From NCBI RefSeq assembly GCF_007988945.1, contig NZ_BJVC01000002.1:62001-126000 (forward strand): a stretch of 64,000 nt of DNA, written 5' to 3'. Positions 1 to 64,000 of this stretch are shown piece after piece. The translations under genes were made by a program, and so were the position numbers. This stretch comes from Swaminathania salitolerans. Lineage in GTDB: Bacteria; Pseudomonadota; Alphaproteobacteria; Acetobacterales; Acetobacteraceae. The notes beneath the pieces are model-generated. The model was not told where the DNA came from and did not search any database. It saw only the letters and a list, made by a program, of their open reading frames with translations. Position 1 is the first letter of the stretch, and each line of letters starts with the position of its first letter.

Positions 1-1275
1 TATCCGGTCCGTCAGCCCCGTCTCGACGAGGCAGAGCGCGAGCGCCGCCGTCAGAACGACGTGTATGGCTCTTCCCGGATGGGTATGGGTCAGTCGCGAG
101 AAGACATTCGACAAGGCAATGGAGCCGGCATAGGCATTCGTTATGTTGATCCGGCTCTGCGCCAGCAGGATCAGGAAAAACGTCGCAACGGGCGCCAGAC
201 CGTGAGGCAGGAGGCGGGAGAAGGCGACATCGTACATGACGATCGGTCGGGCAGCGTCATCGGCCGAAACGCCGGAGCGCACCAGGAAAACCGCGATCAA
301 ACCGCCAGCAAGAAGCTTCACGCCCCCGAACACGATCCATCCCGGCCCGCCGAGAAGCAGGCTGCTCCACCAGCGCAGCCGCGATCCGGATGTCCGTTCG
401 GGCATGAACCGCATGAAATCGGCCTGTTCGGCGCTCTGCAGAAGCAGAACGAGCAGGATGGACGCGCAGCATCCTGCCGATAACACGGAGAAGGCACCGG
501 CGCCTGAGGCGGGCGCGATCGCGGCTGCAGGAAGAATGCCGGGAAGGACGGCATGCCCTGCGAGAAATCCGTCCGATGGGCCTGCCCCCGAGGGAAACAT
601 CCCGGACGAGGAAATCCCGGAGGACAGGCTCCAGGGGAATCCTCCGCTAGAGACGATAATGGCGCGGATATCCGTGGAGGAAAAAAACGCGATCAGCGGT
701 GCGAGGTTGAGGACGATCCATGGAAGGAAACTCCAGGCCTGAAACCGCCTGATGGTCCCGATGCCGAGGAAAACGACCGGAACGATGGATCCCGAGGCGA
801 TCAGGGCCGCGACCCAATGCGGCAGGTCGAGCGTGGCCATGAGACACGACGCAAGGATAGAGGCCTCTATCGCGAAAAAGAAAACGGTGAATCCGGCATA
901 GAACACGGAGGTCAGAACCGAGCCGAGATAGCCGAAGCCCGTGCCTCTCGTGAGAAGATCGATATCGAGCCCGGTGCGCGCCGCACGCAGACACACGGGC
1001 AGACCGACGAGAAATATCGTGATCCCCGCAAGAAGCAGTCCCGCGAAAAGATTGGCAGGGCCGAAACCGAGTGCGAGCGCGCCGCCTATGGCCTCGAGAG
1101 CGAGAAAGGAGCACGCACCGGAGGCAGCGAGAAAACCCTGTTCCGGCGTGGAAAACCGCGCCGAACGCGCCATGTGTCTGAGCGCGTAATCCTCGCGGCT
1201 CTCATCGGAGGCGAGACGGTTGTACTGGCGTCTCGCCGGAGTGATCCTCAGGGGATGGGCCGGTCGCGCACTCAA
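1..1275 (-). CDS. Permease-like N-terminal part of a hybrid sensor kinase, truncated by window start
   Basis: Reading the minus strand gives 425 open codons running off the window. The start is a TTG at 1275 with GGAG eight bases upstream; an in-frame stop lies at about 1359. The N-terminus carries QYNRLASDESREDYALR (about residues 17-33), followed by hydrophobic segments with FLALEAIGGALALGFG and DIDLLTRGTGFGYLGS. These match my recollection of the NCS1/cytosine-permease-like membrane module that is fused to a histidine kinase and receiver in proteobacterial hybrid sensors, often next to urea or amine uptake genes. Only the membrane module is visible; kinase and receiver domains would lie left of the window. 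It is divergent from urtA, so a role in sensing urea or controlling urt-ure expression is a reasonable inference. A stand-alone NCS1 permease is the alternative. Confidence 0.7.
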   Translation of the reverse strand, partial: MSARPAHPLRITPARRQYNRLASDESREDYALRHMARSARFSTPEQGFLAASGACSFLALEAIGGALALGFGPANLFAGLLLAGITIFLVGLPVCLRAARTGLDIDLLTRGTGFGYLGSVLTSVFYAGFTVFFFAIEASILASCLMATLDLPHWVAALIASGSIVPVVFLGIGTIRRFQAWSFLPWIVLNLAPLIAFFSSTDIRAIIVSSGGFPWSLSSGISSSGMFPSGAGPSDGFLAGHAVLPGILPAAAIAPASGAGAFSVLSAGCCASILLVLLLQSAEQADFMRFMPERTSGSRLRWWSSLLLGGPGWIVFGGVKLLAGGLIAVFLVRSGVSADDAARPIVMYDVAFSRLLPHGLAPVATFFLILLAQSRINITNAYAGSIALSNVFSRLTHTHPGRAIHVVLTAALALCLVETGLTDRI

Positions 1276-1438
1276 ATCTCTGGTCTCCGTCAGGGGCTTG
1301 CGGGGCGGCACGAGCGGTCGGGAAGACCGGAGAAGACGACGAAACGTATGCGGAAGTTAATACGCAGGATTGCGTATGGTGCATAGATCGGGGCGCGGCG
1401 AACAATCGGGGCATGGTTCACGATGAGGAAGCCCGAGC

Positions 1439-2767
1439 ATGAACGCCTCTGTATCGCGTCTGACACGTCGCGCCCTTGCCCGTGGCGGGCTGGGGCTGGC
1501 CGCCCTGTCCGGCTATGCGCCCCGGGCCCGTGCAGCCGCTCCGGGCGGTGCGCCGATCCGCATTGGTATCCTGCACTCCCTGTCGGGCACGATGGCGATC
1601 AGCGAAACGACGCTCAAGGATGTCATGCTCATGCTGGTGGCAGAGCAGAACCGGCGCGGCGGCGTGCTCGGGCGTCCACTCGAGGCCGTGGTCGTCGATC
1701 CCGCATCGAACTGGCCGCTCTATGCGGAGAAAGCCAGACAGCTCATCGCGGTCGACAGGGTCTCTGCCATTTTCGGCTGCTGGACCAGCGTGTCGCGCAA
1801 ATCCGTCCTGCCGGTGGTGGAGGAGCTCAACGGGATTCTCTTCTATCCCGTCCAGTACGAAGGGCAGGAATGCAGTCGTAACATCTTCTATACCGGTGCC
1901 GCACCCAATCAGCAGGCCATACCGGCAGTGGATTACCTCCTCGGCGAGGAGGGGGGCGCGGCGAAGCGTTTCGCCCTGATCGGGACCGATTACGTTTACC
2001 CCAGAACGACGAACCAGATCCTGCGCAACTATCTGCTCGCCAGGGGAATCACTCCGGGCGACATCATGATCGATTATACGCCTTTCGGACAGTCGGACTG
2101 GCAGACGAGCGTCTCGCGGATCAAGGCGTTCGGCTCCGCAGGCAAGAAGACCGCCGTCATCTCCACGGTGAATGGCGATGCCAACGTGCCGTTCTACAAG
2201 GAGCTCGGGAACCAGGGAGTTTCGGCCACCGATATTCCGGTCATGGCGTTCAGCGTCGGCGAGGAGGAACTTGCCGGGATGGATACCGGCGGTCTCGTGG
2301 GGCAACTCGCGGCCTGGAATTATTTCCAGAGCATCGATACCCCGCAGAATACGGCGTTCATCAGATCATGGCGCGACTTCACGGGCAATCCGAAGCGGAC
2401 CGCCAACGATCCGATGGAAGCCCATTATCTCGGCTTCAATCTCTGGGTGCAGGCCGTAACGAAAGCCGGGACGACCGATTCCGATGCGGTCATAGACGCG
2501 ATGGTCGGGCTTCGTCAGGGCAACCTCACGGGCGGGACCGCCGTCATGCTGCCCGATCATCATCTTTCGAAGCCCGTCTATATCGGCGAGATCCAGGATG
2601 ACGGACAGTTCGCCGTCGTCTGGCAGACACCCGCCGAGATACCCGGCGAGGCCTGGTCCCGCTATGTGCCCGAAACCCGGACGCTCGTGGGCGACTGGAC
2701 CGCTCCGAGGCATTGCGGAAATTACGACACGGCCCGCAAGCTCTGTCTCGGGGGGCGTCATGGCTGA
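1439..2767 (+). CDS. urtA: Urea ABC transporter substrate-binding protein
   Basis: A 442-residue periplasmic binding protein of the branched-chain amino acid/urea family. The N-terminus has an RR-containing, Tat-like signal (LTRRALARGGLGLAAL, about residues 8-23) ending near ARAAAP. The mature protein opens with IRIGILHSLSGTMAISE and contains FGCWTSVSRKSVLPVVE and FYPVQYEGQECSRNIFYTGA, typical of UrtA. The ATG at 1439 is preceded by GAGGAAG at good spacing. It is first in the five-gene urt set, and its 3' end overlaps urtB by eight bases, so translation is probably coupled. It would bind urea in the periplasm and deliver it to UrtBC. Confidence 0.93.
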   Translation: MNASVSRLTRRALARGGLGLAALSGYAPRARAAAPGGAPIRIGILHSLSGTMAISETTLKDVMLMLVAEQNRRGGVLGRPLEAVVVDPASNWPLYAEKARQLIAVDRVSAIFGCWTSVSRKSVLPVVEELNGILFYPVQYEGQECSRNIFYTGAAPNQQAIPAVDYLLGEEGGAAKRFALIGTDYVYPRTTNQILRNYLLARGITPGDIMIDYTPFGQSDWQTSVSRIKAFGSAGKKTAVISTVNGDANVPFYKELGNQGVSATDIPVMAFSVGEEELAGMDTGGLVGQLAAWNYFQSIDTPQNTAFIRSWRDFTGNPKRTANDPMEAHYLGFNLWVQAVTKAGTTDSDAVIDAMVGLRQGNLTGGTAVMLPDHHLSKPVYIGEIQDDGQFAVVWQTPAEIPGEAWSRYVPETRTLVGDWTAPRHCGNYDTARKLCLGGRHG

Positions 2768-4463
2768 GGCACGGGCTGCCGTACTCCTCGTTGCGCTGCT
2801 TTCGGTTGCCTCGTGCCTCCCGCTGGGTCCGGCGATCTGCCTCGCACAGGACCGGACAGGAATACCGACACCGACACCGGCACCGACATCAATTCCGGCC
2901 CCGATATCGGCCCCGGATGTCGGGCATTCAAACGCGGTGAGCGATGCCGATGGCGAAGCCCTGCGCGCGCTCGCCTCACGTCATTTCGAAGCGATCGGCA
3001 GAGGCGTCGCCCGGCTCGGCGTTTCCGATGCGCCCTGGGGGAAAGCGGTTCTCGAGGCGTTGCATGACGGTCGTCTGGCGGTGGGCTCCGACAGCGACCG
3101 GATCGTCATCCGGGAAAACGGCGTCGCTCGCGATGCGGTCACGGGCGCGACCCTGACGGGTGACGCATTGCGCAGGATCCGCGTCAATAACCGTATCCGT
3201 GGCGCGATACGGATCGCGCTGGCCGAACGGGCGCTGAGGGCAAACGACGTGTCCGCGCGCGAAGCGGCTGCAATGGCGCTCTATCATCATCCCGGCGCCG
3301 ATGCGCTCCCCGTTCTCGATCGTGCGATGTCCCGGGAGAAGGCTGCGTCCGTCAAACGCGCCCTTACGCTTGCGCGCGCGGCCATTGTGCTGAAGACAGG
3401 CGCCGCGCCCGGGCAGGAACGCGCAGCGGTCGAGACACTCGGCAAGAGCGGGCGTCTGGATGCGCGCGGTCTGCTCGCCGGCGTCGCGTCCTCCTCCTCC
3501 GATCCCGAAATCGCGGGTTCCGCCAGAAAGGCAGTCGCCTCGATCGATCGAAGGCAGCGCCTGTGGGGCATCGTCCAGAACGTGTTCTACGGGGCCAGCC
3601 TCGGATCCGTGCTGATGCTCGCAGCCATGGGGCTTGCCGTCACTTTCGGCGTCATGGGCGTCATCAACATGGCCCATGGCGAGCTGATGATGATCGGTGC
3701 CTATGCCACCTATGCGACGCAATACGGGTTGCATCGCTGGCTGCCCGGGCTCGAGACCTGGAGCCTTGCCGTTGCGGTTCCGGTCGCCTTCGGGGTCTGC
3801 TGGCTCCTCGGGATTGCGATCGAGAAGGGGCTGATCCGGTTTCTTTACGGCCGTCCCCTCGAGACGCTTCTCGCCACATGGGGGTTGTCGCTCTGTCTCC
3901 AGCAGCTGGTGCGAAGCCTCTTCGGCCCGACCAATGTGGCCGTCACGACACCGTCCTTTCTTTCGGGCTCTGTTGCGATCGGAGGCACGGAAATCACGAT
4001 CGGACGCATCGCCATACTCGTCTTCTCGGGATGCGTCATGGCGGGGCTGCTCTTTATCCTGCGTCGTACCCGGTTCGGTCTCCAGATGCGCGCGGTCACG
4101 CAGAACCGGCGCATGGCAGCCCTGATGGGCATCCGCACAGCGCGGGTGGATGCGCTGACTTTCGGGCTGGGATCGGGAATTGCAGGGCTCGCGGGTGTGG
4201 CGGTCAGCCAGATCGACAATGTCAGTCCCAATCTGGGACAGGGCTACATCATCGACAGTTTTCTCGTGGTCGTGTTCGGCGGTGTCGGCAATCTCTGGGG
4301 CACGCTGGCCGCCGCCATGACCCTCGGCATCGGAGACAAGGTGCTCGAGCCGCTGATCGGTGCCGTCTCGGGCAAGATCCTGCTGCTCGTTCTCGTCATC
4401 CTCTATATCCAGAAACACCCGCGAGGCATGTTCCCCCTGCGTGGACGTGGAGTGGACTCATGA
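2760..4463 (+). CDS. urtB: Urea ABC transporter permease
   Basis: A 567-residue inner-membrane permease. The ATG at 2760 overlaps the end of urtA; the frame stays open upstream, but that part only shadows urtA. The first 30 residues look like a signal or membrane anchor, followed by a Pro/Thr/Ala/Ser-rich stretch (about residues 34-55) encoded by short ccgaca/ccggca DNA repeats. A soluble region with helical repeats then precedes the LivH-like membrane domain, which starts near VFYGASLGSVLMLAAMGLAVT (about residue 275). The long extracytoplasmic N-terminal extension is a known feature of UrtB relative to LivH. The stop overlaps the urtC start (ATGA). Confidence 0.92.
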   Translation: MAEARAAVLLVALLSVASCLPLGPAICLAQDRTGIPTPTPAPTSIPAPISAPDVGHSNAVSDADGEALRALASRHFEAIGRGVARLGVSDAPWGKAVLEALHDGRLAVGSDSDRIVIRENGVARDAVTGATLTGDALRRIRVNNRIRGAIRIALAERALRANDVSAREAAAMALYHHPGADALPVLDRAMSREKAASVKRALTLARAAIVLKTGAAPGQERAAVETLGKSGRLDARGLLAGVASSSSDPEIAGSARKAVASIDRRQRLWGIVQNVFYGASLGSVLMLAAMGLAVTFGVMGVINMAHGELMMIGAYATYATQYGLHRWLPGLETWSLAVAVPVAFGVCWLLGIAIEKGLIRFLYGRPLETLLATWGLSLCLQQLVRSLFGPTNVAVTTPSFLSGSVAIGGTEITIGRIAILVFSGCVMAGLLFILRRTRFGLQMRAVTQNRRMAALMGIRTARVDALTFGLGSGIAGLAGVAVSQIDNVSPNLGQGYIIDSFLVVVFGGVGNLWGTLAAAMTLGIGDKVLEPLIGAVSGKILLLVLVILYIQKHPRGMFPLRGRGVDS

Positions 4464-5596
4464 AAACCTCCATGGATTTCAGATCGGTCCGTCTTGCCGC
4501 AGGGCTCGTCCTGCTGCTTTCGGCGGTGCTTTCTCTCGGCAGCCTCCTGCCGCAGCAGGGAGTCTTCTCCGTTTCTCCCTTCGTGGTGACGATTGTCGGG
4601 AAATATCTGAGTTACGCATTTCTCGCCCTTGCGATCGATCTCGTCTGGGGGTTCGCCGGTATTCTGACGCTCGGCCATGCGGCGTTCTTCGCGCTCGGCG
4701 GCTATGCGATGGGGATGTACCTGACCCGCGAGATCGGTGCGCGCGGCGTGTACGGCAATGCCCATCTGCCGGATTTCATGGTCTTCCTCTCCTGGTCGGA
4801 TCTGCCCTGGTACTGGATGGGATCGGAGCATTTTGCCGTCTCGGTTCTGCTCGTTCTGCTCGTGCCTGGCGCGCTTGCGGCGCTTTTCGGATGGCTCGCC
4901 TTCCGCTCGCGCGTGTCGGGCGTCTATCTCTCGATCATCACCCAGGCCCTGACCTTTGCCCTGATGCTCGCCTTCTTCCAGAACGGGCTCGGCTTCGGTG
5001 GCAATAACGGTCTGACCGATTTCAAGGACGTGCTCGGTTTCGACCTGCATCAGGCGCGGACCCGCGCTGCGCTTCTCGCACTTACGGGCGTTTTCCTGGC
5101 CGGATCGCTGATGCTGGCCCGCTGGGTGGTGAGCGGCCGGTTCGGTCGCCTGCTCGTGGCCGTACGCGATGCCGAGAGCCGGACGCGGTTCATGGGATAT
5201 CGCCCCGATCATGCCAAATTGCTGGTCTGGATCCTGTCCGCCATGATCGCCGCCGTCGGCGGGGCGTTCTACGTCCTGCAGGTCGGAATCATCAACCCGG
5301 GAGAATTCACGCCGGGAAACTCGATCGAAGCCGTCATATGGGTCGCGGTCGGCGGGCGCGGAACCCTGAGCGGCGCCGTACTCGGCGCTGTGCTCGTCAA
5401 TTTCGGCAAGACCCTGTTCACGGCGTGGATGCCTGAATTCTGGCTGTACGGTCTGGGCTTTCTCTTCATTGCGACCACGCTCTTCCTGCCGTGCGGGCTG
5501 GTCGGGCTTGTGGGATCGATGGGCGGCAGGGCAGGGCGCAATGCCCGGACCGATCCGACACCGGAGCTTGTCGAGCCAGGGAGGGATGAGGAATGA
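4460..5596 (+). CDS. urtC: Urea ABC transporter permease
   Basis: A 378-residue LivM-like inner-membrane permease, partner of UrtB. The ATG at 4460 overlaps the urtB stop as ATGA; the open frame further upstream is antisense-like shadow. Multiple hydrophobic segments include an N-terminal LAAGLVLLLSAVLSLGSLL. The motif DLVWGFAGILTLGHAAFFALGG is typical of LivM/UrtC, and FVVTIVGKYLSYAFLALAI and GVYLSIITQALTFALML also fit. The C-terminal tail is hydrophilic. It overlaps urtD by four bases. Confidence 0.92.
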   Translation: MKTSMDFRSVRLAAGLVLLLSAVLSLGSLLPQQGVFSVSPFVVTIVGKYLSYAFLALAIDLVWGFAGILTLGHAAFFALGGYAMGMYLTREIGARGVYGNAHLPDFMVFLSWSDLPWYWMGSEHFAVSVLLVLLVPGALAALFGWLAFRSRVSGVYLSIITQALTFALMLAFFQNGLGFGGNNGLTDFKDVLGFDLHQARTRAALLALTGVFLAGSLMLARWVVSGRFGRLLVAVRDAESRTRFMGYRPDHAKLLVWILSAMIAAVGGAFYVLQVGIINPGEFTPGNSIEAVIWVAVGGRGTLSGAVLGAVLVNFGKTLFTAWMPEFWLYGLGFLFIATTLFLPCGLVGLVGSMGGRAGRNARTDPTPELVEPGRDEE

Positions 5597-6333
5597 GCGA
5601 GGACTGGCTGCTCGATCTGAGCCATGTCTCGGTCACCTTCGACGGTTTCCGGGCGATCAACGACCTGACGCTTCGCCTTCGCCCCGGAGAGATGCGCGCC
5701 ATTGTCGGGCCGAACGGTGCGGGCAAGACCACGATGATGGATATCGTCACGGGAAAGACCCGACCGGATTGCGGCAGCGTCCGTTTCCGGGGGCAGGAGC
5801 TGACGCGCTTCGACGAGCCGACCATCGCAAGGCTCGGAATCGGGCGCAAGTTCCAGAAACCGACGGTATTCGAGGCGTTGAGCGTTCACGACAATCTCCT
5901 TCTCGCCCTGAGGGGAACGCGCTCGCCGCTGCGGATGCTGTTCCTGCGCGAGACGCCGGACGAAGGCGAGCGGATCGCGGGGCTTCTCGGGCGCATCGGC
6001 CTGACGGCCCGGGAGAGGCTTCTCGCGGGTGCGCTCAGTCACGGACAGAAGCAGTGGCTGGAGATCGGCATGCTCCTTGCGCAGGATCCCCGCCTTCTTC
6101 TCGTCGATGAGCCGGTTGCGGGCATGACCGATGCCGAAACCATGCAGACGGCTGATCTGCTGCGCGACATCAACACCTCTCACAGCGTGATCGTGGTCGA
6201 GCATGACATGGATTTCGTGCGCGCGCTGGGTGTGGACGTCACGGTTCTGCACGAGGGATCGGTCCTGACGGAAGGCACGCTCGATCGCGTCAGCGCCGAT
6301 CCGCGCGTCATCGACGTCTATCTCGGTCGCTGA
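5593..6333 (+). CDS. urtD: Urea ABC transporter ATP-binding protein
   Basis: A 246-residue ABC ATPase. Walker A is GPNGAGKTT (about residues 39-47), the signature region is LSHGQKQWLEIGMLL (near 148), Walker B is LLLVDEP, and the switch histidine follows in VVEHDMDF. The LSHGQKQ signature in place of LSGGQ is characteristic of UrtD. The start overlaps the urtC stop. It works with UrtE as the heterodimeric motor of the urea importer. Confidence 0.93.
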   Translation: MSEDWLLDLSHVSVTFDGFRAINDLTLRLRPGEMRAIVGPNGAGKTTMMDIVTGKTRPDCGSVRFRGQELTRFDEPTIARLGIGRKFQKPTVFEALSVHDNLLLALRGTRSPLRMLFLRETPDEGERIAGLLGRIGLTARERLLAGALSHGQKQWLEIGMLLAQDPRLLLVDEPVAGMTDAETMQTADLLRDINTSHSVIVVEHDMDFVRALGVDVTVLHEGSVLTEGTLDRVSADPRVIDVYLGR

Positions 6334-6346
6334 GAGGAGAGAGACC

Positions 6347-7042
6347 ATGCTCACGATTACCGATATCGCGCTGCATTACGGCGAAGCGATCGCGCTTCGC
6401 GGCGTTTCCCTCAGCGCCCGGCGCGGCGCGGTGACCTGTCTGCTGGGCAGAAACGGGGTCGGAAAGACCAGCGTGCTGCGTGCAGTAACCGGAATGCACG
6501 GCATTTCCGGCGGCAGCATTCTCTGGGAGGGGGAAGAGATCGCGCATCTTCCGGCGTGGGAGCGTGCAAGACGCGGCATTGCGACCGTTCCGCAGGGGCG
6601 GGACATTTTCCCGCTGCTGAGCGTGCGGGAGAATCTCCAGACCGGTTTCTCCCTTCTGCCGCGCGGGCAGAGGCGCATCCCCGAGGAGATCTTCGCGATC
6701 TTTCCGGTGCTCGGAGACATGCTCGACCGCAGGGGGGGCGATCTTTCCGGCGGGCAGCAGCAGCAGCTCGCCATCGCACGGGCGCTCGTCACCAGACCGC
6801 GCCTTCTGGTGCTGGACGAACCGACCGAAGGGATCCAGCCCTCGATCATCAAGGATATCGGCAGGGTCATCGCCATGCTGCGCGATCGCGGGGACATGGC
6901 ACTGCTTCTGGTCGAGCAGTATTTCGAGTTCGCCTACGACCTCGCCGATAGCGTCGTCGTGCTCGACCGGGGTCAGGTCGTCGCGCAGGGCACGATCGGG
7001 ACCCTCGACCGCCAAGAGGTGCGTCGACATGTGATGCTCTGA
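6347..7042 (+). CDS. urtE: Urea ABC transporter ATP-binding protein
   Basis: A 231-residue LivF-like ABC ATPase. Walker A is GRNGVGKTS (about 35-43), the signature is LSGGQQQQLAIARAL (about 133-147), Walker B is LLVLDEPTEGIQPS, and the switch region is LLVEQYFEF. A GAGAGGAGAGA ribosome site lies just upstream of the ATG. It sits 13 bases after urtD and is the last transporter gene before urease, supporting one urt-ure transcription unit. Confidence 0.93.
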   Translation: MLTITDIALHYGEAIALRGVSLSARRGAVTCLLGRNGVGKTSVLRAVTGMHGISGGSILWEGEEIAHLPAWERARRGIATVPQGRDIFPLLSVRENLQTGFSLLPRGQRRIPEEIFAIFPVLGDMLDRRGGDLSGGQQQQLAIARALVTRPRLLVLDEPTEGIQPSIIKDIGRVIAMLRDRGDMALLLVEQYFEFAYDLADSVVVLDRGQVVAQGTIGTLDRQEVRRHVML

Positions 7043-7152
7043 AGACGGCGCCCGTCATCCGCAGCCCTCATCCCCTGCATTCTGCCTCCGGGGAGCACTC
7101 CCTCAACCGCGCGCAACGACTTGTGCGCAAACCGGTTCGAAAGGTCGTTCCG

Positions 7153-7908
7153 ATGCATCTGACACCTTATGAAGTCGACAAACTTACGGTCGCAACGACC
7201 GGCATGCTCGCGCAACGGCGCCTCGCGCGCGGGCTGAGGCTCTCCTATCCCGAAGCGATGGGGCTGCTCGCCTTCGTGCTGCTCGAGCTGATCCGTGACG
7301 GAAATCACTCGGTTTCCGAGCTCATGCAGATCGGGGGACGCATACTCGGGCGAAGGGAAGTCCTGCCCGGCGTGCCCGAGATGATGACGGATCTGCATGT
7401 CGAGGGGACGTTCGCGGACGGGACGAAGCTCGTTGCTGTGCGGGCGCCCGTTTCGCATGAGGAGGGGGATCTGGGTCTCGCCCTTCATGGGAGCTTCCTG
7501 CCGGTGCCCGATACCGCGCTGTTCGGCGCGCAGGCGCAGGAGAAGGCCGGGACGATCCTGGTCGAGGAGGGGGTCATTACGCTCAATGAGGGGCGTGACT
7601 CCGTAACCATCGACATCACGAATACCGATGCCCGCCCGGTGCAGATCGGCAGCCACTTCCATTTCGGCGAGGCGAATCCCCGCCTGCTTTTCGACCGCGA
7701 TGCGGCTTATGGCAGGAGGCTCGATATCCCGGCCGGGACCGCCATCCGCATCGAGCCGGGCGAGACCCGGACCATCACGCTCGTCCAGATCGCAGGCAAC
7801 CGGGTCATCCGGGGAGGAAACAACATCGCAGACGGTCAGGTCGGTGCCGCAAACCGCAGAACCGCGCTCGGACGCGTGACGAACCGCGCTTTCGCCCATA
7901 CCGGCTGA
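7153..7908 (+). CDS. ureAB: Urease gamma-beta fusion subunit
   Basis: A 251-residue chain that fuses the two small urease subunits, as in Helicobacter UreA. Residues 1 to about 105 are the gamma (UreA) part, starting [18 protein letters not shown]. After a linker, about 130-251 are the beta (UreB) part with [20 protein letters not shown] and the [19 protein letters not shown] strand. I chose ATG 7153, which has GAAAGG eight bases upstream and gives the usual MHLTPYE start; an in-frame GTG at 7123 lacks a ribosome site. It lies 110 bases after urtE and 14 bases before ureC. Confidence 0.93.
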
Positions 7909-7922
7909 ACAGGAGATTCATC

Positions 7923-9638
7923 ATGGGATATCAGATCGACCGTGCCCTTTACGCCAGTCTGTTCGGGCCGACCAAGGGGGATCGCATCCAGCTCGGCGAT
8001 ACCTGTCTTCTTGCAGAGATCGAACACGACTACACAGTCTATGGCGATGAATGCGTGTTCGGCGCGGGGAAGGTGATCCGCGACGGAATGGGGCAGAATT
8101 CCGGTCTCGGGCCTGAATACACCCTGGATTGTGTGATCACCAATGTCGTCGTGATCGATCATACCGGGATCTACAAGGCCGATATCGGTATCAAGAACGG
8201 CCGTATCTCCGGGATCGGCAAGGCGGGCAATCCGGACGTCATGGCCGGGGTCTCGCCCGATCTGGTGATCGGGGTCAATACCGAGGTGATCTCGGGTGAG
8301 GGCAAGATCCTGACCGCGGGCGGTGTCGATACCCATTTCCATTACATCTGCCCGACCCAGCCTGAGACGGCACTGGCAAGCGGCATCACGACGCTGGTCG
8401 GAGGCGGAACGGGGCCGGCCACGGGCTCCCTTGCGACGACCTGCACGCCGAATCCGGAATATCTGCGCCTCATGATGCAGGCGACCGACAATGTCCCTGT
8501 CAATTTCATTTTCTCCGGACGGGGCAATTCCTCGCGCCCGGACGGAATGAAGGAACAGATCCTCGCAGGAGCCGCGACCCTCAAGCTGCATGAGGACTGG
8601 GGGACCACGCCGGCGGCGATCGATACCTGCCTCGGCGTGGCCGACGCCTATGACGTGCAGGTCACGATCCATACGGATTCGATCAATGAGAGCTGCTCGG
8701 TCGAGGATTCCATCCGCGCCTTTGCCGGGCGAACCATCCACACCTATCACTCCGAAGGGGCGGGAGGCGGTCATGCGCCCGATCTCATGCGGGTGTGCGG
8801 CGAGCCCAATATCCTCACCAGTTCGACGAGCCCGACCAATCCCTACACCGTCAATACGGTTGCGGAACATCTCGATATGCTGATGGTCTGCCATCATCTC
8901 GACAAGGATATTCCGGAGGATGTTTCCTTCGCTGCAAGTCGCATCCGCCCGCACACGATTGCGGCCGAAGGGGTCATGCACGATATCGGCGCCATTTCGA
9001 TGATGACATCGGACAGCCAGGCCATGGGGCGCGCGGGCGAGGTCGTCACGCGCAGCTGGCAGATTGCCGATCTGATGAAAAAGCAGCTCGGTACGCTGGC
9101 GGAGGACAGCGCGAGGAACGACAATTACCGCATCCGGCGCTATGTCGCGAAATACACGATCAACGGAGCGATCGCTCACGGGATCGGCCATCTCGTGGGG
9201 TCGATCGAAAAGGGCAAGGTGGCCGATCTCGTCCTGTGGTCTCCCGCATTTTTCGGAACACGCCCCGAACTCGTTCTGAAAAGCGGTTTCATCGCCTATG
9301 CGCAGATCGGCGATGCGAACGCATCCATTCCCACGCCGCAGCCCGTCATCATGCGGCCCATGTGGGGGGCGACGGCCGCCGGAACCGCCCGGACCTCGAT
9401 GCTCTTCGTCAGCGAAGCGTCGCTCAGTGAAGGGCAGGTCTCGTCCTACGGTCTGGGCAAGCGGATCGAGCCCGTCAGACGCTGTCGTACCATCGGAAAG
9501 GCGGACATGATCCTCAACGATGCGACGCCGTCCGTTACGGTCGATCCCGTGACCTATCGGGTCGCGATCGACGGACAGGAGATCGATATCGCACCGGCGG
9601 AAACGGTGCCGATGAGCCGTCGCTTCAGTCTTTTCTGA
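7923..9638 (+). CDS. ureC: Urease alpha (catalytic) subunit
   Basis: A 571-residue urease catalytic subunit that hydrolyses urea to ammonia and carbamate in the cytoplasm. Visible active-site elements are the metal-binding HFH (about residues 138-140, in THFHYICP), the lysine to be carbamylated in [11 protein letters not shown] (near 221), [31 protein letters not shown], the flap [21 protein letters not shown], and [10 protein letters not shown] with the last metal ligand. Many segments resemble Helicobacter UreB. HFHYICP and [12 protein letters not shown] are slightly atypical but keep the ligands. No ureD, E, F or G follows; the next gene is a porin. Confidence 0.94.
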
Positions 9639-9674
9639 GCCGGAGCGATGGCAATGTGGCAACAAAACAACACA

Positions 9675-9704
9675 TTGACATGGTTTGTCGCTCAGAAATG
9701 ATAT
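9675..9704 (+). promoter_or_regulatory. Candidate sigma70 promoter for the coiled-coil porin
   Basis: TTGACA at 9675-9680 and TGATAT at 9699-9704 with an 18-base spacer, in a locally AT-rich stretch between ureC and the porin at 9864. This is a sequence match only. The transcribed leader would be about 150 bases. Confidence 0.45.
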
Positions 9705-9863
9705 TCCGTCAAAAAACCAGAGGAAAATATCGTTTCTTATCAATAAGTTGGGATGACTGAAACAAAACTGTCATATGAGAGTCATCAAAGCTTAGCGGGT
9801 AGCGCGAAGAGGAAGGTCCTAAGCACAGGGCCGCCCCCTTCTCGCTATCCGGATGATACCGAC

Positions 9864-11621
9864 ATGAAATGTTCCCCCCGAGCGTGGCGCCTGATACTGG
9901 CAACGGCATCGGTCTCGCTCACGACGCTCGCCGCCGCGTCTCCATCCCAGGCGGCCAGCATGGATCAGATGACCATGATGGAGAAGCAGATCAAGGCGAT
10001 GCAGGCGCAGCTTGCCACCATGAAGCGCGAGCATCAGCGCGAAATGAACCGCATCCACCAGCAGATGGCACAGCAGCGTCAGGCCGAGGAAACCGACCCC
10101 TATGGCGCGCGTAACGCCTATCGTGGCGCGCCGCCTCACGCATCGGCGTCGCCCAATGCGGGTTTCGCGACGGCTGCTGCGCCAGGGCCCCGGAGCGATC
10201 AGCTTCTGCCTCCGGTGAATGCGGCGACGCCTTACGGTCAGCTGACCGGCACGCCGACCGGGCGGGTGCTCAATCTCTACGGTCCTCTCCACAGGGGGCA
10301 GGTCCAGATCGGCGGCGTTCGTATCACGCTTGGCGGATATGCCGAGGCCGCGACCATATTCCGTTCCAGGAACAACGTTGCGGACATCTCGTCGAATTAC
10401 GGCTCGATTCCCTTCGCCAATAACCCCAATTATCACATCAACGAATTCCACGAGACGGCCCGTCAGAGCCGGCTCGCTGCCCTGGTGGAAGGCGACATCA
10501 CCAAGGCCCTGCGCGCACAGGCCTATATCGAGACGGATTTCCAGGGGGCCGGTTCCGCATCGAATTCCCGACAGTCGAATTCCTATGTTCTGCGCGAGCG
10601 CGTGTTCTACGGACAGCTGATCGACGACGTGGACGATCTTACGCTGCTCGGAGGGCAGAACTGGTCGCTTCTGACCATGTTCAATCACGGTATGCGCGCT
10701 CGAGACGAACAGGTTCCGCTCACCATCGAGGCACAATACGTTCCGGGCTTCAACTGGACGCGTAACACGCAGATCCGTCTCGTGAAGGGGTTCGATCACA
10801 GCCGTTACAATATCGGCCTGTCGGTGGAGAACCCGCAGCAGGTGATCTCGCCCGGTTCGGGCGGACAGTATCTCCCGCCGGGTGCCGTATCGGGCACGTA
10901 TCAGAATGCGGGCGCGAATGTGAACAATCCGTCCACGAATTATTCGACCGACATCGCGCCGGATATCATCGCCAAGGTCGGTGCCGATCCGGGATGGGGA
11001 CATTACGAGCTGACGGGGCTGCTCCGTTTCGCTCATAGCCGCGTATCCTATGACGGGTACGGCAAGAGCAGCACCCATGTCGCCGGTGGCGGTGGCGGTG
11101 GCCTGATTCTTCCGGTCAATAAGAAGCACAAGGTCTATTTCCAGGCATCCGGCCTCGTCGGCACGGGCATTGGCCGTTACGGAACGTCGAATATTCCCGA
11201 TGTCACCATCGACCAGAAAGGCCAGGTCAAGCCGATGCCCGCCGCCAATGTGCTGGTGGGGCTCTATGGCAATCCGACGAAGGCCCTGCAGCTCTATGCC
11301 TATGGCGGTATGGAGATGCTCCGCGCACGCTCCTATTTCAATGCCGGTGGGAAACATTACGGCTACGGCAATCCGCTGTATAACGTCAGCGGGTGCGACG
11401 TCGAGGGGGCTGCCTCCTCGGCCTGTCAGTCGAGCATCAATCGCGTGGTCCAGGGCACTGCCGGGTTCTGGTGGACCTATATGCATGGCGATTACGGCAC
11501 GCTTCGCGTCGGCGCGCAGTATTCCTTCACCTATGTCTCCTCGTTCAGCGGGGTCGGTGGAACGCCGCATACGAACGACAATATGGTCTTCCTGTCGCTT
11601 CGTTATCTCCCGTTCCAGTAG
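9864..11621 (+). CDS. Outer-membrane porin-like beta-barrel with N-terminal coiled coil
   Basis: A 585-residue exported protein. The ATG at 9864 gives a clean signal peptide (WRLILATASVSLTTLAAA, cut near SQA-AS); the frame is open further upstream but that part looks non-coding. Residues about 33-75 are a Met/Gln/Lys-rich coiled coil (MEKQIKAMQAQLATMKREH). The rest alternates short aromatic-rich strands (ITLGGYAEAATIF, ALRAQAYIETDF, GLYGNPTKALQLYAYGGMEML) and ends in F-Q after LSLRYLPFQ, typical of an outer-membrane barrel. The layout resembles trimeric DcaP-like porins. Substrate unknown. It has its own candidate promoter and a strong hairpin 60 bases downstream. Confidence 0.72.
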   Translation: MKCSPRAWRLILATASVSLTTLAAASPSQAASMDQMTMMEKQIKAMQAQLATMKREHQREMNRIHQQMAQQRQAEETDPYGARNAYRGAPPHASASPNAGFATAAAPGPRSDQLLPPVNAATPYGQLTGTPTGRVLNLYGPLHRGQVQIGGVRITLGGYAEAATIFRSRNNVADISSNYGSIPFANNPNYHINEFHETARQSRLAALVEGDITKALRAQAYIETDFQGAGSASNSRQSNSYVLRERVFYGQLIDDVDDLTLLGGQNWSLLTMFNHGMRARDEQVPLTIEAQYVPGFNWTRNTQIRLVKGFDHSRYNIGLSVENPQQVISPGSGGQYLPPGAVSGTYQNAGANVNNPSTNYSTDIAPDIIAKVGADPGWGHYELTGLLRFAHSRVSYDGYGKSSTHVAGGGGGGLILPVNKKHKVYFQASGLVGTGIGRYGTSNIPDVTIDQKGQVKPMPAANVLVGLYGNPTKALQLYAYGGMEMLRARSYFNAGGKHYGYGNPLYNVSGCDVEGAASSACQSSINRVVQGTAGFWWTYMHGDYGTLRVGAQYSFTYVSSFSGVGGTPHTNDNMVFLSLRYLPFQ

Positions 11622-11682
11622 GACCGGGGCCAGGGCGTGCGTTGCCACCGGGGACGGTCGCGACGCAACGCAGGGTATGAGC

Positions 11683-11723
11683 GCCTGCGATACCGGGACA
11701 GACCGTGCCCCGGTATCGCAGGC
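11683..11723. terminator. Perfect 15-bp hairpin between convergent genes
   Basis: GCCTGCGATACCGGG at 11683-11697 pairs with its exact complement at 11709-11723. It lies between the rightward porin and the leftward TonB receptor, so it probably terminates both. No T-tract follows on either strand. Confidence 0.6.
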
Positions 11724-11758
11724 GATGTCATTCCGATCCGGAGTGCGGCGCGTGTCCC

Positions 11759-14293
11759 TCAGAAACCGGAGGAGACCGAGACCACACCGGCGAAACCGCC
11801 TCCCACGAAATAGGTCGGTGCCCGCCCCGGTATCGTCGTGCCGTAAACGCCCTGTGTGGGGCGGGCATTGAGCGCGACGCCATTGACGCCCGAAAGATAT
11901 CCGGATCGCCCCAGATTGATGAGATTGAGCTGGATCTGAGGGGTTTTCAGAGCGCCGGTTCGCTGCAACCGGTATCCCAGAGAGAGATTGGCGGTCGCGA
12001 AACCGGGTATGCGCTCGTCATTCATGAGGGTCGCATAGGTCGGCCCGACATAATTGCCGTTGAAGACACCGAAAAAGGCGCCGTCATCGTAGGAAATCCC
12101 CAGTGCCCCTGAGAAAACCGGCGTGCGGATGGCTTTTTTCCCCCGTGTCGGGAGGGCATCTCCACCGGTCCGGATATCGTTGTCGATCGTTGCCCGTGTG
12201 AGCTGGCCGGACAGATAGGGGCTGAAACCGTGCCAGGGGCGCAGACCGGCCTCGAACTGTACGCCACGCGCCGTCTGGCCCCCGCCATTGATGGACTCCG
12301 TAATCATCGCGCCGTTCAGAACGCTCGTGGTCGAGATCTGCCGGTTTGTGAAATTGTAATTGAACAGGGCGACGGAAACCGAAAGGCGGCCGCGATGCCG
12401 GTAGCCGATTTCCTCGCCGATCGCATATTCGGCCTTCGTGTCGCTCGACGCCCTGCGCGTCTGCTGACCGGTCGAGACACTGAACCGGTCCTCGAAATTC
12501 GAGATGCCGGACGGGGGGCGAAACCCGGTTGTCCCGTTGATGTAGATCTGGTCTTTCGGGGTGATCCGGAACGAGGCCGCGACCTGGGGAAGGGGGGCAA
12601 CATAGCTCTCGCCGTTTCTGTAGCGCGCACCGGGCAGGATATTGGTGACCGAGCGGGACACCATTACCACCCGTGCGCCTCCCTCGAGGGTCAGCCTGCC
12701 ATCGAGCAGCGTGAGCCGGTCGGATAGCGAGAGCGCATTGATCTGCTGGGTGAGGTTGGCATCATAGGACGTCAGCGGCGCACCCGACTGCGTCAGGATC
12801 GGAAAGGATCCCCACTGGTTCGAAACCCCGCCCTGTGCATCGGGCAACACATAACGGGACAGGTTCGGATAGGCGTAGTAGGAATACCAGTAGGACAGGG
12901 CGAGGCGATTGCGCCCGGAGCGATAGCTGAGTGTCGTATCGAGGCCGGGATGGGACTGGGCAAAGACGTCCGTCGCGACCGCGACGAAGCGCTCGCCCCG
13001 ATTATCGGGGACCTGAAGCGTACCGGCAGGACGATTTCCCTGATAGCTGCCCGTCCGGCTCAGTGTCGTGCCGAAACTGTCATAGCCCCAGACATAGACC
13101 AGATAGGGCGTGACATCGAGCCGGACCCCGCGACCCAGCCCGAGCGATACGGGCAGGGCTGCAAAACTCTGCGCCCGGGCGTTTTCCTGAAACTTGTAGT
13201 AGTTGCTGTCACCCGTCGCGTAACGTCCGTTATAGTTGAATGCCGTGCCTTCGGCGCGCCACTGGGCCAGGGTCGGCTGTCTCAGATAATATTGTCTCTG
13301 GCGATTGAACGAGAACAGCAGGGAGGCGCGGCTCTCCTTGCCCCATTCGCGCACGAGCCGCATATCGGTGTGATAACGCCGCGTCGTTCCCGGTCCGCGC
13401 CATTGATCCGCGCCACGATAGGAAAACGACACGAAACCCTTGAGCCCCGTCCGGCCGATCTTCCCCGTATCGTAACGCAGAAATTCGCGGTTCAGGCCGT
13501 AAGACCCCCAGGAACCGCTGACGAATCCGCCGGGACGGTCGGAGGGCATCCGCATCCTGACCGAGAGCTGCCCCCCGACGGCATTGTAAAGCGGTGCGGA
13601 GAGATCCGCCGCGCCCTGCGCCAGGGTCACCGAGGCGATATTCTCGTTATCGGCCGTGGCAGAGGTGTAGGGCATGAGGAAGAGCGGAGGCGCTGCCGGG
13701 ACACCCTCGAACAGATAGCCGATTTCCGTCTGGTCGAGGCCACGAACCGAGAGACCCTGCTGATCGTCATTGGTCCCGAGGGGGTCGTTGGCCGAATAGA
13801 TCACGCCCGGAAGATCCGCAATCAGCGCCGTGGGCGACTGGGTGGGCGATTGGCGGGCGATGAAGTCGCGTGTCAGGCCGCTCTGGGCGCGGGGGGCGCT
13901 CTGTTGCGGCATCAATCCTCCACCCGCCGTGTGTCGTGTCACGCCATCCGGATCTGTGCGACGACGATGCACTGTGATCGATTCCGCGCCGCGCCGCGGA
14001 TCGGTCGGCATGGCCAGGGGCCTATGCGCCGGGTCAGGAGACGAAGACATGTGTCCCCGATGCGACGCCTCTCCATCGCTACCTTCGGGGTCGATCCCGT
14101 CCTTTTCCTGATCGTGACCGGTCTCGCGAGCCGCGCTCGCACCGGCGGGGATGGCGGCCAGGACGAGGCATAAGGTCGGGGCGATCCATGCGATGCGGCA
14201 GGTCAATGAGGCGGGATCCGTGTCACGTTCTTCCGTTGTCAGAGGTGAAGCTATCGTTTCGGGAGAGGTCAGTAAAATGATATAACATAACAA
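11759..14293 (-). CDS. TonB-dependent outer-membrane receptor
   Basis: About 844 residues. The N-terminal third has a hydrophobic export segment (IAWIAPTLCLVLAAIPAGASA), then a plug domain with LIADLPGVIYSANDPLG, LSVRGLDQTEIGYLFEGVP and ASVTLAQGAADLSAPLYNAVGG. The rest is a 22-strand-type barrel rich in Tyr, ending VVSVSSGF with a terminal Phe. No plain TonB box could be fixed; ESITVHRRR near residue 103 is a candidate. The start is uncertain: the longest frame begins at 14293, but a TTG closer to the signal (near 14207) is possible. It is divergent from the DUF2946-like/copper receptor pair, which hints at a metal, but the ligand cannot be read from sequence. Confidence 0.85.
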   Translation of the reverse strand: MLCYIILLTSPETIASPLTTEERDTDPASLTCRIAWIAPTLCLVLAAIPAGASAARETGHDQEKDGIDPEGSDGEASHRGHMSSSPDPAHRPLAMPTDPRRGAESITVHRRRTDPDGVTRHTAGGGLMPQQSAPRAQSGLTRDFIARQSPTQSPTALIADLPGVIYSANDPLGTNDDQQGLSVRGLDQTEIGYLFEGVPAAPPLFLMPYTSATADNENIASVTLAQGAADLSAPLYNAVGGQLSVRMRMPSDRPGGFVSGSWGSYGLNREFLRYDTGKIGRTGLKGFVSFSYRGADQWRGPGTTRRYHTDMRLVREWGKESRASLLFSFNRQRQYYLRQPTLAQWRAEGTAFNYNGRYATGDSNYYKFQENARAQSFAALPVSLGLGRGVRLDVTPYLVYVWGYDSFGTTLSRTGSYQGNRPAGTLQVPDNRGERFVAVATDVFAQSHPGLDTTLSYRSGRNRLALSYWYSYYAYPNLSRYVLPDAQGGVSNQWGSFPILTQSGAPLTSYDANLTQQINALSLSDRLTLLDGRLTLEGGARVVMVSRSVTNILPGARYRNGESYVAPLPQVAASFRITPKDQIYINGTTGFRPPSGISNFEDRFSVSTGQQTRRASSDTKAEYAIGEEIGYRHRGRLSVSVALFNYNFTNRQISTTSVLNGAMITESINGGGQTARGVQFEAGLRPWHGFSPYLSGQLTRATIDNDIRTGGDALPTRGKKAIRTPVFSGALGISYDDGAFFGVFNGNYVGPTYATLMNDERIPGFATANLSLGYRLQRTGALKTPQIQLNLINLGRSGYLSGVNGVALNARPTQGVYGTTIPGRAPTYFVGGGFAGVVSVSSGF

Positions 14294-14354
14294 ACGATGA
14301 CGGCAGGCTTATCGCTCCGGTCTGCCTATCGGCTCCGCAGCCATATCGTTTCTT

Positions 14355-14373
14355 CGTTGCGCGGGCAGCAACG
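14355..14373. repeat. CGTTGC-N7-GCAACG inverted repeat upstream of TonB receptor
   Basis: Exact six-base arms CGTTGC (14355-14360) and GCAACG (14368-14373), 62 bases upstream of the leftward receptor start. A similar repeat lies upstream of the TonB receptor at 29909. It may be an operator or an RNA hairpin. Confidence 0.4.
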
Positions 14374-14545
14374 CCGACAGGGTCCGCGCATGGGCTGACG
14401 ACCTTTTGCGACGATCTGTCCCGGCGAGCTGCTTCGACAACCTCCACAGGAAGAATAGGAGAGTAATCGTGTCCGGTTTATTCGCACTGGACGTGTCGTT
14501 CCGGGGGTTGTAACCCCCCGGTGAAAGAAAACGGGTTCAGGGATC

Positions 14546-15028
14546 GTGTCGCTTCATCGTTTCGCCAGTTCGGGAAGGAGGTTCGACCAGACGCGATGGC
14601 GATTGCGTCTGCCGATCGTCCTGTTGATGCTGAGCGCTCTGCTCGGCACGCTCGCACTGCAGAGTCTCGCCTCATACGATGAAACCCCGCGCGCCGAGAT
14701 CGAGCGTCTGACCGGGATAGATATTGCCGCTGCCCTCGTGCAGGCGCCCCATAGCGGCTGCGACGACATGTCCGGGATGATTGCTCCCGGGCGCGACCAT
14801 TACCGTCACAAAGGCACCCATCATCACGATGAGGGCTGTGCGCTCTGTCCGCTATTCCAGTTTGCAGCCTTTTTTCTCGCTCTTTTCGTTTTTGCGGCCT
14901 TTATCCGTGTTCTCCGTTATCGTTGCCGACATGCGATGCCGCCCGCGCGCGCGCCTCCGGTTTGTCGCTGGGCCATGCCCCCGTCCCAGGCGCCGCCATT
15001 CCTCCTGAAGCCGCTCGCCTGCTTCTGA
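14546..15028 (+). CDS. Small DUF2946-like membrane protein, probably copper related
   Basis: A 160-residue protein starting at GTG 14546. It has two hydrophobic stretches: LPIVLLMLSALLGTLALQSLA near the N-terminus and FQFAAFFLALFVFAAFI around residues 103-120. Between them lies a metal-binding-looking segment with HYRHKGTHHHDEGCALCP. The His cluster with a CxxC just before the second membrane segment is the pattern of DUF2946 proteins, which accompany copper TonB receptors and copper exporters. The next gene is an OprC-like copper receptor 75 bases away, supporting a copper role. Function is not established. Confidence 0.65.
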   Translation: MSLHRFASSGRRFDQTRWRLRLPIVLLMLSALLGTLALQSLASYDETPRAEIERLTGIDIAAALVQAPHSGCDDMSGMIAPGRDHYRHKGTHHHDEGCALCPLFQFAAFFLALFVFAAFIRVLRYRCRHAMPPARAPPVCRWAMPPSQAPPFLLKPLACF

Positions 15029-15103
15029 CGACGTCCCTGCTCATGGTCGGGGTGTATGGGTCGGGAGCAGTGCTTCCTCCCATCAGCTTCAGGACCACCC
15101 TAT

Positions 15104-17290
15104 ATGTTTCTGCAACATTCATGCAGCCTGCACAGCCGCGCGCGGCGTGCGCTGGGATGCACCTCTCTTCTGGCGCTTCTCGTCTCCTTCGATGTGCGCG
15201 CGGCGGATCGCGGGGAGACTGTCGTCTCCGACGCCGCTCCCGCCGCCACACCGGTTCCGTCATCCGACACCACAGCCGAAGCCGACGAAACACCGACGGA
15301 GTATCTCACCGTTCAGGGAATGAGACGAAGCGCCTTTCATAGCGTCGATACGGCCGATCTTCTCAAGGGATCGCTCGGCTATAACGTGCAAAGCGCCGGA
15401 GGCGTATCTGCCCTTCCCGTGCTGAACGGGATGGCGGACGATCGTGTCGCGACCATCATCGACGGCATGCGGATCGCTTCGGCCTGCCCCAATCACATGA
15501 ATCCCGCGATGTCCTATATCGATCCGGACGCGGTCTCCCATGCCGAGGCGATTGCGGGCATCACCCCGGTGAGCCTGGGAGGCGACAGTACGGCCGGGAC
15601 GATCCGGATCGAACGTCGCGACCCGCTCTTCGCCCGGTCCGGCCATGTTCTCGTGACCGGTCATGTCCGTGGGGATTATCGCAGCAACGGGGGCGGGTCG
15701 GGTGCCTCGGGCACGGTGACCGTCGCGAATGACATGTTCAGCCTGCGTTATACGGGGTCATATGCCCATGCGAGCAATTATCATACGGGAGGCGATGGCA
15801 GACAGGTTCGTTCGACGAGCTATCTGAGCTTCAACCATGCCGTGACCGCCGGAATGAAAAAGGACAATCACCTCGTCGCCGTGACCTTCGGCCAGCAGGA
15901 TATCCCGTATGAGGGTTTTCCGAACCAGTACATGGATATGACGAATAACCGCTCCACCTTCGTCAATGGCAAGTATCGCGGGTCGTTCGACTGGGGAACG
16001 CTGGATGTGCGGGGATTCTGGCAGCGCGTCGATCATGTGATGAACATGCTCGGCGACAAGGGCGGCCACAGCGCCACGACCGGAATGCCGATGAACACCG
16101 ACGCGCGCACTGCCGGTTATGCGATCGACGTCACGATACCGCTTTCGCTGCGACACAGCCTCAAGCTCGGCAGCGGCTTCGATCATAACGGGCTCAATGA
16201 CTGGTGGCCGCCGGTGGCTGGCAAGATGATGATGGGGCCGGGGACCTTTCACAACATCAATGACGGCCATCGCGATCGTCTCGGGCATTATATCGAATGG
16301 AACGCGCAGTGGACGCGTCGTTTCTCGACGCAGCTCGGGCTGCGCAGCGATCTCGTGATGATGAATACGGGCAAGGTCGCGCCCTATTCCTGGACCGGCA
16401 TGATGCAGATGGCGGATATCATGGCCGCAAAGCAGTTCAACGCGCGCTCCCATGCGCGTACCGATACCAATTTCGATGTGACCGCGACCGGACGCTGGGT
16501 CGCGCGCGACAGTCTTCTCATAGAAGGGGGATATGCCCGCAAGACGCGCTCGCCCAACATGTACGAACGCTACGCCTGGGGCGCCGGATCGATGGCGACC
16601 CGCATGATCGGATGGTTCGGGGATGGAAACGGCTATGTCGGCAATCTCGACCTCAAACCCGAGATCGCCAATACGGCGAGCATGACGGTGACCTGGCACG
16701 ATCCCGCAGGGGAGGGGTGGAATGTCCGTGTCCAGCCATTCTACACCTATACCCAGGGTTACATCAACGTCGTCCGGCTGGGGCAGCTTCCCAACGGCCG
16801 GGAGAAGCTGCGTTTTGCCAATCACAACGCGCAGAGCTATGGCATCAACGGCTCGGGTCAGCTGCGTCTTTGGGATACGCGCCGGTTCGGTCGCGGCAAA
16901 CTCGTCTCGACCTTCCAGTGGGTGCGCGGTCAGGATTTCGTGACCCATTCCGGGCTCTATCAGCAAATGCCTGTCAACGGTACGGTCGGCCTGCGCGAGA
17001 CCTACGAGAACTGGACCGGGCGCGTGGATGTCACGCTGGTCAAGCGCAAATCCACGGTGGATTGGCTGCGTGACGAGCCGCGTACACCCGGCTACGCTCT
17101 CCTCGGTCTGGGCGGAAGCTACCGTTGGCGCAAGCTCACGCTCGATGCCAGTATCGAGAACGTGTTCAACCAGAAATATTATCTGCCTCTCGGTGGGCTG
17201 TCCCTCGGCGATTACCGCCGGACGAACCGGTTTGCGCCTCTCGCCGGGCTGGGCCGCTCCTTCAACCTCAGTCTGACGGCGGCATTCTGA
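15104..17290 (+). CDS. oprC: TonB-dependent copper receptor, OprC-like
   Basis: A 728-residue receptor using ATG 15104, which has AGGA nine bases upstream and a signal ending near DVRAADRG; an in-frame ATG at 15056 is less well placed. The plug has EYLTVQGMRR (TonB-box-like) and NGMADDRVATIIDGMRIASA, followed by CPNHMNPAMSYIDP. The CxxxM arrangement in that last segment is the copper-binding site known from Pseudomonas OprC. Met-rich loops (MMQMADIMAAK, KMMMGPGT) also fit copper. The barrel ends in SLTAAF. It probably forms a unit with the upstream His/Cys membrane protein. Confidence 0.87.
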   Translation: MFLQHSCSLHSRARRALGCTSLLALLVSFDVRAADRGETVVSDAAPAATPVPSSDTTAEADETPTEYLTVQGMRRSAFHSVDTADLLKGSLGYNVQSAGGVSALPVLNGMADDRVATIIDGMRIASACPNHMNPAMSYIDPDAVSHAEAIAGITPVSLGGDSTAGTIRIERRDPLFARSGHVLVTGHVRGDYRSNGGGSGASGTVTVANDMFSLRYTGSYAHASNYHTGGDGRQVRSTSYLSFNHAVTAGMKKDNHLVAVTFGQQDIPYEGFPNQYMDMTNNRSTFVNGKYRGSFDWGTLDVRGFWQRVDHVMNMLGDKGGHSATTGMPMNTDARTAGYAIDVTIPLSLRHSLKLGSGFDHNGLNDWWPPVAGKMMMGPGTFHNINDGHRDRLGHYIEWNAQWTRRFSTQLGLRSDLVMMNTGKVAPYSWTGMMQMADIMAAKQFNARSHARTDTNFDVTATGRWVARDSLLIEGGYARKTRSPNMYERYAWGAGSMATRMIGWFGDGNGYVGNLDLKPEIANTASMTVTWHDPAGEGWNVRVQPFYTYTQGYINVVRLGQLPNGREKLRFANHNAQSYGINGSGQLRLWDTRRFGRGKLVSTFQWVRGQDFVTHSGLYQQMPVNGTVGLRETYENWTGRVDVTLVKRKSTVDWLRDEPRTPGYALLGLGGSYRWRKLTLDASIENVFNQKYYLPLGGLSLGDYRRTNRFAPLAGLGRSFNLSLTAAF

Positions 17291-17336
17291 TACGAGGTAC
17301 CGGGTGTAGGGTCCTGGGTGCCGATCGTCCTGCGCC

Positions 17337-17368
17337 GTTATCCCCGTCAGACGCCCGACGGGGATAAC
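17337..17368. terminator. Perfect 12-bp hairpin after copper receptor
   Basis: GTTATCCCCGTC (17337-17348) pairs exactly with GACGGGGATAAC (17357-17368), loop of eight, 46 bases after the receptor stop. There is no clear T-tract, so it could be a Rho-independent-like or processed end. Confidence 0.55.
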
Positions 17369-17539
17369 CGCCTCTTCGTGCCGCAACCGCGCCCTGCATC
17401 ATGATGGGTCATTCCGTTCGGGCCGGGTCTGCTATAGAGCTGCGCCGCCACCCTGCGGAACAGAGCGGCCCATCACGATGCAGGGCGTGGTGCGAACAGG
17501 ACAGGGCCGTCCGAACCGGGCGGGGAGGGGAGTGAGCGT

Positions 17540-18760
17540 ATGGAAAGCCAGAATTGCGGAGAACGCCCGGCATCGCGCCTGCCCTCCGGGTCGCCTTGCG
17601 AAGCCCCGCAGGAGGCGTCCTTGCCCTGGCATGCTCTGACCATACTCGCTCTGGCCGCCTGTGTGACCTTGCTGACGGAGATCATGCCAGCGGGTATGCT
17701 CACGTCCATAGGCGCCGGATTGGGTGTTCCCCAGTCTGGCGCAGGGCAATTCATCACGGCCTTCGCCCTGGGCGCGCTCCTTTCGGCGCTGCCCTGCGCA
17801 GCGCTGACACGGGAAATGGGGCGAAAAAGGCTTCTGCTCACTGGGCTTGCGGGGTTTTTCGTGACCGATTGCGGAAATGCCCTCGTGACGAATCTCGCCG
17901 CCTCTCTGGTTCTGCGTTTCCTCGCCGGATGCGCAGGCGGGCTCATCTGGGGATTGTTCGCGGGATACGCGGCGCGTCTCGCTCCCGCGCCTGCGCGGGG
18001 ACGGGCCATCACGATTGCCGGGAGCGGCGTGACACTCGCGCTCGTCCTCGGGGCGCCCCTGAGTGCGCTGATCGGACAGGTGCTCGGCTGGCGAGGGGTT
18101 TTCGCCGGAGTGGGCATTTCGAGTGGGCTTCTCGGCCTGTGGGCCATTGCCGCTCTTCCCGATGTCGCGGGTATGCGAGGCGGCACCCGGCTGGATCTGC
18201 TCTCGGTGCTGCGACGCCCCGGGATCGTCGCGGTCTTGCTCGTCATCTTCAGCTATGTCACCGCACACAGCCTGCTTTACGTCTATATCGAGCCTCTTCT
18301 GGCGCCGAGCGGGTTGGCACATCGCGTCGATGGACTCCTGCTCGTTTTCGGAGCCGGCTCGGTTGCCGGTCTCATTCTGACCGGTATTCTGATCGATCGA
18401 TATCTCGCCGGACTCGGTACGATCGGCATCCTGATGCTGATTCTCGCGACAGCCCTTCTCGCTGCGGCGCTGAGCGAGGCGCAGGTCGTCTGTTTCGCGG
18501 TCGTTCTCTGGGGCATGTCATCCGGAGGGTTCGCTGCGATAACCCAGAGTGCCATGGCGCATATCAGCGGTGACGCCATGGATGTCGCTCAGGGCATGGC
18601 AACGACCGCGTGGAACGGTGCGGTTTCCCTCGGCGGAATCATCGGTGGTCTTTTACTTGCGCATCAGGACGTCGGTTACTTTCCCGCCGTCGCGCTGGGG
18701 CTTGCCGCGATTGCGATGATCGCCTTTCGCGGCATTATTGCTCCCCGCCTTGTTCACTGA
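17540..18760 (+). CDS. MFS transporter
   Basis: A 406-residue, twelve-helix major facilitator protein of the sugar/drug efflux type. After a hydrophilic N-terminus of about 28 residues, helix 1 starts at LTILALAACVTLLTEIMPAGML. EIMPAGML and the motif-A-like REMGRKRLLLTGLAGF resemble the AraJ/arabinose efflux branch. A GGAGGGGAG ribosome site precedes the ATG. The substrate cannot be assigned. Its 3' end overlaps the end of a small leftward gene by seven bases. Confidence 0.85.
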   Translation: MESQNCGERPASRLPSGSPCEAPQEASLPWHALTILALAACVTLLTEIMPAGMLTSIGAGLGVPQSGAGQFITAFALGALLSALPCAALTREMGRKRLLLTGLAGFFVTDCGNALVTNLAASLVLRFLAGCAGGLIWGLFAGYAARLAPAPARGRAITIAGSGVTLALVLGAPLSALIGQVLGWRGVFAGVGISSGLLGLWAIAALPDVAGMRGGTRLDLLSVLRRPGIVAVLLVIFSYVTAHSLLYVYIEPLLAPSGLAHRVDGLLLVFGAGSVAGLILTGILIDRYLAGLGTIGILMLILATALLAAALSEAQVVCFAVVLWGMSSGGFAAITQSAMAHISGDAMDVAQGMATTAWNGAVSLGGIIGGLLLAHQDVGYFPAVALGLAAIAMIAFRGIIAPRLVH

Positions 18761-18918
18761 ATACGGATCTGTCTTCCGGCATTGAGCATCTTTCTTCTGT
18801 AACGCCATCCCGCCAGCCCGGCGGCGGCAACGAGACAGAGACTGGCTGAAATGCTCAGGGTGAGCGATTGCATGTCGGACATCGCGAAATGCGCGTGTGC
18901 GGGTCCCCACCATCTCAT
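18754..18918 (-). CDS. Small single-span membrane protein (54 residues)
   Basis: ATG at 18918 preceded by AAGAAGGAGAAAGCC, an excellent ribosome site, opens 54 codons to a TGA at 18756-18754. The protein starts MRWWGPAHAHFAMSDMQ, has one membrane segment (LTLSISASLCLVAAAGLAGW, about 19-38), and a basic tail (RYRRKMLNAGRQIR), giving an N-out/C-in prediction. The N-terminus has two His and several Met. I do not recognise the family. The strong ribosome site and tidy topology argue for a real gene. It is convergent with the MFS gene, with seven bases of overlap. Confidence 0.6.
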   Translation of the reverse strand: MRWWGPAHAHFAMSDMQSLTLSISASLCLVAAAGLAGWRYRRKMLNAGRQIRIQ

Positions 18919-19631
18919 GGCTTTCTCCTTCTTTCCTGCAATTTCGGGTCAGGCTTGGGCCGGTGCGATCCGTCGGAGGAGACCTGCTGGCCTGATAGAG
19001 ACGGAGCATGGACCTCAAGACGACAAAGAGTCAATACAGTATTCAGTGTTTATTGTTGAAAGACCTATTTGTAAACGACAAGTAAATAAAAGACCGCAGC
19101 GGTATCGTTTATATGTAACACGGTTTCGTTTCGAATATTTCCTTTCAGTGTGACGAAACGCATCGACCTCCCCCCCCGAACGAGCGGGAGGGACGGGATC
19201 GCGCGCGCCTTGTCCGGATTGCGTGCGGGCGCGAGTGGCGATGTGCGGAAACGCAAGCAGAGGCACTCCGTCTCGCGGAGGCCTGTAAGCGGTATCACGC
19301 CGTTGCCCTGTCGTGCCGGTCGTAGCGTCCGGATGGATCCGGCACTTGCCGGGGGGGCGCCCGTCATCAGCACCGTTCGGCGGACGTATCGTCCGCTGGT
19401 ACGGCGCCAACGCGTCCTGTTGCGTCGGGTCGCTGTGATCGATCACGCAGGACGCTCGAGCAATGGCTTCAGCATTGCGCATCTCAGGCAGGAACACCGC
19501 ATCGACGCCCCCGGGTCGGTAGCGCCTCTCACGCCCATGTCAGTTTCCCGGCGTTGCCCTGTGTGCGTAGGTATCGATTGCGCCCTTGCTGGATGACCGC
19601 AACCGGCCAGTCGATAGGAGAAACGGAAAGA
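18919..19631. other. 713-base region without a convincing gene
   Basis: The frames open here give Arg/Pro-rich sequence with no domain, signal or plausible ribosome site, so I call none. The part at about 19010-19150 is markedly AT-rich (including a short inverted repeat AATAC-A-GTATT near 19033) and probably holds promoters for the leftward 54-residue gene. The part from 19150 to 19560 is GC-rich and resembles eroded coding sequence, but no family is recognisable. Confidence 0.5.
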
Positions 19632-20081
19632 ATGCGGAAAAACCGCCTCAGCCGGATGCTGGTTCTCGCGGCCTGTTGCAGCTTCGCGGGCGCGCTTTTG
19701 CATCTGGGCTGTATCTGGTTCGGCGCAGCGTGGTACCGCTGGCTGGGTGCGGGCGAGGCCATCGCCCGGATGGCCGCTGCCGGTGAGGCCTATCCGACAG
19801 TCATCACCCTTTGCATTGCCGGTATTCTCTTGGTCTGGGGAGGCTATGCCCTCTCGGGGGCAGGGGTGCTGCCGCGATTGCCGCTTTTACGTATCGCCCT
19901 CTGTGCGATCACCGCGTTTTATCTTCTGCGCGGATTGGCGTTCGCGCCCATGCAGATATGGTTTCCCGGGCGGAGTACGGCGTTCTGGTGGTGGAGCTCG
20001 ACCATTTGCTTCACCTTCGGGGTGCTGCATCTGGCAGGTTTGCGTCAGGTCTGGAGCAGAATCCAGACCCGGGACAGGTAG
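19632..20081 (+). CDS. Uncharacterised four-helix membrane protein
   Basis: A 149-residue inner-membrane protein. ATG 19632 has AGGAG eleven bases upstream. Four hydrophobic segments are visible: MLVLAACCSFAGALLHLGCIW, VITLCIAGILLVWGGYALSGAG, LLRIALCAITAFYLLRGLAF and FWWWSSTICFTFGVLHLAGL. Conserved-looking elements are LHLGCIWFGAAWYRWLGAGE and WFPGRSTAFW. I recall similar hypothetical proteins in proteobacteria but no function. It is convergent with pstS, with a palindromic terminator between them. Confidence 0.75.
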   Translation: MRKNRLSRMLVLAACCSFAGALLHLGCIWFGAAWYRWLGAGEAIARMAAAGEAYPTVITLCIAGILLVWGGYALSGAGVLPRLPLLRIALCAITAFYLLRGLAFAPMQIWFPGRSTAFWWWSSTICFTFGVLHLAGLRQVWSRIQTRDR

Positions 20082-20096
20082 CCCATCGGAGCCGGT

Positions 20097-20122
20097 GCTG
20101 CGTTCCGGATCCGGAACGCAGC
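20097..20122. terminator. 26-bp perfect palindrome, bidirectional terminator
   Basis: GCTGCGTTCCGGA followed by its exact reverse complement at 20097-20122, between the ends of the rightward membrane protein (20081) and leftward pstS (20133). Position and symmetry fit termination of both genes. Confidence 0.65.
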
Positions 20123-20132
20123 AGGAACGCTC

Positions 20133-21140
20133 TCAGTTTTTGGGCCAGTTCTTGGTGACGTCGTCCTTGACGGACTGGGGAAGCGGCACATAGTCGAGCT
20201 TTCTGGCTTCTGCATCGCCGTTCCTGAGCGAATACTCGAAGAAGCTTTCGACCGCCTTGCCCTGGGAGGCATCCTGCGGGTTGGTCGGCACGAGGACGAA
20301 GGTCGCGCTCATGATGGGCCATGCGTTGGCGCCGGGGGTGTCGAGAAGATCGACGGCATAGTGATCGGCATGCGCCCAGTCGGCATGGGACGCCGAAGCG
20401 GCGAAGGACGCTGCATTCGGCTGGATGAAAGCGCCATCGTGATCGCGCAGCTGCGCCATGTTCAGATGGTTGCGGCTCGCATAGGCGTATTCGACATAGC
20501 CGATCCCGCCTTCGGATTCCTTGACGCCGGCTGCGACGCCGTCATTGCCGCGTGCGCCTGCACCGCCCGCCCAGGCGATCGACGTTCCCGCGCCGAATTT
20601 CTGTTTCCAGCTCGGTGCCACCTTCGAAAGATATGAGGTGAAGACGAAGCTCGTGCCCGAGGCATCCGCGCGGTGGATCGGTGCGACATCGGCATCCGGC
20701 AGCTTCAGGCCGGGATTGAGTGCCTTGATGCGCGCATCGTCCCAGGTTGCGATCGATCCATCATACAGACCGGCAATCGTCGGCCCGTCGAGCTTCAGCA
20801 TGCCGGCCGGTATCCCGGGGACATTGACGATCACGACGATACCACCCATGGCGGTCGGAAACTGGTACAGCTTGTTGGTGGCGAGTTTGGATGCCTCCAT
20901 GGGCTTGTCCGACGCGCCGAAATCGACGGTGCGGGCAATCGCCTGGTTCTGCCCGGCGCCCGAACCGACGCTCTGATAATTGACGGATATGCCGATGGCC
21001 TTCTGGGCGGAATTTCCCCAGACCCCGTAGATCGGGGCAGCGAAGCTCGATCCGGCCCCGGTGATGGTGGCGGCGCTGGCGACGCCGCAGGTCAGCGCGA
21101 GAGAAAGCGAAACGGCGCCGAGCATTCGGGAAAACTGCAT
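20133..21140 (-). CDS. pstS: Phosphate ABC transporter substrate-binding protein
   Basis: A 335-residue periplasmic phosphate-binding protein. Signal peptide MLGAVSLSLALTCGVASA; the mature form begins TITGAGSSFAAPIY, the classic PstS start. Phosphate-site elements include the GAGSSF and VGSGAG loops and ADASGTSFVF (for RxDxSGT, here HRADASGTSF). No pstC, pstA, pstB or phoU is adjacent, so this is an orphan copy or the rest of the transporter lies elsewhere. A near-consensus Pho box lies 73 bases upstream of the start, so it is very likely PhoB-controlled. Confidence 0.93.
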   Translation of the reverse strand: MQFSRMLGAVSLSLALTCGVASAATITGAGSSFAAPIYGVWGNSAQKAIGISVNYQSVGSGAGQNQAIARTVDFGASDKPMEASKLATNKLYQFPTAMGGIVVIVNVPGIPAGMLKLDGPTIAGLYDGSIATWDDARIKALNPGLKLPDADVAPIHRADASGTSFVFTSYLSKVAPSWKQKFGAGTSIAWAGGAGARGNDGVAAGVKESEGGIGYVEYAYASRNHLNMAQLRDHDGAFIQPNAASFAASASHADWAHADHYAVDLLDTPGANAWPIMSATFVLVPTNPQDASQGKAVESFFEYSLRNGDAEARKLDYVPLPQSVKDDVTKNWPKN

Positions 21141-21212
21141 CTTGTGACCTCGATCGGACTGAGTGACCGGGTCGTTCTATCGGCGCCAGCAACAGGAAGA
21201 TACAAATATAAG

Positions 21213-21230
21213 ATGATAGTTTTATGAAAG
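21213..21230 (-). promoter_or_regulatory. Pho box upstream of pstS
   Basis: On the minus strand the site reads CTTTCATAAAACTATCAT, matching 16 of 18 positions of the PhoB consensus CTGTCATAWAWCTGTCAY. A candidate -10 TATCTT (21197-21202) lies ten bases downstream, the spacing expected when the Pho box replaces the -35. The basis is direct comparison with the known consensus. Confidence 0.75.
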
Positions 21231-21273
21231 AGCGAAGCCCTCGCATCCCGGATCCATCGTCTCGGGGGTGCCT

Positions 21274-22857
21274 TCAGAAGCTGACACCCGTCTCGAAATC
21301 GATCAGCAATGCGTTCTTGTAGCGGTTCGTCCCCCCGGGATGCCAGATATACTGAAGACCGGGTCGTACCGTCAGCCAGGGCGCAGGACGCCATCCATAG
21401 TTGATTTCGCCGGCATGTTCGCCACTCGGTTTGAGCAGACCGCTGTTTCCGCCCTGGATCTCCTGAAGCTGGCCGACATAGCTCCCGAGTTTCGGGTTCA
21501 CGAAATTGAACTTGCCGCCAATGCTGATGGTGTCGTTGGGCCGGTTCCAGAACGTGCCTTTCCTGACGATACCCCAGGTGATGTAGTATGGTGCGATCGC
21601 CGTGCGGGGGTCACCCCAGGTGAAGGAGAGGAATGCAACCGTGGAGCGGTTCGGGTCGGACGCATCGCGCTGGAGCATCTGATCGCCTTCGAACCACCCG
21701 CCGTACCGGCCGCGCACCTTGTCGACGGGCAGATTGCCGAGATTGACCCCGCTCGGTTCGAAGCCTGCGAGCTGGGAATAGACGTTCTTGACTTCCGACG
21801 TATCCCAGTAGCCACCGAACTTGATATTCGTGGGGAGACGGCCCTTCGTGTCGGTACCACCGAAATGCCATCCGATCTGGAAGGGCAGATAGGCACCCGT
21901 CGAATTGTGCAGCCACATTTTCCAGGCATAGCCGGTGTTGGAAATCGTGGGGTCGACGTTGTAGATGCCGGCGGATACCAGCATGCGCTCATCGCCGAAG
22001 GGGAAGAGCTTCACGAAGGCGCCCGGATGGGCTGTGGGGTAGTAGCCGTAGCCGGAGTTGCTTGCGAGCGCCTGGGGCATGCCGCAGATCGCGTTGGATT
22101 CGAACTGGCAATAGAGGTTCATGCCCCAGTGCATCGTGGACTGGGCGAAGTCGTTTTCGGTATTGATCCAGCCGATCTCGGTATCGACATAGCGGTTCCA
22201 CTGCATCTCCCATGAGAGCCGCGTGAAACGGATCGTCTCGCCCGATCCGAAGATCTCCTGCGGGCTGTTCAGGGCCGGGAGCTGCTGTCCGATACCGGCG
22301 CCGGTTCGTTCGGTGAGCAGGATGTGGAACATGCCAAAATTCCGGCCTGTCAGCTGGGCGAAGTTCACATCCGCGCCAAGTGCCACCTCATGGGCATAGC
22401 GTGTCGTCTGGGCCCGCCCGCCCGTCGGGTTGCCTGCCGTATCCTGCAGATAATGTCCTTGCGGGACGATACCCATGTTCTGCAGACGGGTGCGCAGCCC
22501 ACCCCAGTCCCCGGTCATTGTCGGCTGCTTCAGCCAGGCATTGAAGCTCTCGGGGAAGAGGGATTCATTTCCCGGCACGGGAACGAAAGGATGACGGACG
22601 GTTCCCAGCGTCTTCTGCGAACGATCATAGGGACTGCCGTACAGATTGGGCGGGTTGTCGGCGTTCTTTCCGCCCTGGCTCTGCCCCGACATCACCTTTT
22701 CCGTCGGATCGAGATTGGCGGAGACCTGGGTCGTTTCCCCCGTATTCTGCCCCCGATCCTGACTCTGAGCGAACGCCTGATGTCCGATGAAAAGGCTCCC
22801 GAGGACGGTGCCGGCCATCCAGAGGAAACTCGTCTTCTTCATCGTCGAGGCGGTCAT
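21274..22857 (-). CDS. oprB: OprB-family carbohydrate-type porin
   Basis: About 527 residues. The signal region FLWMAGTVLGSLFIGHQAFAQ is followed by a low-complexity linker. The OprB domain opens TMTGDWGGLRTRLQNMGI (near residue 115), which is diagnostic, and continues with NFAQLTGRNFGMFHILLTERTG, GWINTENDFA and YGYYPTAHPGAF. The C-terminal barrel ends FETGVSF. In-frame starts are GTG 22863 and ATG 22857; I use the ATG with AAGAG just upstream. It precedes pstS on the same strand, separated by 133 bases containing the Pho box, so they are probably separate units. Confidence 0.88.
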   Translation of the reverse strand: MTASTMKKTSFLWMAGTVLGSLFIGHQAFAQSQDRGQNTGETTQVSANLDPTEKVMSGQSQGGKNADNPPNLYGSPYDRSQKTLGTVRHPFVPVPGNESLFPESFNAWLKQPTMTGDWGGLRTRLQNMGIVPQGHYLQDTAGNPTGGRAQTTRYAHEVALGADVNFAQLTGRNFGMFHILLTERTGAGIGQQLPALNSPQEIFGSGETIRFTRLSWEMQWNRYVDTEIGWINTENDFAQSTMHWGMNLYCQFESNAICGMPQALASNSGYGYYPTAHPGAFVKLFPFGDERMLVSAGIYNVDPTISNTGYAWKMWLHNSTGAYLPFQIGWHFGGTDTKGRLPTNIKFGGYWDTSEVKNVYSQLAGFEPSGVNLGNLPVDKVRGRYGGWFEGDQMLQRDASDPNRSTVAFLSFTWGDPRTAIAPYYITWGIVRKGTFWNRPNDTISIGGKFNFVNPKLGSYVGQLQEIQGGNSGLLKPSGEHAGEINYGWRPAPWLTVRPGLQYIWHPGGTNRYKNALLIDFETGVSF

Positions 22858-22883
22858 GGTCACTCTTGCTCACGGATCGGACT

Positions 22884-22913
22884 TGACGCCGGTCGAACGG
22901 CGTCATTTGACGC
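22884..22913. repeat. Inverted repeats in the oprB leader
   Basis: TGACGCCG (22884-22891) and CGGCGTCA (22898-22905) form an exact eight-base stem with a six-base loop, and a further TGACGC (22908-22913) can pair alternatively with GCGTCA. Located 27-56 bases upstream of the oprB start. It could be an operator or leader RNA structure. Confidence 0.4.
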
Positions 22914-22989
22914 TTCCCTAAAGTTATTTCGGAGTATGACAAGCGCCTTGGGCTTCAATCTGGCGGTCCCACAATATGGGCGTAAGGCC

Positions 22990-23007
22990 TGTTGTATCGA
23001 TGCAACA
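22990..23007. repeat. 18-bp near-palindrome upstream of oprB
   Basis: TGTTGTATCGATGCAACA is self-complementary except for one mismatched pair. It lies about 130 bases upstream of oprB. Its GTTG/CAAC arms recall the CGTTGC/GCAACG repeats upstream of two TonB receptors. An operator is likely; the regulator is unknown. Confidence 0.4.
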
Positions 23008-23102
23008 CTCATGATTTGAGATGGAAACTGGTTAAAATAGCGATAATAGTCAACACATCGTGGGTAATGTTAATTTTCTGCAAAGGCGTCGCATGTGACG
23101 CC

Positions 23103-23138
23103 GAAGAGGGATGACCGCTGGAGCGATCAGCCCTCTTC
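23103..23138. terminator. Hairpin downstream of copB
   Basis: GAAGAGGG (23103-23110) pairs with CCCTCTTC (23131-23138), extended inward by TGA/TCA after a mismatch. It lies 27 bases beyond the leftward copB stop. Probable end of the copper operon. Confidence 0.5.
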
Positions 23139-23164
23139 CTTTCCCCTGTCCGGCGCCGGAAGCC

Positions 23165-24010
23165 TCAGAACCAGCTTCTGATACCGAATGTGAGCCGGAG
23201 TGCTCCGGCGGTGTCGCCGCGTTCGCGTGCGAAATGTCGCGCCTGCTCTAAATACCCGTCATAGGTGACAGCAATGTAAGGCGCGAATTTGCGCCAGATC
23301 TCATAGCGGAGGCGCAAACCGGTATCGATGTCGGAGAGACCCGCGCCACTGCCTCGGGGCTTGTCCGCTTTCGAATAGAGATTCAGTTCCACCTGCGGCT
23401 GGAGAATCAGCCGATTCGTGATCAGGATATCGTACGACCCCTCGAAGCGGCTGGCGAAGCGACCGCGATCGCTCACATAGCCGGTCGCCTGGAACTCGAA
23501 CTGATAGAGGGCGAGCCCCTGGAGTCCGAAAGCGGCCCATGTCCGGGTGGGGCCGCTGTCGAGATCGACCCGGATACCCGACTGGACGTCGAAATAGGTT
23601 GAGATCGAGCGGCTGTAGAGGAGTTCCTGATCCCCGTCATCCATCCGGCCCTTGGTGATCGTTCCCTCGGAACGCAGCCAGAGGCGGTTATAGTCGCCCC
23701 CGGCCCAGGCCTCACCGTCCCAGCGAAAGCTGGAGTTCGCTCCGTCCAGTCGCCCCTCGAACTGGTTGAGCAGGCCATGCACCCAGATGCCCTGATCCAT
23801 GACGGGCTTCACGCCGTCTATATAGGTCGGCCCATCGTCGTTCTTCATGCTCGCGGGATTCCCGGTTGCCGGGCTTGCGGTCCCTGACGGCAGTGCGACC
23901 GTGCGTGGCGCAGCGGAGACGGGCGACAGGGCGACCATCTCGCCAAGTGCAGGGGAAAGGGCGAGGAGCGCGCGCAGGAGTGCCGCCCGGGAGAGAAAGC
24001 GCGCGCTCAT
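23165..24010 (-). CDS. copB: Copper resistance protein B, outer membrane
   Basis: A 281-residue protein starting at ATG 24010, which overlaps the copA stop as ATGA; an earlier in-frame start would lie inside copA. The signal is about LLRALLALSPALGEMVALSPVSAA. The domain begins IWVHGLLNQFEGRLDGANSSFRW and has WLRSEGTITKGRMDDGDQELLYS, YFDVQSGIRVDL and LRLRYEIWRKFAPYIAV, all typical of CopB/PcoB beta-barrels, ending FGIRSWF. The Met/His-rich N-terminal region of many CopB proteins is nearly absent here. It acts with the CopA multicopper oxidase in copper tolerance. Confidence 0.9.
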   Translation of the reverse strand: MSARFLSRAALLRALLALSPALGEMVALSPVSAAPRTVALPSGTASPATGNPASMKNDDGPTYIDGVKPVMDQGIWVHGLLNQFEGRLDGANSSFRWDGEAWAGGDYNRLWLRSEGTITKGRMDDGDQELLYSRSISTYFDVQSGIRVDLDSGPTRTWAAFGLQGLALYQFEFQATGYVSDRGRFASRFEGSYDILITNRLILQPQVELNLYSKADKPRGSGAGLSDIDTGLRLRYEIWRKFAPYIAVTYDGYLEQARHFARERGDTAGALRLTFGIRSWF

Positions 24011-25887
24011 GACACCACCACGGTCCGGAACATGCCCAGATGCATGTGATAGATGAGGTGACAATGCATCGCCCACATGCCCGGTGTGTCTGCGGTGACC
24101 AGATAGCTGAGGCGCGATCCGGGCTGCGACAGAACCGTATGCTTGTTCGGCCGGAGATCGCCCTGACCGTTTTCCAGTTCGCTCCAGAAACCATGGAGAT
24201 GAATGGGATGCTCCATCATGGTGTCGTTGATGAGCGTGATCCGGACGCGTTCGTTAAGACGCAGCCTGACGGCTGGTGCCTCCGAGAATTTCTTCCCGTT
24301 GAAGCCCCATATGTAGCGCATCATGTTGCCGGTGAGATGCAGAACGATCTCCCGGCTCGGCGGACGGCGATCCGGCCCCGGTTTGAGCGCGCGCAGCATG
24401 GCGTAGGTCAGGACGCGGCGGCCGTTATGCTCGAGTCCGTCGCCGGGGTCGTCGAGACGGTCGATCGGATGCCGGGCGATATTCTGGTTTTCCACATTGC
24501 GCGGAGGCGGACCGGGGTCGACCACCACCGGCGCGGGGACGGGCTTCACACGTCCTTCCACGGGGGGCGCCCCGTCATCGGCTCCATGCATTCCGGCCAT
24601 GCCTGCCATATCCGCCATACCGGCCATGTCAGCCATGCCGGCCATGTTCGCCATACCGGTATGACCGCGATGGGCCGCGTGTTGCGGCGCGGCCTTGTCG
24701 CCACGCCCCATATTCATGCCCATACCCATATCGATCATGCTGCGTACCGGACGGGGATCCATGGGTGGCACGGGCGCGGTCATGCCCGGACGCGGAGCAA
24801 GCGTCCCCCTGGCGTGACCCGTCCGGTCTTCCGACTGGATGAAGATCGTGTAGGCCCGCAGTTCGGTCGGTGAGACAATCAGATCGTAGGTCTCGGCGGG
24901 GGCGATCCGGAACTCATCGACGGGAACGGGTTCGACCTCGTTCCCGTCGGCCGAAACGATCGAGAAGCGCAGTCCGGGAATACGGAAATCGAAGAGCGTC
25001 ATGGCCGAAGCGTTGATCACACGCAGTCTTATGCGGTCGCCGCGGTCGAAGAGACCGGTCCAGTTCCCGTCCGGAGTCTGCCCGTTGATGAGATAGCTGT
25101 AGATCACGCCGCTGACATCGGAGATATCCGTGGCAGACATCCGCATGCGCGACCATCTCAGGCGCGACGCAAGCGCATCGTGCAGGCCGTGGGAGCGGGC
25201 CTCGTGAAAAAGCGATACGACGCTGCGCTGCCTGAAATTGTAATAGTCGTCCTGCTGCTTGAGATTGCTGACGATGTCATGCGGGTCCACATCGCTCCAG
25301 TCGGAGAGCACCATGACGTAGTCGCGCTCGCAGGGATCGGGATCGGGTCTTGCCGGGTCGATGACCAGGGCGCCTGCCAGACCCTGGGCCTCCTGCATGG
25401 CCGAGTGGCTGTGATACCAGTAGGTGCCCGACTGCCGTACGGGAAAACGATAGGTAAAGCTGCCGCGCGCGGGAATGCCCGCATAGCTCAGTCCCGGCAC
25501 GCCATCCATATTGGCGGGCAGCCGGAGGCCGTGCCAGTGGATCGAACTCGGTTCGTGAAGACGGTTATGGACGGTGATGACCATGTCGTCGCCTTCACGC
25601 CAGCGCAGCGTCGGGGCGGGCGCGCAGCCATTGACCGTGAATGCCTGGCCGGTGCGCGATCCGACCGTCCAGGGGCGTGTATCGATGGTGAGATCGTAAT
25701 GCGCGGCTGACCGTTCGGGGATGGCATAGGGGGAGGCGGCGCGCGTTTCCGCCCCGGCTGCCGGAATGAGGGCGCCCGCGTTCCCGTGAAATGCGTCCGG
25801 GAGGAGTGCCGAGGCGCCAAGCCCGGCCAGCCCGGTGACGAAGCGCCGACGCGTCGATGCGGCGCGGCGTGCTGGAAGATGCAGCAT
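24007..25887 (-). CDS. copA: Copper-resistance multicopper oxidase (CopA/PcoA type)
   Basis: A 626-residue periplasmic multicopper oxidase. ATG 25887 has AGGG eight bases upstream and gives a Tat signal with STRRRFVTGLAG (about 12-23). Copper ligand motifs are in order: SIHWHGLRLP, YWYHSHS, HPIHLHG and HCHLIYHMHLGM, placing type 1 and trinuclear sites as in CopA. Between cupredoxin domains 2 and 3 is a Met-rich insert of repeated MAGMAD/MAGM units (near residues 420-445), the expected Cu(I)-binding feature. It oxidises periplasmic Cu(I). It lies downstream of a His/Cys-rich secreted protein and is translationally coupled to copB. Confidence 0.94.
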   Translation of the reverse strand: MLHLPARRAASTRRRFVTGLAGLGASALLPDAFHGNAGALIPAAGAETRAASPYAIPERSAAHYDLTIDTRPWTVGSRTGQAFTVNGCAPAPTLRWREGDDMVITVHNRLHEPSSIHWHGLRLPANMDGVPGLSYAGIPARGSFTYRFPVRQSGTYWYHSHSAMQEAQGLAGALVIDPARPDPDPCERDYVMVLSDWSDVDPHDIVSNLKQQDDYYNFRQRSVVSLFHEARSHGLHDALASRLRWSRMRMSATDISDVSGVIYSYLINGQTPDGNWTGLFDRGDRIRLRVINASAMTLFDFRIPGLRFSIVSADGNEVEPVPVDEFRIAPAETYDLIVSPTELRAYTIFIQSEDRTGHARGTLAPRPGMTAPVPPMDPRPVRSMIDMGMGMNMGRGDKAAPQHAAHRGHTGMANMAGMADMAGMADMAGMAGMHGADDGAPPVEGRVKPVPAPVVVDPGPPPRNVENQNIARHPIDRLDDPGDGLEHNGRRVLTYAMLRALKPGPDRRPPSREIVLHLTGNMMRYIWGFNGKKFSEAPAVRLRLNERVRITLINDTMMEHPIHLHGFWSELENGQGDLRPNKHTVLSQPGSRLSYLVTADTPGMWAMHCHLIYHMHLGMFRTVVVS

Positions 25888-25966
25888 TGGAATAACCCTG
25901 AGAAAGAGATGGCGACCGCGCCGTGCTTTGAGTCGTGCTTCGAGCCGGGTTCTGCGGTCGTCGGTG

Positions 25967-26542
25967 TCAGATGGCGTGTATGTCTGACAGGGTCTCTCTG
26001 GGGGGGCGCAGATCGGGCGCTCTGCGGCTTTCCGCAAGATGGAGCACCGGAGCCGGATGGAAAGAATGCGTGGCGATCTTCCTGCCATGAAGGCCGGTCC
26101 GTTCGAGAACGGCGACAAATCCGGGCATGCAGGCCGCATCCATCACGCAAGCATGGCATGGCGTATGGGAGGGCGCGCTCTTTTCCTCGGCGTCCGGGCA
26201 GCCCGGGGCGGAGGAAGCCTCCCTGTCCAGTCTGGGGGAAGACGCGAAGCGCAGTGCGGGCAGGCCCGACCGGTCCCGGGGCGATATCGATGCGACCCGC
26301 TCCGTTCCACGCCCAGTCCTTTGCCCAGTCCTGTGCCCAGTGCTGTGCTCAGTCCTGTGCGCACTGTCTTGCCGGAATGCCGCGCCTTTTTCCGCCGCCG
26401 GATTTGTCCTGCCCATATCGTGCATCGCACAATGCTTCATGCTTGCAGTCGCGAAAGCGGCATGGACCGGCAATGCGTGCAAGAAGCCCGCCAGCGAAAG
26501 CAGCGAGAGAAGCACGATCGAAAGGAGGCGGTTCGGGCGCAT
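25967..26542 (-). CDS. Secreted His/Cys/Met-rich protein at head of copper operon
   Basis: A 191-residue protein with a clear signal peptide (LLSIVLLSLLSLAGFLHALPVHA). The mature N-terminus has potential metal ligands (SMKHCAMHDMG), then a low-complexity stretch with repeated HRTEHSTGHRTGQRTG encoded by tandem 12-mers, then a Cys-rich part with HTPCHACVMDAACMPGF. I do not recognise a named family, though the CxxC plus His layout recalls small accessory proteins of copper operons. It lies 79 bases upstream of copA on the same strand and diverges from copZ. A periplasmic copper-binding role is inference. Confidence 0.65.
   Translation of the reverse strand: MRPNRLLSIVLLSLLSLAGFLHALPVHAAFATASMKHCAMHDMGRTNPAAEKGAAFRQDSAHRTEHSTGHRTGQRTGRGTERVASISPRDRSGLPALRFASSPRLDREASSAPGCPDAEEKSAPSHTPCHACVMDAACMPGFVAVLERTGLHGRKIATHSFHPAPVLHLAESRRAPDLRPPRETLSDIHAI
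26311..26370. repeat. Five imperfect 12-bp tandem repeats
   Basis: Units of the form GCCCAGTCCTGT repeat five times at 26311-26370 with one to four differences each. They lie inside the His/Cys-rich gene and encode the antisense-strand HRTEHSTGHRTGQRTG segment. In-frame length variation would change the linker without shifting frame. Confidence 0.75.
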
Positions 26543-26608
26543 CGACCTCGGTTCGGGAGGAGGGATTTCAGTCGGAGGCGTTCATACTGTCGAAACCCGA
26601 CATTGAAT

Positions 26609-26620
26609 GCAACATGTTGC
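26609..26620. promoter_or_regulatory. Palindrome GCAACATGTTGC in the copper divergent promoter region
   Basis: An exact 12-bp palindrome between the leftward copper operon (starts 26542) and copZ (26691), followed by two CCCCATTCTC direct repeats (26623-26632 and 26639-26648). It is a candidate site for a copper-responsive regulator. It does not match the CueR ACCTTCC spacing I know, so the regulator is open. Confidence 0.4.
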
Positions 26621-26690
26621 CGCCCCATTCTCTTATAACCCCATTCTCCTTTAACAATGAACCGATCCTGACTGACGAAGGAATTTCACC

Positions 26691-26906
26691 ATGGCCACAC
26701 CGGTACAGATCAAAGTCGATGGCATGTCTTGCGGCGGTTGCTCCAGCCGCCTCGAAAAGGCGCTCTCCGGTATCCCGGGCGTGACGCATGTCTCGGCCGA
26801 TCACGCCACGGGCGAAGTCACGGTGGAGACAGCAGGAGCTGACATACCGCTTTCGGCGCTCGAGACCGTAATCGAGGATTCGGGTTTCGACGTCAGGAGA
26901 AGCTGA
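26691..26906 (+). CDS. copZ: Copper chaperone, heavy-metal-associated domain
   Basis: A 71-residue single HMA domain protein. The Cu(I)-binding loop is GMSCGGCSSRLEKAL (about residues 11-25), with CxxC at 14 and 17, and the usual beta-alpha-beta-beta-alpha-beta layout through VTHVSADHATGEVTV. The GAAGGAATTTCACC ribosome site is good. It delivers Cu(I) to the P1B ATPase encoded 142 bases downstream. Its HMA loop is similar to the two in that ATPase. Confidence 0.92.
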   Translation: MATPVQIKVDGMSCGGCSSRLEKALSGIPGVTHVSADHATGEVTVETAGADIPLSALETVIEDSGFDVRRS

Positions 26907-27048
26907 GTCGACTGTTCCCGACCGAGGTTGGTGTCCCGGGTGGGCGTTCCGGCGCCGTGCGGAACGCCTCTGATACGGGCCGATAAAGGCAGGCGCGCCG
27001 GATGGCCGCGCCCGGACGCAAGACGATGAACAGGATTCCGGAACCCCG

Positions 27049-29436
27049 ATGGCCAGTCTGAACCTCGATCTCGAAATCACCGGAATGAGTTGCGCCGCTT
27101 GCGCTGCGAGGCTCGAGAAGCTTCTCAACCGTCAGGGCAATCTTCACGCCAGTGTCAATTTTTCCTCTCGCAGGGCGTTGATCGAAAGCGATGGCGACGG
27201 TCCGGATCTCGATGCCATCGAGGCGCTCATCGAGAAGGCGGGGTTCGGCATCGTCTATGAGGAACGTCTCTTCCAGATCACCGGGATGAGCTGTGCATCG
27301 TGCTCATCGCGGCTGGAACGGGTGCTGAACCGGATTCCCGGGGTTTCGGCCTCGGTCAACCTCGCCTCCGGGCGTGCCATCGTCCGGAGCGTTGCCGGAA
27401 CGATGAACGACGACCGGTTGATCGAGGCGATCGCAAAAGCGGGCTTCGGCGCCCGACCCGTCGAGGAGGAGGCATCGCAGCCCACTCCCCGGCAGGAACG
27501 CGGCGCGTTTCGCGAACTCGGCATAACCGCGCTCTTCTGTCTTCCATTCCTGGTCGGCATGGTCTTCATGGCGTTCGGGAGGCATGATTTCGTGCCCGTC
27601 TGGCTGCAATTCCTTTGCGCCAGTTTCGTCCAGCTCTATTCGGCGCGTTATTTCTACCGGAGCGCTTTTCACGCCCTGCGTTCCGGCTCGGCCAATATGA
27701 ACGTGCTCGTCGTGCTCGGCACGAGCATCGCCTATGGCTTCAGCGTCATCGTCATGGCTTTCGGGCTCGCTCTGCCGGTCTATTTCGAGGCGAGCGCGTT
27801 CGTGATCTTTCTCGTATCCGTCGGGCGGGCTCTGGAAGAGCGCGCGAGGCACCATGCGGCTCAAGGGCTCGAAGCCCTTTTGCGCCTCAAGCCCCAGTCA
27901 GCGAACCGGGTTGAGGGTGAGGAGATCGTGCCTTGCCCTGTGGACGCGTTGCGGCGCGGGGACGTGTTCCTCGTAAGGCCGGGTGAAACCGTGCCCGTCG
28001 ATGGCACGGTGATCGACGGATCGACCGAGATCGACGAGTCCATGATGACGGGCGAATCGGTTCCGGTACTGAGGCAGGCCGGGGATACGGTTCTGGCAGG
28101 GACGATGAACACCACCGGTGCGATACGCGCCCGCGCGACATCCCTTGGCAGCGATACCGCGCTCGCACGGATCGTCGCGCTGGTTTCGCGCGCCCAGGGA
28201 TCGAAGGCCCCGATCCAGCGTCTGGCCGACCGGGTCTCGGCGGTTTTCGTCCCCGTCATCATTGCAATCGCGCTCCTGACCTTTCTCGTCGGCTGGGGCG
28301 TGACCGGCGATGCGGTCTGGAGCCTCGTCTCGAGCATTTCGGTTCTCGTGATCGCCTGTCCGTGTTCGCTGGGCCTTGCGACCCCGACGGCGCTGATGGT
28401 CGGCACGGGCAGGGCTGCCAATGCGGGAATATTGTTCCGGAACGCCGAGGCACTCGAACGGATTCACAAACTGACCCGTATCGCCTTCGACAAGACGGGA
28501 ACCCTGACGACCGGCACGCCGACAGTGCGCGACGTCATCGTGACGAATGGCGCGAGCGAGAACGATCTGATCGCGGTCGCAGCGGCGCTTGAGCATAATT
28601 CGGAGCACCCGCTCGCGCGAGCGATCTGCTCGTTCGCGCAAGAAAGGCATGCGAAGAGGCATGGGGAGAGGCAAGGCGAGAAAGAGCAGGATCCGCAGGC
28701 GGCGATGACAGGGTTCCGGGCCATTCCAGGCAGCGGTGTCGAAGCGGAATGGCAAGGGGATATCTGCAGGCTGGGCACGCCTGCCTTCCTCGCCGCCAGC
28801 GGTGTGGACATGGCGTCGTTTCCCGACGCCGCACATGCGATGACGTCGGCAGCCGTGGCACGAGGGACGGTGCTTCTGGGAGTGCTGACCCTTGAGGACG
28901 GGATCCGTCCAGAGGCGGCGGAGGTTCTGGGCCGCCTCAGGCAGGACGGGATCGAATCGGTCATGCTGACGGGCGATACCCGACCCGTGGCGGAGAAGAT
29001 CGCAAACCTCCTGCGGATCGATCGCGTTTATGCCGCCCTCAAGCCGCAGGACAAGGTCAGGACATTGACGGAGCTTAGGGGACCGGGGCAGGTCGTGGGC
29101 ATGGCCGGGGACGGGGTAAACGACGCACCGGCCCTCGCCGCTGCCGATATCAGCATCGCCATAGGCTCCGGATCGCCAGCTGCGATGGAAACGGCGGACC
29201 TCGTTCTCATGACTTCGGATCTCAGGGCGATTCTCGATGCGTTGTCTCTCTCGGCGGCGACCGTCCGCAAGATCCGCCAGAACCTGATCTTCGCGTTCGG
29301 CTACAATATCGCTGCGGTCCCTCTGGCTGCCTTCGGCCTGCTGAATCCTGCCATCGCGGGAGGGGCCATGGCGTTGAGTTCGGTTTCCGTCGTCACGAAC
29401 TCGTTGCTTCTCAGACGGTGGAGATCGACGCGCTGA
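27049..29436 (+). CDS. actP: Cu(I)-exporting P1B-type ATPase
   Basis: A 795-residue copper exporter with two N-terminal HMA domains (GMSCAACAARLEKLLNR near 11 and GMSCASCSSRLERVLNR near 81). Eight membrane helices are predicted. The actuator motif MMTGES, the transport-site ACPCSLGLATP, the phosphorylation site DKTGTLT, the HP locus EHPLARAI and the hinge GDGVNDAPAL are all intact. A His/Lys-rich insert (RHAKRHGERQGEKEQ) lies in the nucleotide domain. Also called CopA in many species; I use actP only to separate it from the multicopper oxidase. It moves Cu(I) from cytoplasm to periplasm, where the oxidase detoxifies it. Confidence 0.95.
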   Translation: MASLNLDLEITGMSCAACAARLEKLLNRQGNLHASVNFSSRRALIESDGDGPDLDAIEALIEKAGFGIVYEERLFQITGMSCASCSSRLERVLNRIPGVSASVNLASGRAIVRSVAGTMNDDRLIEAIAKAGFGARPVEEEASQPTPRQERGAFRELGITALFCLPFLVGMVFMAFGRHDFVPVWLQFLCASFVQLYSARYFYRSAFHALRSGSANMNVLVVLGTSIAYGFSVIVMAFGLALPVYFEASAFVIFLVSVGRALEERARHHAAQGLEALLRLKPQSANRVEGEEIVPCPVDALRRGDVFLVRPGETVPVDGTVIDGSTEIDESMMTGESVPVLRQAGDTVLAGTMNTTGAIRARATSLGSDTALARIVALVSRAQGSKAPIQRLADRVSAVFVPVIIAIALLTFLVGWGVTGDAVWSLVSSISVLVIACPCSLGLATPTALMVGTGRAANAGILFRNAEALERIHKLTRIAFDKTGTLTTGTPTVRDVIVTNGASENDLIAVAAALEHNSEHPLARAICSFAQERHAKRHGERQGEKEQDPQAAMTGFRAIPGSGVEAEWQGDICRLGTPAFLAASGVDMASFPDAAHAMTSAAVARGTVLLGVLTLEDGIRPEAAEVLGRLRQDGIESVMLTGDTRPVAEKIANLLRIDRVYAALKPQDKVRTLTELRGPGQVVGMAGDGVNDAPALAAADISIAIGSGSPAAMETADLVLMTSDLRAILDALSLSAATVRKIRQNLIFAFGYNIAAVPLAAFGLLNPAIAGGAMALSSVSVVTNSLLLRRWRSTR

Positions 29437-29529
29437 GCGCATAATCTGGCGTCATGACCCAGCCGGACTCTCATGCGGCAAAACTGCGATCACACAATGA
29501 GATGACAGAATGAAAGGAAGCGAGACGCC

Positions 29530-29721
29530 ATGCGATACGATCGGGACGAGGACGGAGTCGAGAGCGAGTTTCGGCAATTGCTCGAAGAAACGCAGCGGGA
29601 TGCGCAGAGCCTCAACGCGCTGAGCGGGCGCGATTCGGGAATTCCCGAGGATCTGAGGCTCAGGATCAGCGCTCTGGCTGACAAGATAGACGCCCTGGTC
29701 GATCTCTCCCGTTTCCACTGA
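29530..29721 (+). CDS. Small acidic helical protein (63 residues)
   Basis: ATG 29530 with AAGGAAG upstream, 93 bases after the copper ATPase. The predicted product is acidic and mostly helical (EFRQLLEETQRDAQSLNALSG, LRLRISALADKIDALVDLSRF). No membrane segment, signal or metal motif is seen, and I do not recognise a family. The amino-acid mix and heptad-like pattern look like real coding sequence. It may be cotranscribed with the ATPase. An antisense frame covering it is more Arg/Ser-rich and less plausible. Confidence 0.5.
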   Translation: MRYDRDEDGVESEFRQLLEETQRDAQSLNALSGRDSGIPEDLRLRISALADKIDALVDLSRFH

Positions 29722-29771
29722 CGCGGCACCCCGATGGCGACGCCCCGATAGCGCGACATTCCGGTAACATA

Positions 29772-29789
29772 CGTTGCGTTTTTGCAACG
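29772..29789. repeat. CGTTGC-N6-GCAACG inverted repeat upstream of TonB receptor
   Basis: Exact arms CGTTGC (29772-29777) and GCAACG (29784-29789) with a GTTTTT loop, 50 bases after the small acidic gene and 120 bases before the TonB receptor start. It could be a weak terminator for the former or an operator for the latter. The same arms occur upstream of the receptor at 14293. Confidence 0.4.
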
Positions 29790-29908
29790 CGCGGGCATGA
29801 ATGATCGTCTCGGCCTTGTAACGGACAACTGGAGACTTGCCGTTACGGACCGGTCCTGCAACGAAGTATGACAGTATCGTCACTTTCTTCGTTCAGGTCC
29901 GAAACGTC

Positions 29909-32896
29909 ATGAGATATCAGTCCGTACTCGCCCGTGTGCTCGGGGCGACTATTCTGTCCTCGGCTGCCTTTTGCCTTCCCGACGCCCTTGCTGCGACGGC
30001 GGATACAGGGTCTGGCGCGGGAATGAAGGCGAATACGCAGTCTCATTCTGGAAACGGCACGCTTCGCACGGGCAGGAAGGCCAAGGCGACGCCGCGCGCT
30101 GCATCGCTCTCGGCAAAACCCTCCGTCACGACGGATGGGTCCAGAGCAGCGGTCCCGGTCGCGGCACCTGCAGCCAAGCCCGTCTCCCGTCGCCGGACCT
30201 TGTCGGCGCCGGTCGCTGAGGGCGGAACGGAGAGCATCGTCGTCACCGGCTCGATGCTGCGCAGCTCGAACAACCAGAACGCCAACCCGGTTCAGATCGT
30301 GACCGCAAAGCAGATCCAGCAGACCTCTGCCGTGACGCTCGGCGACTATCTGCAGCGTCTTCCCTCGATCGGCAATTCGGGCGCGTCCAATACGCAGACA
30401 AACGGTTTCGGCGGCGTCTCCTGCACCGATATCCGCAATCTGAGCAGCAAGCGCGTTCTCGTGCTGGTGGATGGCAAGCGCGTTGCACAGGACCCGGGTG
30501 CGGCCTGCGTCGATCTCAACACGATCCCGATCGAACAGATCGCGAGTGTCGAAATCCTGAAGGATGGCGGTTCGGAGCTCTACGGTGCCGACGCCGTATC
30601 GGGTGTCGTGAACATCAAGCTGCGTCACGATCTGACAACGGGTGGCTTCACCATTCGAGGCGGCATCACCGATCGCGGCGATTCCCGGACCGGGCTGATT
30701 TCCGGATTCAAGGGATGGAATTTCGATCATGACAAGGGCAACATCACCCTCGCGGGACAATACATGACCCAGGGGCCGGTCATGCAGCGCAACCGGGAGT
30801 GGTCGCGTCTCGTGCAGGCTTCGAACGATCCCGGCGTGCCGCCCATCTACGGTTCCGGATATTCCGCCAATACGCGCGTGCTCAGCGGCCCGGGGGCGGG
30901 CCTCATATCCAATAATGACGGGAGCACATTCTCGAACTATACCAGTGCCGATCGCTATAACTACGGAAACAACCAGAGTCTTTCCAACTACATCCAGAAT
31001 TCGGTACTCTCCGGCGATGCGCATTACCGGTTCAGCGACCATTTCAACATCTACGCCAATGTCCGCTATGCTCACAAGACCGCTGCGGCGTCTCTCGCAC
31101 CGTCACCCGTTGCGGGATCCATCTATCCGTCCCAGCTCTCCAACCCCCTGACCCTGCCTGCAAACGCCCCTTACAACCCGTTCGGCGTCGATACGATCGT
31201 CCAGCGGCGCTATACGGATCTGGGGGACAGGCGGCAGGAATATGCGACCGACAATCTCCAGATCACCGGGGGGATGAACGGTCTTATCGCCCATGACTGG
31301 TATTATGATGCGTCGATGGGGTATGGCGTGAGCCAGGCACGCTACGACACCAACAACATGGGCAATTACCGTCATATCCTCGAGGAATACGGTATCCGCC
31401 AGATCGATCCGACCGATCCGGGCAGCGCCGTGACCTACGACCCTTCCGTCTGTCAGGCAGCGGCAGGATGCACGTTGCAGAACCCCTTTGCGCCCATGTC
31501 GCAGCAGGGGGCGTCCTACGCCAAGTTCAACCAGCACGATCATTCGCAATACATGATCCGTGACTTCAATCTGCGCGTGAACAACGACAAGGTCGTGAGG
31601 ATGCCCTACGAGCATGGCGGCGCTCTGGGTCTCGCCTTCGGTCTCGAACACCGCAGCGAACAGCTGAGCTATGCGCCCGATCCTCTGGCGGTCAACGGCG
31701 ATACGACCGGCAACACCCAGTCCTATACCGGTGGCGGATTCAACGCGACGGAGATCTATGGAGAGGCGAAACTGCCGCTTCTGCGCGATGCGTTCCTCGC
31801 CAGGGATCTGACCGTGGATGCGCAGGGACGCTGGTCTCACTACAACACGTTCGGAAATACCCAGAACTGGAAGGTCGGCATCAACTGGGCGCCGATCCGC
31901 GATATCAGGTTCCGTGCGACACTTGGCACCTCCTATCGCCAGCCCAATGTCTATGAGCTCTATCAGGGGCAGTCTCTGGGTTACGCCGCGGCGAACGATC
32001 CCTGTTCGGGTGCGTCGAGCCCGACCGTGGTTGCCAACTGCATGAAGCAGGGGATCGATCCCTCGACTTTCGAGGTTGCCAATTCCGGTCAGGTTCCGGC
32101 GATCAGCGGCGGAAACCAGAATCTGAGGCCGGAAACCGGACGCACCTATACGGTCGGCACGGTGATCACGCCACGCTGGGTGCCGGGCCTCTCGGCATCG
32201 GTCGAATACTGGCATTATACCATCAAGAACGCGATCAGTGCCGTCTCGGCGCAATATGTGCTCGATTCCTGCTATACGGGTTCCTCGCCGCAATACTGCT
32301 CGGACATCACGCGCTCCTCCAACGGGCAGATCAACTATGTCAGTACGCTGTATGACAATCTCGGCGGTCTGAAGACATCCGGCATCGATTTCGATCTGGA
32401 TTATCGCTTCCGTATCAACCGCAGCAACGTATTGACCCTGTCGAACAATCTGCAGCAGATCGTCTCTTACCTGCAGCAGAACGAACCCGGCGGACAATGG
32501 TACAACTATGCCGGTCGTCTCTTCTTCCAGGGATCGTCAGCCGTCGGGATGCCGAATGGCATACCGCGTCTGAGCAACTACACGACGGCCTCGTGGCAGC
32601 ATAAGGCTTTCACCTTCACCTATATGCTCCATTATACGGGCGGTATGGTCTGGAACGACATGTCGCAGGATCTGACGCCGCAGACGGCGGGTCAGTGGCG
32701 GACGCCTGGGATCTTCACGCATGACGTGACCGTGAATTATCGCTGGAACAAGTGGAATTTCGAGGGCGGGGTGAATAACATCCTCGACAAGAAACCGCCT
32801 TTCGTCCTCGATACGGCCACCAATACCGCCAATGCGATCTATTCCGGTGCTATTATCGGCCGGTATGTCTTCCTTCAGGTCAATCGTTCGTTCTGA
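29909..32896 (+). CDS. TonB-dependent outer-membrane receptor, large
   Basis: A 995-residue receptor. ATG 29909 gives a signal peptide (LARVLGATILSSAAFCLPDALA); the open frame upstream is non-coding. A disordered Ala/Pro/Ser/Lys-rich region of about 80 residues precedes the TonB box ESIVVTGSM (about residues 105-113). The plug has TLGDYLQRLPSIGNSG, VLVLVDGKRV, IPIEQIASVEILKDGGSELYGADAVSGVVNIKL, the standard plug signature. Cys pairs occur in plug and loops. The barrel ends YVFLQVNRSF with a terminal Phe. The ligand is not readable; proteins of this subclass occur in multiple paralogues in acetic acid bacteria. Confidence 0.9.
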   Translation: MRYQSVLARVLGATILSSAAFCLPDALAATADTGSGAGMKANTQSHSGNGTLRTGRKAKATPRAASLSAKPSVTTDGSRAAVPVAAPAAKPVSRRRTLSAPVAEGGTESIVVTGSMLRSSNNQNANPVQIVTAKQIQQTSAVTLGDYLQRLPSIGNSGASNTQTNGFGGVSCTDIRNLSSKRVLVLVDGKRVAQDPGAACVDLNTIPIEQIASVEILKDGGSELYGADAVSGVVNIKLRHDLTTGGFTIRGGITDRGDSRTGLISGFKGWNFDHDKGNITLAGQYMTQGPVMQRNREWSRLVQASNDPGVPPIYGSGYSANTRVLSGPGAGLISNNDGSTFSNYTSADRYNYGNNQSLSNYIQNSVLSGDAHYRFSDHFNIYANVRYAHKTAAASLAPSPVAGSIYPSQLSNPLTLPANAPYNPFGVDTIVQRRYTDLGDRRQEYATDNLQITGGMNGLIAHDWYYDASMGYGVSQARYDTNNMGNYRHILEEYGIRQIDPTDPGSAVTYDPSVCQAAAGCTLQNPFAPMSQQGASYAKFNQHDHSQYMIRDFNLRVNNDKVVRMPYEHGGALGLAFGLEHRSEQLSYAPDPLAVNGDTTGNTQSYTGGGFNATEIYGEAKLPLLRDAFLARDLTVDAQGRWSHYNTFGNTQNWKVGINWAPIRDIRFRATLGTSYRQPNVYELYQGQSLGYAAANDPCSGASSPTVVANCMKQGIDPSTFEVANSGQVPAISGGNQNLRPETGRTYTVGTVITPRWVPGLSASVEYWHYTIKNAISAVSAQYVLDSCYTGSSPQYCSDITRSSNGQINYVSTLYDNLGGLKTSGIDFDLDYRFRINRSNVLTLSNNLQQIVSYLQQNEPGGQWYNYAGRLFFQGSSAVGMPNGIPRLSNYTTASWQHKAFTFTYMLHYTGGMVWNDMSQDLTPQTAGQWRTPGIFTHDVTVNYRWNKWNFEGGVNNILDKKPPFVLDTATNTANAIYSGAIIGRYVFLQVNRSF

Positions 32897-32918
32897 GCCC
32901 GGTTTCCAGAGCCTGCCT

Positions 32919-32937
32919 GCGTGCCGTGACGGCACGC
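32919..32937. terminator. GC-rich hairpin between convergent genes
   Basis: GCGTGCCG (32919-32926) pairs exactly with CGGCACGC (32930-32937) with a TGA loop, between the TonB receptor end (32896) and the leftward DUF2141 end (32955). Likely bidirectional; no T-tract. Confidence 0.5.
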
Positions 32938-32954
32938 GGACAGGACAGGCAGCC

Positions 32955-33398
32955 TCAGCGTGTGATCAGGCGCAGGCTGATGGCACCACCGGCAGGAGTA
33001 ACCTGCATCGCGCATTGCGCGAAATCCGGAGGACCGAATCTCAGTACCGGATTGCGGGAGAAGCCGACCGGCTCGGTCGGCATACCGATGAAGGACCGGT
33101 CGAGCTTCCCGTTTCCGTTCCGATCCTGGAAGACCTGAACCGCATAGATCCCCGGCTTCACGTCCGGAAAGGTCGCAACCGTCTTCGGGGGGGTGGCAGG
33201 CAGTTCCGTCCTGTAGTCGCAGCTCCGTTTCAGGAATTCGTCCTTGCGGCACAGGGCGATACGGATCGTGCCTTTCGCATCGGGCACGTTCTCGATTGTG
33301 GTCGTAAGGCTCGCTCCCCGTGCCGGAGCGCCGAGACAGAAAAGCGACGTTGCCGCGAAAGCAAGGAGTCCGGCAAGACGGGATCTGTCATGTATCAT
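32955..33398 (-). CDS. DUF2141 domain protein, last gene of the carotenoid operon
   Basis: A 147-residue exported protein: signal LLAFAATSLFCLGAPARG, then a DUF2141 domain with IENVPDAKGTIRIALCRKDEF, VKPGIYAVQVFQDRNGNGKLD and FIGMPTEPVGFSRNP, all hallmark strings of the family. DUF2141 proteins are small beta-rich secreted proteins that often accompany C30 carotenoid genes; their function is unknown. The ATG overlaps the glycosyltransferase 3' end by 11 bases, so translation is coupled. Confidence 0.88.
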   Translation of the reverse strand: MIHDRSRLAGLLAFAATSLFCLGAPARGASLTTTIENVPDAKGTIRIALCRKDEFLKRSCDYRTELPATPPKTVATFPDVKPGIYAVQVFQDRNGNGKLDRSFIGMPTEPVGFSRNPVLRFGPPDFAQCAMQVTPAGGAISLRLITR

Positions 33399-34503
33399 AG
33401 TGACGTCCTCTCCAGGATACGGGGCGCTTGAGAATATGGCGCAGCCGGGCGTGATACTGGATCACGAGCAACAGGGCTACGCCGAGAGGATGGAACACTA
33501 TCCCTTTCAGCGATTGCCGGCTACGCAGCGCGATCAGAAGCCTGACACCCAGACTCGCAAATCGCGCCAGACGGATGGATCGGGATGAGCGGCACAGGAA
33601 CGGCAGAACATGTCCGCCGCCAAGGATCACGGTCCAGACCGGAAGGGAGACCGGACCGGCGAGCCCCTCCACAGCGTTCTTCATGAGGCCTGCATAGACT
33701 TCGCGCGCATTGCGATACATGCGGCAGGTTGCGATGTCGGAGGCATCGATGATGGCTGTGCGAAACCCGGCCTGACGCATATGGCGCGCCAGAGCCAGAC
33801 CGTCATGCAACCGGCTCCTTATCGCAGCATGGCCGCCCGCCCGACGATAGGCATCCGCGCGAACGAAGACGAGCTGACCGCAGGCAGCAGCGAGGGCCGG
33901 TTGCGTCCCGCGGTCGAACGGCAGGGGAAGATAGCCCTGGATCAGCAGGTCGATGAAGGGCAGCAGCATCCATTCGAGTATGCTTTTCGTGATCTGTCTC
34001 GGCACGCCGCTGATCATGTCCGGCTTTCCGGATGCGTTCGCCCCGGCGGTCAGGCGCGCGATCGCACCGCGTTCGAGGCGGACATCGGCATCGAGAAACA
34101 GGAAAAACGACCCGTTCGCATGGTCGGCAAGCTGGGCGCAGGCATGGGTCTTTCCGCACCAGCCTTCCGGCAGATCCGCGCCCGCGACGATTCTGAGGCG
34201 GGGGTCGGCGATCGTGCGCGCGCGGGCAGCCGTACCGTCATCCGAATGGTCGTCGAGGACGATGATCTCGGCGACGCACGCACTGTCCTCCAGCACATTG
34301 CGCAGGACGTCAACGATCTGTCCCGCCTCGTTTCTCGCGGGAATGAGGACGGAGACCCGGGGTGCTGCGTGATTGCCCGGCTTTGCGGGAAGCTTTCCGA
34401 GTGCACGAAGATTGGCGAGAGCGACGATGCAGGGGAGAATTGCGAGAGCGAGGGCACTGCGCTCGAGACCGCGCTGAACGGGGCCGGTTTCAGGTCTGCG
34501 CAT
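33388..34503 (-). CDS. crtQ: Family 2 glycosyltransferase, CrtQ-like
   Basis: A 371-residue membrane-associated GT2 enzyme. The N-terminal helix is ALALAILPCIVALANL. The GT-A fold begins VSVLIPARNEAGQIVDVLRNV, with DDHSDDGT and the DxD motif in FLFLDADVRLERGAI. The segment ITKSILEWMLLPFIDLLIQGYLP and C-terminal hydrophobic helices fit the CrtQ group that adds a sugar to diaponeurosporenoic acid in staphyloxanthin synthesis. Symbol given by analogy. It overlaps the upstream acyltransferase by 14 bases. Confidence 0.8.
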   Translation of the reverse strand: MRRPETGPVQRGLERSALALAILPCIVALANLRALGKLPAKPGNHAAPRVSVLIPARNEAGQIVDVLRNVLEDSACVAEIIVLDDHSDDGTAARARTIADPRLRIVAGADLPEGWCGKTHACAQLADHANGSFFLFLDADVRLERGAIARLTAGANASGKPDMISGVPRQITKSILEWMLLPFIDLLIQGYLPLPFDRGTQPALAAACGQLVFVRADAYRRAGGHAAIRSRLHDGLALARHMRQAGFRTAIIDASDIATCRMYRNAREVYAGLMKNAVEGLAGPVSLPVWTVILGGGHVLPFLCRSSRSIRLARFASLGVRLLIALRSRQSLKGIVFHPLGVALLLVIQYHARLRHILKRPVSWRGRHYDT

Positions 34504-35317
34504 TGCGATGTCCGCGCCTTCCCACGCTGGTGAGACCGGTAATCAGTCGACGGAAGAGAGCATAAACGCCCCCGGGTCCGTCATCGCGTTCATCACGTCG
34601 ACCGAATACGGCCTCGAAACCGGAAAACTCTCCGGCCACCACCCGTTCCGCCAGCAAGTCCATGGTTTCCTCGAGAGCGGCTTCCAGCGTGGCGGTCAGG
34701 GAAGAGGGGCGGAGCCCTTCTCCTGCCTCGAGCGGCGTGCCGAACAGGACGGCGATCTCCGACCGGCTTCCGGCTCCGCTCACATATTCCAGTGCGACCG
34801 GAACGATCAGGGCAGTCCTGCATGATGCCGCGAGATGGGCGACGCCGGGGCGGATCGCCAGAGGACGCTCGCGCACATCCGCGAAGCGTCCCTGGGCCGT
34901 GATCCAGAAAACGCCGCCGCGCTTCAATATGGACCGGGCCTCTTGCAGGAAGCGTCTTATCGAAGCCGGCTCTTTCGGGTCGAGGCCGATGAAACCCGCC
35001 CGGTTCAGAAAGGGATAGGTCGAAAGTGCCCTGGCCTCGATGGGACCGAAACCGGGCCGGTCCTTGAACAGCTTCGTTTGCAGCGTCGCAAATACGGCCG
35101 GATCCCACCAGGAAGGATGGTTCGTGTAGAGTAGCACCCCCTGACCCGCCCCGGGCCGGGGAATGGCACCGGCGACGAGCAGGGAGGCAAAGCGGCTTCG
35201 CACGCGCGAGGCGAGGGCCTGGGCCACGCGCGCGGAGAGGAACGGCGAACGCCCGTACGCGCGCGTGAGGTCACCCGGCACGGGCCAGCCCGGGTTCTCT
35301 CCCCCTGACATCCGCAT
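34490..35317 (-). CDS. Acyltransferase (PlsC-like) in carotenoid operon
   Basis: A 275-residue PlsC/LPLAT-type acyltransferase. The catalytic NHxxxxD motif is NHPSWWDP (about residues 65-72); the second block FWITAQGRFADVRERP stands where PlsC has FPEGTRS. In the staphyloxanthin pathway CrtO acylates the glycosyl carotenoid; this unrelated-fold enzyme could do that job here. That is inference from operon position. The start at 35317 overlaps the preceding gene by 47 bases, and a start a few codons later is possible. Confidence 0.78.
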   Translation of the reverse strand: MRMSGGENPGWPVPGDLTRAYGRSPFLSARVAQALASRVRSRFASLLVAGAIPRPGAGQGVLLYTNHPSWWDPAVFATLQTKLFKDRPGFGPIEARALSTYPFLNRAGFIGLDPKEPASIRRFLQEARSILKRGGVFWITAQGRFADVRERPLAIRPGVAHLAASCRTALIVPVALEYVSGAGSRSEIAVLFGTPLEAGEGLRPSSLTATLEAALEETMDLLAERVVAGEFSGFEAVFGRRDERDDGPGGVYALFRRLITGLTSVGRRGHRNAQT

Positions 35318-36890
35318 CCAGGCAATCGGCCGCGATCCACCCGGACATCAGGGCCATGGGCATTCCCGGGCCCGGATGGGCGCTCCCGCCCGCGAAATAG
35401 AGGCCGCCCAGTCCGGCGGAGCGGTTCGCCGGTTTGAAGCCGCCATCGAGCCGACCGTGACTTGCGAGACCGTAAATGGCGCCCGCCTGCGGGGCGTAGC
35501 GCCTGTGGATGTCCATCGGTGTGAGATGATGCTCGCACTGGATGCGGGACCGCAGATCCGGCATGCCACCGGCCCGCTCGAGCTTTCTGAGGATCGTCTC
35601 GCGGTAACCGGGAAAAATCTCCGTCCAGTTCTGCCCCGGGCGGAGATAGGGCGTGTGGACGAGAACATAGAGCGCCTCCCCACCGGGAGGGGCGACCCCG
35701 GGTTCCGTCCGGGCGGGAGCTGCGAGATAGCAGGTCGGGTCCGGCGCCGGGCGTCCCTCGCGGTAGATGGCTTCGAATTCTTCCTCGGGATCGCGAGAGA
35801 AGACGAAATTATGGTGGGCCAGATGGTCATAGGCCTTGTTCAGCCCGAGATAGAGCACGACCCCCGAACAGGCCGGTTCGCGCTTCTTCCATTGCCGCCG
35901 GAACTGCCGCCATGCTGCGGGTGCCCGATCCCGGTCGATCAGCTCCCGCATCGTCCGCACCGAGTCGGCGTTGGAAACGACAGCAGAGGCGCCGATCGTC
36001 TCGCCATTCTCCAGAACAACGCCATGGACGCGCCTGCGGTCATGAAGAATCCTGACGACCCGGCTATCCGTCCGGAACGTGACTCCCTGTTCTTCGGCAA
36101 TTTCCCGCAAGGCTTGGGGCACGGCGCGCGTCCCTCCGACAGGATACCAGATGCCCTCATCGACCTGCATATGAGCGATGCCCGTCAGCACGGCTGGCGC
36201 CTGCAGGGGGTTCGAACCGACATACTGGGTGAAATGATCGAATACCTGCACGGCCTTTGGATTGGCGATGCGCTTCCTGATCTCGCGCCCCAGGGTCGAG
36301 TGCATGCGCAGGGCCGCGATGTCGCGCATGACCTCGGGGCGGAACGACTGCCCGAGATCGAGCGTGTCCCCGATGCCACCGACGGATTTCCAGAACACGA
36401 ACCGTCTGGAAATGTCATGCAGGGTCTCGCTCATCGCGATGAGATCGCGATATCCCTTTCCGTCACCGGGGTGGCGATCCTCGAGAGAGCGCGCCATGGC
36501 CTCGATATTCTCGAGAAGATCGAGCCGGTCGCCATCGTCGAAGAAACACCGCCATTGCGGGTCGAGGCGATGCATTTCGAGGCGATCCTCGAGAGTGTGG
36601 CCGGCCTCGTTCATGATCCTGCGCAGCACCGAGGGGAGGGTGAGGATCGTCGGTCCCATGTCGAAACGAAAACCCTGGTCCTTCCACTCGGCGGCTTTTC
36701 CTCCGGTCCAGTCATTGGCCTCGCACACGACCACGTCATGCCCCCGCGCGCTGAGCGTGCAGGCCGCGGCCAGACCGCCAAGACCTGCGCCGATGACCAC
36801 AACCGGACCGTCGGAGGCGCGGCCCGGAGCCTGGGCGCCAAAGGCGCGGGGACCGGGCGCGTGCGCGCTGGCGAAACCTGGCTTCTTCAT
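35271..36890 (-). CDS. Carotenoid desaturase/oxidase, CrtN/CrtP family
   Basis: A 539-residue flavin-dependent enzyme of the phytoene desaturase family. ATG 36890 overlaps the stop of the upstream paralogue by one base. After about 28 residues comes the FAD-binding GAGLGGLAAACTLSARGH with a following acidic residue (VVVCEAN). GFRFDMGPTILTLPSVL and the C-terminal GLGGLYFAGGSAHPGPGMPMAL are family signatures. Having two such enzymes plus an aldehyde dehydrogenase is the C30 arrangement, in which one desaturates and the other oxidises a terminal methyl group. Which does which cannot be told from sequence alone. The 46-base overlap with the acyltransferase is unusual. Confidence 0.85.
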   Translation of the reverse strand: MKKPGFASAHAPGPRAFGAQAPGRASDGPVVVIGAGLGGLAAACTLSARGHDVVVCEANDWTGGKAAEWKDQGFRFDMGPTILTLPSVLRRIMNEAGHTLEDRLEMHRLDPQWRCFFDDGDRLDLLENIEAMARSLEDRHPGDGKGYRDLIAMSETLHDISRRFVFWKSVGGIGDTLDLGQSFRPEVMRDIAALRMHSTLGREIRKRIANPKAVQVFDHFTQYVGSNPLQAPAVLTGIAHMQVDEGIWYPVGGTRAVPQALREIAEEQGVTFRTDSRVVRILHDRRRVHGVVLENGETIGASAVVSNADSVRTMRELIDRDRAPAAWRQFRRQWKKREPACSGVVLYLGLNKAYDHLAHHNFVFSRDPEEEFEAIYREGRPAPDPTCYLAAPARTEPGVAPPGGEALYVLVHTPYLRPGQNWTEIFPGYRETILRKLERAGGMPDLRSRIQCEHHLTPMDIHRRYAPQAGAIYGLASHGRLDGGFKPANRSAGLGGLYFAGGSAHPGPGMPMALMSGWIAADCLDADVRGREPGLARAG

Positions 36891-38497
36891 CAGACCGATC
36901 CTCTGCTGCATTCCGCGACGAGAGGGGGAGATGCAATGCGCCGATCCGGCGCGATCGCTCTCGTCTTTCCCAGATCGCCGATCATGAGATCCGCGCTGAT
37001 GCGGGCCCCCTCGAAGATTACCGGAAGACCGCTGCCCGGATGCGTGCCTCCCCCGGCAAGGTAAACGCCTTTCACATCGTCGAAACGGTTGTGCGGGCGC
37101 CTGTGAAGCATCTGACCCAGCGAGTGGGCGAGGTTGAAGACCGCCCCGCGATGCACGGCGTGATCGTCCTGCCATTCCTGCGGCGTGACGGTTTTCTCGA
37201 CGAGTATCCTCTCCTCGATATCGCCGAAACCCGCATCCCTGAGGCGGGCCAGAACGATCCGGCGCGCGCGCTGCCGCGCGGACTCATCCCAGACGAAACC
37301 GTTTTCGTGAAGATTGCCGACGGGCATGAGAACATAGAGCGCCGTACATCCCTCGGGCGCCTGACCGGGATCGGTGACGCCGGCATTCTGCACATAGAGC
37401 GAGGCCTTGTCGGAGAGGACCTTCCCCTCCTCGATCTCAGCGAAGTTCCGCTCGTAGTCCCGGGAGAGAAAGATCGTGTGATGCGCCTGGTCGGGCATCT
37501 CGCCCCTGAGGCCGAGATACATCATGAAGGTCGAGCACGAGAATTTCTTTTCGGCAATGCGCTCGTTGCGCCATTTCCTGCGGGTCGTGTTGGGGAGAAG
37601 CCTCTGGATCGTGTGGGCGAAATCGCCATTGACAACGACCGCGTCGGCACGGATCTCCCCCTGTCCGGTCCTGACCCCTGTCGCGCGCCCGTTCTCGGTG
37701 CGTATTTCCTCTACCGGCGTGGAGAGCGCGAACTTCACCCCCAGTGCCTCCGCCGCCTGTTTCATGGCAGCCATAACGGCTTCGGTGCCCCCTCGGGGGT
37801 GAAAAATGCCGAATTCGTGCTCCATGAAACTCAGGATCGTGAAGAGCGACGGGCAGCGATAGGGCGACATGCCCAGATATTTGCTCTGGAAGGAGAAGGC
37901 GAGACGCGTGCGGGGATCCTTGAAATAGCGGGCGAGATCGCTGTCGATCGAACGCAGCGGGGCGAGAACCGGAAGGGCCCTGATCATGTCCGGACGCACG
38001 AGATCCAGCGCCGAGTTGAAGGGCCGCTGGAGCGGCGCGATGAAGCGATCGAACTTGCCCCTGTTGTCGTCGAGGAAGCGCCGGACGTGTTTCGCGTCCT
38101 GTGGCGAGATCTTTGCGATCTCCGCTTCGAGACGCTCCGGGTCGGTCGTGACGGCGAGACGGGGACCGTTCTCGAAAACGAGATCGTAGAGATGTTCGAG
38201 CCTGGTCAGGCGTACCATCTCATCGAAGGAAAAGCCGCATCGGGCAAATATCTCCCGGATGATCTCGGGATAGAGAAAGAAGGTCGGACCGATATCGAAA
38301 CGGAATCCCTCGAACTCGAAACAGGAAGACCGACCGCCGACACGGTCCTCCTTCTCGAAAACGGTGACTTCGGCACCCTCATGGGCAAGCAGCATTGCAG
38401 ATGCAAGCCCCCCCGGCCCGGCACCGATCACCGCGATCCTGCGTGAGGCGAGAGACTGGTTTTCTGAAGAACGGTCCATTTGGGCGCTTGCGGCCAT
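36890..38497 (-). CDS. crtN: Carotenoid desaturase, CrtN-like
   Basis: A 535-residue phytoene-desaturase-family protein. FAD site RIAVIGAGPGGLASAMLLAHEG (about 20-41), then FEKEDRVGGRSSCFEFEGF and RFDIGPTFFLYPEII. The C-terminus has VKGVYLAGGGTHPGSGLPVIFEGA, the second FAD-contact signature. The best guess is desaturation of a C30 backbone (4,4'-diapophytoene, or squalene-derived material, as known for Methylobacterium-type pathways). No diapophytoene or squalene synthase gene is in the window. It lies 129 bases after the aldehyde dehydrogenase gene. Confidence 0.82.
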   Translation of the reverse strand: MAASAQMDRSSENQSLASRRIAVIGAGPGGLASAMLLAHEGAEVTVFEKEDRVGGRSSCFEFEGFRFDIGPTFFLYPEIIREIFARCGFSFDEMVRLTRLEHLYDLVFENGPRLAVTTDPERLEAEIAKISPQDAKHVRRFLDDNRGKFDRFIAPLQRPFNSALDLVRPDMIRALPVLAPLRSIDSDLARYFKDPRTRLAFSFQSKYLGMSPYRCPSLFTILSFMEHEFGIFHPRGGTEAVMAAMKQAAEALGVKFALSTPVEEIRTENGRATGVRTGQGEIRADAVVVNGDFAHTIQRLLPNTTRRKWRNERIAEKKFSCSTFMMYLGLRGEMPDQAHHTIFLSRDYERNFAEIEEGKVLSDKASLYVQNAGVTDPGQAPEGCTALYVLMPVGNLHENGFVWDESARQRARRIVLARLRDAGFGDIEERILVEKTVTPQEWQDDHAVHRGAVFNLAHSLGQMLHRRPHNRFDDVKGVYLAGGGTHPGSGLPVIFEGARISADLMIGDLGKTRAIAPDRRIASPPLVAECSRGSV

Positions 38498-38625
38498 CAG
38501 GCGTGACTTTCTTGATACCGGGTGAGGCGAGGCTGAGCGATGAGCGCGCGATCCGGAGCGGGCGCACGCGTGAGAGACCCAGATGAAAACGGCGGTCGGG
38601 TCATACGGTTTCGCCCGGTCGCGCT

Positions 38626-39960
38626 TTAACCGCGGGCGGAGCGGAAGCCCGCAGGGAGGAGATGGAACGCGAAACGGCGTCGGACCGATACCGAGACCGG
38701 TCGCGTCAGGGCCCGGAGGCCCTCTATGCCGCGCGTCACGCCATAACCGCTCTGTTTGGCACCGCCGAAGGGGAGGCGGGGATCCGCGCTCGGAACGATC
38801 ACGTCGTTGATCGTGATGGTGCCTGCCTGGATCCGTCCGGCCAGAGCATTCGCGGCCTCTTCCGGTCCGAAAATACTGGCGCCCAGACAGTGTTCCGCTC
38901 TTTCGTCGAGGGCGACCGCCTCATCCATGGAACTGACCCCGATGATTGCGAACCAGGGGGCGAAGAGGTCGAGATCCGCCAGATCCGCATGGGCCGCGTC
39001 GAGACAGAAGATATGGATCTGCCCCAGACTCAGAACATCCCCGCCTGTTTGTGCCACACGCGCGCGGAGCGATTCGAGGCCGGGCGGGAAGGGACCTTCG
39101 TCCTCGATCCGGTCTCCCAGAAGGCAGCGCAACTGTTCCACCAGTCTCGGTACGGCGTGTTTGTCGATGAACACGCGGCGCGGAGCGATGCAGGTCTCCC
39201 CACGGTTCAGCAACGCCGAGAAGCAGAGTGCGCGGGCCACACGGGAAAGATCGGCATCGGGAAGAACGAACACGGGGTCGGCCCCCGACAGTTCCATGAT
39301 TGTGGGTGTCAGCGTGGCAGCGGCGGCTGCCGCAACCTTGCGACCCGTTTCGCGTCCACCGGTCAGGATGATGAGGTCATGGCGCCGGGCACAGGCATCG
39401 GCGCCCGCATCCTCCTGCAGAAGGGTGACAACGCCGCCGGGAAGACCGGCCCGGCGCAGAAGCGTCAGGAACAGGCTGAGCAGGGCTGTGCGTCCGGGGG
39501 CCGGTTTGAGGATGACCGTATTGCCCGCAACGATCGCCTGGAGGGTCTGTATCCCCGCAAGCATGAGCGGATAGTTTCCCGGAGCGAGGATGAGGATCGT
39601 ACCGAGCGGGCGTCGCTCGACCCGGCTCGTAACGCCTGCCAGCCATAAGGGACGCCCCAGGAGGGAGAGCGTCCCGGGCGAAAGAATCCTGCGTGCGTCC
39701 GTCAGGAGAAACCTGCAGGCAGAGAGAAGCGGAAGGATTTCCGCGACGAGAACGGTGCTGGCCGGGCGGTCGCGCATGAGATGCAGGATTTCCGGAAGCG
39801 CCCCGGTAAAGCCGCGCAGGAAGCGGCGCAGGATACGCAGGCGCGCATTCAGCGCGGTTTCACGCCAGAGGGCAAAGGCGGCCGAGGCGATATACGCTGC
39901 ATCCCCTGCGGATTTAGGAGCGGAAACGGGGTCCCTCACATTCGGGTAAGACGCGCGCAT
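38626..39960 (-). CDS. aldH: Aldehyde dehydrogenase of the carotenoid operon
   Basis: A 444-residue ALDH-superfamily enzyme, NAD(P)-dependent. ATG 39960 has GGAG six bases upstream; longer starts at 39987 and 40008 lack that. Visible motifs are ILAPGNYPLMLAGIQTL and AGNTVILKPAP (cofactor site), the general-base region MELSGADPVFVLPDAD, and the catalytic Cys in NRGETCIAPRR. PFGGAKQSGYGVTRG is the C-terminal signature. As first gene of the crt operon it probably oxidises a C30 carotenoid aldehyde to the carboxylic acid, like staphylococcal AldH. Symbol by analogy. Confidence 0.82.
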   Translation of the reverse strand: MRASYPNVRDPVSAPKSAGDAAYIASAAFALWRETALNARLRILRRFLRGFTGALPEILHLMRDRPASTVLVAEILPLLSACRFLLTDARRILSPGTLSLLGRPLWLAGVTSRVERRPLGTILILAPGNYPLMLAGIQTLQAIVAGNTVILKPAPGRTALLSLFLTLLRRAGLPGGVVTLLQEDAGADACARRHDLIILTGGRETGRKVAAAAAATLTPTIMELSGADPVFVLPDADLSRVARALCFSALLNRGETCIAPRRVFIDKHAVPRLVEQLRCLLGDRIEDEGPFPPGLESLRARVAQTGGDVLSLGQIHIFCLDAAHADLADLDLFAPWFAIIGVSSMDEAVALDERAEHCLGASIFGPEEAANALAGRIQAGTITINDVIVPSADPRLPFGGAKQSGYGVTRGIEGLRALTRPVSVSVRRRFAFHLLPAGFRSARG

Positions 39961-40307
39961 GGCCTGCTCCGATCCGTTGAGAGGCATTAACCCGTATGAC
40001 CGGAGCAAGTTCCGGTCCCTCCCGTCCCGGCCCCTGACGGGATGACTCCCGTGCCGCGTTCCGGCCTGGACGTATCGGCGAGGGTAGCGGTGACGCGAGC
40101 TTCCGTCTCTTTGTGATTATCGTGTGATATATCACGGAAAAGAGAAAACAAAAAACGAGACTCACGGCGCCTTTTCCCCTATCTTCAGTAATGCAGAAAT
40201 AAAAATATAGATTTCATAGTATAGACGTTTCGATATCTGCGGGATTCGGAATCGATCCTGTTCATAAAGATCACATTTCTGAATCCGCGAACAGGCGGGG
40301 ATGAGAT
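39961..40307. promoter_or_regulatory. Divergent regulatory region between carotenoid and kinase operons
   Basis: A 347-base region with no gene. The left half (39970-40080) is GC-rich with strong local hairpins: CCGGAgcaagtTCCGG near 39999-40014 and GACGGGA-TGAC-TCCCGT near 40036-40052. On the minus strand these would lie in the leader of the aldehyde dehydrogenase gene. The middle has the palindrome GTGATATATCAC. The right third is AT-rich (40190-40270) and probably carries the promoter of the rightward operon. Confidence 0.5.
40124..40135. promoter_or_regulatory. Operator-like palindrome GTGATATATCAC
   Basis: Exact 12-bp palindrome, preceded by a partial copy GTGATTATC at 40113-40121. It is well placed to control the leftward crt operon, the rightward kinase operon, or both. 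Spacing is shorter than FNR or CRP sites, so a GntR/TetR-like regulator is more likely; none is encoded nearby. Confidence 0.45.
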
Positions 40308-41849
40308 ATGAAAAATTCCACGCAGGCAATCATGGCGATCGATGAGGGAACCTCAGGCACGCGCTCGGCTCTCGTCGGAGCCGATGGTGCGGTGACCGCG
40401 CTGCATTATGAGCCCCTGACAGTCAACGCACCGCGCCATGGCGTGGTAGAACAGGATGCCAATCATCTGCTCGAGCGCACCGTCTCGGTCTGCCGCAAGA
40501 CGATCGCGGAAGCCAGGGAAAACGGTGTCGAGATCGTCGCTCTCGCGGTCGCAAACCAGCGCTCGACCGGCGTTCTGTGGGACAAGCAGACGGGCAGGGC
40601 GATCGTACCGGCCATCGTCTGGCAGGATACGCGTTATGCGTCTCTTCTGGCGCAGATGGAAAGCCGATGGGATCGCGAGCTGTTCGAAGTCGCGGGTCGT
40701 CCGATCGCAGGTTACGCCCTTTATTACTGGGCGGCCCAGCATATCCAGAACACCCCGGAGGTTTCTGCAGCATGGTCGAGGGGAACGCTGGCGTTCGGAA
40801 CCGTCGATACCTGGCTCCTGTGGAATCTGTCCCGTGACAAGATTGTCGTGACCACGCCGACGAATGCCGCTGCAGCCGGGTCGTTCGATCTGCGCCGCAA
40901 CATCTATTACGACAAATGGATAGAGGCGCAGGGCTTCCCGTCCGCTCTCCTGCCCGAACTCAGGGAGGAGAGCGACGATTTCGGATACACCGATGAATCG
41001 ATGCTCGGCATATGCGTGCCGATCAAGGCATCGTGCGGCGATCAGCATGGCGGCATGATCGGCCTGGGCTGCATCGGAACCGGTCAGGCCATGTGCCTGC
41101 ACGGTACCGGATCCTTCGTCGATCTCGTGACGGGGGAGAGCTTTCCGAAAAACACGGGTCTCAACGAGACGACGTTCAGCCTGATTGCGTGGCGTCGGCG
41201 CCAGAGATCGATTTTTGCGGTCGAGACGTTTTCTGCCACGACGGGATCCGCACTGAACTGGGCCTGCAACCAGATGGGATGGTTCGAATCCCCCCAGCAG
41301 ATCAGCGAGCTCGCCGCGCATGTGGACGATGCGCATGGGTTGATGTTCATGCCGACCCTGACCGGGTTGCGCCTTCCCCAGCTCTGTGTCGATGCGAGAG
41401 CGACGATGGCCGGCCTGTCGATGAGCCACAACCGCGCGTCTCTCGCGCGGGCGCTTCTGGAAGGGGTCGCCCATTCGGTGGTGTCGTGTACGGATGCGAG
41501 CAGCGCGGTGGCCGATCTCGCAGTAAGCGAAATCATTGTCGGTGGCGGGCTCTCATCGAGCACCACGCTTCTTCAGCTCCAGGCAGATCTTGGCGGGGTG
41601 ACGGTTCGTCATCGCCCGGGTTCGGCGCGCGCAACGCTTCGCGGCGCTGCGTTCCTCGCAGGATGCGACGGAACGTTCTGGGATGGGCTCGAGGCCGCAC
41701 GCGCGACCCTTCCGGAGGGGACGCTCTATCATCCCGCGATCTCGTCCGATGAGCGTCTCCAGAGGAGGGGCTATTGGCACGCGATCGCTGCCTCGGAAGT
41801 GGAGCGCGTCGCGTCGGGTTTCTATGCAGAACCCAGGCATGTGGCATGA
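40308..41849 (+). CDS. FGGY-family kinase, glycerol-kinase-like
   Basis: A 513-residue carbohydrate kinase. The N-terminal phosphate loop is AIDEGTSGTRSAL, followed by ANQRSTGVLWD, PAIVWQDTR, FGTVDTWLLWNLS, SCGDQHGGMIG and HGTGSFVDLV. The layout is closest to glycerol kinase. However, the residue equivalent to E. coli GlpK Glu84 (in NQRET) is Ser here, and the catalytic-Asp region is GDQHGGMIG rather than GDQQAALFG. It may therefore phosphorylate glycerol or a different polyol. It heads an operon with a GlpD-like dehydrogenase (ATGA overlap) and an alkyl-DHAP-synthase-like flavoprotein. GGGGATGAGAT ribosome site. Confidence 0.82.
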   Translation: MKNSTQAIMAIDEGTSGTRSALVGADGAVTALHYEPLTVNAPRHGVVEQDANHLLERTVSVCRKTIAEARENGVEIVALAVANQRSTGVLWDKQTGRAIVPAIVWQDTRYASLLAQMESRWDRELFEVAGRPIAGYALYYWAAQHIQNTPEVSAAWSRGTLAFGTVDTWLLWNLSRDKIVVTTPTNAAAAGSFDLRRNIYYDKWIEAQGFPSALLPELREESDDFGYTDESMLGICVPIKASCGDQHGGMIGLGCIGTGQAMCLHGTGSFVDLVTGESFPKNTGLNETTFSLIAWRRRQRSIFAVETFSATTGSALNWACNQMGWFESPQQISELAAHVDDAHGLMFMPTLTGLRLPQLCVDARATMAGLSMSHNRASLARALLEGVAHSVVSCTDASSAVADLAVSEIIVGGGLSSSTTLLQLQADLGGVTVRHRPGSARATLRGAAFLAGCDGTFWDGLEAARATLPEGTLYHPAISSDERLQRRGYWHAIAASEVERVASGFYAEPRHVA

Positions 41850-43525
41850 CAGGGCTCCTCTCCTGCGAATCGGCGCGGGTCAGGTCCATGGCCCGCGCGC
41901 GCAATGCTCCCGTGACGCTGAACAGACGGGACGCCTTTGCAGCACTCGGATCGGAAACATTCGATATCCTGATCGTGGGCGGTGGCGTTACCGGGGCGTA
42001 TTGCGCATTCGATGCCGCCCTGCGCGGCTATCGCGTTGCGCTCGTTGAAAAGGACGATTTCGCGTCCGGCACATCCTCCAAATCGTCGAAAATGGTTCAT
42101 GGGGGACTTCGCTACATCGAGCAGGGCAATCTCGGTCTCGTTGCTCATGCTCTGCTTGAGCGCCAGCGTTTCCGACGCAATGCGCGTCATCTTGTGCAGC
42201 GTCTTCCCTTCCTGTTTCCCGTGTCGGCAAGCGGGGGCGTATTCGATCCGCGTCTCGCGCGTGCGTTTGACGGGTTGCTCTGGACATACGATCTGGCCGG
42301 GGGCTGGCGCGAGGGTATCCTTCACAAGCGTATCGATCCCGCGGCCGTACTCGCTCATTGCCCGACCCTGAAGCCGGAGACCCTGCGCGGCGGGCTTCTC
42401 TATTATGATGGGCGCGTGGACGATGCGCGTCTTACCCTTTGTCTCATCCGGTCCGCAGCGGCTCTTGGTGCGGTGGTCCTGAACCGCGCCCGGGTCGCCG
42501 AACTCTCGCGCTATCGTAGCGGGCGTGTCGACGGAGCGATCGTACGGACGGATGAGGGGCGGGAAATTCGCGTGCGTGCGCGCTCTGTCGTCATGGCGAC
42601 GGGCATATGGCTGCGGGACTGGAAAGGCACGTGCGACGACACGCCTGCCTTGCAGGTCCGCCCTGCCAAGGGCGTGCATGTCGCGGTTCCCTGGATGAAA
42701 ATCCGCAACGATTGCACGCTCACGATACCGATGAGGGGAACGAAGCGCCGTGCCTCCATCACGCGATGGGGCGATGTTTCCTATATCGGAACCTCGGATA
42801 CCGATTATACGGGCGATCTCGACGATATCCGGTGCAATCGCGACGAGATGCTTGCCCTGCTGGAAGGGGCCAGCGACTCCCTGAATGTCACGCTGTCGGC
42901 GGATGACGTGGTCGGAACGATTGCAGGCTGTCGTCCTCTGGTCGCATCGGGACATGAGGGCAATACGGTCGATGTCAGTCGGGACCACACGGTTCATACC
43001 GGCCGGGATGGCGTCGTTACGATTGTCGGCGGCAAGATGACCACGTCACGCCATATGGCCGAGCAGACGATCGACGCGGTGGGCCGGATCCTCGGCCGGA
43101 GGCGTCCATGCCATACCAGGCACAGCTATCTTCTCGGTGCCGCCGGATACGACCCCCAGGCGACGCTCGCGACCGGAGGCATGGCCGCTCATCTCGCAGA
43201 GCGCTACGGAATGGAGGCCTGTTTCGTCAGCGATCTCATGGCCGCGGATGCAGGGCTTTCGGCCCCTCTTGTCGAGGGCCTCCCCTACACGCGTGCCGAG
43301 GCGGTCTTCGCGCTCCGCCACGAGATGGCGATGAGTGTGGACGATATTCTCTCCCGGCGAACCAGAGCGCGCTTCATGGCGCGCGATGCCTCTGCAAAAG
43401 CCGCGGAGGCCGTCGGGGAAATCGTGGCGCGGGAACGCGCGCTCGCGCCGGAAGTGATCCGAGCGCAGGTCGCCGATTACCGCGCCGATATCGCGCGGGA
43501 AAAAGCCGCATTACAGGAAGGATAG
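41846..43525 (+). CDS. glpD: Glycerol-3-phosphate dehydrogenase/oxidase (GlpD-like)
   Basis: A 559-residue FAD enzyme using the ATG at 41846 inside the kinase stop; an ATG at 41888 would remove a 14-residue leader. FAD site FDILIVGGGVTGAYCAFDAALRG (about 39-61), then VEKDDFASGTSSKSSKMVHGG and LRYIEQGNLGLVAHALLERQR, the GlpD signature. The C-terminal helical domain (YTRAEAVFALRHEMAMSVDDILSRR) is typical. It oxidises sn-glycerol 3-phosphate, or a related polyol phosphate, to the keto form with transfer of electrons to quinone or oxygen. Four bases separate it from the next gene. Confidence 0.87.
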   Translation: MTGLLSCESARVRSMARARNAPVTLNRRDAFAALGSETFDILIVGGGVTGAYCAFDAALRGYRVALVEKDDFASGTSSKSSKMVHGGLRYIEQGNLGLVAHALLERQRFRRNARHLVQRLPFLFPVSASGGVFDPRLARAFDGLLWTYDLAGGWREGILHKRIDPAAVLAHCPTLKPETLRGGLLYYDGRVDDARLTLCLIRSAAALGAVVLNRARVAELSRYRSGRVDGAIVRTDEGREIRVRARSVVMATGIWLRDWKGTCDDTPALQVRPAKGVHVAVPWMKIRNDCTLTIPMRGTKRRASITRWGDVSYIGTSDTDYTGDLDDIRCNRDEMLALLEGASDSLNVTLSADDVVGTIAGCRPLVASGHEGNTVDVSRDHTVHTGRDGVVTIVGGKMTTSRHMAEQTIDAVGRILGRRRPCHTRHSYLLGAAGYDPQATLATGGMAAHLAERYGMEACFVSDLMAADAGLSAPLVEGLPYTRAEAVFALRHEMAMSVDDILSRRTRARFMARDASAKAAEAVGEIVARERALAPEVIRAQVADYRADIAREKAALQEG

Positions 43526-43529
43526 GCAG

Positions 43530-45068
43530 ATGATCAGCAAGGATGCTATCGCCCGTGGCTATAATCACGGGGATTATGTCGTGGGTGCCCCTACGCCTCC
43601 CGCTTATGCCCGTTCCATGACCGAAATCGGCAAGACCGCCGGTCTTGCACGGGATCCCGTGATCGTCCCGAAACCGGTACTCGCGCAGCTCGAAGCGATT
43701 GCCGATCGGGTCCAGACCGCACGCGAGGACATCGTCACCCAGACGCGCGACTGGTGGTCGGGTACGAGAATCAGTGAGACGTCGGGCAGACCTGCCGTGA
43801 CCGAGGGCGCATTCGTCCGTGTATCGCGGGTGGAACAGGTGCAGGAGATCATGAAACTGGCCTTCGCTCACGCCATCCCGGTCACGGCCTCTGCGGGACG
43901 TTCGAATGTGACGGGCGCAGCCTTGCCCTTGCGGGGGGGTATCATCCTCGATCTCTGCGGTCTGAACCGCTTCATAGGGTTCGATGCCGGGAGCCAGCTG
44001 GCGGAAGTCGAGGCAGGTATTTTCGGCGATGTCTTTGAGACAGTTCTCCAGAGAGAACACGGCGTCACGATGGGACATTGGCCCTCATCCTTCGGAATAA
44101 GCACCGTCGGGGGCTGGATAGCCTGTCGGGGGGCGGGTCAGCTTTCCACCCGGTATGGGAAGATCGAGGACATGGTGCATACGCTCGATGTCGTTCTGGC
44201 CGATGGCCGTCTGGTCACGCTTGGCGGTTACCCACGCGCGGCTACCGGACCCGATCTCAAGCAGATCTTCATCGGCTCGGAGGGAACGCTCGGCATCATC
44301 GTGAGAGCACGGCTCAGAACGCATAGACTGCCGGACCATGCTTCAGCCCTCTGTTTCGGATTCCAGAGTTTTGCGGCCGGCCTGGAAGCCTGCCGACGCA
44401 TCATGCAGGCTGGCGCCACTCCGGCAGTTCTGCGACTGTACGACGCACTGGAGAGCGGCATCCAGTTCGACCGTCCCGGGACAAACGTCCTCCTCATAGC
44501 CGATGAAGGTCCGGAGCCGATCGTCTCGACCTGTCTTGAGCTCTGTCGTTCCATCTGCGAGGAAGAAGGAGAGACCCTTCCCGCAGAAGCGATCTTCGAA
44601 CGCTGGCTGGATACGCGCTATGCGACGGAAAAACCGGCCGAAGGCTTCACGCAGACGAGCGGATTCGTGGCTGATACGCTCGAGATGGCGGGAAGCTGGG
44701 GATGTCTCCCGCAGATTTATGACGAGGTGGTGGCTGCGATCAATGAGGTTCCCGGAACGCTTGCGGGCTCGGCGCATCAGTCCCACGCCTATCTCGAGGG
44801 GGCCTGTGTCTATTTCTCACTCAGGGCGGATATTCCCCCTGCGCACCGCGAGGAATGGTACCGCACGGTCTGGAAGTCTGTGAACGACGTCCTTCTGCGA
44901 TACAGGAGAGACGTCACGATAAGTCATCATCACGGCGTCGGTCTCCTGCGCGGACCATATATGGAGCCGGCACTCGGAGAAGGGTTCGAGGTTCTCAGGA
45001 CAATCAAGAAGGCGCTCGACCCCCGGAACATTCTCAATCCCGGCAAGATGGGATTTTCTCTCTCCTGA
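43530..45068 (+). CDS. FAD-binding oxidase, alkyl-DHAP-synthase-like
   Basis: A 512-residue vanillyl-alcohol-oxidase-fold flavoprotein. The FAD_binding_4 domain has PVTASAGRSNVTGAALP, LDLCGLNRFIGFD, MGHWPSSFGISTVGGWIACRG, YGKIEDMVHTLDVV and GPDLKQIFIGSEGTLGIIV. The C-terminal ISHHHGVGLLRGPYM is the active-site HHH motif known from alkyldihydroxyacetonephosphate synthase (AGPS). The similarity to AGPS is specific, not just to GlcD. Bacteria of this group are not known to make plasmalogens this way, so the substrate is open; an alkyl- or acyl-dihydroxyacetone phosphate is a guess. Third gene of the kinase-GlpD operon. Confidence 0.82.
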   Translation: MISKDAIARGYNHGDYVVGAPTPPAYARSMTEIGKTAGLARDPVIVPKPVLAQLEAIADRVQTAREDIVTQTRDWWSGTRISETSGRPAVTEGAFVRVSRVEQVQEIMKLAFAHAIPVTASAGRSNVTGAALPLRGGIILDLCGLNRFIGFDAGSQLAEVEAGIFGDVFETVLQREHGVTMGHWPSSFGISTVGGWIACRGAGQLSTRYGKIEDMVHTLDVVLADGRLVTLGGYPRAATGPDLKQIFIGSEGTLGIIVRARLRTHRLPDHASALCFGFQSFAAGLEACRRIMQAGATPAVLRLYDALESGIQFDRPGTNVLLIADEGPEPIVSTCLELCRSICEEEGETLPAEAIFERWLDTRYATEKPAEGFTQTSGFVADTLEMAGSWGCLPQIYDEVVAAINEVPGTLAGSAHQSHAYLEGACVYFSLRADIPPAHREEWYRTVWKSVNDVLLRYRRDVTISHHHGVGLLRGPYMEPALGEGFEVLRTIKKALDPRNILNPGKMGFSLS

Positions 45069-45116
45069 CGGGAGCGGAGCGAGCCCCGCCATTTGCTGTC
45101 CGATATGGAAACCAGA

Positions 45117-45146
45117 ACGGGGATGCGACCCAACCGGCATCCCCGT
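45117..45146 (+). terminator. Perfect 10-bp hairpin after the kinase operon
   Basis: ACGGGGATGC (45117-45126) pairs exactly with GCATCCCCGT (45137-45146), loop of ten, 49 bases beyond the stop at 45068. No T-run on the plus strand. Likely end of the operon. Confidence 0.5.
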
Positions 45147-45163
45147 CATTCCGTGAGATCTGC

Positions 45164-45353
45164 AAAAAAAACGGCGCGGGCAGGGAGGCATCAAGCCCGG
45201 GCGCATCCCGGGATTGACGAAACACCCCTCCCGCCGATCTCATATTCCGGTAAGGCGCGCGCATCCCCTTCAGGGTAAACCGCACCCGCGACTGCTCATG
45301 AGATCCCCTGCTGGGGCTTCGCTCATGGTTCGTCCGAGCGTGACGGTCACGCT
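45164..45353 (-). ncRNA. Candidate structured RNA of unknown class
   Basis: On the minus strand this 190-base stretch has several strong helices and ends in eight U. In 5' to 3' order: an exact AGCGTGAC-C-GTCACGCT palindrome (45337-45353); a stem-loop CATGAG-CCCC-AGCA-GGGG-CTCATG; GATCTCAT (45298-45305) that can pair instead with ATGAGATC (45236-45243); and a two-part hairpin GGCGGGAGG/CCTCCC(T)GCC (45179-45235) enclosing CCCGGG-ATGCG-CCCGGG. The U8 tract is 45171-45164. I recognise no Rfam class. It may instead be the 3' UTR and terminator of the iron alcohol dehydrogenase transcript. Confidence 0.35.
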
Positions 45354-45379
45354 AATGCGCTATTCACAAGTTCAAGCGT

Positions 45380-45410
45380 GACGATCGGCCCCCGAGACGG
45401 TCCGATCGTC
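45380..45410 (-). terminator. 9-bp hairpin downstream of the iron alcohol dehydrogenase
   Basis: GACGATCGG (45380-45388) pairs exactly with CCGATCGTC (45402-45410), 43 bases beyond the leftward stop at 45453. No T-tract, so it may be an imperfect or processing signal. Confidence 0.4.
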
Positions 45411-45452
45411 GTGTGTTCCGGTTTTTGCGTTCTCCGGGCCAATCGCTCCCGG

Positions 45453-46625
45453 TTACATGGCTGCGGCGAAGATCTCCATCACCTGGGCCTTGGTCGCCTT
45501 GCGCGGATTGGTGAGCATACAGGCATCTTTTTGTGCATTTTCGGCCATGATCTCGTGATCTTCCGTCTTGACGCCGAGTTCAGCGAGACCCGAGGGGATT
45601 CCGACGGCGCCGGACATGGCCGAGATCGCATCGATCGCGGCTTCGGCGGCTTCCTCCCGGCTCATCAGCTCCGTCTGCACCCCGAGGAGACGCGCGATTG
45701 CGGCATAGCGATCGGCCGCAGCGATCAGATTGAAGCGGCACACATGCGGGAGGAGCACGGCATTACAGACCCCATGCGGGAGGTTATAGAACCCGCCAAG
45801 CTGATGTGCCATGGCATGGACGTAGCCCAGAGACGCATTGTTGAACGCCATGCCGGCGAGATATTGCGCGTAGCACATGGCCGAACGCGCCTCCATGTTC
45901 TCACCATGGGCGACCGCCTTCGGAAGCCAGTCCGCAATCAGTCTGATCGCCTTCTCCGCGCAGGCATCCGTAATCGGCGTTGCCGCGGTCGAGACATAGG
46001 CTTCGATTGCGTGGGTCAGGGCATCCATGCCGGTCGCCGCCGTGAGTCCGGGCGGCATTGCGACCATCAGGCTCGGATCGTCGATCGCAATCAGCGGCGT
46101 GCAGCGCCAGTCGACGATCGCCATTTTCACATGGGTTTTCGAGTTGGTGATGATACAGAAGCGCGTCATCTCGGACGCCGTGCCGGCCGTGGTATTGATC
46201 GCGATCAGCGGGGTCATCGGGGTTTTCGATTTATCGACCCCTTCATAATCGCTGATATGGCCGCCGCCTGCGGTCACGAGGCCGATCCCCTTGGCGCAGT
46301 CATGAGACGACCCACCACCGAGGGAAACGATGAAATCGCAGCCGTTTTCCTCGTACATCTTGACGCCGTCATGCACATTGACGTCGGTCGGGTTCGGTTC
46401 GGCGCCCGCAAAGACGATCGTCTCCAGCCCATCCTCGCGGAGATAACCCGCGATGACGTCGGCGACGCCCATCTTCTTCAACCCGGCATCCGTGACGACC
46501 AGCGCCTTCCTGGCACCGAGCGCCTTTGCGCGCTTGCCTGTCTCTTTCGCGCAGCCGGGGCCGATGAGCGTGACGCAGGGGATGAAGAAACTGTCGGTAC
46601 GATCGGCAAGGGAAATATGGGCCAT
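45453..46625 (-). CDS. Iron-containing alcohol dehydrogenase
   Basis: A 390-residue group III alcohol dehydrogenase. ATG 46625 has AGAGG nine bases upstream; the earlier in-frame start is less likely. GGGSSHDCAKGIGLV is the NAD-binding loop. The metal site is spread over TGMDALTHAIEAYVS, LGYVHAMAHQLGGFYNLPHG and neighbouring residues, with the expected Asp and three His. Close in type to Zymomonas AdhB, YiaY and 1,3-propanediol dehydrogenase, so it reduces aldehydes to alcohols or the reverse with NAD. Convergent with the kinase-GlpD-flavoprotein operon. Confidence 0.9.
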   Translation of the reverse strand: MAHISLADRTDSFFIPCVTLIGPGCAKETGKRAKALGARKALVVTDAGLKKMGVADVIAGYLREDGLETIVFAGAEPNPTDVNVHDGVKMYEENGCDFIVSLGGGSSHDCAKGIGLVTAGGGHISDYEGVDKSKTPMTPLIAINTTAGTASEMTRFCIITNSKTHVKMAIVDWRCTPLIAIDDPSLMVAMPPGLTAATGMDALTHAIEAYVSTAATPITDACAEKAIRLIADWLPKAVAHGENMEARSAMCYAQYLAGMAFNNASLGYVHAMAHQLGGFYNLPHGVCNAVLLPHVCRFNLIAAADRYAAIARLLGVQTELMSREEAAEAAIDAISAMSGAVGIPSGLAELGVKTEDHEIMAENAQKDACMLTNPRKATKAQVMEIFAAAM

Positions 46626-46849
46626 GTTCGAAATCCTCTCATGACGAGACACCGCGTCCACGAGGAGGATCCCCTTTGTGGACTCCAGTCTCGCGATCAT
46701 GCACGCGAAGCTACGTCCCGGAAATAGAACTCATGCGTAAAGGAGCATCAATATTTCTCGATCCGGATGTATTCGCATGATTCGACACTGCACTTATCGG
46801 TAAGTCCCAGAGGTAGTTCGGATGCTGAACTATCCGGAGGCAAGTCCGG

Positions 46850-48241
46850 TCAGTGCCAGTTTTGCGAATAGATCTCCATTGCGGCGACGGACACGCGCAA
46901 AGTGAGCACGCCGCCGAGCAAGAGCAGGATCGGTCCGATCCCCCGTCGATCGGCGCTCTGCGGAAGGCTCACGATCGCACCGAGATAGATCGCCCCCGCC
47001 GCGAGGAGGAAATATCGTCCCTGCAGCCCTGTGATGACCGCGGAACTGACCGGTGTGAAACCGACATAGAAGGCGATAAGGATCAGCATGACGCTGGCCA
47101 GTCCGATGCTCAGGAAAAGAGCGCCGATCAGGGGGCGAGACGGTCCCTTGCGTTCGGTCAGAGCCAGCAGGAACACCAGCACTGCGGTCATCAGGGAGGC
47201 GGTCTCTCCGATCTTGAAGAATTGCGGAGGTGGGCCTCCGCCGAAACGTCCGTAGATATCCAGCCACCACCAGTGAGCACCGCTCTCGAGCGTGCGGATG
47301 ACGAGACCTGCCACGTGCCATGGATGTGTGAGCAGCAGATGCGCCGCGAGGTGAGGGTCTCCGCCCGTTTTCCAGTAGACGGCTGGAACGAAGGGAAAGA
47401 CGATATTCCATAGCAGGGCGGTCGCGATGCTCGCCCCCATGACGCCGCCGCAGAACAGCAGCCAGCTGCGACGGTGCGTGAACAGGGCAGGGGGAACCAT
47501 GAGGATCGCAGCCGAGAAAACACAGCATGTCAGCTTGAGAAGACCGAGCGTTCCACCGGAGAGAGCGAGAAGAAACAGATCCCGTCTCGTGAGGCTGTCT
47601 GCCTGCAGGCTGCGCAGACACAGGGCGAAGAAGAGCAGCGTCAGCGCATTCGTCAGGGGGTCCGCGCTATAGGTCGATGCAAGATGAAGGCAGGTCGGAG
47701 TCGTGAAGAGCAACACTATCCCGAGGCGTCCCCAGGGCAGGGTTCTGACAGCGAGGGCGAGTATCAGCAGATAGCCGATCAGATTGCCAAGGCGTCCCAT
47801 GAAGAACTGCGTGTCGATACGGGCATGCAGGACGCGCGATGTCAGCAGTCCGAGACCGGACGGCAGATACATGATCGGAGAATAGGACGCCGTCGAGGGA
47901 AATTCGAGGCGTTCCCTCCCGGAAGGCTGTCCTGTGAGTGCGTCGGCCAGTTCTTTTGCCGCCTGGCGATCCGATGAGAGAGCCCGATCCCTGCGGTTTT
48001 CGAAATAGCGGGCGAATGCGATCAGGCGGTTCTCGAGATCGCCCCCGAGCATGTTCCGGTCATAACGTTGCGGGAAGAGGTTGCCCTGGGAGACCTGCAA
48101 GGCGCGTTCGAAGTGGAACTGTTCGTCGATTCCGCTCACGGGGGTAACGAGGTAGACGAAGAAATAGCCGATAACGGCGATCAGGCAGAAATAGAGTGTG
48201 ATGACCCGATTGTAGGCGGTATTCGGTGTCTTCGCGCTCAT
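46850..48241 (-). CDS. DUF2142 multi-span membrane protein
   Basis: A 463-residue polytopic protein with ten or more hydrophobic segments (VITLYFCLIAVIGYFFVYLV, NALTLLFFALCLRSL, LMTAVLVFLLALTE, FLLAAGAIYLGAIVSL). ATG 48241 has AAGG eight bases upstream. The opening TPVSGIDEQFHFERALQVSQG with an acidic-aromatic cluster after helix 1 is typical of DUF2142, a family with a GT-C glycosyltransferase-like fold linked to surface polysaccharide. It probably acts at the inner membrane. No partner genes adjoin it. Confidence 0.8.
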   Translation of the reverse strand: MSAKTPNTAYNRVITLYFCLIAVIGYFFVYLVTPVSGIDEQFHFERALQVSQGNLFPQRYDRNMLGGDLENRLIAFARYFENRRDRALSSDRQAAKELADALTGQPSGRERLEFPSTASYSPIMYLPSGLGLLTSRVLHARIDTQFFMGRLGNLIGYLLILALAVRTLPWGRLGIVLLFTTPTCLHLASTYSADPLTNALTLLFFALCLRSLQADSLTRRDLFLLALSGGTLGLLKLTCCVFSAAILMVPPALFTHRRSWLLFCGGVMGASIATALLWNIVFPFVPAVYWKTGGDPHLAAHLLLTHPWHVAGLVIRTLESGAHWWWLDIYGRFGGGPPPQFFKIGETASLMTAVLVFLLALTERKGPSRPLIGALFLSIGLASVMLILIAFYVGFTPVSSAVITGLQGRYFLLAAGAIYLGAIVSLPQSADRRGIGPILLLLGGVLTLRVSVAAMEIYSQNWH

Positions 48242-48407
48242 GAGCAATACCTTGTCCGGACCGTCAGGCGATGCGTGTTGCATCGATTCCGGGGAAGTAA
48301 CATTACGAACTGCAATCGGGCAATGGCCGTAACGCCTGACCGGCCCGGGCGAGGCGCGTCCGCGCGGGGGCTGGCGGGCTCACTCGGCACGATGCCGGAT
48401 CGGCAGC

Positions 48408-49322
48408 TCAGTCCCGGACCTGCCTGCCGGGGGCGGCATCCATGCACAAGCCCCGCAGGATATCGGCAAAGCCACGGAGGATTCCATTGGGCGCGCGATT
48501 TGCCATGGCCATCGCGATCGAGGCTCTCGGCACTGTGCCCAGAATGGGATGGAAGGTGACGCCTTCCGTGCGGATCTGCCGGAGATAGGCGGGAACGATC
48601 GCAACGCCCATGCCGGTTGCCACCATCGGTACGGTGGCTGCAATCTGCGGTGCCGCCTGGCCGAGAAGCGGCGAAAACCCCTCGATCAGACAGGCCGCTA
48701 TGATCGTATCGTAATATCCGGGACCGAGATGACGCTCGAACAGGATCAGCTGATCTTCCGCGATGTCGCGAAGATGGATTCCGTCCTGCCCGGAAAGCGG
48801 ATGTGAAAACGGCAGAACGATCATGGAGGGTTCATCCATGAGCGGCCGGACGATGACATTCGGATCGGGGACAGGGGGACGGACGATGGCGATATCGAGC
48901 TGGCCGTTCTGTAGTGCCCTGCACAGAACGGGCGTATTGCTCTCTTCCAGCGTGACCCTGACGCCGGGCCTCGCCTGACGAAACGCATGGATGGCGCGCG
49001 GAATCAGCGGAAGCAGGGTCAGGCTCCCCGCCATGCCGAGCCTCAGGCTCCCCTCATTGCCGGTGGCCAGTCCCTGCGCAAAAGCGCGGAACTCTTCCGA
49101 GAGCGCGAGAATGGTCCGTGCCCGTTCGATCAGCTGCGCCCCGGCTTCGGTCGGAATCGCTCCGGCGCGGGAGCGTTTGAACAACCTCACCCCGAGATCG
49201 CTCTCGAGCCTCGCTATCTGCTGGCTCAGGGGCGGCTGTGCCATGCGCAGAGCCTCGGCGGCTCTGGTGAAACTGCCCTGATCGGCGATCGCGACAAGAT
49301 AGCGCAGATGTCTGAGATCCAT
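48408..49322 (-). CDS. LysR-type transcriptional regulator
   Basis: A 304-residue LysR protein. The winged-helix domain starts [22 protein letters not shown] with [16 protein letters not shown] as recognition helix (about 28-43). The effector domain has [19 protein letters not shown] and a second lobe through [14 protein letters not shown]. Starts at 49334, 49328 and 49322 are all possible; I use the last, which gives the usual family N-terminus. It diverges from pdc with only about 100 bases between starts, so pdc is the probable target. Confidence 0.88.
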
Positions 49323-49420
49323 GGCCATATGCATCCGATATGGAAAACGCTCTCATTATATATTGGAAGTTTCGAAAGGTAAAATCTACGCTATTGCCCA
49401 GATCATCTGGAGACATGGCC

Positions 49421-51094
49421 ATGAGCTTCACCGTTGGACAATATCTCGCTGAACGCCTGAGACAGATCGGGCTCAGGCATCATTTCGCGGTTGCGGGCGA
49501 CTATAATCTCGTCCTCCTCGACCAGCTTCTTACCGAAAAGAGCATGCAGCAGGTCTACTGCTGCAACGAGCTCAATTGCGGCTTCTCTGCCGAAGGTTAT
49601 GCGCGCGCCCATGGTGCGGCGGCTGCGGTCGTCACCTTCGGCGTCGGCACGATCTCGGCGATGGATGCGCTGGCCGGGGCCTATGCCGAAAACCTGCCCG
49701 TCATTCTCGTCGTCGGAGGGCTGAACTCGAACGATCGCGGGTCCGGCCGGGTGCTTCATCACACGACGGGTACGACCGATCACGAGTTCCAGCTCCAGAT
49801 GGCGCGCCAGATCACCTGTGCCGCCGAGAGCATCAACGATGCCGCCTCGGCACCGGCGAAGATCGATCACGTGATCCGCGCTGCCCTGCTGAACCGGAAG
49901 CCGGTCTATCTCGAGATTGCCTGCAATATTTCCGATGCCGAATGCGTCCGCCCCGGGCCGGCCTCCTCTTTCCTCCGCCCGATCAACGAGGACCGGGCCA
50001 GTCTGGTGGCGGCCATCGAAACGACGCGCGACTGGCTGAAGGGGAAGCAGGAGATCGTTCTCCTGGTCGGAAGCAAGATCCGTGCGGCCATGGCGCAGAA
50101 GGCCGCAATCCGTCTCGCCGATCGTCTGCCCTGTTCGGTTGCGATCATGGCAGCGGCCAAGAGCTTCTTTCCGGAGACGCATCCCGCCTATGCCGGGCTG
50201 TACTGGGGCGAGGTGAGCGATCCCGGTGTGGCGGATCTGGTCGAGAAGGCAGACGCCGTTCTGTGTCTCGCCCCCGTGTTCAACGATTATTCGACGGTGG
50301 GCTGGACCGCCTGGCCGAGGGGCGAGTCCGTGCTCACGGCCGATCCGGATCGTGTCACCGTGGCCGGTCGGAGCTTCGACGGGTTCACGCTCGAATCGTT
50401 CCTCGAGGCATTGGCCGATTCCTTCGGTGAGCCGCGGGATCTCCAGCCGCGTGAAGTTCGTCCTTTCGCGCCGGAGCCTGCCGCACCGGATGCGCGGCTC
50501 ACGAATGACGAGATGCTGCGCCAGATCCAGCGTCTCGTCTCCTCCGAGACGACCCTGACCGCGGAGACCGGCGATTCCTGGTTCAATGCCATGCGTCTCG
50601 GTCTTCCGGAGGGCGCGCAGGTCGAGGTCGAGATGCAATGGGGCCATATCGGATGGTCCGTACCCAGCACGTTCGGTCAGGCCGTGGCGGCGCCGGATCG
50701 GCGCCATGTTCTGATGGTCGGGGATGGATCGTTCCAGCTCACGGCCCAGGAAGTGGGTCAGATGATCCGTTATGAGCTGCCGGTCATCATCTTCCTCGTC
50801 AATAATCGTGGCTATGTCATCGAGATTGCCATCCATGACGGCCCGTACAACTACATCCAGAACTGGGATTATGCGGCTCTCATGGCTGCGTTCAACGGTG
50901 GAACCGGCCACGGTCTCGGTCTGCATGCGGGAACCGGAGCGGAGCTGGAAGAGGCGATCGAAAAAGCCGTGGCCAATCGCAGGGGCCCGACCCTGATCGA
51001 ATGTTCACTCGACCGCGAGGATTGCACGGAGATGCTCCGCAAATGGGGCAAAGTCGTTGCGAAGACCAATGCCCGCGCACCGCAACAGGCCTGA
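49421..51094 (+). CDS. pdc: Pyruvate decarboxylase
   Basis: A 557-residue ThDP enzyme converting pyruvate to acetaldehyde and CO2. ATG 49421 has GGAG eight bases upstream and gives the standard [18 protein letters not shown]. The N-terminal domain has [17 protein letters not shown], the activating Glu in [17 protein letters not shown], and GRVLHHTTG with the catalytic His pair. The ThDP motif runs from [15 protein letters not shown] to VNNRGYVIE. The sequence is of the Acetobacter/Zymomonas type. A strong bidirectional terminator follows. Confidence 0.96.
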
Positions 51095-51116
51095 TTGCCG
51101 GCATTCGGACAAAAAA

Positions 51117-51144
51117 AGAGCCGGGGAGGATACTCCCCGGCTCT
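51117..51144. terminator. Bidirectional intrinsic terminator
   Basis: AGAGCCGGGGAG (51117-51128) pairs exactly with CTCCCCGGCTCT (51133-51144) around a GATA loop, with A7 before and T4 after. It serves the convergent pdc and isocitrate dehydrogenase genes. Confidence 0.92.
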
Positions 51145-51167
51145 TTTCGTCATGATGCGCCCGGATG

Positions 51168-52193
51168 TCAGCCCAGCGCGGCGAGGAGTGCCTGCGTCAG
51201 TTCGGCTGTGCCGGTCTCGCCACCGAGATCGCGGGTCCGCACGCCGTCGATACGGATGACCCGATCGATTGCCGTATCGATGCGTGTGGCCAGATCCTGC
51301 CGGCCGACATGGGCGAGCATCATGCTCGCTGCCATGAGGAGCGCGAGCGGGTTGGCGATGCCCTTGCCTGCGATGTCGGGGGCCGAGCCGTGAACCGCCT
51401 CGAAGATTGCGGCATTCGGTCCGATATTGGCACCCGGCGCCATGCCGAGCCCACCGACCAGCCCCGCCGTGAGATCGGAGAGAATATCGCCGAAGAGATT
51501 CGTGGTGACGATCACGTCGTACTGCCACGGATCGGTCACGAGCTGCATCGCACAGGCATCGACGATGCGCTCTTCGACCGCGACCTTTCCTTCGTATTCC
51601 CTAGCGATCCGCCGCCCTTCCTCAAGGAAGATCCCGCTGAGGATCTTCAGGATATTGGCCTTGTGGACGAGCGTGACCTTCTTGCGTCCGTTGGCCACTG
51701 CATAATCGAAGGCGAAGCGGACAATACGGGCACATTCGCGACGTGAATTGAACCCGGCGCCATAAGCCAGCCCCTTCGGATCGTCTCCTTCAGGGAGATA
51801 ATGCTCCATCGCGGCATAAAGACCCTCGATATTCTCACGGACCACGACGAGATCGATCTTGTCGAAACGTCCCCCCGGAACGACGGTGCGCGTGGGACGA
51901 AGATTGGCGTAGAGACCGAATTCCTGACGCATCGTGACGTTCACGGATTTGAATCCGGCGCCGACCGGTGTCGTCAGCGGCCCCTTGAGGGCGAGGCCGG
52001 TCTTGCGGATGCTGTCGAGGGTGGGCTGCGGAAGCGGCGCGCCGAACTGTTCGATCGCACCCAGACCTCCTGCCTGCCGGTCCCAGGAAAAGGGTGCCCC
52101 CAGTTTCGCGAGGATCTCGACCACCGAGGCAGTGATCTCGGGGCCGATGCCGTCACCTTCGATGAGCGTAGCGGGTATCAGCTGGTCAGCCAT
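51168..52193 (-). CDS. NAD-dependent isocitrate dehydrogenase (homoisocitrate/isopropylmalate DH family)
   Basis: A 341-residue beta-decarboxylating dehydrogenase. N-terminus ATLIEGDGIGPEITASVVEIL; substrate loop VNVTMRQEFGLYANLRPTRTV with the three Arg; VVRENIEGLYAAMEHY; metal site NLFGDILSDLTAGLVGGLGM; cofactor loop EAVHGSAPDIAGKGIANP. The Ser/Asn-containing substrate loop and short length match the NAD-type isocitrate dehydrogenase known in acetic acid bacteria rather than LeuB. It would supply 2-oxoglutarate in the TCA cycle. Fifteen bases separate it from the upstream peptidase gene. Confidence 0.85.
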   Translation of the reverse strand: MADQLIPATLIEGDGIGPEITASVVEILAKLGAPFSWDRQAGGLGAIEQFGAPLPQPTLDSIRKTGLALKGPLTTPVGAGFKSVNVTMRQEFGLYANLRPTRTVVPGGRFDKIDLVVVRENIEGLYAAMEHYLPEGDDPKGLAYGAGFNSRRECARIVRFAFDYAVANGRKKVTLVHKANILKILSGIFLEEGRRIAREYEGKVAVEERIVDACAMQLVTDPWQYDVIVTTNLFGDILSDLTAGLVGGLGMAPGANIGPNAAIFEAVHGSAPDIAGKGIANPLALLMAASMMLAHVGRQDLATRIDTAIDRVIRIDGVRTRDLGGETGTAELTQALLAALG

Positions 52194-52208
52194 GCATCTC
52201 TTCCTTTG

Positions 52209-53978
52209 TCAGTTTCCGATCGGTGCACAGGCGTTTTCGAGCCATGCACGATCCCCGTCATCCAGCCCGGGCCCGATACGGGTCAGCGTTTCCTCATGAT
52301 AGGCATTGAGCCAGTTCAGCTCTCCGGGTTCCAGTAACGATGCCATGATCAGCCTGCGATCGAACGGCGCGAAACCGAGAACCTCGAATTCGAGGAAACC
52401 CGTATTGTCGCCAAGCGGAGCGGGCTTCACCATGAGGAGATTCTCGAGCCGGATGCCGTAGGCGCCCGGCAGATAATAGCCGGGCTCGTCGGATACGATC
52501 ATGCCCGGCGCGAGCGCGATCGGGCGTGGAACCGCGCTGATGTTCTGCGGTCCCTCATGAACGGAGAGATAGCTGCCGATTCCGTGGCCCGTACCGTGAT
52601 CGTAATCCAGTCCTGCCTGCCACAAGGCATAGCGGGCGAGGCAATCGAGACGATGACCCGTCGTTCCTACAGGGAAGCGGGCGCGGGCGAGGGCGATATT
52701 TCCCTTGAGCACGCGGGTGAATGCCTCGCACAGGGCCTTCGGCGGCGCTCCGGGGCCGGTCCAGAGCGTTCTCGTGACGTCGGTGGTACCCGCATCGTAC
52801 TGCCCGCCACTGTCGATGAGATAGATCTGATCCGCCTCGAGAACGCGATCCTCGCCGGGAAGCGCGCGATAATGCGGGAGAGCGGCGTTCGGACCCGCAG
52901 CGGAAATCGCCGGAAAGCTCTCTCCGCGATAATCGGGTGAAAGCGCCCTGAACCCGTCGAGCGCATCGGCCAGACCGGTCTCGCGCATGCCGGTTCCCTC
53001 ACGGGAGACGAAATGCAGGAAACGGCACAGGGCAAGGGAATCGACCAGATGAACCTCGCGCGCGCCGTTCTGCTCGGTCGCGTTCTTGCAGGCGCGGGGC
53101 AGGGCGCAGAGATCCGGCCCGCGCTCGACCTGCGCGCCGGCTTCGCTGAGCGTCTGGATAAACCACAGAGCAGTCTGGGCGGGATCGATGCGGACCACCT
53201 GTCCCGACAGTGCCTTCAGGCGGTCGGGCAATTCATGAGGCGGCAGGATCGAGACGTTTCGGAACGATATCGCGGCATCCGGGCTGACGCGGGTGATGTC
53301 GATGAAGACCTCGAGCGAGGCATCCTGATGGAGGATTGCGAAAGCGAGAATGACGGGGGTATGCGGAACGTCGTCGCCCCGGATGTTGAGAAGCCAGGCC
53401 AGCGAGGTCGGATCGCACACGATCATCGCCTCCTGCCCGGCCTTGCGCAGGGCGCCGCCGATCTTGCGGCGCTTGGAGAGGCTGCCCTCGCCACTCAGCG
53501 ATTCGGGCTGATAGCGCATCTCGCTTTCGGGCGGGGCCGGTCGGTCGGTCCACGCTGTGTCGACGGGATTGACGCAAAGCGGCACGAATTCCGCACAAGG
53601 GGAGACAAGACCGTTGAGCAGGCTTTCTCCGACAAGGCGGGGATCGTAGCCGATGCGGTGCTTTTTCCCGTCCCGGGCGAGCCATTCCGAGGGAGGTTCG
53701 CGTGTGAGATGCAGGCATTCCCATTGTGCGGGATCGACCTGGTCGCGCAGCTGGCTCGTATAGCGCCCGTCGGAGAATACGGCAGCGCGATCCTGCAGGA
53801 GAAGGGCCAGCCCCGCACTCCCCGTGAATCCGGTCAGCCAGGCCAGCCGTTCGGCGCAGGGAGCGACATATTCGCCGAGGAACTCGTCGCCCCGCGGGAG
53901 GAGGAAGCCATCCACCCCGAGATCGCCGAGGCTTTTCCGGACGAGGGCTTGCCGTTCAGAAAGAGGAATGGCGCTCAT
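52209..53978 (-). CDS. pepP: Xaa-Pro aminopeptidase, M24B family
   Basis: A 589-residue cytosolic metallopeptidase that removes N-terminal residues before proline. ATG 53978 with AAGGATCTTCCG upstream. Two creatinase-like N-terminal domains precede the pita-bread domain. Metal ligands are visible in YLIDSGGQYDAGTTDVTRTL (two Asp), YDHGTGHGIG (His), SDEPGYYLPGAYGIRLENL (Glu) and LEFEVLGFAPFD (Glu). The length matches aminopeptidase P of the eukaryote-like three-domain type. Its 5' end overlaps the acetyltransferase gene by 23 bases. Confidence 0.92.
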   Translation of the reverse strand: MSAIPLSERQALVRKSLGDLGVDGFLLPRGDEFLGEYVAPCAERLAWLTGFTGSAGLALLLQDRAAVFSDGRYTSQLRDQVDPAQWECLHLTREPPSEWLARDGKKHRIGYDPRLVGESLLNGLVSPCAEFVPLCVNPVDTAWTDRPAPPESEMRYQPESLSGEGSLSKRRKIGGALRKAGQEAMIVCDPTSLAWLLNIRGDDVPHTPVILAFAILHQDASLEVFIDITRVSPDAAISFRNVSILPPHELPDRLKALSGQVVRIDPAQTALWFIQTLSEAGAQVERGPDLCALPRACKNATEQNGAREVHLVDSLALCRFLHFVSREGTGMRETGLADALDGFRALSPDYRGESFPAISAAGPNAALPHYRALPGEDRVLEADQIYLIDSGGQYDAGTTDVTRTLWTGPGAPPKALCEAFTRVLKGNIALARARFPVGTTGHRLDCLARYALWQAGLDYDHGTGHGIGSYLSVHEGPQNISAVPRPIALAPGMIVSDEPGYYLPGAYGIRLENLLMVKPAPLGDNTGFLEFEVLGFAPFDRRLIMASLLEPGELNWLNAYHEETLTRIGPGLDDGDRAWLENACAPIGN

Positions 53979-54495
53979 CGGAAGATCCTTCACCAGATTG
54001 GGTATCGAAAAGACGGTACATGAAAACAAGATCGAGCCAGCGCCCGAACTTGCGGCCCATATGGGGGAGCGGGCTGCTCTCGCTGAAGCCCGCATTGCGA
54101 TGCAGCGCGATCGACGCGACGTTGCTGGCCGTGATCGCACCGATCAGGACATGCATGCCTGCTTTTTCGGCGCGTGCGATCATCTCATCGAGCAGAAGAC
54201 GCCCTATGCCGCGTCTTTGCGCGCTGCTGGCGACATAGACGGAATGCTCCACGGTCAGGGCGTAGCCCTCATAGGCGCGAAAAGGGCCGTAGGAGGCAAA
54301 GCCCAGCACCGTTCCGTCTTCCACGGCGACGACGACCGGATGCCCGGCGTCCTGCCGCGTCTCCATCCAGGCGCGCCGTTCCTCCAGCGTGCGCGGGGAG
54401 GTTGCCCAGATCGCCTCGGAGGTTGCGATCGCGTCATTGGTGATCGCGAGGATCGCCGGGAGATCCCGGGCGGTGGCATCCCGCAGTTCAGCCAC
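53956..54495 (-). CDS. pat: GNAT N-acetyltransferase, phosphinothricin/MnaT type
   Basis: A 179-residue acetyltransferase. ELRDATARDLPAILAITNDAI is the N-terminal GNAT strand-helix. SVYVASSAQRRGIGRLLLDEMI (about 85-106) is the acetyl-CoA pyrophosphate loop (Q/RxxGxG/A), and HVLIGAITASNVASIALHRNAGF closes the fold. Typical of the Pat/YncA group acting on phosphinothricin-like amines or methionine derivatives; the natural substrate is unknown. It overlaps both prmA (8 bases) and the peptidase gene. Confidence 0.88.
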   Translation of the reverse strand: MAELRDATARDLPAILAITNDAIATSEAIWATSPRTLEERRAWMETRQDAGHPVVVAVEDGTVLGFASYGPFRAYEGYALTVEHSVYVASSAQRRGIGRLLLDEMIARAEKAGMHVLIGAITASNVASIALHRNAGFSESSPLPHMGRKFGRWLDLVFMYRLFDTQSGEGSSDERHSSF

Positions 54496-55384
54496 GGCGG
54501 CGCAACACCAGGGTCGACCATTCGCCCTCGTAATACTGCCTTTCCAGAACGAGGCCCTGACGGCGATGGGCGGCCAGAACCATGCGGGCCTGCGTCGTCA
54601 GCAGACCGGCCAGAATCACCGTCCCCCCCGGTGCGAGATGACGACCCAGATCGCGGGCCATCTTGCAGAGCGGGCGGGCCAGGATATTGGCGAAGACCAG
54701 ATCGTAGGGCGCGCGCGCCCTGACTTCGGGGGTGAGCCATCCATTGCCGAGGCGCGCCTCGATGAGCGGGGCGATATCGTTGAGCTTTGCATTGCTCGCC
54801 GCCACCCGTACGGACCAGGGTTCGATGTCGACCGCGAGCACGGTCTTCCTGAAGAGAAGAGCCGCCGCCATGGCGAGAATGCCCGAACCGCAGCCCATGT
54901 CGAGAATGCGCTGCGGCTTGCGCCAGGCCATGTCCTCGAGCGCACGCAGACAGCCACGGGTGGAGCCATGTTCCCCCGAACCGAAGGCGATACCTGCATC
55001 CAGCGTGATGGTCATGCGCTCGCGGGAGCGGTTACGGGCGAGATGGGTGCCGCGTATTGCGAAACGGCGTCCGACATCCTGCTGGGGAAACGCCTCATAG
55101 GTGCGTGCGAGCCATCCTTCGGCTTCCGTCCGCTCGCGTATGAGCGGCGCGTCGCTGCCGGTGATGAGTCGCGCCAGTGTCATGGCCCGTTCGAGTTCAT
55201 CCTCGCCATGGCCGATATCCTTGACGCCCTCGACGCGCCAGATGTTCTGATCCTCGTTCGCTTCGAAGATTCCGACAGTCGTGCAGACTGTCATCAACGC
55301 CTGTTCGAACATCGGCACTGCGTCGTCGGGCACCGTGATCGAGATGGTTTCGAGTGCCGAAGCATGTCGTCTGGGAGAACTCAA
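54488..55384 (-). CDS. prmA: Ribosomal protein L11 methyltransferase
   Basis: A 298-residue SAM-dependent methyltransferase. N-terminal substrate-recognition domain to about residue 115, then LDAGIAFGSGEHGSTRGCLRAL, the hallmark PrmA pre-motif, and the SAM site ILDMGCGSGILAMAAALL with AVDIEPWSVRVAASNAKLN. VFANILARPL (NPPF-like catalytic loop) follows. The start is a TTG overlapping the uvrD stop (TTGA). It trimethylates L11. Part of a tight uvrD-prmA-pat-pepP operon. Confidence 0.93.
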   Translation of the reverse strand: MSSPRRHASALETISITVPDDAVPMFEQALMTVCTTVGIFEANEDQNIWRVEGVKDIGHGEDELERAMTLARLITGSDAPLIRERTEAEGWLARTYEAFPQQDVGRRFAIRGTHLARNRSRERMTITLDAGIAFGSGEHGSTRGCLRALEDMAWRKPQRILDMGCGSGILAMAAALLFRKTVLAVDIEPWSVRVAASNAKLNDIAPLIEARLGNGWLTPEVRARAPYDLVFANILARPLCKMARDLGRHLAPGGTVILAGLLTTQARMVLAAHRRQGLVLERQYYEGEWSTLVLRRRG

Positions 55385-57597
55385 GAGACCTGTTCCACAA
55401 AATGGGCCATGATGCGTTTTTCACCTGCCTTTTCGAAATTGATATGAAGCCGGTCGCCCTCGACTTCGAGGACCGTTCCATAACCGAACTTCTGATGGAA
55501 AACACGCGTGCCGACAGGGAGCGGCGCGGCAATCTCCTCCCTGACATCGGTCAGTTTCCTGAAGGGGCGTGTCGTTCCCCGGATGGGGCCGTTGGCGAAA
55601 ACCGAGTTCCGGGCGGTGAGCTGTATCCGTTCCTGAAGCGCCTGGCCGCTCTGCTCGATCGCGTCGTCCGGTATTTCGGCGATGAAACGGCTGGGGATCG
55701 AATCCTGCCAGTTCGCGTAGATCCGCCGCCGTGCGGCGTGGAGAATGACGGCACGGCGGCGGGCTCGCGTGATGCCTACATAGGCAAGACGCCGTTCTTC
55801 CTCGAGGCTCTTGAGCCCCCCCTCATCGAGGCTGCGCTGCGACGGAAAGACGCCCTCTTCCCAGCCGGGCAGGAAGACCGTATCGAATTCCAGTCCCTTG
55901 GCGCCGTGAAGGGTCATCAGACTGACCGTGTCGGAACTGGCCTGATCCTCCGTCTCGGTCACGAGAGCGACATGCTCGAGAAATCCTTCGAGCGTGCCGA
56001 AATCGCCGATCGCCCGCAGCAGCTCCTTGATGTTGTCCAGCCTTCCCGGGGCTTCCGGAGAGCGGTCGTCCCGCCACATCTGCAGATAACCGCTCTCTTC
56101 GAGCAGCATCTCCATGGCCACGACATGCCCCTCCCGTTCGCGCAGCGCGCGCGCGCGCTCGAACGCATCCATGAGTGTCGCGAGCGCCTCTCGCTGCTTG
56201 CCCTTGAGGGCACCCGTCTCGAGCGCATGAAGCACGCCAGCAGCGAGGGGCGCACCGATCCCGCGTGCCGTATGGTGGAGCTTCTGCAACCCGGCGGCGC
56301 CGATTCCGCGTTTGGGAACGTTGACGATACGTTCGAAGGCGAGGTCGTCCGCAGGCTGGACCAGCACCCGCATATAGGCCATCGCATCGCGGATTTCCGC
56401 GCGCTCGTAGAAACGCAATCCTCCCACGACGCGATAAGGCAGGCCAAGGGTCAGGAAGCGCTCTTCGAAGGGACGTGTCTGAAATCCCGCACGCATCAGG
56501 ATGGCAATCTGGGACAGGGGATGCCCCTCCGCGCGCAGGCGCTCGATCGCTCCGGCGGCAATGCGGGCCTCTTCGTCGGAATCCCAGACGCTGATGACCT
56601 GAACCTTCTCGCCCCGGGCATCGTCGCTTCCCGGACGCAGGGTCTTGCCGAGCCGGTCGGCATTATGGGCGATGAGGCCGGAAGCCGCGCGCAGGATCTG
56701 CGCGGTCGAGCGATAATTGCGCTCGAGGCGAACGACTCTGGCGCCCGGAAAATCCTTCTCGAAGCGCAGGATGTTTTCGACCTCGGCACCGCGCCACGAA
56801 TAGATGGACTGGTCGTCATCGCCGACACAGGCGATGTTGGGCGCGCCCTCCGGACGTTTGGCCAGAAGACGAAGCCAGAGATACTGGATCGTGTTCGTAT
56901 CCTGATATTCGTCGACGAGAATATAGCGAAACAGACGGTGGTACTGCGCGAGCACATCGGGCTGGGTGCGCAATATCTCGAGCATGTGAAGCATCAGATC
57001 GCCGAAATCGCACGCATTGACGGCGCGCAGACGCTCCTGATAGGCGGCGTAGAGCGCCCGGGCGTGTCCGGCTGCGAAATCCGTGTCTTCGGCAGGCGTC
57101 ACCTGCGCGGGTGTCAGACCCCGATCCTTCCAGCGCTGGAAGACGCCGAGCAATCCCTGCGGAGGCCAGCGCTTGGTGTCGATACGATAGGGCTCCATGA
57201 TCTGCCTGACCAGACGAAGCTGATCGTCCGTATCCAGAATCGTGAACCCTGTCGTCAGTCCGACATATTCGGCATGGCGACGCAGCATTCTGGCGCAAAG
57301 CGCGTGAAAGGTGCCGAGCCAAAGCCCGTCGATGGTCTCGCCGAGCAATGCCGCAACACGCTCGCGCATCTCCCGCGCGGCCTTGTTGGTGAATGTCACG
57401 GCAAGGATCTGCCATGGGCGGGCCCGGCCATTCAGGAGAATATGGGCAAAGCGCGTCGTGAGGACGCGTGTCTTGCCTGTTCCGGCTCCAGCCAGGATCA
57501 GGAGCGGTCCCTCCGTCGTCTCGATGGCTTCCCGCTGCTCGGGATTGAGCCGGTCGAGATAATCGGGGGAAGGGGAAGAGATAGGGGATTGCGTCAC
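55381..57597 (-). CDS. uvrD: UvrD/PcrA-type DNA helicase
   Basis: A 738-residue superfamily 1 helicase starting at GTG 57597. LNPEQREAIETTEGPLLILAGAGTGKTRVL contains the Q motif and Walker A. Motifs follow in order: AVTFTNKAAREMRER (Ia), ILVDEYQDTNTIQ (II), CVGDDDQSIYSWRGA (III), NYRSTAQIL (IV), MTLHGAKGLEFDTVFL (V) and RLAYVGITRARR (VI). The C-terminus has a Tudor-like FHQKFGYGTVLEVEGDRLHINFEKAG, as in PcrA/UvrD. It acts in nucleotide excision and mismatch repair. Its start lies only 27 bases from the divergent RadC-like gene. Confidence 0.95.
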   Translation of the reverse strand: MTQSPISSPSPDYLDRLNPEQREAIETTEGPLLILAGAGTGKTRVLTTRFAHILLNGRARPWQILAVTFTNKAAREMRERVAALLGETIDGLWLGTFHALCARMLRRHAEYVGLTTGFTILDTDDQLRLVRQIMEPYRIDTKRWPPQGLLGVFQRWKDRGLTPAQVTPAEDTDFAAGHARALYAAYQERLRAVNACDFGDLMLHMLEILRTQPDVLAQYHRLFRYILVDEYQDTNTIQYLWLRLLAKRPEGAPNIACVGDDDQSIYSWRGAEVENILRFEKDFPGARVVRLERNYRSTAQILRAASGLIAHNADRLGKTLRPGSDDARGEKVQVISVWDSDEEARIAAGAIERLRAEGHPLSQIAILMRAGFQTRPFEERFLTLGLPYRVVGGLRFYERAEIRDAMAYMRVLVQPADDLAFERIVNVPKRGIGAAGLQKLHHTARGIGAPLAAGVLHALETGALKGKQREALATLMDAFERARALREREGHVVAMEMLLEESGYLQMWRDDRSPEAPGRLDNIKELLRAIGDFGTLEGFLEHVALVTETEDQASSDTVSLMTLHGAKGLEFDTVFLPGWEEGVFPSQRSLDEGGLKSLEEERRLAYVGITRARRRAVILHAARRRIYANWQDSIPSRFIAEIPDDAIEQSGQALQERIQLTARNSVFANGPIRGTTRPFRKLTDVREEIAAPLPVGTRVFHQKFGYGTVLEVEGDRLHINFEKAGEKRIMAHFVEQVS

Positions 57598-57624
57598 GGC
57601 TTCGGTATAGAATGTAATGCGGCC

Positions 57625-58464
57625 ATGGCCAAATCCTCATTTCCTTCCAAGCGGAAACCCCGGAACGGAAACGCTCCAGCCGGAAGCGCCGGGGAGGATA
57701 GCGGGGCTGGCGGTGCGATGACGCCACCAGCCGCCTTGAGGGATGCTTCCACAAAATGGGCATCTGCGAGAGGGACCGCTGTGAAGGGGACCGCTGTGAG
57801 GGGGGCCGGTCTCACGGGGGCGCAGGGCCATCGGGGGCGAATGCGCGCACGGCTCTTCCGTTATGGCGCAGCGAGCCTCGCCGATTACGAATTGCTGGAA
57901 ATGCTGCTCTTCCACACGATTCCGCGGCGGGATACCAAACCCCTCGCCAAGAGCCTCATGCATCGTTTCGGCAGTCTCCTGGCGGTGTTCCGTGCGACCG
58001 CGCGCGAGCTGGGCGCGTTGGGGCTGAACGACCGCTCGGTGCGCATACTCATGTTTCCGGCCATCATCGCCGAGCGACTGGCGCTTTCTGAGGCGCGTCG
58101 CCGTCCGCGGCTGGGAGACTGGGAGCAGCTGAGCACCTATCTGGCCGAGGTGATGACGAATGCCGTTCCGGACCGGTTCCGGCTCCTCTATCTAGACAAT
58201 CGCAACCGTCTTCTGGCGGATGAGCCCGTCGACGATCTGACGAATACCGCGCCGGTCTTCCGGCGGGCGCTTGCCCTGCAGGCCGTTGCCTTCATTGGAG
58301 TGCAGAAGACGCTTGCACCGCTTCATCTGCCGACGTCGCCCCTGCGCCTGTTCGCTCAGCGCCTGAGCGAGGAATCGGCGGCGCTGGCCATGATCCTCCA
58401 CGATGTCGTCGTGGTCAGCGAAAGGCGCCCGCCGCTCAGCCTGCGGCGCAAGGGCCTTTTTTGA
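57625..58464 (+). CDS. RadC-family protein lacking the JAMM metal motif
   Basis: Up to 279 residues from ATG 57625; the first 70 are low-complexity with a 16-base direct repeat encoding GTAVKGTAVRG, so a later start (57718 or 57841) is possible. The UPF0758 N-terminal domain is clear: HRGRMRARLFRYGAASLADYELLEMLLFHTIPRRDTKPLAKSLMHRFGSL. The C-terminal MPN-like part keeps FRLLYLDNRNRLLADEPV. However, it has DDLTNTAPVFRRALALQAVAFIGVQ where canonical RadC has the HTPVYPRE block, and no HNHPSGD. A metallo-isopeptidase activity is therefore unlikely. Divergent from uvrD. Confidence 0.75.
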   Translation: MAKSSFPSKRKPRNGNAPAGSAGEDSGAGGAMTPPAALRDASTKWASARGTAVKGTAVRGAGLTGAQGHRGRMRARLFRYGAASLADYELLEMLLFHTIPRRDTKPLAKSLMHRFGSLLAVFRATARELGALGLNDRSVRILMFPAIIAERLALSEARRRPRLGDWEQLSTYLAEVMTNAVPDRFRLLYLDNRNRLLADEPVDDLTNTAPVFRRALALQAVAFIGVQKTLAPLHLPTSPLRLFAQRLSEESAALAMILHDVVVVSERRPPLSLRRKGLF

Positions 58465-58524
58465 CCCCGGGCTTCCCGCGCGCATCGGGGGAGCGCGCCC
58501 CGGGATCGGAAGGTTGCGCGACGA

Positions 58525-59226
58525 TCAGGCCGGATGGCGGGAGAGCGCCTCGAACTGGCCGATGATGGCATCGCCGAGCGCCCCGGGCGTCTCAACCAGC
58601 ATATCGGCACCCGCGGCGGTCAGCTCCGCGGCGCCGCCATATCCCCACAACACGCCAAGACCGCGTATCTGATTGGCATGGGCGCCGCTGATATCGAAGC
58701 GCCGGTCGCCGATCATGAGCGTACGCCGCGGCGTGAGACCGTATTCGCTCGCGATCCGCGCGATCATCTCGGGTTTTTCGCCGCCGCTATCGTCATCTCC
58801 GGCACCACAGATCGCCTCGAAGCATGAATCGAGACCGTGTTGTTCGAGAATCTGTCGCGCAAGGGAGGCGGGCTTGGATGTCGCCGTGAAAATGCGGATC
58901 GCGCTGTCTTTGAGGGTTCGGAGGAGGCGATCCATCTCCGGGAATACCGGGGTCAGGAAACGCCCCCGCTCCGCGTAGAAATGCCGGTAGAGCGCGATCG
59001 CTTCTGCCACGCGTCGGTCGCCATACGCACCGATGACTTCCTCCATGAGCTCGGCCAGCGGCGGCCCGACGACCCAGGTGAGATCGATCTGCGGGTCGGG
59101 CGTATGGCCGAGCGCGGCGATGACGGCATGAAGGGTGCTGACGATACCGACCCGGGAGTCGATGATCGTGCCATCGAGATCGAAAAGGAGAGCGCAGGCG
59201 CTCGAATAACCGGAAAAATCTGACAT
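58525..59226 (-). CDS. HAD-family phosphatase, phosphoglycolate-phosphatase-like
   Basis: A 233-residue haloacid-dehalogenase hydrolase. Motif I is LLFDLDGTIID (about 13-23), motif II is IRIFTATSKP, motif III Lys lies in GGEKPEMIARI, and motif IV is LMIGDRRFDISGAHAN. The helical cap with PLAELMEEVIG fits the Gph/PpaX subgroup. The substrate is not certain. It sits leftward between two rightward RadC-family genes, 29 bases from the second. Confidence 0.87.
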   Translation of the reverse strand: MSDFSGYSSACALLFDLDGTIIDSRVGIVSTLHAVIAALGHTPDPQIDLTWVVGPPLAELMEEVIGAYGDRRVAEAIALYRHFYAERGRFLTPVFPEMDRLLRTLKDSAIRIFTATSKPASLARQILEQHGLDSCFEAICGAGDDDSGGEKPEMIARIASEYGLTPRRTLMIGDRRFDISGAHANQIRGLGVLWGYGGAAELTAAGADMLVETPGALGDAIIGQFEALSRHPA

Positions 59227-59255
59227 AAGTCACCGAAGGAGGAGGATGGACGATC

Positions 59256-60032
59256 GTGCAGGAAGAAAACCGTGTCGAAAAGCGTAAGCGTTCCGGAACG
59301 CGAAACAGGCGCACCCGATCCCGGGCACCGGATGTCGCGGAAGCGGATGAGACGTTATCCGTAACCGATTGGGCCGAGCTGCCGCATCGGGCGCTCATGG
59401 CCGGTCATGGGCAGGTTCTCTCCGACGAGGCGTTGCTGGGGTTGTTCGCGGAGGCGATCGGTGTGGCAGGAGAGAGGGGCGAAACCCTCGCTCGGGTTCT
59501 GCATACCCGTTTCGGTTCCCTTGCCAGTGTCTTCGCTGCCGACACACGGGCGCTGCAGGGTATGAAGCCGATGGACGGCACGACGATCGCGGCCATCCGC
59601 CTTCTGCACGAAGCGGCCTTGCGTTACGGGCGCGCGCTCATGGGGCGGGACGATATACTCTCCAACAGGAAGACGACGCTCGATTATCTTTTCTCCCGCC
59701 TCGCACGCGAAAGCGTCGAGCAGTTTCTTGTCCTGTTTCTCGACGGATCCAACAGGCTGATCGCCGAGGAAACCCAGACCCGTGGGACCGTCAACCACAC
59801 GCCGGTCTACCCGCGAGAGGTCGCGCGCCGGGCCATGGAGCTCGGCGCGCACCGGATCATACTCGTTCATAATCATCCCAGCGGCGATCCGACCCCTTCC
59901 CGCGAGGATATCGCCATGACCCGCGATGTCTCCAGAGCGCTCGCGCTCATCGAGGTCGGGATCGCGGATCACATCATCATCGGCAACGGCGCCCATATGA
60001 GCTTCAGGGACTCAGGGCTCCTCGATCCGTGA
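59256..60032 (+). CDS. radC: RadC-family (JAB/MPN) protein
   Basis: A 258-residue protein from GTG 59256 with GGAGGAGG upstream. After a basic N-terminal tail (KRKRSGTRNRRTRSR), a short UPF0758 helix-hairpin region covers LLGLFAEAIG to LHTRFGSLASVF. The C-terminal MPN domain is complete: LFLDGSNRLIAEETQTRGTV, NHTPVYPREVARRAMELGA and the JAMM motif HNHPSGDPTPSREDI, ending DHIIIGNG. Despite the RadC name, a direct repair role is doubtful in this family. Its 3' end overlaps the end of purK by 21 bases. Confidence 0.92.
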   Translation: MQEENRVEKRKRSGTRNRRTRSRAPDVAEADETLSVTDWAELPHRALMAGHGQVLSDEALLGLFAEAIGVAGERGETLARVLHTRFGSLASVFAADTRALQGMKPMDGTTIAAIRLLHEAALRYGRALMGRDDILSNRKTTLDYLFSRLARESVEQFLVLFLDGSNRLIAEETQTRGTVNHTPVYPREVARRAMELGAHRIILVHNHPSGDPTPSREDIAMTRDVSRALALIEVGIADHIIIGNGAHMSFRDSGLLDP

Positions 60033-61157
60033 GAAGAGACGGTCGAACCGCTCTTCCAGCCCATAGCTGCCGGGCAGGGCCCCCAGCGGGAAGAGCGCAT
60101 TGACGTGTCCCATCTTGCGCCCCTCGCGCCATTCAGACTTGCCATAGAGATGCAGCGCAAGACCCGGCTCCTGCAGGGCAGGCGGGCAGGCCGCCAACCC
60201 CTGCGGTCCGATCAGGTTCTTCATCGCGGCATCGCTGTGACGATAGGGATCGGGCAGGGGAAGCCCGGCCACTGCACGGATATGCATCTCGAACTGATCG
60301 ACGACGCAGGCATCCATCGTCCAGTGTCCCGAGTTGTGGGGGCGGGGGGCGATCTCGTTGACGAGAAGTGTCCCCTGCGCCGTGACGAACATCTCGACCC
60401 CCAGCAGACCGATCAGATCGAGCGCCCCGGCAACGCGCCGGGCCAGATCCTGCGCCTTGTGGGCGAGATCGACGGGGATGCGCGCCGGAGCGAGGCTGAG
60501 ATCGAGAATGCCGTCCTTGTGCTGGTTCTCGGTCACGGCAAAGCTCTGGACGGCGCCGAGGGCGTTGCGCGCCACCATCACGCTCAGTTCGCAGGCGAAA
60601 TCGACATAACCCTCGGCGATCAGCGGGTAGGGGAGCTCGGCCTCGAGTGCCTCGAGCATTGCACGATCGGCGATCCGGAACTGGCCCTTGCCGTCATAGC
60701 CGAAGCGGGTCGTCTTGAGGAGAAAGGGGAAACCGAGCGTCTCTGCCGCCATGGCGAGATGAGAGCGATCCGGAACGGAATGGAACGGTGCGACGGCGAT
60801 GTCATGTGCGGCGAGAAAGCTCTTCTCCCGGACGCGGTCCTGGCTGATGGCGAGAATGGCGCCGGAGGGATGCACAGGGCGCAGGGAGGAGAGAATGTCC
60901 AGCCCTCCGGCAGAGATATTCTCGAACTCGAAGGTGATCGCATCCACGCTTTCGGCAAAGCGCCGCAGGATTTCCGGGTCGTCATAGGCGCCGACGGTCG
61001 TCCGGCGTGCAACGTCGCCTGCCGGCGGGTCGGATTCCGCGCTGAGGATATGCACGTTGAAACCGAGCCGCGCTGCTGCCATTGCGGACATGCGCCCCAG
61101 CTGGCCGCCGCCGATAATCCCGAGCGTCGCCCCGACCGGCAGTGTCGCTGCCGTCAT
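60012..61157 (-). CDS. purK: 5-(carboxyamino)imidazole ribonucleotide synthase
   Basis: A 381-residue ATP-grasp enzyme of purine synthesis (AIR + bicarbonate + ATP to N5-CAIR). N-terminus [26 protein letters not shown]-grasp parts [20 protein letters not shown] and [43 protein letters not shown] is the diagnostic PurK block. The start overlaps the purE stop as ATGA, so the two are coupled. Confidence 0.95.
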
Positions 61158-61681
61158 GATTTGGGGGTATCCGCCACCGCCGCCGTCTGCATGGCGCGCC
61201 AGGTCTCGAGCCGGGTGGCGAGATCGGGATCCGAGAGCGAGAGAATCGAAGCCGCGAGCAGGGCGGCATTGATGGCACCGGCCTTGCCGATCGCAAGCGT
61301 TCCCACGGGCACGCCCCCGGGCATCTGGACGATCGACAGAAGCGAATCCATGCCCTTGAGCGCATGGGACTCCACGGGAACTCCCAGAACCGGCAGCGTC
61401 GTCCAGGCGGAAACCATGCCCGGAAGATGAGCGGCCCCCCCGGCACCGGCGATAATCACGCCGAGCCCGCGCGTACGCGCCGATTTCGCGTAATCGGCCA
61501 GACGGTCCGGGGTGCGATGGGCGGAGACGATCCGGGTCTCGAAACCGATTTCGAGCTCGCCGAGCTTCTCCGCGGCATGGATCATGGTCGCCCAGTCCGA
61601 CTGGCTCCCCATGATGATGCCGACGCCCGGGGTGCCGGTCGTATTCGTCGCCTCGTTATAGGCATCGAGTTCTTCGCTCAT
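61154..61681 (-). CDS. purE: N5-carboxyaminoimidazole ribonucleotide mutase
   Basis: A 175-residue class I PurE converting N5-CAIR to CAIR. Core motifs: [36 protein letters not shown] and [19 protein letters not shown] (phosphate/substrate site), then [37 protein letters not shown] short hydrophilic N-terminal extension of about 17 residues precedes the domain. One base separates it from the DUF465 gene upstream. Confidence 0.95.
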
Positions 61682-61682
61682 G

Positions 61683-61883
61683 TCAGGCTATGTCGTCCGG
61701 AATGAGGCGGTTTTCGAGAAAATTGATCTCGTCCTTGAGGAGGAGTTTTCTTTTCTTGAGCCGCTGAAGTTGCAACTGGTTCAGCGGATGCAGAACCAGT
61801 CGATCGATAACGGTATCGAGATCCCTGTGCTCGCTGCGGAGCTCATGCAATCGGCGAAGCATGATTTGTTGATCGACGAGCAT
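61683..61883 (-). CDS. DUF465 (YdcH) family small protein
   Basis: A 66-residue helical protein. [19 protein letters not shown] followed by [30 protein letters not shown] is the DUF465 consensus: two amphipathic helices, the second highly basic and ending with KD-I-LE. Function is unknown; the family is common in alphaproteobacteria and often sits with purE. Likely cotranscribed with purEK. Confidence 0.87.
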
Positions 61884-61963
61884 TCAGAATCATCCCGCTT
61901 CAATAGGCGCCACCGGCGATCGACTGTTCTTACAGCAGCGCCGGGGCGGGAGCCATATCCGTC

Positions 61964-62548
61964 TCAGATTTCGCCTTCGTCGAGATCCGCGGGTTCTGCC
62001 ACGACGGGAACCGCATGGCCTTCGCGGGCGAGGCGTTCATTGGCGGTATGGACGGCGGCATTGAGATCGGTCTGGCTGCACAGGCCGAGAATGACCGGAT
62101 CGCGCGGCTTGATGTTCGCGCTGTTCCAGTGCTGGCGGTCTCTCACCTTGGCGATGGTGTCCTTGGTCGTGCCCAGAAGCTTGATGATCTGCAGCTCGGA
62201 AAGCTGGGGAAACTGACGCAGAACGAAGGCGATGGCATCGGGACGGTCGTTGCGCCGGGCGATCGGCGTGTAGCGTGCACCCTTGGCGCGCCGCGCGACC
62301 GGGTTGGCCTTTGCGGAAAGCTTGAGGCGCAGCTCCGGGTTGCCTTCACAACGCGTGATCTGCTCCTGCGTGAGCTGGTTGTTCTTGACCGGATCGTATC
62401 CGTTGATACCCGCAGCGACCTCACCATCGGCAATTGCCTGGACCTCGAGCGGATGCATGCCGCAGAATTCGGCGATCTGTGTGAAGGTGAGGGCGGTTTT
62501 GTCGATAAGCCAGACTGCAGTGGCTTTCGGCATCAGCGGCAAGGTCAT
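61964..62548 (-). CDS. trcR: TrcR-type cell-cycle regulator (DUF1013)
   Basis: A 194-residue protein beginning at ATG 62548 with AGGA ten bases upstream. Starts ATAVWLIDKTALTFTQIAEFCGMHPLEVQAIADGEVA, then GYDPVKNNQLTQEQITRCE and RNDRPDAIAFVLRQFPQLSELQIIKLLGTTKDTIAKVR. This is the DUF1013 family, highly conserved in alphaproteobacteria, described as the cell-cycle transcription factor TrcR. Two helix-turn-helix-like segments are visible. Symbol given by family. Confidence 0.88.
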   Translation of the reverse strand: MTLPLMPKATAVWLIDKTALTFTQIAEFCGMHPLEVQAIADGEVAAGINGYDPVKNNQLTQEQITRCEGNPELRLKLSAKANPVARRAKGARYTPIARRNDRPDAIAFVLRQFPQLSELQIIKLLGTTKDTIAKVRDRQHWNSANIKPRDPVILGLCSQTDLNAAVHTANERLAREGHAVPVVAEPADLDEGEI

Positions 62549-62820
62549 GTTCGGTCTATCCTGCGAGGGGAGCAGCGCTCCAGCAGGCACCGATTGACTT
62601 GTCGACCCGGAAAGGAAGCCGGGAGATCTGCGCGGCACCTGCTGGATGCATTGCAAAGCTGCCATGAGATATGGTCCGAGCGAGCGGGAGGGGTCAAGCC
62701 CCTCGCGCAAAAAACCACCCTGACCCGGCAGGATCGGCCCGGGGAACCGGCCCGCCAGACTTGCCCGAAGACCTGGCGCGAGCTTCCGGCCCGGGGAACC
62801 CGGACCGGGAGGCCGACGCA

Positions 62821-63318
62821 TCAGGCGGCGCGATCGAGACCCTGGCCGTGAGGGCGGTGCTCCGGGGGTGGCGCGTGCGGCGTTGCGGGTGAGGCACGAC
62901 CCGTCGCAATGGGGATCCGTCTCGGCTTGAGCGCCTCGGGCGTAAGTTGACGCACGGATACGGTGAGAAGACCGTTATCCATTTCCGCGCCCGTGACCTC
63001 GATATGATCGGCAAGGGCGAAGCGTCGCTCGAAGGCGCGCGTCGCAATCCCGCGATGGAGCACCTCGGTGTCGCCAATCGCGCGGGGAACGCTCCCCTTG
63101 ATGACGAGCTGGTTCTCGGCGAGATAGACATCGACATCGTCGGGACCGAAACCGGCCAGCGCCATGGTCAGGCGATAGGTCTCGTCCGGGGCTTTTTCGA
63201 TATTGTAGGGGGGATAGCTCGCATGAGCGGGCGCATTGGTCACGGCATCATCGACGAGGCGTGCCAGTCGGTCGAAGCCGATGGCCGAGCGAAGAAGCGG
63301 TGCGAAATCGTAGGACAT
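62821..63318 (-). CDS. Small heat-shock protein, Hsp20/IbpA family
   Basis: A 165-residue sHSP. N-terminus YDFAPLLRSAIGFDRLARLVDDA; alpha-crystallin domain from YPPYNIEKAPDETYRLTMALAGF through VLHRGIATRAFERRFALADHIEV to DNGLLTVSVRQLTPEA (about 36-128). The C-terminal tail is long, with KPRRIPI as the I-x-I/V-like anchor and a disordered Pro/His-rich end. ATP-independent holdase. The leader carries ROSE-like structure and a candidate heat-shock promoter. Confidence 0.93.
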   Translation of the reverse strand: MSYDFAPLLRSAIGFDRLARLVDDAVTNAPAHASYPPYNIEKAPDETYRLTMALAGFGPDDVDVYLAENQLVIKGSVPRAIGDTEVLHRGIATRAFERRFALADHIEVTGAEMDNGLLTVSVRQLTPEALKPRRIPIATGRASPATPHAPPPEHRPHGQGLDRAA

Positions 63319-63416
63319 GGTGAACCTCCTTCAAAGGCAGATCCGGCGCCTCGTCTCCGAATGGGCAGACGCAGCGCCTGAGTGTCATGTCATGACCCCT
63401 GGGGCATCGTGACATG
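63319..63416 (-). promoter_or_regulatory. ROSE-like RNA thermometer in the hsp20 leader
   Basis: The minus-strand leader can form three stem-loops in a row. First, CATGTCA/TGACATG (63386-63416). Second, GGCGC-TG-CGTCT with AGACG-AG-GCGCC (63345-63378). Third, TCT-G-CCTT closing on AAGG-AGG (63325-63341), which hides the ribosome site AAGGAGG, six bases from the ATG. The unpaired G opposite the ribosome site is the known ROSE hallmark. The canonical UYGCU string is not exact (CUGCC), so this is a close variant. Confidence 0.6.
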
Positions 63417-63422
63417 AAATTC

Positions 63423-63450
63423 ATTTAGGATCGTTCCCGGTCCAGACAAG
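63423..63450 (-). promoter_or_regulatory. Candidate sigma32 promoter for hsp20
   Basis: On the minus strand CTTGTC (63450-63445) and CTAAAT (63428-63423) are 16 bases apart, close to the alphaproteobacterial heat-shock pattern CTTG...CYTAT. Transcription would start just before the ROSE-like leader. Motif match only. Confidence 0.4.
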
Positions 63451-63476
63451 GACCGGAGAAGGAGGTCTGGCGGTTT

Positions 63477-63710
63477 TTACTTCTTGGCCGCGCGCGAACC
63501 GATTCCGGCGAAGCGCTTGTTGAACTTCGCGACCTGGCCGCCCGTATCGAGCATGCGCTGCACGCCGGTCCATGCGGGGTGCGACTTCGGATCGACATCG
63601 AGGCGGAGCGTATCGCCAGCCTTGCCGTAGCAGGAGCGCGTGGTGAACTCGGTGCCATCGGTCATGATGATCGTGATTTCGTGGTATTCGGGATGAATGC
63701 CGGATTTCAT
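63477..63710 (-). CDS. rpmE: 50S ribosomal protein L31
   Basis: A 77-residue L31. ATG 63710 with AAGGA upstream; upstream codons in frame are not coding. Motifs [31 protein letters not shown] and [13 protein letters not shown] fit L31. The zinc-binding CxxC pairs of the E. coli form are replaced (MTDG, PKSH); a single Cys remains in RSCYGKAG. This is the zinc-independent variant usual in alphaproteobacteria. Confidence 0.94.
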
Positions 63711-64000
63711 GAGAACTGTCCTTGCTGGGATGCTCCGATGCCGACCGGAGCGGATGGCGCGGTCATATCGGAAAGATCGCGGAAGGGAAACGATAAAAAC
63801 GCAGAAACTTTTGACCGGGTCGGGTTTTCTCAACCCGAGCGTAACCTTCGCGCCATGATACTGGCGCCGATACCCGCTTCGCCCGGTTGCCGGACACTGC
63901 CTCGTCGCATTGCGCGGGCCGGGCCATCAGAACCGTCGCCGCATGTGAAGGCTCGCATGCGCCTGCCCGATCCGGGGCGCGACACACGCAACCGCACACC
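63711..64000. other. Upstream region of rpmE to window end
   Basis: No convincing gene. A hairpin CGGGTT-TTCTC-AACCCG lies at 63821-63837. An open minus-strand frame from 63999 has Cys/Arg-rich, non-family-like sequence and I do not call it. The rpmE promoter is probably in the AT-richer stretch around 63780-63815. Confidence 0.4.

Follow-up and report, generated by a model that had tools for sequence, protein, structure and literature searches.

The three adjacent genes described here, located in a window of 64,000 nucleotides of Swaminathania salitolerans DNA, form a real operon encoding a kinase, a GlpD-like dehydrogenase and an AGPS-like flavoprotein. Sequence comparison indicates a widespread, conserved operon that looks catabolic and not like a maker of ether lipids. 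The leading reading is cleavage of an alkylglycerol-type compound: tentatively, and with less than even confidence, we propose that the three enzymes convert a 1-substituted glycerol to the corresponding 1-substituted DHAP, which is then cleaved at C1 to DHAP. An earlier first-pass annotation of this DNA is partly supported as a whole.

Operon layout and conservation

All three genes are intact open reading frames on the plus strand. The FGGY kinase gene (P0001, 40308..41849, 513 aa) is followed by the gene for the GlpD-like FAD dehydrogenase (P0002, 41846..43525, DAO and DAO_C domains), whose start codon shares the sequence ATGA with the stop of the kinase gene, and, after a 4-bp gap, by the gene for the AGPS-like FAD flavoprotein (P0003, 43530..45068, 512 aa, FAD_binding_4 and FAD-oxidase_C domains). 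The start at 41846, which gives P0002 a length of 559 aa, was preferred in this analysis over an in-frame ATG at 41888, and the P0002 searches were run with the shorter, 545-aa form. The sequence 5' of the kinase gene (40100..40307, plus strand) reads as an AT-rich leader and contains the palindrome GTGATATATCAC (40124-40135, plus strand), a possible operator; within the same interval, neither a repeat search with longer arms nor a search for promoter-like sites on the plus strand found anything. Downstream of the flavoprotein gene, the repeat search revealed a 10-bp perfect stem without a T run (45117..45146, plus strand), which may possibly mark the transcript end and is not among the terminator-like sites predicted; a weaker terminator-like site lies at 45036-45055, within the end of the flavoprotein gene.

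Conservation was assessed in a reference set of the 80 nearest relatives kept, the loci being numbered L. The order kinase, GlpD, AGPS-like is common to these relatives (GlpD in 80/80; kinase in 79/80, where L034 stops at a contig end, the kinases of L031 and L067 are cut by contig ends, and both kinase and GlpD are in pieces in L020). Chance packing is therefore implausible. Relatives with this gene order span two phyla, which upholds the earlier proposal that the three packed genes serve one pathway, and the conservation across genomes that had been set beforehand as a check was found. Within the host's own family, this cassette type occurs in one of 200 sampled genomes.

The neighbourhood of the related loci is also recurrent. 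An MFS transporter lies upstream in 76 of the 80 loci and a glycerol-3-phosphate (G3P) antiterminator protein downstream in 70, pointing to a compound taken up from outside and to a signal resembling G3P. By profile search, 43 of the 80 loci have an alcohol dehydrogenase at most 2.6 kb away, two of them (L040 and L046) belonging to a different, AdhC-like group. These enzymes, encoded downstream on the same strand, are of the iron type in 6/80 loci and of the zinc type in 37/80. The first-pass annotation had suggested that a released alcohol or aldehyde could be handled by the iron alcohol dehydrogenase whose minus-strand gene faces the operon (P0004, 45453-46625, or 45453-46700 with the other start). 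This candidate, which is not the enzyme of the related operons, was dropped: P0004 shares 34-37% identity with the iron enzymes of the six related loci and has a match at E 1e-100 in 2 of 30 relatives, a count that includes G000 itself. A formaldehyde pathway, considered because an S-formylglutathione-hydrolase-like gene was spotted by eye beside the AdhC-like gene of Cupriavidus L040, was likewise rejected; that dehydrogenase has about 33% identity with the zinc enzyme of the cassette.

Homologues of ygcR and ygcN were found in none of the 80 loci, ygcQ had one weak match (L082) outside the cassette, the aldolase of Raoultella L216 had no homologue in the 80 loci, and no aldolase or isomerase stood among the recurrent neighbours annotated there. 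Given these absences of ygcR, ygcN and L216-aldolase homologues, the trio itself would have to produce the central metabolite, should the path end there. In the window, neither a transporter nor an antiterminator gene adjoins the operon, and PF04309 had no match in the host genome. The host also carries a separate glpK-like/glpD-like pair, with a kinase keeping Arg-Glu, that probably serves glycerol.

Other enzyme sets accompany the flavoprotein in the wider group. An FGGY kinase occurs with GlpD in L110, L112, L113, L146, L147 and L150, and with glycerol dehydrogenase in Roseibium L111 and Enterococcus L116, while a four-carbon acid sugar kinase with PdxA is a single case (Methylobacterium L115). 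A renewed search for the latter context in 372 Alphaproteobacteria genomes plus plasmids returned four genomes at 1e-70, known from other contexts or with PdxA unexamined, and two plasmid records, one of which is L115. G3P antiterminators recur beside E. coli ygcU and in Enterococcus. In Raoultella L216 the partners of a relative are a PfkB kinase and an aldolase of the DeoC/LacD type, and L111 and L143 contain ABC genes (in L143 recognised by eye) with a xylulokinase-like kinase.

Residues and relationships of the three proteins

P0001 has FGGY_N/FGGY_C domains and scores 332.4 bits against the NCBIfam GlpK model TIGR01311, below the cut-off of 590.35. At the place of GlpK Glu84, which we take to be part of the glycerol site, the alignment has Ser86 (codon 40563-40565, plus strand), as the first-pass annotation had noted; the 76 full-length cassette kinases have Ala (70), Cys (4) or Ser (2). 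The further GlpK sites that we assumed to be informative (R83, W103, D245, Q246 and F270) are kept in 76/76 relatives and in P0001 (R85, W105, D245, Q246 and F270), so that the catalytic-end residues persist in all these kinases while Glu84 is lost. Glu84 is also missing in 33/33 AGPS-linked kinase rows examined, in agreement with the earlier suggestion of a substrate other than glycerol. These observations support a GlpK-like kinase that was probably remodelled away from glycerol. P0001 differs from its relatives in having Tyr136, where 76/76 have Arg.

Similarly, the 545-aa form of P0002 falls below the cut-off of the NCBIfam GlpD model NF008899 (263.2 bits versus 360). The positions R54, Y55, R317, R332 and K354, to which we presumptively assign roles in E. 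coli GlpD, are kept in P0002 and in 80/80 relatives; H232 and T375 were left out as markers, the E. coli chain having other residues there.

P0003 contains the motifs YGKIEDMV (209), GSEGTLG (249) and HHHGVG (466), which had been read as specific to AGPS. All three are present, but GSEGTLG also aligns in D-lactate dehydrogenase and is therefore not AGPS-specific. In the ADPS study (PMC3509576), R352 is reported to be important for the synthase, Tyr508 is the proposed catalytic base, and Arg447 is important by mutagenesis. The alignment places Arg302 (codon 44433..44435) at R352 and Tyr428 (44811..44813) at Tyr508, and both residues are kept, as are His466-468 of HHHGVG (44925..44933), all on the plus strand; the R352, Y508 and HHH positions are conserved in P0003 and 80/80 relatives. 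At the place of Arg447, P0003 has Ala370 (44637..44639, plus strand) in one alignment and Glu371 in another, and the relatives have Ala (57), Ser (12) or Gly (11). Arg is absent from positions 368-372 in P0003 and all 80 relatives; it occurs within 364-376 in 27 of the 80, mostly at 375. Lys368 is invariant and could stand in for the lost arginine. After the Arg352 strand, P0003 has an insertion of 6 residues versus 33 in Dictyostelium ADPS (2uuu), where we infer a link to the lipid channel. Stand-alone homologues from P0003's own family also have 6 residues, which makes the insertion a weak criterion for AGPS.

Among solved structures, P0003 comes closest in sequence to 2uuu and to guinea pig AGPS (4bby), and Foldseek also ranked ADPS and AGPS nearest to the predicted fold. 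P0003 scores 142.5 bits against the GlcD model (cut-off 567.9) and has HHHG where D-lactate dehydrogenase has GEHG. In sequence, P0003 stands closer to AGPS than to the 2-hydroxyacid oxidases, in line with the AGPS-like assignment of the first-pass annotation. The predicted structure combines the FAD_binding_4 and FAD-oxidase_C architecture with an AGPS-like fold that D-lactate dehydrogenase shares; the two comparisons are tied (Z 32.9 to AGPS, 33.3 to D-lactate dehydrogenase), and fold was set aside as an arbiter between them. Ldh-EtfAB (7qh2) is also among the close folds. In the tree, which has no outgroup and is midpoint-rooted, a branch with 100/99 support parts 2uuu (a long branch flagged by the program) and 19 other rows from P0003 and 58 others, including E. 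coli YgcU, placing P0003 outside the AGPS group. Its own branch is long (0.69).

A possible cleavage route and its rivals

Gene order, conservation, residues and tree are observed directly; which class of substrate is used, in what sequence the enzymes act, whether a bond is cleaved and what each accessory gene does are inferred. The pathway would break down a small compound carrying a diol at its end, and a 1-substituted glycerol (R-X-CH2-CHOH-CH2OH) is the most likely one. Its free primary hydroxyl would be phosphorylated by the kinase, and the GlpD-like enzyme would oxidise C2, passing electrons to quinone. The flavoprotein would then act as a one-sided AGPS: Tyr428 would take the C1 proton, C1 would bond to flavin N5, the substituent would leave, and water would replace it to give DHAP and R-XH. 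The broken bond may be an ether. In other carriers, the alcohol dehydrogenase of the same operon would process R-OH.

This cleavage reading draws on the order kept in 80 relatives, the MFS, antiterminator and alcohol dehydrogenase neighbours, and the invariant AGPS residues. It is also favoured by the kinases that keep the catalytic end without Glu84, by the other enzyme sets in the group (GlpD, glycerol dehydrogenase, PdxA) reaching the same DHAP skeleton, by the G3P antiterminators recurring with ygcU and in Enterococcus, by the lack of ygcR, ygcN and L216-aldolase homologues in the 80 loci, and by the presence of another pair for glycerol. The loss of Arg447, the fold tie, the lack of an adjoining transporter or antiterminator in the window, and the kinase Tyr136 count against it.

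The main rival, somewhat less probable than cleavage, is that the flavoprotein is a net dehydrogenase in an operon degrading a polyol or an acid resembling one. The diol end would be handled by the kinase and the GlpD-like enzyme, and oxidation of the ketone-adjacent carbon or of the free polyol would fall to the flavoprotein, with electrons going to ETF, quinone or oxygen. Beside E. coli ygcU lie the ETF genes ygcR and ygcQ, the ferredoxin gene ygcO and ygcN, whose FAD oxidoreductase product matches ETF-QO below the threshold, an arrangement that suggests net oxidation and speaks against cleavage; the PfkB kinase and aldolase of L216 likewise look more like sugar breakdown. The Ldh-EtfAB fold, the missing Arg447 and the ABC and xylulokinase-like genes of L111 and L143 point the same way. 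However, AGPS-type residues are retained in 80/80 relatives, GlpD already performs a redox step, and the related loci are without ygcR and ygcN homologues and annotated recurrent aldolases or isomerases, with a single weak, off-cassette ygcQ match.

Breakdown of long-chain alkylglycerols derived from ether lipids, a special case of cleavage, is improbable for the window. ADPS reportedly prefers C16 chains (PMC3509576), and in P. aeruginosa GliR activates the trio PA3026-PA3024 together with phospholipase C PA3464 (PMC8151288). Yet a 26-residue insertion, at the place of the 33 residues of 2uuu, and Arg447 occur in the Pseudomonas-type proteins (L167, L169, L170, L176) and neither occurs in the cassette, so this version suits that branch better; moreover, the transporters here are MFS or sugar-type ABC. 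Even less probable is a decaying remnant with a drifted substrate range, which would accord with the long P0003 branch, the lack of an adjoining transporter or antiterminator, the missing PF04309 match and Tyr136, but not with three open, packed frames and the listed residues kept. Ether-lipid synthesis, with a true AGPS making alkyl-DHAP from DHAP supplied by the kinase and GlpD, is the least probable: the nearest solved structures and the kept R352, Y508 and HHH favour it, and it was guessed by the authors for the P. aeruginosa trio (PMC8151288), but Arg447 and the channel insertion are missing, ADPS lies across the 100/99 branch, transporter, antiterminator and alcohol dehydrogenase genes for import and breakdown surround the relatives, and, with 20 of the 46 paralogue matches covered, a second AGPS-like gene that does have Arg447 turned up in 15 of 40 cassette carriers.

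Were the cleavage reading correct, bacteria would have a means of breaking the glyceryl ether bond; alkylglycerol monooxygenase is reportedly the only enzyme known for alkylglycerols (PMC7911779, PMC9192799). The findings assign a flavoprotein group close to the mammalian ether-lipid synthase to a conserved, apparently catabolic operon and connect it with the E. coli ygc cluster. An annotation puzzle ('FAD-binding oxidoreductase') thereby becomes a question that can be tested in a laboratory strain.

Comparison with known systems

The window operon shares with glpK-glpD a kinase and an FAD glycerol-phosphate dehydrogenase, but it has lost Glu84, both proteins fall below their NCBIfam cut-offs, and a third gene is added. 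P0003 shares its overall fold with D-lactate and D-2-hydroxyglutarate dehydrogenases, but differs in HHHG and in lying far below the GlcD cut-off. With ADPS/AGPS it has the fold, FAD domain, R352, Y508 and HHH in common, but not Arg447, the channel insertion or the side of the main branch.

A search of the open-licence literature for a described pathway for such an operon yielded one paper on a related operon, PA3026-PA3025-PA3024 of the P. aeruginosa GliR regulon (PMC8151288). It encodes the same three protein types in one operon (FAD oxidoreductase, GlpD homologue, FGGY kinase), is without assigned function, and its deletion produced no phenotype, either on glycerol or on BIOLOG plates (PMC8151288). 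L167, L169, L170 and L176, equated with it through gene order alone, have the order AGPS-GlpD-kinase instead of kinase, GlpD, AGPS-like; they carry HQH and group with ADPS.

The E. coli ygc cluster (ygcE, yqcE, ygcW, ygcU, ygcS, ygcR, ygcQ, ygcP, ygcO, ygcN) was linked to the cassette group via L163; L163 and L164, close relatives of the YgcU protein, have Val at the Arg447 place. A ygcU match was present in 5049 of 5426 E. coli genomes, and the Citrobacter flavoprotein gene had no DNA match in E. coli genomes. The cluster shares with the cassette an AGPS-like flavoprotein without Arg447, an FGGY kinase without Glu84, an MFS transporter and a G3P antiterminator, but it has an SDR instead of GlpD, as well as ETF and ferredoxin genes. 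Extended to this cluster, the proposal is somewhat less probable: both may represent a widespread, so far undescribed bacterial route that turns AGPS chemistry to breakdown. In it a glycerol ether would be phosphorylated, oxidised at C2 and split at C-O via a flavin-N5 adduct, with neither oxygen nor net redox involved in the splitting, and the orphan ygc cluster would be the same module with another C2 oxidase.

The operon and its conservation

The operon is real, conserved and uncharacterised, and is probably catabolic. On the plus strand of the window, an open frame for a kinase of the FGGY family (513 aa, 40308-41849) is followed by one for a GlpD-like protein (559 aa, given the ATG within the ATGA overlap as start, 41846-43525) and, 4 bp downstream of the GlpD-like gene, by one for a flavoprotein resembling alkylglycerone-phosphate synthase (AGPS; 512 aa, 43530-45068). 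The genome_contigs collection was scanned with the flavoprotein, and the best 80 of at least 569 confirmed stretches were kept; these are the closest relatives by construction, and the counts apply to close relatives alone. Where named, the 80 loci belong to Pseudomonadota and Actinomycetota, with flavoprotein identities of 56-67%. The GlpD-like gene lies immediately upstream of the flavoprotein in 80/80 loci and the kinase ahead of GlpD in 79/80, which bears out the proposal of the first-pass annotation that the three genes form one pathway. The GlpD-to-flavoprotein spacing is -4 or -7 (overlap) in 62/80 loci. One locus (L034) stops at a contig edge, and contig edges truncate the kinase in two others (L031 and L067). 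In a Brucella cytisi contig (L020, 4815-7953), both the kinase gene and the GlpD-like gene are split in two, which points to either a disrupted copy or a sequencing error.

Profile searches around the loci detected an MFS transporter upstream in 76/80, a PF04309 glycerol-3-phosphate antiterminator downstream in 70/80, and, near the cassette, an ABM-domain protein in 48/80, a Zn-dependent alcohol dehydrogenase in 37/80 (of a different, AdhC-like group at L040, from Cupriavidus, and L046) and an Fe-dependent one in 6/80. Neither transporter nor antiterminator adjoins the window operon; in its 2.92 Mb source genome the closest match to the cassette MFS has 27% identity and PF04309 is matched nowhere, the control search being positive in 4 of 14 named genomes. 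An Fe-dependent alcohol dehydrogenase on the opposite strand faces the operon, and its suggested part in the pathway is not supported. Among 200 sampled family genomes, the cassette-type flavoprotein occurs in one, the window's own, the genus being represented by one genome in the collection; 17 match at 1e-40, of which G175 and G124 do so at 44% identity and 14 at lower values.

The operon leader carries a palindrome, GTGATATATCAC (40124-40135), a possible operator. On the minus strand, ORFs at 35271-40008 may represent a carotenoid cluster, with a pair of desaturase-like FAD proteins and a putative aldehyde dehydrogenase, and 8078-8370 matches the 5' ureB sRNA family in Rfam (71.8 bits).

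Active sites of the kinase and flavoprotein

As first described, the window kinase lacks Glu84 of GlpK, with Ser86 at that place. In 76 full-length cassette kinases the position holds Ala (70), Cys (4) or Ser (2), while R83, W103, D245, Q246 and F270 are conserved in all 76. Glu84 was found in none of 33 aligned AGPS-linked kinase rows (the window kinase and 15 cassette copies included), and is present in both GlpKs compared, those of E. coli and of the window's genome. Arg131 and Arg136 are also conserved in 76/76 cassette kinases, the window kinase having Tyr136; with these two added arginines near the lost glutamate, the substrate usually bound may have an acidic or polar far end. A second, GlpK-like and GlpD-like pair, on contig C1 of the window's genome, has Arg-Glu at GlpK positions 83-84, which makes glycerol an unlikely substrate of the window operon. 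The earlier view that this is probably not ordinary glycerol use is supported. The same genome holds a further kinase and GlpD-like pair with Gly-Asp at 83-84 (G000:C2:279000-286000).

The three AGPS motifs named previously are present in the flavoprotein, at residues 209, 249 and 466. Its closest solved chains are Dictyostelium ADPS (phmmer 2.4e-45) and guinea pig AGPS (8.9e-36), and a profile search gave ADPS at 9.7e-109, AGPS at 8.8e-101 and D-lactate dehydrogenase at 9.2e-67. A review describes R352, Y508 (the likely base) and R447 as important to ADPS catalysis, with a DHAP carbon adduct on N5 of the oxidised flavin in a ping-pong, redox-neutral reaction (PMC3509576). The index of the ADPS chain 2uuu equals the published numbers minus 3, and with this offset the three sites are Arg, Tyr and Arg. 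In 80/80 relatives R352, Y508 and the HHH motif are conserved. Around R447 the sequence pattern is K, S or A, A/S/G, E/D, G; arginine is absent from residues 368-372 (window numbering) in 80/80, and occurs a few residues beyond in 27/80. Lys368 is invariant among the 80 and might stand in for the lost R447. The predicted fold (pLDDT 81.3, pTM 0.87) has AGPS as top Foldseek match (4bby_C, E 2.9e-30), and VIA-align ties D-lactate dehydrogenase and AGPS; this model does not choose between cleavage and dehydrogenation.

Phylogeny, gene context and the likely reaction

In a midpoint-rooted tree of 79 rows without outgroup, a branch with 100/99 support separates ADPS, 15 stand-alone bacterial proteins and four Pseudomonas-type proteins (gene order AGPS-GlpD-kinase) from 59 rows that can be read as their sister group. 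The cassette forms a single group of 42 of these (100/99). The remaining 17 comprise six with an FGGY kinase and GlpD, seven with the kinase alone, two with GlpD alone (L149, and L148 at the end of a contig), L115 with PdxA beside a four-carbon acid sugar kinase, and L145 with none of these genes. Deep placements are uncertain, the program having warned of long branches (2uuu 3.0, L115 2.5, window flavoprotein 0.69).

Arg447 was compared with gene context in 38 further AGPS-type loci and 17 from cassette host genomes (drawn from the leading 20 among 46 paralogue matches), excluding six GEH-type loci. A kinase was a match at 1e-10 to the cassette-kinase profile; the FGGY kinase of L216 escaped this profile, so that a missing match is no proof of absence. 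Arg447 is present in 30/32 loci without such a kinase or GlpD in the same operon (exceptions: Ser in L172, Asp in L145), and 13 of 16 such host-genome loci have a divergent GlpD-like gene. Within the 38-locus set and leaving the Pseudomonas type aside, 18 loci are linked to a kinase or GlpD; one of them (L113) has Arg447, and three (L114, L161, L162) are cassette copies. L216 has Glu there beside its FGGY kinase, and the four Pseudomonas-type loci keep Arg447 and have a 26-residue insertion. The pattern is clear, with the caveat that these loci are related to one another and their counts not independent.

At 13 loci (L217, L218, L220-L230), actinobacterial cassette carriers also own an AGPS-like gene that retains Arg447 and lies beside a divergent GlpD-like gene; the cassette-kinase profile found no FGGY kinase (1e-10) within the surrounding stretch. 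In Raoultella (L216, 4805-9552), the AGPS-like gene precedes FGGY and PfkB kinases with a divergent DeoC/LacD aldolase, another sugar-type context, and on a Methylobacterium nodulans plasmid (L115, 5776-9391) it is packed with pdxA and the four-carbon acid sugar kinase gene.

Our tentative reading is that the kinase and GlpD-like enzyme would make a 1-substituted DHAP, which the flavoprotein would cleave at C1 to DHAP. Such cleavage would make the trio complete and would explain why AGPS residues are conserved and why an antiterminator and alcohol dehydrogenases occur nearby. The main rival, somewhat less probable, is that the flavoprotein is a dehydrogenase; it is favoured by the loss of Arg447, the ETF genes beside ygcU, and the sugar-type partners at L216 and in Roseibium (L111). 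The ether chemistry raised in the first-pass annotation may be right; the making of lipid is not supported, and ether-lipid synthesis is very improbable.

Comparison with known systems

The Pseudomonas type is equated with P. aeruginosa PA3026-PA3024 by gene order only. As described in one study, this trio is under GliR, with alkylglycerone phosphate synthesis proposed, and its deletion gave no phenotype on glycerol or BIOLOG plates; clustered orthologues occurred in 4/1748 genomes and a comparable gene order in a further eight strains, the query being the Pseudomonas type plus its regulator (PMC8151288).

The ygc neighbourhood is present at two loci (L163 and L164), and ygcU has a match in 5049/5426 E. 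coli genomes. A search of open-licence papers on the ygc genes gave nothing beyond a promoter paper. Homologues of ygcR and ygcN were found in 0/80 cassette loci, and the single match to ygcQ is weak and lies outside the cassette. In E. coli AR_0077 (L185, 5064-15759) the order is ygcE kinase, yqcE MFS, ygcW SDR, ygcU, ygcS MFS, ygcR/ygcQ ETF, ygcP glycerol-3-phosphate antiterminator, ygcO and ygcN. The ygc flavoprotein belongs to the same AGPS-like group as that of the cassette, and has an FGGY kinase, SDR, MFS, ETF and glycerol-3-phosphate antiterminator alongside.
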